8,995 nucleotides of DNA, from assembly GCA_030429345.1 (NCBI GenBank), contig JAUIFJ010000062.1, positions 1 through 8,995 on the forward strand. Reading direction: 5' to 3'. Below are positions 1 through 8,995 of the stretch, in pieces; within the stretch, counting starts at the first letter, position 1, and each line of letters starts with the position of its first letter. A program made the position numbers and the translations under genes. The notes below the pieces were generated by a model. It searched no databases. It was given only the letters and a program-made list of their open reading frames with translations, and was not told the origin of the DNA. This stretch comes from a bacterium (GTDB lineage Bacteria > CAIWAD01).

Positions 1-357
1 GTCACGAGCTACGAAATCGTGTGGGATGGGGACGTGGACACCGAGCGCTATCAGCGGACGGTGCGGCCCGGTCAGCAGCTGGTGATCTACGCCCAGGCGG
101 TCAGCGAATTCGGTGTGGCCAGCCCCTGGTCCACGGGCCTGGTCGTCGTGACCGACGAACTGCTTTCGGGGGGCAAGACCCTGGTCGACTTGTACACCGA
201 GCGCCTGAGCCTGAAGAAGGCGCGCATCGAGGTCGAGCGCGACCAGCTGGCCATCGGCTACCAGGATCAGGTGCTGGAGATGAAGCGCCAGATCGGCCTG
301 TTGGCAACGAAGAGCGAGCTGGATGCCGTCATCACGACCGTGGAAGCCGGGGCCTAG
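1..357 (+). CDS. C-terminal part of a phage tail protein with a fibronectin-like domain and coiled coil (5' end outside window)
   Basis: The frame is open from base 1 to TAG at 355-357, so only the last 118 residues are present. The first ~50 residues (ending GVASPWSTGLVVV) have the alternating beta pattern and the 'G-x-x-Y-x-x-x-A-V-S-x-x-G-x-x-S-x-W' ending typical of a fibronectin type III domain. The remaining ~65 residues are charged and heptad-like (LYTERLSLKKARIEVERDQL), suggesting a trimeric coiled coil. FN3 domains followed by a helical tail are common at the C-terminus of tail-tip/host-specificity (gpJ-like) proteins and tail fibres. It lies 32 bases upstream of a putative receptor-processing protein and is followed by the lysis genes, which supports a late tail role. 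The exact family cannot be fixed without the missing N-terminus. Confidence 0.7.
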   Translation, partial: VTSYEIVWDGDVDTERYQRTVRPGQQLVIYAQAVSEFGVASPWSTGLVVVTDELLSGGKTLVDLYTERLSLKKARIEVERDQLAIGYQDQVLEMKRQIGLLATKSELDAVITTVEAGA

Positions 358-389
358 AAAAGTCCAATCACAGCAAGGGGGATCGACGA

Positions 390-2909
390 GTGAAGCACAA
401 ACTGAAGACCGTGATACTGCTGCTGCTGGCCCTCACGGGCCTGGCCAGTGCGGCCGGCCCGCAGGGAATCCAGGGCTGGACCCGGACGAAGATCGCGGCC
501 AATGATCCGATGAATCTGCTCTTCATCGGCGACAGCTGGCCTCACGGCGGCAGCTACCCCGGCCGGGATATGCACCCCGCGCTGAACAAGCCCTACAACC
601 TGGCGGCCTTGAAAGCGGACTCGACGGCCTGCCAGGGAAACGAGTACGCCAACCACGTGGGCTGGCGCCTTCAGACCAATCGTGTGGCCGTCCTGGCCGT
701 GGGATCCATGCCGTTCAAATTGGACAATGACCCGGCGCGCACCGAGACCGATTCCACGATCTACGGGCTGTGCCAGGCCGAGTACGCCGAGCTCTTCGAT
801 CCCGATGTGGTCATCCTACCCGGGGGCGGGGGCTTCAACGACGTCTTCGGCGGCGCGTCCTACGCGGACATTCGAGAGCGCGCCATCCTGGTGGGGAAGA
901 AGGCGATCGAGACCTACAGTGGCGCCCGCTGGTTCGTCTGGGTCGCGCCCAGGATGTGCGGCATCTACCACTACGAGCGCCTCTCGGGCGGGACGAATGC
1001 CGAGCGGCAGGTTCTGGCGGCCGCCGAATACGATCTGGTGTTCAAGTTCGCGGACTTCGTGACCGACACCCTGAAGGCCGAGCTTGCCACGCGGGGAGTG
1101 GACACTTCCAAGCTTGTGATCTGGGATTCCCGCCCGTACTCCACGATTGCGGACGAGGATACGGCTGGCGCCTACGACACCTTCTTCGACTCGGCTTCTG
1201 ATGCTCAGTATGCGGTCGTACGCCACATGCGCTTCTCGCCCACGCCCTGGTACCAGGCGGACAACGTCCACTTGAACGACCTGGGCAACAAGTCCTACGC
1301 GGACTCGTTGGCCAAGCATGTCTTCGGAATCACCCTGGACAACAACTATGTGAAGGGGGCTGGGCGCTCCATTTACATGGATGTGCACACCGGACACAAC
1401 TTCAACAACCGCACGCGCTGCAACAGTCCGGACTACCCGCTGGCCACGTTGCAGGCCGCGGTCAACCAGGCGCACCCGGGGGATGTGATCCATGTGATTG
1501 GCGGCGGCAACCAGGCGACGACGGCCTGGGATTCCAACACCGGCGGCTGGGTCAGTGCGCTCGACTACGAGATCCGAACAATGGATCCGGGCCTGACCAT
1601 CCGGATGGAGAACGGGTCCTACTTCGAGGGCATCTTCAACGACGACGAGCTGCTGGACATTCCCTCGGGCTTGACCGAAGTGGGCAAGGGATTTCTTGAC
1701 CCCTACGCCTGCACAGCCGGCACGGATGCCGACAGTCTCTCCCACGATCTGGCGGCCACGATCACGGGACAGAACCCGCTCATCGATCTTGACCTGACCA
1801 TCGAAGGCGGAGGCATTTCCGGATACAACTACCCGCTGTACTACTTCAACTACTCGGGCATCACGCTCAAGGACCTGGCCGTCGCCGGCGGGGCATCCGG
1901 ATCTTCCATCTACCCCAACAACGAGGGGCAGGTGATGGAGCTGAACCTGGATGGCTGCACCGTCTACTACGACTCCTCGACGGTCAACACGACGGGCCAG
2001 ATCATCCTGAACATGAACGTCGACGTCACGGACACCGAGTGCTACGACGGCGTGTGGCGAAACAGCCAGTTCATTGGTCGGGCCAGTCAAAACAGCAGTG
2101 CTGCCATCACGAAGGCCGCGTGTGGCATCGATTTCATCGGCTGCACCTGGACGGATCCGGAGTGCTTCAGCCGCGCCTTCATCAACCTGGATCCCAACAA
2201 CGTAACCTACACGGACTATCCCGTGACACGCATCATCGGCTGCAGGTTCGAGGGCTATCGCAGCGGGACCCTGATCACCGGTGTCTATTGGGCCCACGCC
2301 CTCGACGACAGTGTGATCGTGGTCAACACAGACTTCCAGCTGGGCAGCACCAGCTCCTCGAACGCCATTCAGTATCCGATCGGTCCCGAGGCCTCGGGCG
2401 TGACGATCGTGGTGGGCAGCGCCTTCCAGAAGGTGGACTACCCGAGTGCCACCCGATCGGACCTGACGCCCTCTTCGGCGGAATCCCCGGACTACGTGGC
2501 GGGCAACACTCTGGTCACGCCTACCACCCTGCTGGCAGAAGGCAGCGATGCCAACATGTTCGGTGGCGTGCTCAGCTGGCCGGGTGGAAGCCTGGAAGAC
2601 TATGCGGTCGAGCACGGGGCTCGCCATGCCAGTGTGGGACCCGCCGTGTATACAGCCGAACCCCAGGTGCGAATCGGAAGTCAGAAGGAGGGCCTGCCGG
2701 CCTATGCGCAGGTAACGCTGCATCGGCTGGCCGACCTGGTGGACACGGGGCTGCTGCCTGCCGTCGATTCCCTGGACGTCAGCACCTGGTACCGGGTGCA
2801 GGCGCCGGCGACTGAGGCGGACAAGGCGCAGTGGCAGTACCTGCTTTCCGAGTACGAGAACTTCCCGACCGAGGTGAAGGAGAAGCTGAAGCTGGTCGTG
2901 GAGGACTAG
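390..2909 (+). CDS. SGNH/GDSL hydrolase fused to a right-handed beta-helix; tail-spike-like or secreted esterase, with signal peptide
   Basis: 839 residues starting at GTG 390, preceded by AAGGGGGA at 375-382 with 7-base spacing. The frame stays open to base 21 but that extension overlaps the previous gene and has no ribosome site. Residues 1-21 are a classic Sec signal (KHKLK, then a Leu-rich core, then ASA). A short GPQGIQG run follows at 23-29. SGNH hydrolase motifs are visible: GDSW with nucleophile Ser49, GFND with Asn150, and DNVHLND with Asp291 and His294. From about residue 328 to 690 there are beta-helix features: an entry segment (SPDYPLATLQAAVNQAHPGD) and repeated strands such as GCTVYY and GCRFEGY. 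The C-terminal ~90 residues are more helical. SGNH-plus-beta-helix proteins in phages often deacetylate or de-esterify capsule or O-antigen as tail spikes. The signal peptide is unusual for a virion protein and allows the alternative of an exported lysogeny factor. Substrate unknown. Confidence 0.8.
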   Translation: MKHKLKTVILLLLALTGLASAAGPQGIQGWTRTKIAANDPMNLLFIGDSWPHGGSYPGRDMHPALNKPYNLAALKADSTACQGNEYANHVGWRLQTNRVAVLAVGSMPFKLDNDPARTETDSTIYGLCQAEYAELFDPDVVILPGGGGFNDVFGGASYADIRERAILVGKKAIETYSGARWFVWVAPRMCGIYHYERLSGGTNAERQVLAAAEYDLVFKFADFVTDTLKAELATRGVDTSKLVIWDSRPYSTIADEDTAGAYDTFFDSASDAQYAVVRHMRFSPTPWYQADNVHLNDLGNKSYADSLAKHVFGITLDNNYVKGAGRSIYMDVHTGHNFNNRTRCNSPDYPLATLQAAVNQAHPGDVIHVIGGGNQATTAWDSNTGGWVSALDYEIRTMDPGLTIRMENGSYFEGIFNDDELLDIPSGLTEVGKGFLDPYACTAGTDADSLSHDLAATITGQNPLIDLDLTIEGGGISGYNYPLYYFNYSGITLKDLAVAGGASGSSIYPNNEGQVMELNLDGCTVYYDSSTVNTTGQIILNMNVDVTDTECYDGVWRNSQFIGRASQNSSAAITKAACGIDFIGCTWTDPECFSRAFINLDPNNVTYTDYPVTRIIGCRFEGYRSGTLITGVYWAHALDDSVIVVNTDFQLGSTSSSNAIQYPIGPEASGVTIVVGSAFQKVDYPSATRSDLTPSSAESPDYVAGNTLVTPTTLLAEGSDANMFGGVLSWPGGSLEDYAVEHGARHASVGPAVYTAEPQVRIGSQKEGLPAYAQVTLHRLADLVDTGLLPAVDSLDVSTWYRVQAPATEADKAQWQYLLSEYENFPTEVKEKLKLVVED

Positions 2910-2911
2910 CC

Positions 2912-3358
2912 GTGAGCCAGGAACAGTGGGATGGCGTGACCGAGCGCCGCGGAGAAGGACGGGGAATCAGCTTGCTGGAAGTGGTGTCCGACATCCGGGC
3001 CCTGACGCTCGAGGTGCGTCACCTGGCGCAGGTGCTGCAGAAGAGCCAGGAAGCGGCGGACCAGCAGCGTGTGGAAGACCGGAAGGCCAACCGTGACGAA
3101 CACGAAGCGCTGCAGGCCGAAGTGCGGAAGTTGAAGGAAGCGGTTTACAATCCGAAGGAAGGCCTCTTTGCCGACAACAGCCGGCAGCAGGCGGAGATCC
3201 TGAGTCTATCCGCGCGCATGGATCGGGTGGAGAAGGCCAAGGAAAAGGACTCGGATTCCAGGACGCGCGTGATACTGGGTATTCTTGGCACGCTGGTCAC
3301 AGCACTGCTGCTAGGTGGGGCCGGGTACGCCATCAAGGGAATCATTGCAGGGGGATAG
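2912..3358 (+). CDS. Coiled-coil protein with C-terminal membrane helix, XhlA-like lysis-region protein
   Basis: 148 residues from GTG 2912, two bases after the previous stop, with GGAGG at 2900-2904 inside the end of the upstream gene (7-base spacing), so translation is probably coupled. Residues ~20-110 are a long charged helix with heptads (DIRALTLEVRHLAQVLQKSQ; LQAEVRKLKEAVYNPKEGL; LSARMDRVEKAKEK). Residues ~117-141 (VILGILGTLVTALLLGGAGYAI) form one membrane segment near the C-terminus. Phage lysis regions often carry small proteins of this plan next to the holin (XhlA-like or accessory holin proteins). This one is longer than typical XhlA, so the family label is tentative. Its place directly before the holin-like gene suggests a role in lysis or membrane anchoring. 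Confidence 0.7.
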   Translation: MSQEQWDGVTERRGEGRGISLLEVVSDIRALTLEVRHLAQVLQKSQEAADQQRVEDRKANRDEHEALQAEVRKLKEAVYNPKEGLFADNSRQQAEILSLSARMDRVEKAKEKDSDSRTRVILGILGTLVTALLLGGAGYAIKGIIAGG

Positions 3359-3359
3359 C

Positions 3360-3782
3360 ATGTCTGCAACCGCAATCGTGACTGGCGTAGCCGGTCTGTT
3401 GAAACAGGTGCTGCCGCGGGTCCTGACCGACAAGGACAAGGCGGCGGAGATTGAAGAGCGGCTGGAGCTGGAACTGCACCGTGCCGCGCAGGATGAGCGC
3501 AGCGAGTTCTACTCTTTCATCCTAGACTTCGAGGGCCGGGCGGCCGAGATGCCGCGCTCTGTCCAGATCATCCGGGCACTAATCCGGCCGCTGATCACGG
3601 TGCTCGTGGTCTTCGGCTACCTGTGGGGCTTTCTGCACCCGCAGGACGGCTTCACCCCCGACCAGATGGCCATGCTGCACACCTGGGGCCTTCTGATCCT
3701 CGGCTTCTGGTTCGGGGAGCGGGCGCTGAAGAACCTGGGGGCCAACTTCAAGTTCCTGGCTCCCAAGGGCCAGCAGGACTGA
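3360..3782 (+). CDS. Holin-like protein, 3TM gene-transfer-agent/phage holin family
   Basis: 140 residues from ATG 3360, one base after the upstream stop. AGGGGG at 3349-3354 is the ribosome site. The N-terminal ~20 residues are hydrophobic/amphipathic (IVTGVAGLLKQVLPRVL), followed by a charged helix (EIEERLELELHRAAQDERSE). Then come two membrane segments, about residues 74-92 (LIRPLITVLVVFGYLWGF) and 104-120, ending in GFWFGERALKN. The arginine-proline before the first segment and the 'GFWFGER..K' after the second match my memory of the GTA_holin_3TM family. The expected role is permeabilising the inner membrane to release the endolysin. The amidase two genes downstream supports this. A predicted topology or family search would confirm it. 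Confidence 0.75.
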   Translation: MSATAIVTGVAGLLKQVLPRVLTDKDKAAEIEERLELELHRAAQDERSEFYSFILDFEGRAAEMPRSVQIIRALIRPLITVLVVFGYLWGFLHPQDGFTPDQMAMLHTWGLLILGFWFGERALKNLGANFKFLAPKGQQD

Positions 3783-3783
3783 G

Positions 3784-3978
3784 ATGGACCAGCCCATGTG
3801 TTACGGCCACTTCAAGCCCTCGCCCATGGTACCGGCGGCACCGCGGATGATTCCCGGCCCTGGCGGCATTCGCCTGGCGGAGTGGATTCGCTGTCCCCTG
3901 TGTGGCCATGCCCGGCCAACAGGCAGGGTCCGCCGGCAGGACCGGGGCTACGAAGTCCGCCGGCCTATCCAGGGCTAG
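3784..3978 (+). CDS. Small CPxCG-containing phage protein of unknown function
   Basis: 64 residues from ATG 3784, one base after the holin stop and 12 bases before the amidase start, so it fills the gap in the operon with no spare space. It has Cys6 near the start and a CPLCGH motif (Cys38, Cys41) followed by a basic tail (RVRRQDRGYEVRRPIQG). A single CPxCG pair plus basic residues is common in very small phage proteins and may bind zinc, possibly as a dimer. There is no signal peptide, lipobox or membrane segment, so it is not a spanin. An overlapping frame (3798-4019) is also open, but this frame fits the operon spacing better. The ribosome site is weak (CAGGA), consistent with coupling to the holin gene. 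Confidence 0.55.
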   Translation: MDQPMCYGHFKPSPMVPAAPRMIPGPGGIRLAEWIRCPLCGHARPTGRVRRQDRGYEVRRPIQG

Positions 3979-3990
3979 AAAGGGGAGACC

Positions 3991-4482
3991 ATGCGCGAAC
4001 GACCGCTGGACCGGATTGATGAGCTGATCATCCACTGTTCGGACTCACTCTATGGGGACGTGGAGACCATCGACGGTTGGCACCAGGAGCGTTTCGGTGA
4101 GCCCTGCGGCTACCACTTCGTCATTTGTAACACGTACCCCACGCAGGCGGACTATGCGCGCCGGTCACCCTGCCCGGAGTTCGATGGGATGATCCAGCAC
4201 GGCCGGCCGCTCGACCTCATGGGCACCCATGCCGGCCCTTTCACAGATGCGGAGGGTGAGAGGCACCCAGGCCACAACTGGCGATCCGTCGGAATCTGCT
4301 TGATCGGCAAGACCGTTTTCTCGGCGGCGCAGTTGCAGTCCCTGCAGAATGTGGTTGCGGATGTTCGGCAGAAGCTGGGCCGCACGGTCCCGATCGTGTG
4401 CCACCACCAGGTGAATCCGGGGAAGACCTGCCCCAACCTGTCCTGGCCGTTCCTGCACCAGCTGCTGGACCAGGGTCTGTAG
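3991..4482 (+). CDS. Endolysin: N-acetylmuramoyl-L-alanine amidase, T7-lysozyme type (Amidase_2)
   Basis: 163 residues from ATG 3991, with AAAGGGGAG just upstream. The protein cleaves the bond between N-acetylmuramic acid and the stem peptide of peptidoglycan. Motifs in order: IIHCSDS (zinc ligand His15), GYHFVI (Tyr41, matching the catalytic tyrosine region of T7 lysozyme), THAG, NWRSVGICLIG, and CHHQVNPGKTCPN, giving zinc ligands His138 and Cys147 and the catalytic-type Lys145. The length is close to T7 lysozyme (about 150 residues), with no added wall-binding domain. There is no signal peptide, so export would depend on the holin encoded upstream. It is the last gene of the lysis operon. 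Assignment to the family is firm; the exact peptidoglycan type cleaved is not visible. Confidence 0.93.
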   Translation: MRERPLDRIDELIIHCSDSLYGDVETIDGWHQERFGEPCGYHFVICNTYPTQADYARRSPCPEFDGMIQHGRPLDLMGTHAGPFTDAEGERHPGHNWRSVGICLIGKTVFSAAQLQSLQNVVADVRQKLGRTVPIVCHHQVNPGKTCPNLSWPFLHQLLDQGL

Positions 4483-4524
4483 AAAGGAGAACGCCCGGGA
4501 GACGTGGTGCCCGAGCGCTCCTTT
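4483..4524 (+). terminator. Long hairpin starting right after the endolysin stop
   Basis: AAAGGAG (4483-4489) pairs with CTCCTTT (4518-4524), and the inner CGCCCGGG (4492-4499) pairs with CCCGAGCG (4510-4517) with one mismatch and a two-base bulge. This makes a stem of about 15 bp with a 10-base loop. It begins at the first base after the stop codon. There is no strong T-tract beyond the CTCCTTT arm, so it may be an RNA-stabilising 3' structure rather than a true terminator. Confidence 0.45.
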
Positions 4525-4532
4525 GATCGGTT

Positions 4533-4550
4533 GCCGCGTGGGGACGCGGC
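4533..4550 (+). terminator. Second perfect hairpin downstream of the endolysin
   Basis: GCCGCGT (4533-4539) is perfectly complementary to ACGCGGC (4544-4550) around a GGGG loop. It follows the 4483-4524 hairpin by 8 bases. It lacks a T-tract, so intrinsic termination is unproven. Confidence 0.35.
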
Positions 4551-4689
4551 GGTTTCAGGGAACAGAGTACCCTCGCGCAGGAACACTCACAAGTGAAATC
4601 GGAACGAATTGGATTCCGTGCTGAATTAGCCTACCGTTCAACCTGCTAGCCCAGCCGGGCCGGCAGTCCCACCATAGAGCTGTGTGTTG

Positions 4690-4722
4690 AAGGGGTCATC
4701 GTAGCGGTACGATGGCCCTTTC
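4690..4722 (+). terminator. Intrinsic terminator of the late/lysis operon
   Basis: The left arm 4690-4703 (AAGGGGTCATCGTA) pairs with the right arm 4708-4720 (TACGATGGCCCTT) around a GCGG tetraloop, with a single bulge/mismatch. It is followed by a short T-rich run (TTTCTGT). This is the best rho-independent terminator in the window. It sits about 210 bases after the amidase and before the attachment region, insulating int from late transcription. Confidence 0.75.
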
Positions 4723-4769
4723 TGTATCAAAATTCCACAAGCGAATTGGATAGGCATTGGATGGCACTC

Positions 4770-4820
4770 TTATCAGAATTTTAGAGGCTGATAATTGCAT
4801 CATCATAACGATTGATAATT
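4770..4820. repeat. TTATCAG/CTGATAA inverted repeat plus extra TGATAATT copy
   Basis: TTATCAG (4770-4776) and CTGATAA (4788-4794) are a perfect 7-bp inverted repeat with an 11-base A+T-rich spacer. TGATAATT occurs at 4789-4796 and again at 4813-4820, 24 bases apart. The block lies just left of the tRNA-derived core, where an attP arm would carry integrase, excisionase or bending-protein sites. Function is inferred from position only. Confidence 0.4.
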
Positions 4821-4835
4821 AATGGTTTAAGAAAG

Positions 4836-4876
4836 TTGTCCCGCCAGGACTCGAACCTAGAACGTCTGGACCAAAA
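4836..4876 (-). other. tRNA-Gln(TTG)-like 3' fragment; probable attachment-site core (attP/att)
   Basis: Read on the minus strand, the segment gives a tRNA 3' half. It has an anticodon loop TTTTGGT (4876-4870), a 3' anticodon stem CCAGA, a 4-base variable region, and a T-arm CTAGG-TTCGAGT-CCTGG (stem 4856-4860 with 4844-4848). Acceptor strand CGGGACA (4843-4837) and discriminator A (4836) follow. The anticodon in this register is TTG (Gln). Position 72 is A, which fits the U1-A72 pair typical of tRNA-Gln. No 5' half (D-arm, 5' anticodon strand TCTGG) exists on the right side, so it is not a functional tRNA. CCA is not encoded. Tyrosine integrases often use tRNA 3' ends as attB, and the identity block starting at the anticodon loop fits a crossover there. 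It lies 157 bases before int. Confidence 0.75.
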
Positions 4877-4890
4877 ACATAAAAGTGTTC

Positions 4891-4930
4891 GATTCCCCCG
4901 GATTCCAGCCGATTCCAGTCGATTGACAAA
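4891..4930 (+). repeat. Four 10-bp-phased GATT repeats (cluster 1, likely integrase arm sites)
   Basis: Units start at exactly 4891, 4901, 4911 and 4921: GATTCCCCCG, GATTCCAGCC, GATTCCAGTC, GATTGACAAA. The 10-bp period puts every copy on the same face of the helix. The cluster lies between the tRNA-derived core and int, where arm-type integrase sites or excisionase sites are usual. The last unit contains a perfect TTGACA, so protein bound here could also control int transcription. Confidence 0.6.
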
Positions 4931-5023
4931 AGCATAAAAAACAGGCATTGAATCCGGCTTGTTTCGGAATTCCGATTCCCCTAGATTCCCCTCGATTGAC
5001 GAAAAGTATGGGACCGTTATGGG
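4923..5023 (+). promoter_or_regulatory. Candidate int promoter(s) overlapping the phased repeats
   Basis: TTGACA at 4923-4928 is a perfect -35 consensus, but no good -10 lies 16-18 bases on. TTGACG at 4996-5001 with TATGGG at 5018-5023 (16-base spacer) is a weak promoter that would start very close to the int ATG. Both -35 hexamers are the last units of the repeat clusters, suggesting autoregulation by integrase. Evidence is weak. Confidence 0.25.
4974..5003 (+). repeat. Three 10-bp-phased GATT repeats (cluster 2)
   Basis: Units start at 4974, 4984 and 4994: GATTCCCCTA, GATTCCCCTC, GATTGACGAA. The order is the same as in cluster 1, with GATTCC units ending in GATTGAC then (A/G)AAA(A)G(C/T)AT. 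It is offset 83 bp from the matching units of cluster 1 and ends 29 bases before the int start codon. Confidence 0.6.
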
Positions 5024-5032
5024 ACGGGGGCA

Positions 5033-6205
5033 ATGAGCCAGACAGTGAGATTCCGATTCACGCAGAAGCGATTGGCCGAGTTATCGACTGAAAAGCCACG
5101 TGCCTGGGTCTATGATGACCAGGTTCAGGCGTTGGCCTGCATGGTCACCCAATCGGGTTCCAAGTCCTTCTATGTGTCGAAGCTGCATGCGGGTCGAAAG
5201 CACCAGGTTCGAATTGGTGCTGTGGCAGAGGTTCCGATTCCGAAGGCGCGACAGCTGGCCCTGTCGATCCTGAAGGACCTGCTGGACGGAAAGGACCCAC
5301 GGGGCGCACGGGGGACGAGGCAGCAGCGACTGGAGCTTCGGCAGGTCTTTGAACAGTACTGTGAGTTCGTGGCTGCTCATCGGAGGCCGAGCACCCTTGT
5401 TTCCTATCAATGGATGTGGGAGAAGCATGTCAGGCAGTGGGCGGGAGCACGCCCCTTGTCATCCATTCGCCGGCGTGATGTTGGGAACCTTCATGTCCGA
5501 CTAGGTAAGGAGCATGGTCACTACCTGGCAAACCGGGTTCTTGGTCTGCTGCGCGCCGCGATCAACAAGGCGATCAGGGAGAATGAGTTGGATATGCCGA
5601 ACCCTGCGGCCGGCATTTACATGTTCAAGGAGCGATCGCGGACCCGCCGGCTGAAACCGGATGAGCTTCCCCAGTTCTTCCAGGCTGTGCTGGCTGAGCC
5701 CAGTGACGGGATCCGGGACTATGTCCTGCTATCCCTCTACACAGGGGCACGAAAGGCCAATGTGCTGGCCATGCGGTGGGATCAGCTGGACATGCAGGCC
5801 GGCGTCTGGACAATCCCACACGGGGAGGCCAAGTCGGGGGTGGAGCTGCAGGTGGTGCTGCCGCAAGCTGCGCAGGAGATCCTGCACCAGCGGCACGCGA
5901 GTCAATCAGGCCCCTGGGTCTTCCCAGGTAAGGCACCTTCCGGCCATTTGGAGCAGCCAGAGAGCGGCTGGCGCAGGATCCTCAAGCGCGCTGGGCTTGA
6001 AAATCTGCGGATCCATGACCTGCGCCGCAGCCTGGCTAGCTACCAGCTGGACACAGGCGCACCGCTGGAGGTGATCCAGAAAACCCTTGGACACGGGAAC
6101 CGGGCGGCTACAGAGGTCTATGCCCGGATGGCCCTGGATCCCGTGCGGCAGAGTCTTGAGAAGGCGGTGCAGGCGATCCAGCAGCATGCGGCCGTGAAGG
6201 AGTGA
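5033..6205 (+). CDS. int: Tyrosine-type site-specific integrase, P4-like
   Basis: 390 residues from ATG 5033; GGGGG at 5026-5030 is the only ribosome-site-like run, and an in-frame stop at 4997 excludes longer forms. Residues ~1-95 resemble the arm-DNA-binding domain of P4-type integrases (YDDQVQALACMVTQSGSKSF, then the ending 'ARQLALSILKDLLDGKDP'). Residues ~105-195 are the SAM-like core-binding domain. Residues ~205-385 are the catalytic domain with the full set of active residues: Arg240 (YTGARKANVL), Lys267 (GEAKSG), His328 and Arg331 (IHDLRRS), His354 (LGHGN) and nucleophile Tyr363 (EVYARM). The length is usual for the family. It would catalyse integration and excision between a tRNA-gene attB and the attachment region immediately upstream. 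It is transcribed rightward, away from attP, and converges with the leftward cargo genes. Confidence 0.95.
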   Translation: MSQTVRFRFTQKRLAELSTEKPRAWVYDDQVQALACMVTQSGSKSFYVSKLHAGRKHQVRIGAVAEVPIPKARQLALSILKDLLDGKDPRGARGTRQQRLELRQVFEQYCEFVAAHRRPSTLVSYQWMWEKHVRQWAGARPLSSIRRRDVGNLHVRLGKEHGHYLANRVLGLLRAAINKAIRENELDMPNPAAGIYMFKERSRTRRLKPDELPQFFQAVLAEPSDGIRDYVLLSLYTGARKANVLAMRWDQLDMQAGVWTIPHGEAKSGVELQVVLPQAAQEILHQRHASQSGPWVFPGKAPSGHLEQPESGWRRILKRAGLENLRIHDLRRSLASYQLDTGAPLEVIQKTLGHGNRAATEVYARMALDPVRQSLEKAVQAIQQHAAVKE

Positions 6206-6215
6206 TAGCATGCAA

Positions 6216-6241
6216 AAGAACTCACTTGCGCTTCAGTTCTT
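6216..6241 (-). terminator. Hairpin between convergent int and DUF2513-like gene, probable terminator
   Basis: AAGAACT (6216-6222) and AGTTCTT (6235-6241) form a 7-bp stem with a 12-base loop. Read leftward, the stem ends in AGTTCTTTTG, giving a short T-run, so it suits the leftward genes best. It could also stop int transcripts. A second weaker hairpin, AGCACG (6253-6258) with CGTGCT (6268-6273), lies between it and the 6285 stop. Confidence 0.45.
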
Positions 6242-6284
6242 CGACAGTTTGTAGCACGGCTTGGGATCGTGCTCCAGCCGAACT

Positions 6285-6626
6285 CTACAGATTAAGCAAA
6301 TGCTTCTTTGCCATTTCAACCATCAGCGGAATGGCTAAACCTCCGCCAACCTTGCCGGCCATGGTTTTTATCTTATTGTTAAATCCTTCTGAGTTCAACG
6401 CATTCAGAAGCAGATGCCCCTCTTCGTAGAGAGGGCACTTATCATTGATACTAACTACATAGCTGCCGTCTTCAAGTGGAATCGCTTGGCCACGAAGAGC
6501 TTTGGATTCAACCAGCATTTGTTTGTGATACATGATTTCAGCAGGAGTCCAGGAAGTGAGATCCTGCTCTTTGTCTTCCTCATATCCCTTCAGGATCGCA
6601 AGTAGAAGCTCCGGGTAGCGTTTCAT
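6285..6626 (-). CDS. DUF2513-like small protein
   Basis: 113 residues read leftward. The chosen start is the ATG at 6626 (MKRYPELLLAILKGYEED) because AGAGGA lies about 6 bases upstream; the frame is open 11 codons further (to 6659), but without a ribosome site. The layout matches DUF2513 proteins as I know them: an N-terminal MKR..ELL..IL helix, a segment like 'EIMYHKQMLVESKAL', a short beta wing (GSYVVSINDKCPL), the 'EEGHLLLNAL' helix, and a C-terminal GG-containing helix (KVGGGLAIPLMVEMAKKHL). DUF2513 proteins look like winged-helix DNA-binding folds and occur often in phages and mobile elements. Their function is not established. It is the last gene of the leftward set, 71 bases after the zinc-ribbon gene. 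Confidence 0.7.
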   Translation of the reverse strand: MKRYPELLLAILKGYEEDKEQDLTSWTPAEIMYHKQMLVESKALRGQAIPLEDGSYVVSINDKCPLYEEGHLLLNALNSEGFNNKIKTMAGKVGGGLAIPLMVEMAKKHLLNL

Positions 6627-6662
6627 AATTGTTCCTCTAATCAGATAGACGGATGCCAAGTT

Positions 6663-6681
6663 GGGGTCTGATTCAGGCCCC
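6663..6681 (-). other. Strong hairpin between two leftward genes
   Basis: GGGGTCTG (6663-6670) pairs with CAGGCCCC (6674-6681), one G-T wobble, loop ATT. It lies 17 bases past the stop of the zinc-ribbon gene (leftward) and ~40 bases before the DUF2513-like start. There is no T-tract, so it may be a partial terminator, a processing site or an RNA-stability element. Confidence 0.4.
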
Positions 6682-6697
6682 GCTGTTCAAATCGTTT

Positions 6698-7213
6698 CTA
6701 CTTGTACTCTTCGACCACGACAAGCCAGTCACCATTTGCAGCCGTTGCGTTCAGATAGTAGTTCCCGCGCTTTCCATGGATCGTTGTTTCCCCTTCACCA
6801 GCTCCATCTTGCATGAACTCGGGAAATCCACCGGTCTCCATGATGTCAGTTCCGTCGGGCACGAGGTAGACGCCGAGCATTGACATCGACCCGCCGGTCA
6901 GGCTGTATCTCATCCTGGTCTTGGCCCCTGTAAGTTGAAACGTTGGACCCTTTTTACTCCCGCTGCCAGATAGCCTACTGACTTCAATCCAAGACTTCTG
7001 AACCTGCTTTGTCTCTTTGGATACGGCGGTTGTAGCCGTATTCGTTTCAGGCTGATTGATGAGCCCAATGATGAATAGGAAGACAAAGAATCCTCCTACC
7101 CCCAACAGCACTTTCTTCATCAACCCGGTCTTCAGCTTCGTTCCACAATGCGGGCACTTTGCAGCTTTCGTACTTACTTCCTTCCCGCATTCCTTACAGG
7201 TTGTCATGGACAT
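6698..7213 (-). CDS. Zinc-ribbon protein with one membrane helix and extracytoplasmic beta-rich domain
   Basis: 171 residues read leftward from ATG 7213, chosen because AGGAGAG lies 8 bases upstream; ATG 7207 is too far from it, and a longer frame to 7288 has no better site. Residues 6-23 form a zinc ribbon (CKECGKEVSTKAAKCPHCG; Cys6, Cys9, Cys20, Cys23). Residues ~33-52 (KKVLLGVGGFFVFLFIIGLI) are a membrane helix. A linker rich in T, K and Q follows. The C-terminal ~100 residues look beta-rich (FQLTGAKTRMRYSLTGGSMS, GVYLVPDG, GNYYLNATAANGDWLVVVEE) and probably lie outside the cytoplasm. The plan, cytoplasmic ribbon, membrane helix and outer sensor or ligand domain, is widespread among uncharacterised bacterial proteins. 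It is divergent from the small membrane protein at 7301. No function can be assigned from sequence alone. Confidence 0.75.
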   Translation of the reverse strand: MSMTTCKECGKEVSTKAAKCPHCGTKLKTGLMKKVLLGVGGFFVFLFIIGLINQPETNTATTAVSKETKQVQKSWIEVSRLSGSGSKKGPTFQLTGAKTRMRYSLTGGSMSMLGVYLVPDGTDIMETGGFPEFMQDGAGEGETTIHGKRGNYYLNATAANGDWLVVVEEYK

Positions 7214-7300
7214 GATGATTTCTCTCCTGTACGATTGATTTTTCAGTTCGCGCGATGAAGATTGTGTGTGATACAGAGGCAATTGCAATGGAGGCCATTC

Positions 7301-7543
7301 ATGCAGGACTTCGAACGTGGCGAGAAAGGTCTGCTGTTCTTGACCCTGTCGTATATCATGTACGGTGCCAATTGGCTTCCTGATGGAATCTGGCGCATCA
7401 TGCTGTTCATCCTGCTAGGTGTCTTCGGCGTGGGCAATCTGGTGCTCTCCTACCGCGAATGGTCTGCTGATCGTTTTGCCAAGCAGTCTGGTACAAGCGA
7501 GGAAGAATCTGCTGGCGATGCTACTGAATCAACCAGTAGCTGA
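7301..7543 (+). CDS. Small two-helix membrane protein, hypothetical
   Basis: 80 residues from ATG 7301, chosen because GGAGG at 7290-7294 has a 6-base spacing; an upstream ATG in the same frame at 7262 has no such site. Two hydrophobic segments are seen, about residues 10-27 (LLFLTLSYIMYGANWLP) and 29-50 (IWRIMLFILLGVFGVGNLVL), followed by a charged, Ser/Glu-rich C-terminal tail (SGTSEEESAGDATESTSS). It is the only rightward gene within the accessory block and starts 87 bases from the divergent zinc-ribbon gene. I do not recognise the family. Size and topology would suit a membrane-acting accessory or exclusion protein, but that is a guess. Confidence 0.6.
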   Translation: MQDFERGEKGLLFLTLSYIMYGANWLPDGIWRIMLFILLGVFGVGNLVLSYREWSADRFAKQSGTSEEESAGDATESTSS

Positions 7544-7568
7544 ATCATCCGATTCCCAGTGCGGAATA

Positions 7569-7587
7569 GACCAAAATGTGGTTGGTC
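7569..7587. terminator. Weak hairpin between convergent genes
   Basis: GACCAA (7569-7574) and TTGGTC (7582-7587) form a 6-bp stem with a 7-base loop in the 83-base gap between the rightward gene ending at 7543 and the leftward gene ending at 7627. No T-tract is seen on either side, so a terminator role is only positional. Confidence 0.25.
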
Positions 7588-7626
7588 CAAATCATAACCC
7601 AACTCCTACGATTATTTGCCATCACA

Positions 7627-8649
7627 CTATGGCCTTGCTAATTCTCCAAGTACAATCAGAAAAGTCATGCCAATCAAGAGGAAGAGCAGAACGGATATCA
7701 CCTTCTTAACCTTTGGCGGCACTGCTTCTATTCCGCAATGCGGACAATACTTCAACCCAGCATTGTGTATACGATTGCACTCTCTGCAAGTGATTTCAAG
7801 TCTGCGTTTCTTTTTGGTTCTGGCCATCCCTGTTCGTGGGGTGAGTGTTTTAGTCGAGATCATTGGCGCGGCATTATCCTTTGCAAGACTTTGACCGATG
7901 AATTCTGCTATCGCCTGATTCATGTCAGCAAAATCAATCGAAACCGCTTCTCCGCCTTGATCGATTGCATAGACTATTTCTGCTTCATAGAAGCAGTAAC
8001 ACCAGCCATGCCGACCTGAAGGAGACTTACAATCGCAATCAGGCGGAGGAACTTTGGGTCTAGCGATCTCATCGGCAAGTGTGACATTCATTTCATCGAG
8101 ATGTCTACATTCTTTACATGCTCGGGGACTTTTAACATCGATTTTGATGTCTTGGCATCCAGCAGATAGATATTGCTGCAGTGTCTCGTATCTGTACCTT
8201 TTCAGGTATGGTAGAAAATCAGCACCAAAGTAATCAGCAAGGATGGACGCCTTATAAAGTCTATCAATTCGGGCAGATTGGGACTGCAAACTAGTGAGCT
8301 GTTCTTCAATAATTGATAACAGTACTTCGGAATCATGTGGCTCACGACATTTTAAGTCTGATAAATCTTGAAACTTGTGGTCATACTCTGTGCGCGAAGA
8401 TTGTATTTGTACCAACCACCGCTCAATTTTACGGCTTCTATGATACTCACTCCACTGCCGCTCTACCGCTTCAGCCTGTTCGGTCGTTAGCATTTGTTTG
8501 TCGGGCTCTCCCGGTGCAGTTTTCAAATGGATCGTGTTTTTGCAGGATGGGCACTTTCTTTTTTTACGAGGGTGCGGCCGTATCTCGAATCTGCAATAAG
8601 GGCAGTTTCCGCTCTCAGGAAAGGATTGCTTTTGCTGCGTTGGATCCAC
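7627..8649 (-). CDS. Large multi-zinc-ribbon, tail-anchored membrane protein of unknown function
   Basis: 340 residues read leftward from GTG 8649, chosen because GGGGGA lies 4 bases upstream and the sequence turns protein-like there. The frame is open to 8919, but the extra 90 residues look random. Residues 16-36 are a ribbon (CPYCRFEIRPHPRKKRKCPS plus Cys36), followed at about 49-60 by a 'MLTTEQAEAVERQW' helix. A helical middle follows. Residues ~165-221 hold a second cysteine group: Cys178/Cys181 (ACKECRHL), a PPPDCDC segment with Cys205/Cys207, and GWCYCFY with Cys217/Cys219. The latter spacing recalls the C-x-x-C...PP...C...CxC pattern of SPP1 gp7-type minor-head domains. Residues 288-305 are a third ribbon (CRECNRIHNAGLKYCPHC). 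Residues ~316-335 are a membrane helix at the very C-terminus. The combination suggests a cytoplasmic metal-binding protein anchored in the inner membrane. Function unknown. Confidence 0.7.
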   Translation of the reverse strand: MDPTQQKQSFPESGNCPYCRFEIRPHPRKKRKCPSCKNTIHLKTAPGEPDKQMLTTEQAEAVERQWSEYHRSRKIERWLVQIQSSRTEYDHKFQDLSDLKCREPHDSEVLLSIIEEQLTSLQSQSARIDRLYKASILADYFGADFLPYLKRYRYETLQQYLSAGCQDIKIDVKSPRACKECRHLDEMNVTLADEIARPKVPPPDCDCKSPSGRHGWCYCFYEAEIVYAIDQGGEAVSIDFADMNQAIAEFIGQSLAKDNAAPMISTKTLTPRTGMARTKKKRRLEITCRECNRIHNAGLKYCPHCGIEAVPPKVKKVISVLLFLLIGMTFLIVLGELARP

Positions 8650-8995
8650 TGTTTCCCCCAAGCCAGTTCTGACACACTCGCCGCCATAACATCTCGGCAG
8701 ATCGGCCCCGTCCCGCATTCGGAATAATCTAACGCAGGGCAGACTAAAAACAAGACCCATTCTTCTTGGTAGTATTTTCTTCACCGCCATCACGTTTACA
8801 GGATGCATTTCACCCCATTCTCCCCTACATTCAGCGCCCCAAACCCTAGTCGGGGCCCCGCAGCCCTGGCCACAGCGGTCGGCTTTGCTCCCGGTTCCCC
8901 GCCCTGCCAAAGCTGACAATCAAAGCCAATGAAGTTTGTTCTTGCGTATGCGGGAACATATTTACACACTGAGCGTGTGTCCTAGCGAACATCCG
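8650..8995. other. No confident gene; upstream region with short palindromes
   Basis: No frame here shows convincing protein character. CGGGGCCCCG (8851-8860) is a perfect 10-bp palindrome in a G+C-rich patch. Further right the composition turns A+T-rich, with TGTTC (8937-8941) facing GAACA (8954-8958), and ACACAC (8964-8969) facing GTGTGT (8975-8980). These could be operators for a regulator beyond the window, but none matches a box I can name. A leftward reading from ATG 8803 (MHPVNVMAVKKILPRRMG) would extend the 7627-8649 gene and cannot be fully excluded. Confidence 0.3.
8726..8753 (-). promoter_or_regulatory. Possible promoter for the leftward multi-ribbon gene
   Basis: Read leftward, TTGTTT (8753-8748) and TAGATT (8731-8726) are separated by 16 bases and would give a leader of about 70 bases before GTG 8649. 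Match to consensus is only partial (3 of 6 and 4 of 6). Confidence 0.2.

Follow-up and report, generated by a model that had tools for sequence, protein, structure and literature searches.

The window analysed here, the whole of contig C82 (8995 bp), raises the question of what half a tRNA represents when it lies between the lysis genes of a phage and an integrase. Its source genome (G000) is a 4.24-Mb draft in 92 contigs, and three genomes of the same family (G001, G002, and G003) provided material for comparison.

The half-tRNA and its neighborhood

The features of the window are given below, the letters A and B denoting the phages to which we assign them.

1..4482, plus strand: late region, phage B, with a long protein (390-2909) and small lysis-cassette-like ORFs
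3991..4482, plus strand: N-acetylmuramoyl-L-alanine amidase (endolysin), phage B (Amidase_2, PF01510, phrog_822)
4689..4722, plus strand: terminator-like hairpin (inverted repeat I1, 87% complementary, with a T-rich stretch after it)
4745..4764, minus strand: putative lysis-side arm pair of phage B, ATCCAAT twice, 11 bp apart (pair scan)
4836, minus strand: discriminator position (A), the base beside the core
4837..4876, minus strand: attachment core, 40 bp, equal to the 3′ part of tRNA-Gln(TTG)
4891-4930 and 4974-5003, plus strand: two clusters of 10-bp-phased GATTCC/GATTGAC repeats in the int-side arm
5006..5026, minus strand: putative int-side arm pair of phage A, GTCCCAT twice, 11 bp apart (pair scan)
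5033..6205, plus strand: tyrosine integrase, phage A, 390 aa, with arm-binding, core-binding and catalytic domains (Pfam/PHROG)
6206..8995, mostly minus strand: region of phage A past int, with ORFs for small zinc-ribbon and unknown proteins (Pfam/PHROG)

On the minus strand, positions 4837-4876 read TTTTGGTCCAGACGTTCTAGGTTCGAGTCCTGGCGGGACA, which comprises the anticodon loop, the 3′ anticodon stem, the variable loop, the T arm and the 3′ acceptor strand. ARAGORN and Rfam scans both returned no complete tRNA in the window, an expected result, because only half a tRNA is present there. All 40 bases are identical to C25:667-706, which lies inside a tRNA-Gln(TTG) found intact by ARAGORN at C25:665-736, and a further identical copy occurs as a fragment at C63:24004-24043. 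The core match in the same assembly has a BLAST E of 1e-13, and an exact match of 40 bases is not due to chance. The original observation of a minus-strand tRNA 3′ half lacking its 5′ half was therefore confirmed by ARAGORN, Rfam and the 40/40 identity to tRNA-Gln, and its reading as an attachment site with tRNA-Gln(UUG) as target was correct, the core being the 3′ part of the C25 gene. A look for the same bases at the other phage end had been proposed, and the 40 bases of the core were found at a lysis end (C25) and at an integrase end (C63). The match foreseen for 4836-4876 held at C25 for 4837-4876 and failed at 4836, where the intact tRNA-Gln has G (C25:666) and the window A. The base past the core is likewise A at C63:24044, and the tRNA-Gln of G001 has G as at C25; the last bases of the tRNA-Gln in use may be owed to phage A.

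The setting of the half-tRNA, between lysis genes closed by a terminator and a complete tyrosine integrase, was also as described, as seen from the Amidase_2 match, the hairpin and the integrase domains. The endolysin is the last late gene ahead of the junction and the hairpin is placed past the late operon of phage B, while ends homologous to window 1..4482 are found at C45:2601-3337 (93%), C51:1-1940 (88-93%), and C25:3-717 (86%). In the integrase, Arm-DNA-bind_3 and Phage_integrase scored above cut-off and Phage_int_M below it. The phased repeats between the core and int are direct repeats in the window, with a 10-bp autocorrelation across three homologous arms (window, C63, and C1), and from their sequence are possibly Xis sites or accessory integrase sites. 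At the far end, window 8802-8995 is 98% identical to C63:10383-10576, within prophage B; the assembly is fragmented at prophages because contig breaks sit in segments of this kind, common to the prophages of the genome.

Two other contigs with the same core

Contig C25 carries a phage endolysin (C25:3-308) within about 360 bp of the intact tRNA, running off the contig end. The gene order tRNA-Leu, two genes, tRNA-Gln of this contig is retained in the three family genomes, therefore C25 carries the ancestral chromosomal gene. With an intact tRNA adjoined by a phage lysis end, C25 is by its sequence an attL. In C63, past an integrase with 73% whole-protein identity to that of the window, come the core and a stretch in which no phage genes were recognised and which extends to a FAD-dependent oxidoreductase gene, while primase, helicases and a sigma-like regulator lie on the other side of the integrase; the integrase end with non-phage DNA beyond the core is, on the same grounds, an attR. 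The flank of C63 has no synteny support: the neighbor expected from G001 and G002, namely the gene next after tRNA-Gln, is located on C17 in G000 and not on C63, so that it gives no link between C25 and C63.

Other observations concern the same contig. A 175-bp segment is duplicated at 94% identity (C63:24148-24322 and C63:25539-25713, L006), and its copies, which include the 3′ end of the FAD-dependent oxidoreductase gene, flank a 1.2-kb stretch; the position of this duplication just past the attR core suggests further rearrangement at the site. On the integrase side of prophage B, a MmeI-like restriction-modification enzyme (L005:11526-14342, C63) is apparent cargo.

A second instance of the layout is present in G000 at tRNA-Met(CAT), where C51 holds the intact tRNA with a lysis end, and C1 a 43-bp tRNA-Met fragment with an integrase (58% whole-protein identity to that of the window).

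Putative arm-type repeats and the pairing of prophage ends

In this family a single pair of 7-8-mers, set 11 bp apart, lies just upstream of each integrase gene, and the prophage repeats it at its tRNA-proximal end, where it begins 44-72 bp beyond the tRNA or the core. Over 12 arms, the spacing of 11 reached a summed score of 114 vs. 64-85 at the other spacings from 6 to 29. The pair was identical in type on both arms in all four control prophages:

G000 tRNA-Met, C51/C1: assigned by shared tRNA core
G001 tRNA-Asn, L069/L030: assigned by shared tRNA core
G001 tRNA-Arg, L083/L033: assigned by shared tRNA core
G001 tRNA-Met, contig C100, L071/L034: ends at C100:42,040 and about C100:115,300

The last of these, whose core is less well conserved, was assigned by shared contig and orientation; both its ends lie on one contig, and its 21-bp pair is identical at the two. 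The pair scan gave no arm pair past the core at C63, C1, L031, L033, or L034, and by this sequence evidence an arm pair beyond the core is a mark of phage DNA. From their position, spacing and co-variation, we infer that these pairs serve as arm-type sites of the integrase. A further integrase of G001 (L035, C7:6822-7970) has the GGTCGCCG arm pair, but its upstream 450 bp contain nothing recognisable as a tRNA core.

The two arms of the window disagree, with GTCCCAT twice on the int side vs. ATCCAAT twice on the lysis side, and each pair recurs elsewhere, the former at the lysis end of C25 and the latter at the int end of C63. Naming the int-side arm P and the lysis-side arm P′, and counting matching bases over 25-base arm windows, the pairing expected of a tandem gave 18 (C25 P′ with window P) and 19 (window P′ with C63 P), while that expected of a single prophage plus a circle gave 14 for both C25 P′ with C63 P and window P′ with window P. 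The C25 pair matches the int arm of C1 equally well (18), but the integrase there belongs with the tRNA-Met core. Only two of seven positions distinguish GTCCCAT from ATCCAAT, and the argument from the arms therefore hangs on a small number of bases that differ consistently among eight copies; moreover, the lysis-side pair of the window is the weakest of the 12 arms, its score being reached by 41 of 1000 shuffles. From the pairing of the window arms with C25 and C63 follows the order tRNA-Gln, A, core, B, core, C63 flank.

A probable tandem of two prophages at one tRNA gene

Taken together, the sequences point to two different, related phages, A and B, that most likely integrated head-to-tail at one tRNA-Gln(TTG). 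On the tRNA sense strand the order would begin with the tRNA 5′ half, the core and the lysis end of A (C25), proceed through the integrase end of A, the core and the lysis end of B (window), and finish with the integrase end of B, the core and the non-phage flank (C63). Each phage's own integrase would have recombined the phage attP core with the tRNA 3′ end, and the tRNA stays whole after integration because the phage contributes a 3′ half of its own. The later phage would then have recombined with an att core of the resident prophage, producing the internal core of the window. Three cores, identical over 40 bp, were found, one tRNA-proximal (C25), one internal (window) and one distal (C63), and the internal core joins unlike arm types, each of which matches one outer end. 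Core 4837..4876 is thus most likely the junction site, attR of phage A and attL of phage B. We also infer from sequence that C25, the window and C63 follow one another in this way on a single chromosome, in a draft that could mix strains and in which no contig spans a whole prophage or both junctions. Among the options originally offered for the locus, arm matching supports a tandem junction, or an int-bearing element beside another prophage, and the unlike arms disfavor a circular or excised phage genome.

The two integrases are mosaic relatives. At the protein level the window and C63 enzymes are 92% identical in the catalytic domain, 55% in the arm-binding and 53% in the core-binding domain, and at the DNA level their similarity rises from about 50-70% to about 90% near window 5660 and is lost after about 6150. 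Differing arm-binding domains beside near-equal catalytic domains are as would be expected if different arm sites were read at one core. In its arm-binding domain the window enzyme more closely resembles the C1 integrase (62%), which shares the GTCCCAT pair and targets tRNA-Met; the pattern fits arm-binding domains that follow arm sites, a view put forward for Cluster K mycobacteriophages (PMC3203893), but the cases are few. A peptide-pattern search for relatives of the integrase returned none in viral contigs or genome contigs, a phage collection gave only distant integrases (24-29% identity among the best matches listed), and an endolysin search in related genomes returned own-genome copies only.

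Each integrase might excise only its own prophage, arm-binding domains and arm sites having diverged or been swapped, a suggestion that we advance tentatively and hold rather doubtful. If true, arm-site divergence would act as an insulation system allowing stacking at one attB. The two integrases constitute a natural pair, with catalytic domain and target shared and the arm-binding part different, on which the role of arm specificity in keeping stacked prophages independent could be tested.

Alternative explanations

The gene order of the window, with late and lysis genes, att and int in succession, also fits the attP of an excised or packaged circular phage, present beside a single integrated prophage that extends from the C25 lysis end to the C63 integrase. 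Under the tandem model the assembly would contain as many integrases and lysis ends, and these counts are not decisive: two prophages in tandem yield the same set of pieces as a single prophage accompanied by a circle. However, both the window phage and the integrated one would need mismatched arms, whereas arms match in four of four controls, and counterparts of the window arms lie beside the intact tRNA on C25 and at the integrase end of C63. The check for circularity proposed at the outset was negative, the contig ends having no overlap of at least 15 bp, though the contig covers just part of a phage, and this result by itself carries little weight. We consider an attP in the window unlikely.

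The core could instead be the attR of phage A followed by a decayed lysis-end remnant, a CIME-like relic with no complete second prophage. Such relics seem to be present in the family, as in contig C82 of G001 (L057), where two tRNA-Lys 3′ copies lie about 300 bp apart (about 14,880-15,190) with an integrase adjoining and a lysis-side arm pair between them, probably what remains of a tandem element of like origin after its deletion. The window core, however, is bordered by over 4 kb of intact late genes, and C63 offers an integrase end with matching arms, plus primase, helicases and other phage genes; we consider a remnant very unlikely. Coincidental resemblance to a tRNA, or decay of a host tRNA with no tie to integration, found no support and has a negligible probability, given the 40/40 identity to the host tRNA, the adjoining integrase and the recurrence of the layout in this genome at tRNA-Met (C51/C1); the three identical core copies exclude it. 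The tandem of A and B at tRNA-Gln is therefore the reading that we retain.

Comparison with known systems

Arm-type repeats here pair the ends of fragmented prophages where no contig spans them, a simple test that could be used on other drafts. The closest parallel is found in Mycobacterium abscessus T36, in which prophages prophiT36-2a and 2b lie in tandem at tRNA-Thr (PMC9934374). As here, two different phages share one tRNA gene in the order attL(a), attR(a)/attL(b), attR(b), with three cores of about 40 bp, and the pairing of ends excluded other histories; that pairing was based on repressor reading frames and PCR, while ours relies on arm-type repeats read from the sequence of a fragmented draft (PMC9934374). 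Tandem accretion of ICEs, IMEs and CIMEs at the 3′ ends of genes, those for tRNAs among them, is also well described, and there too a second element integrates site-specifically at the att site of the resident, although those are conjugative or mobilizable elements and the present ones phages with lysis genes (PMC5704250).

Regarding the arms, the attP of Cluster K mycobacteriophages (e.g., CrimD) similarly combines a tyrosine integrase with putative arm-site pairs flanking the core (PMC3203893). Their putative arm sites are 11 bp long and occur in pairs, with a consensus that varies between close phages along with N-terminal residues of the integrase; in Cluster K1 one pair is inverted with respect to that across the core (PMC3203893), whereas the present pairs are in direct orientation. 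Tandem prophages at one tRNA are known, yet hard to resolve in draft genomes; the arrangement is thus of a known kind, and the present case is a fresh example of it.
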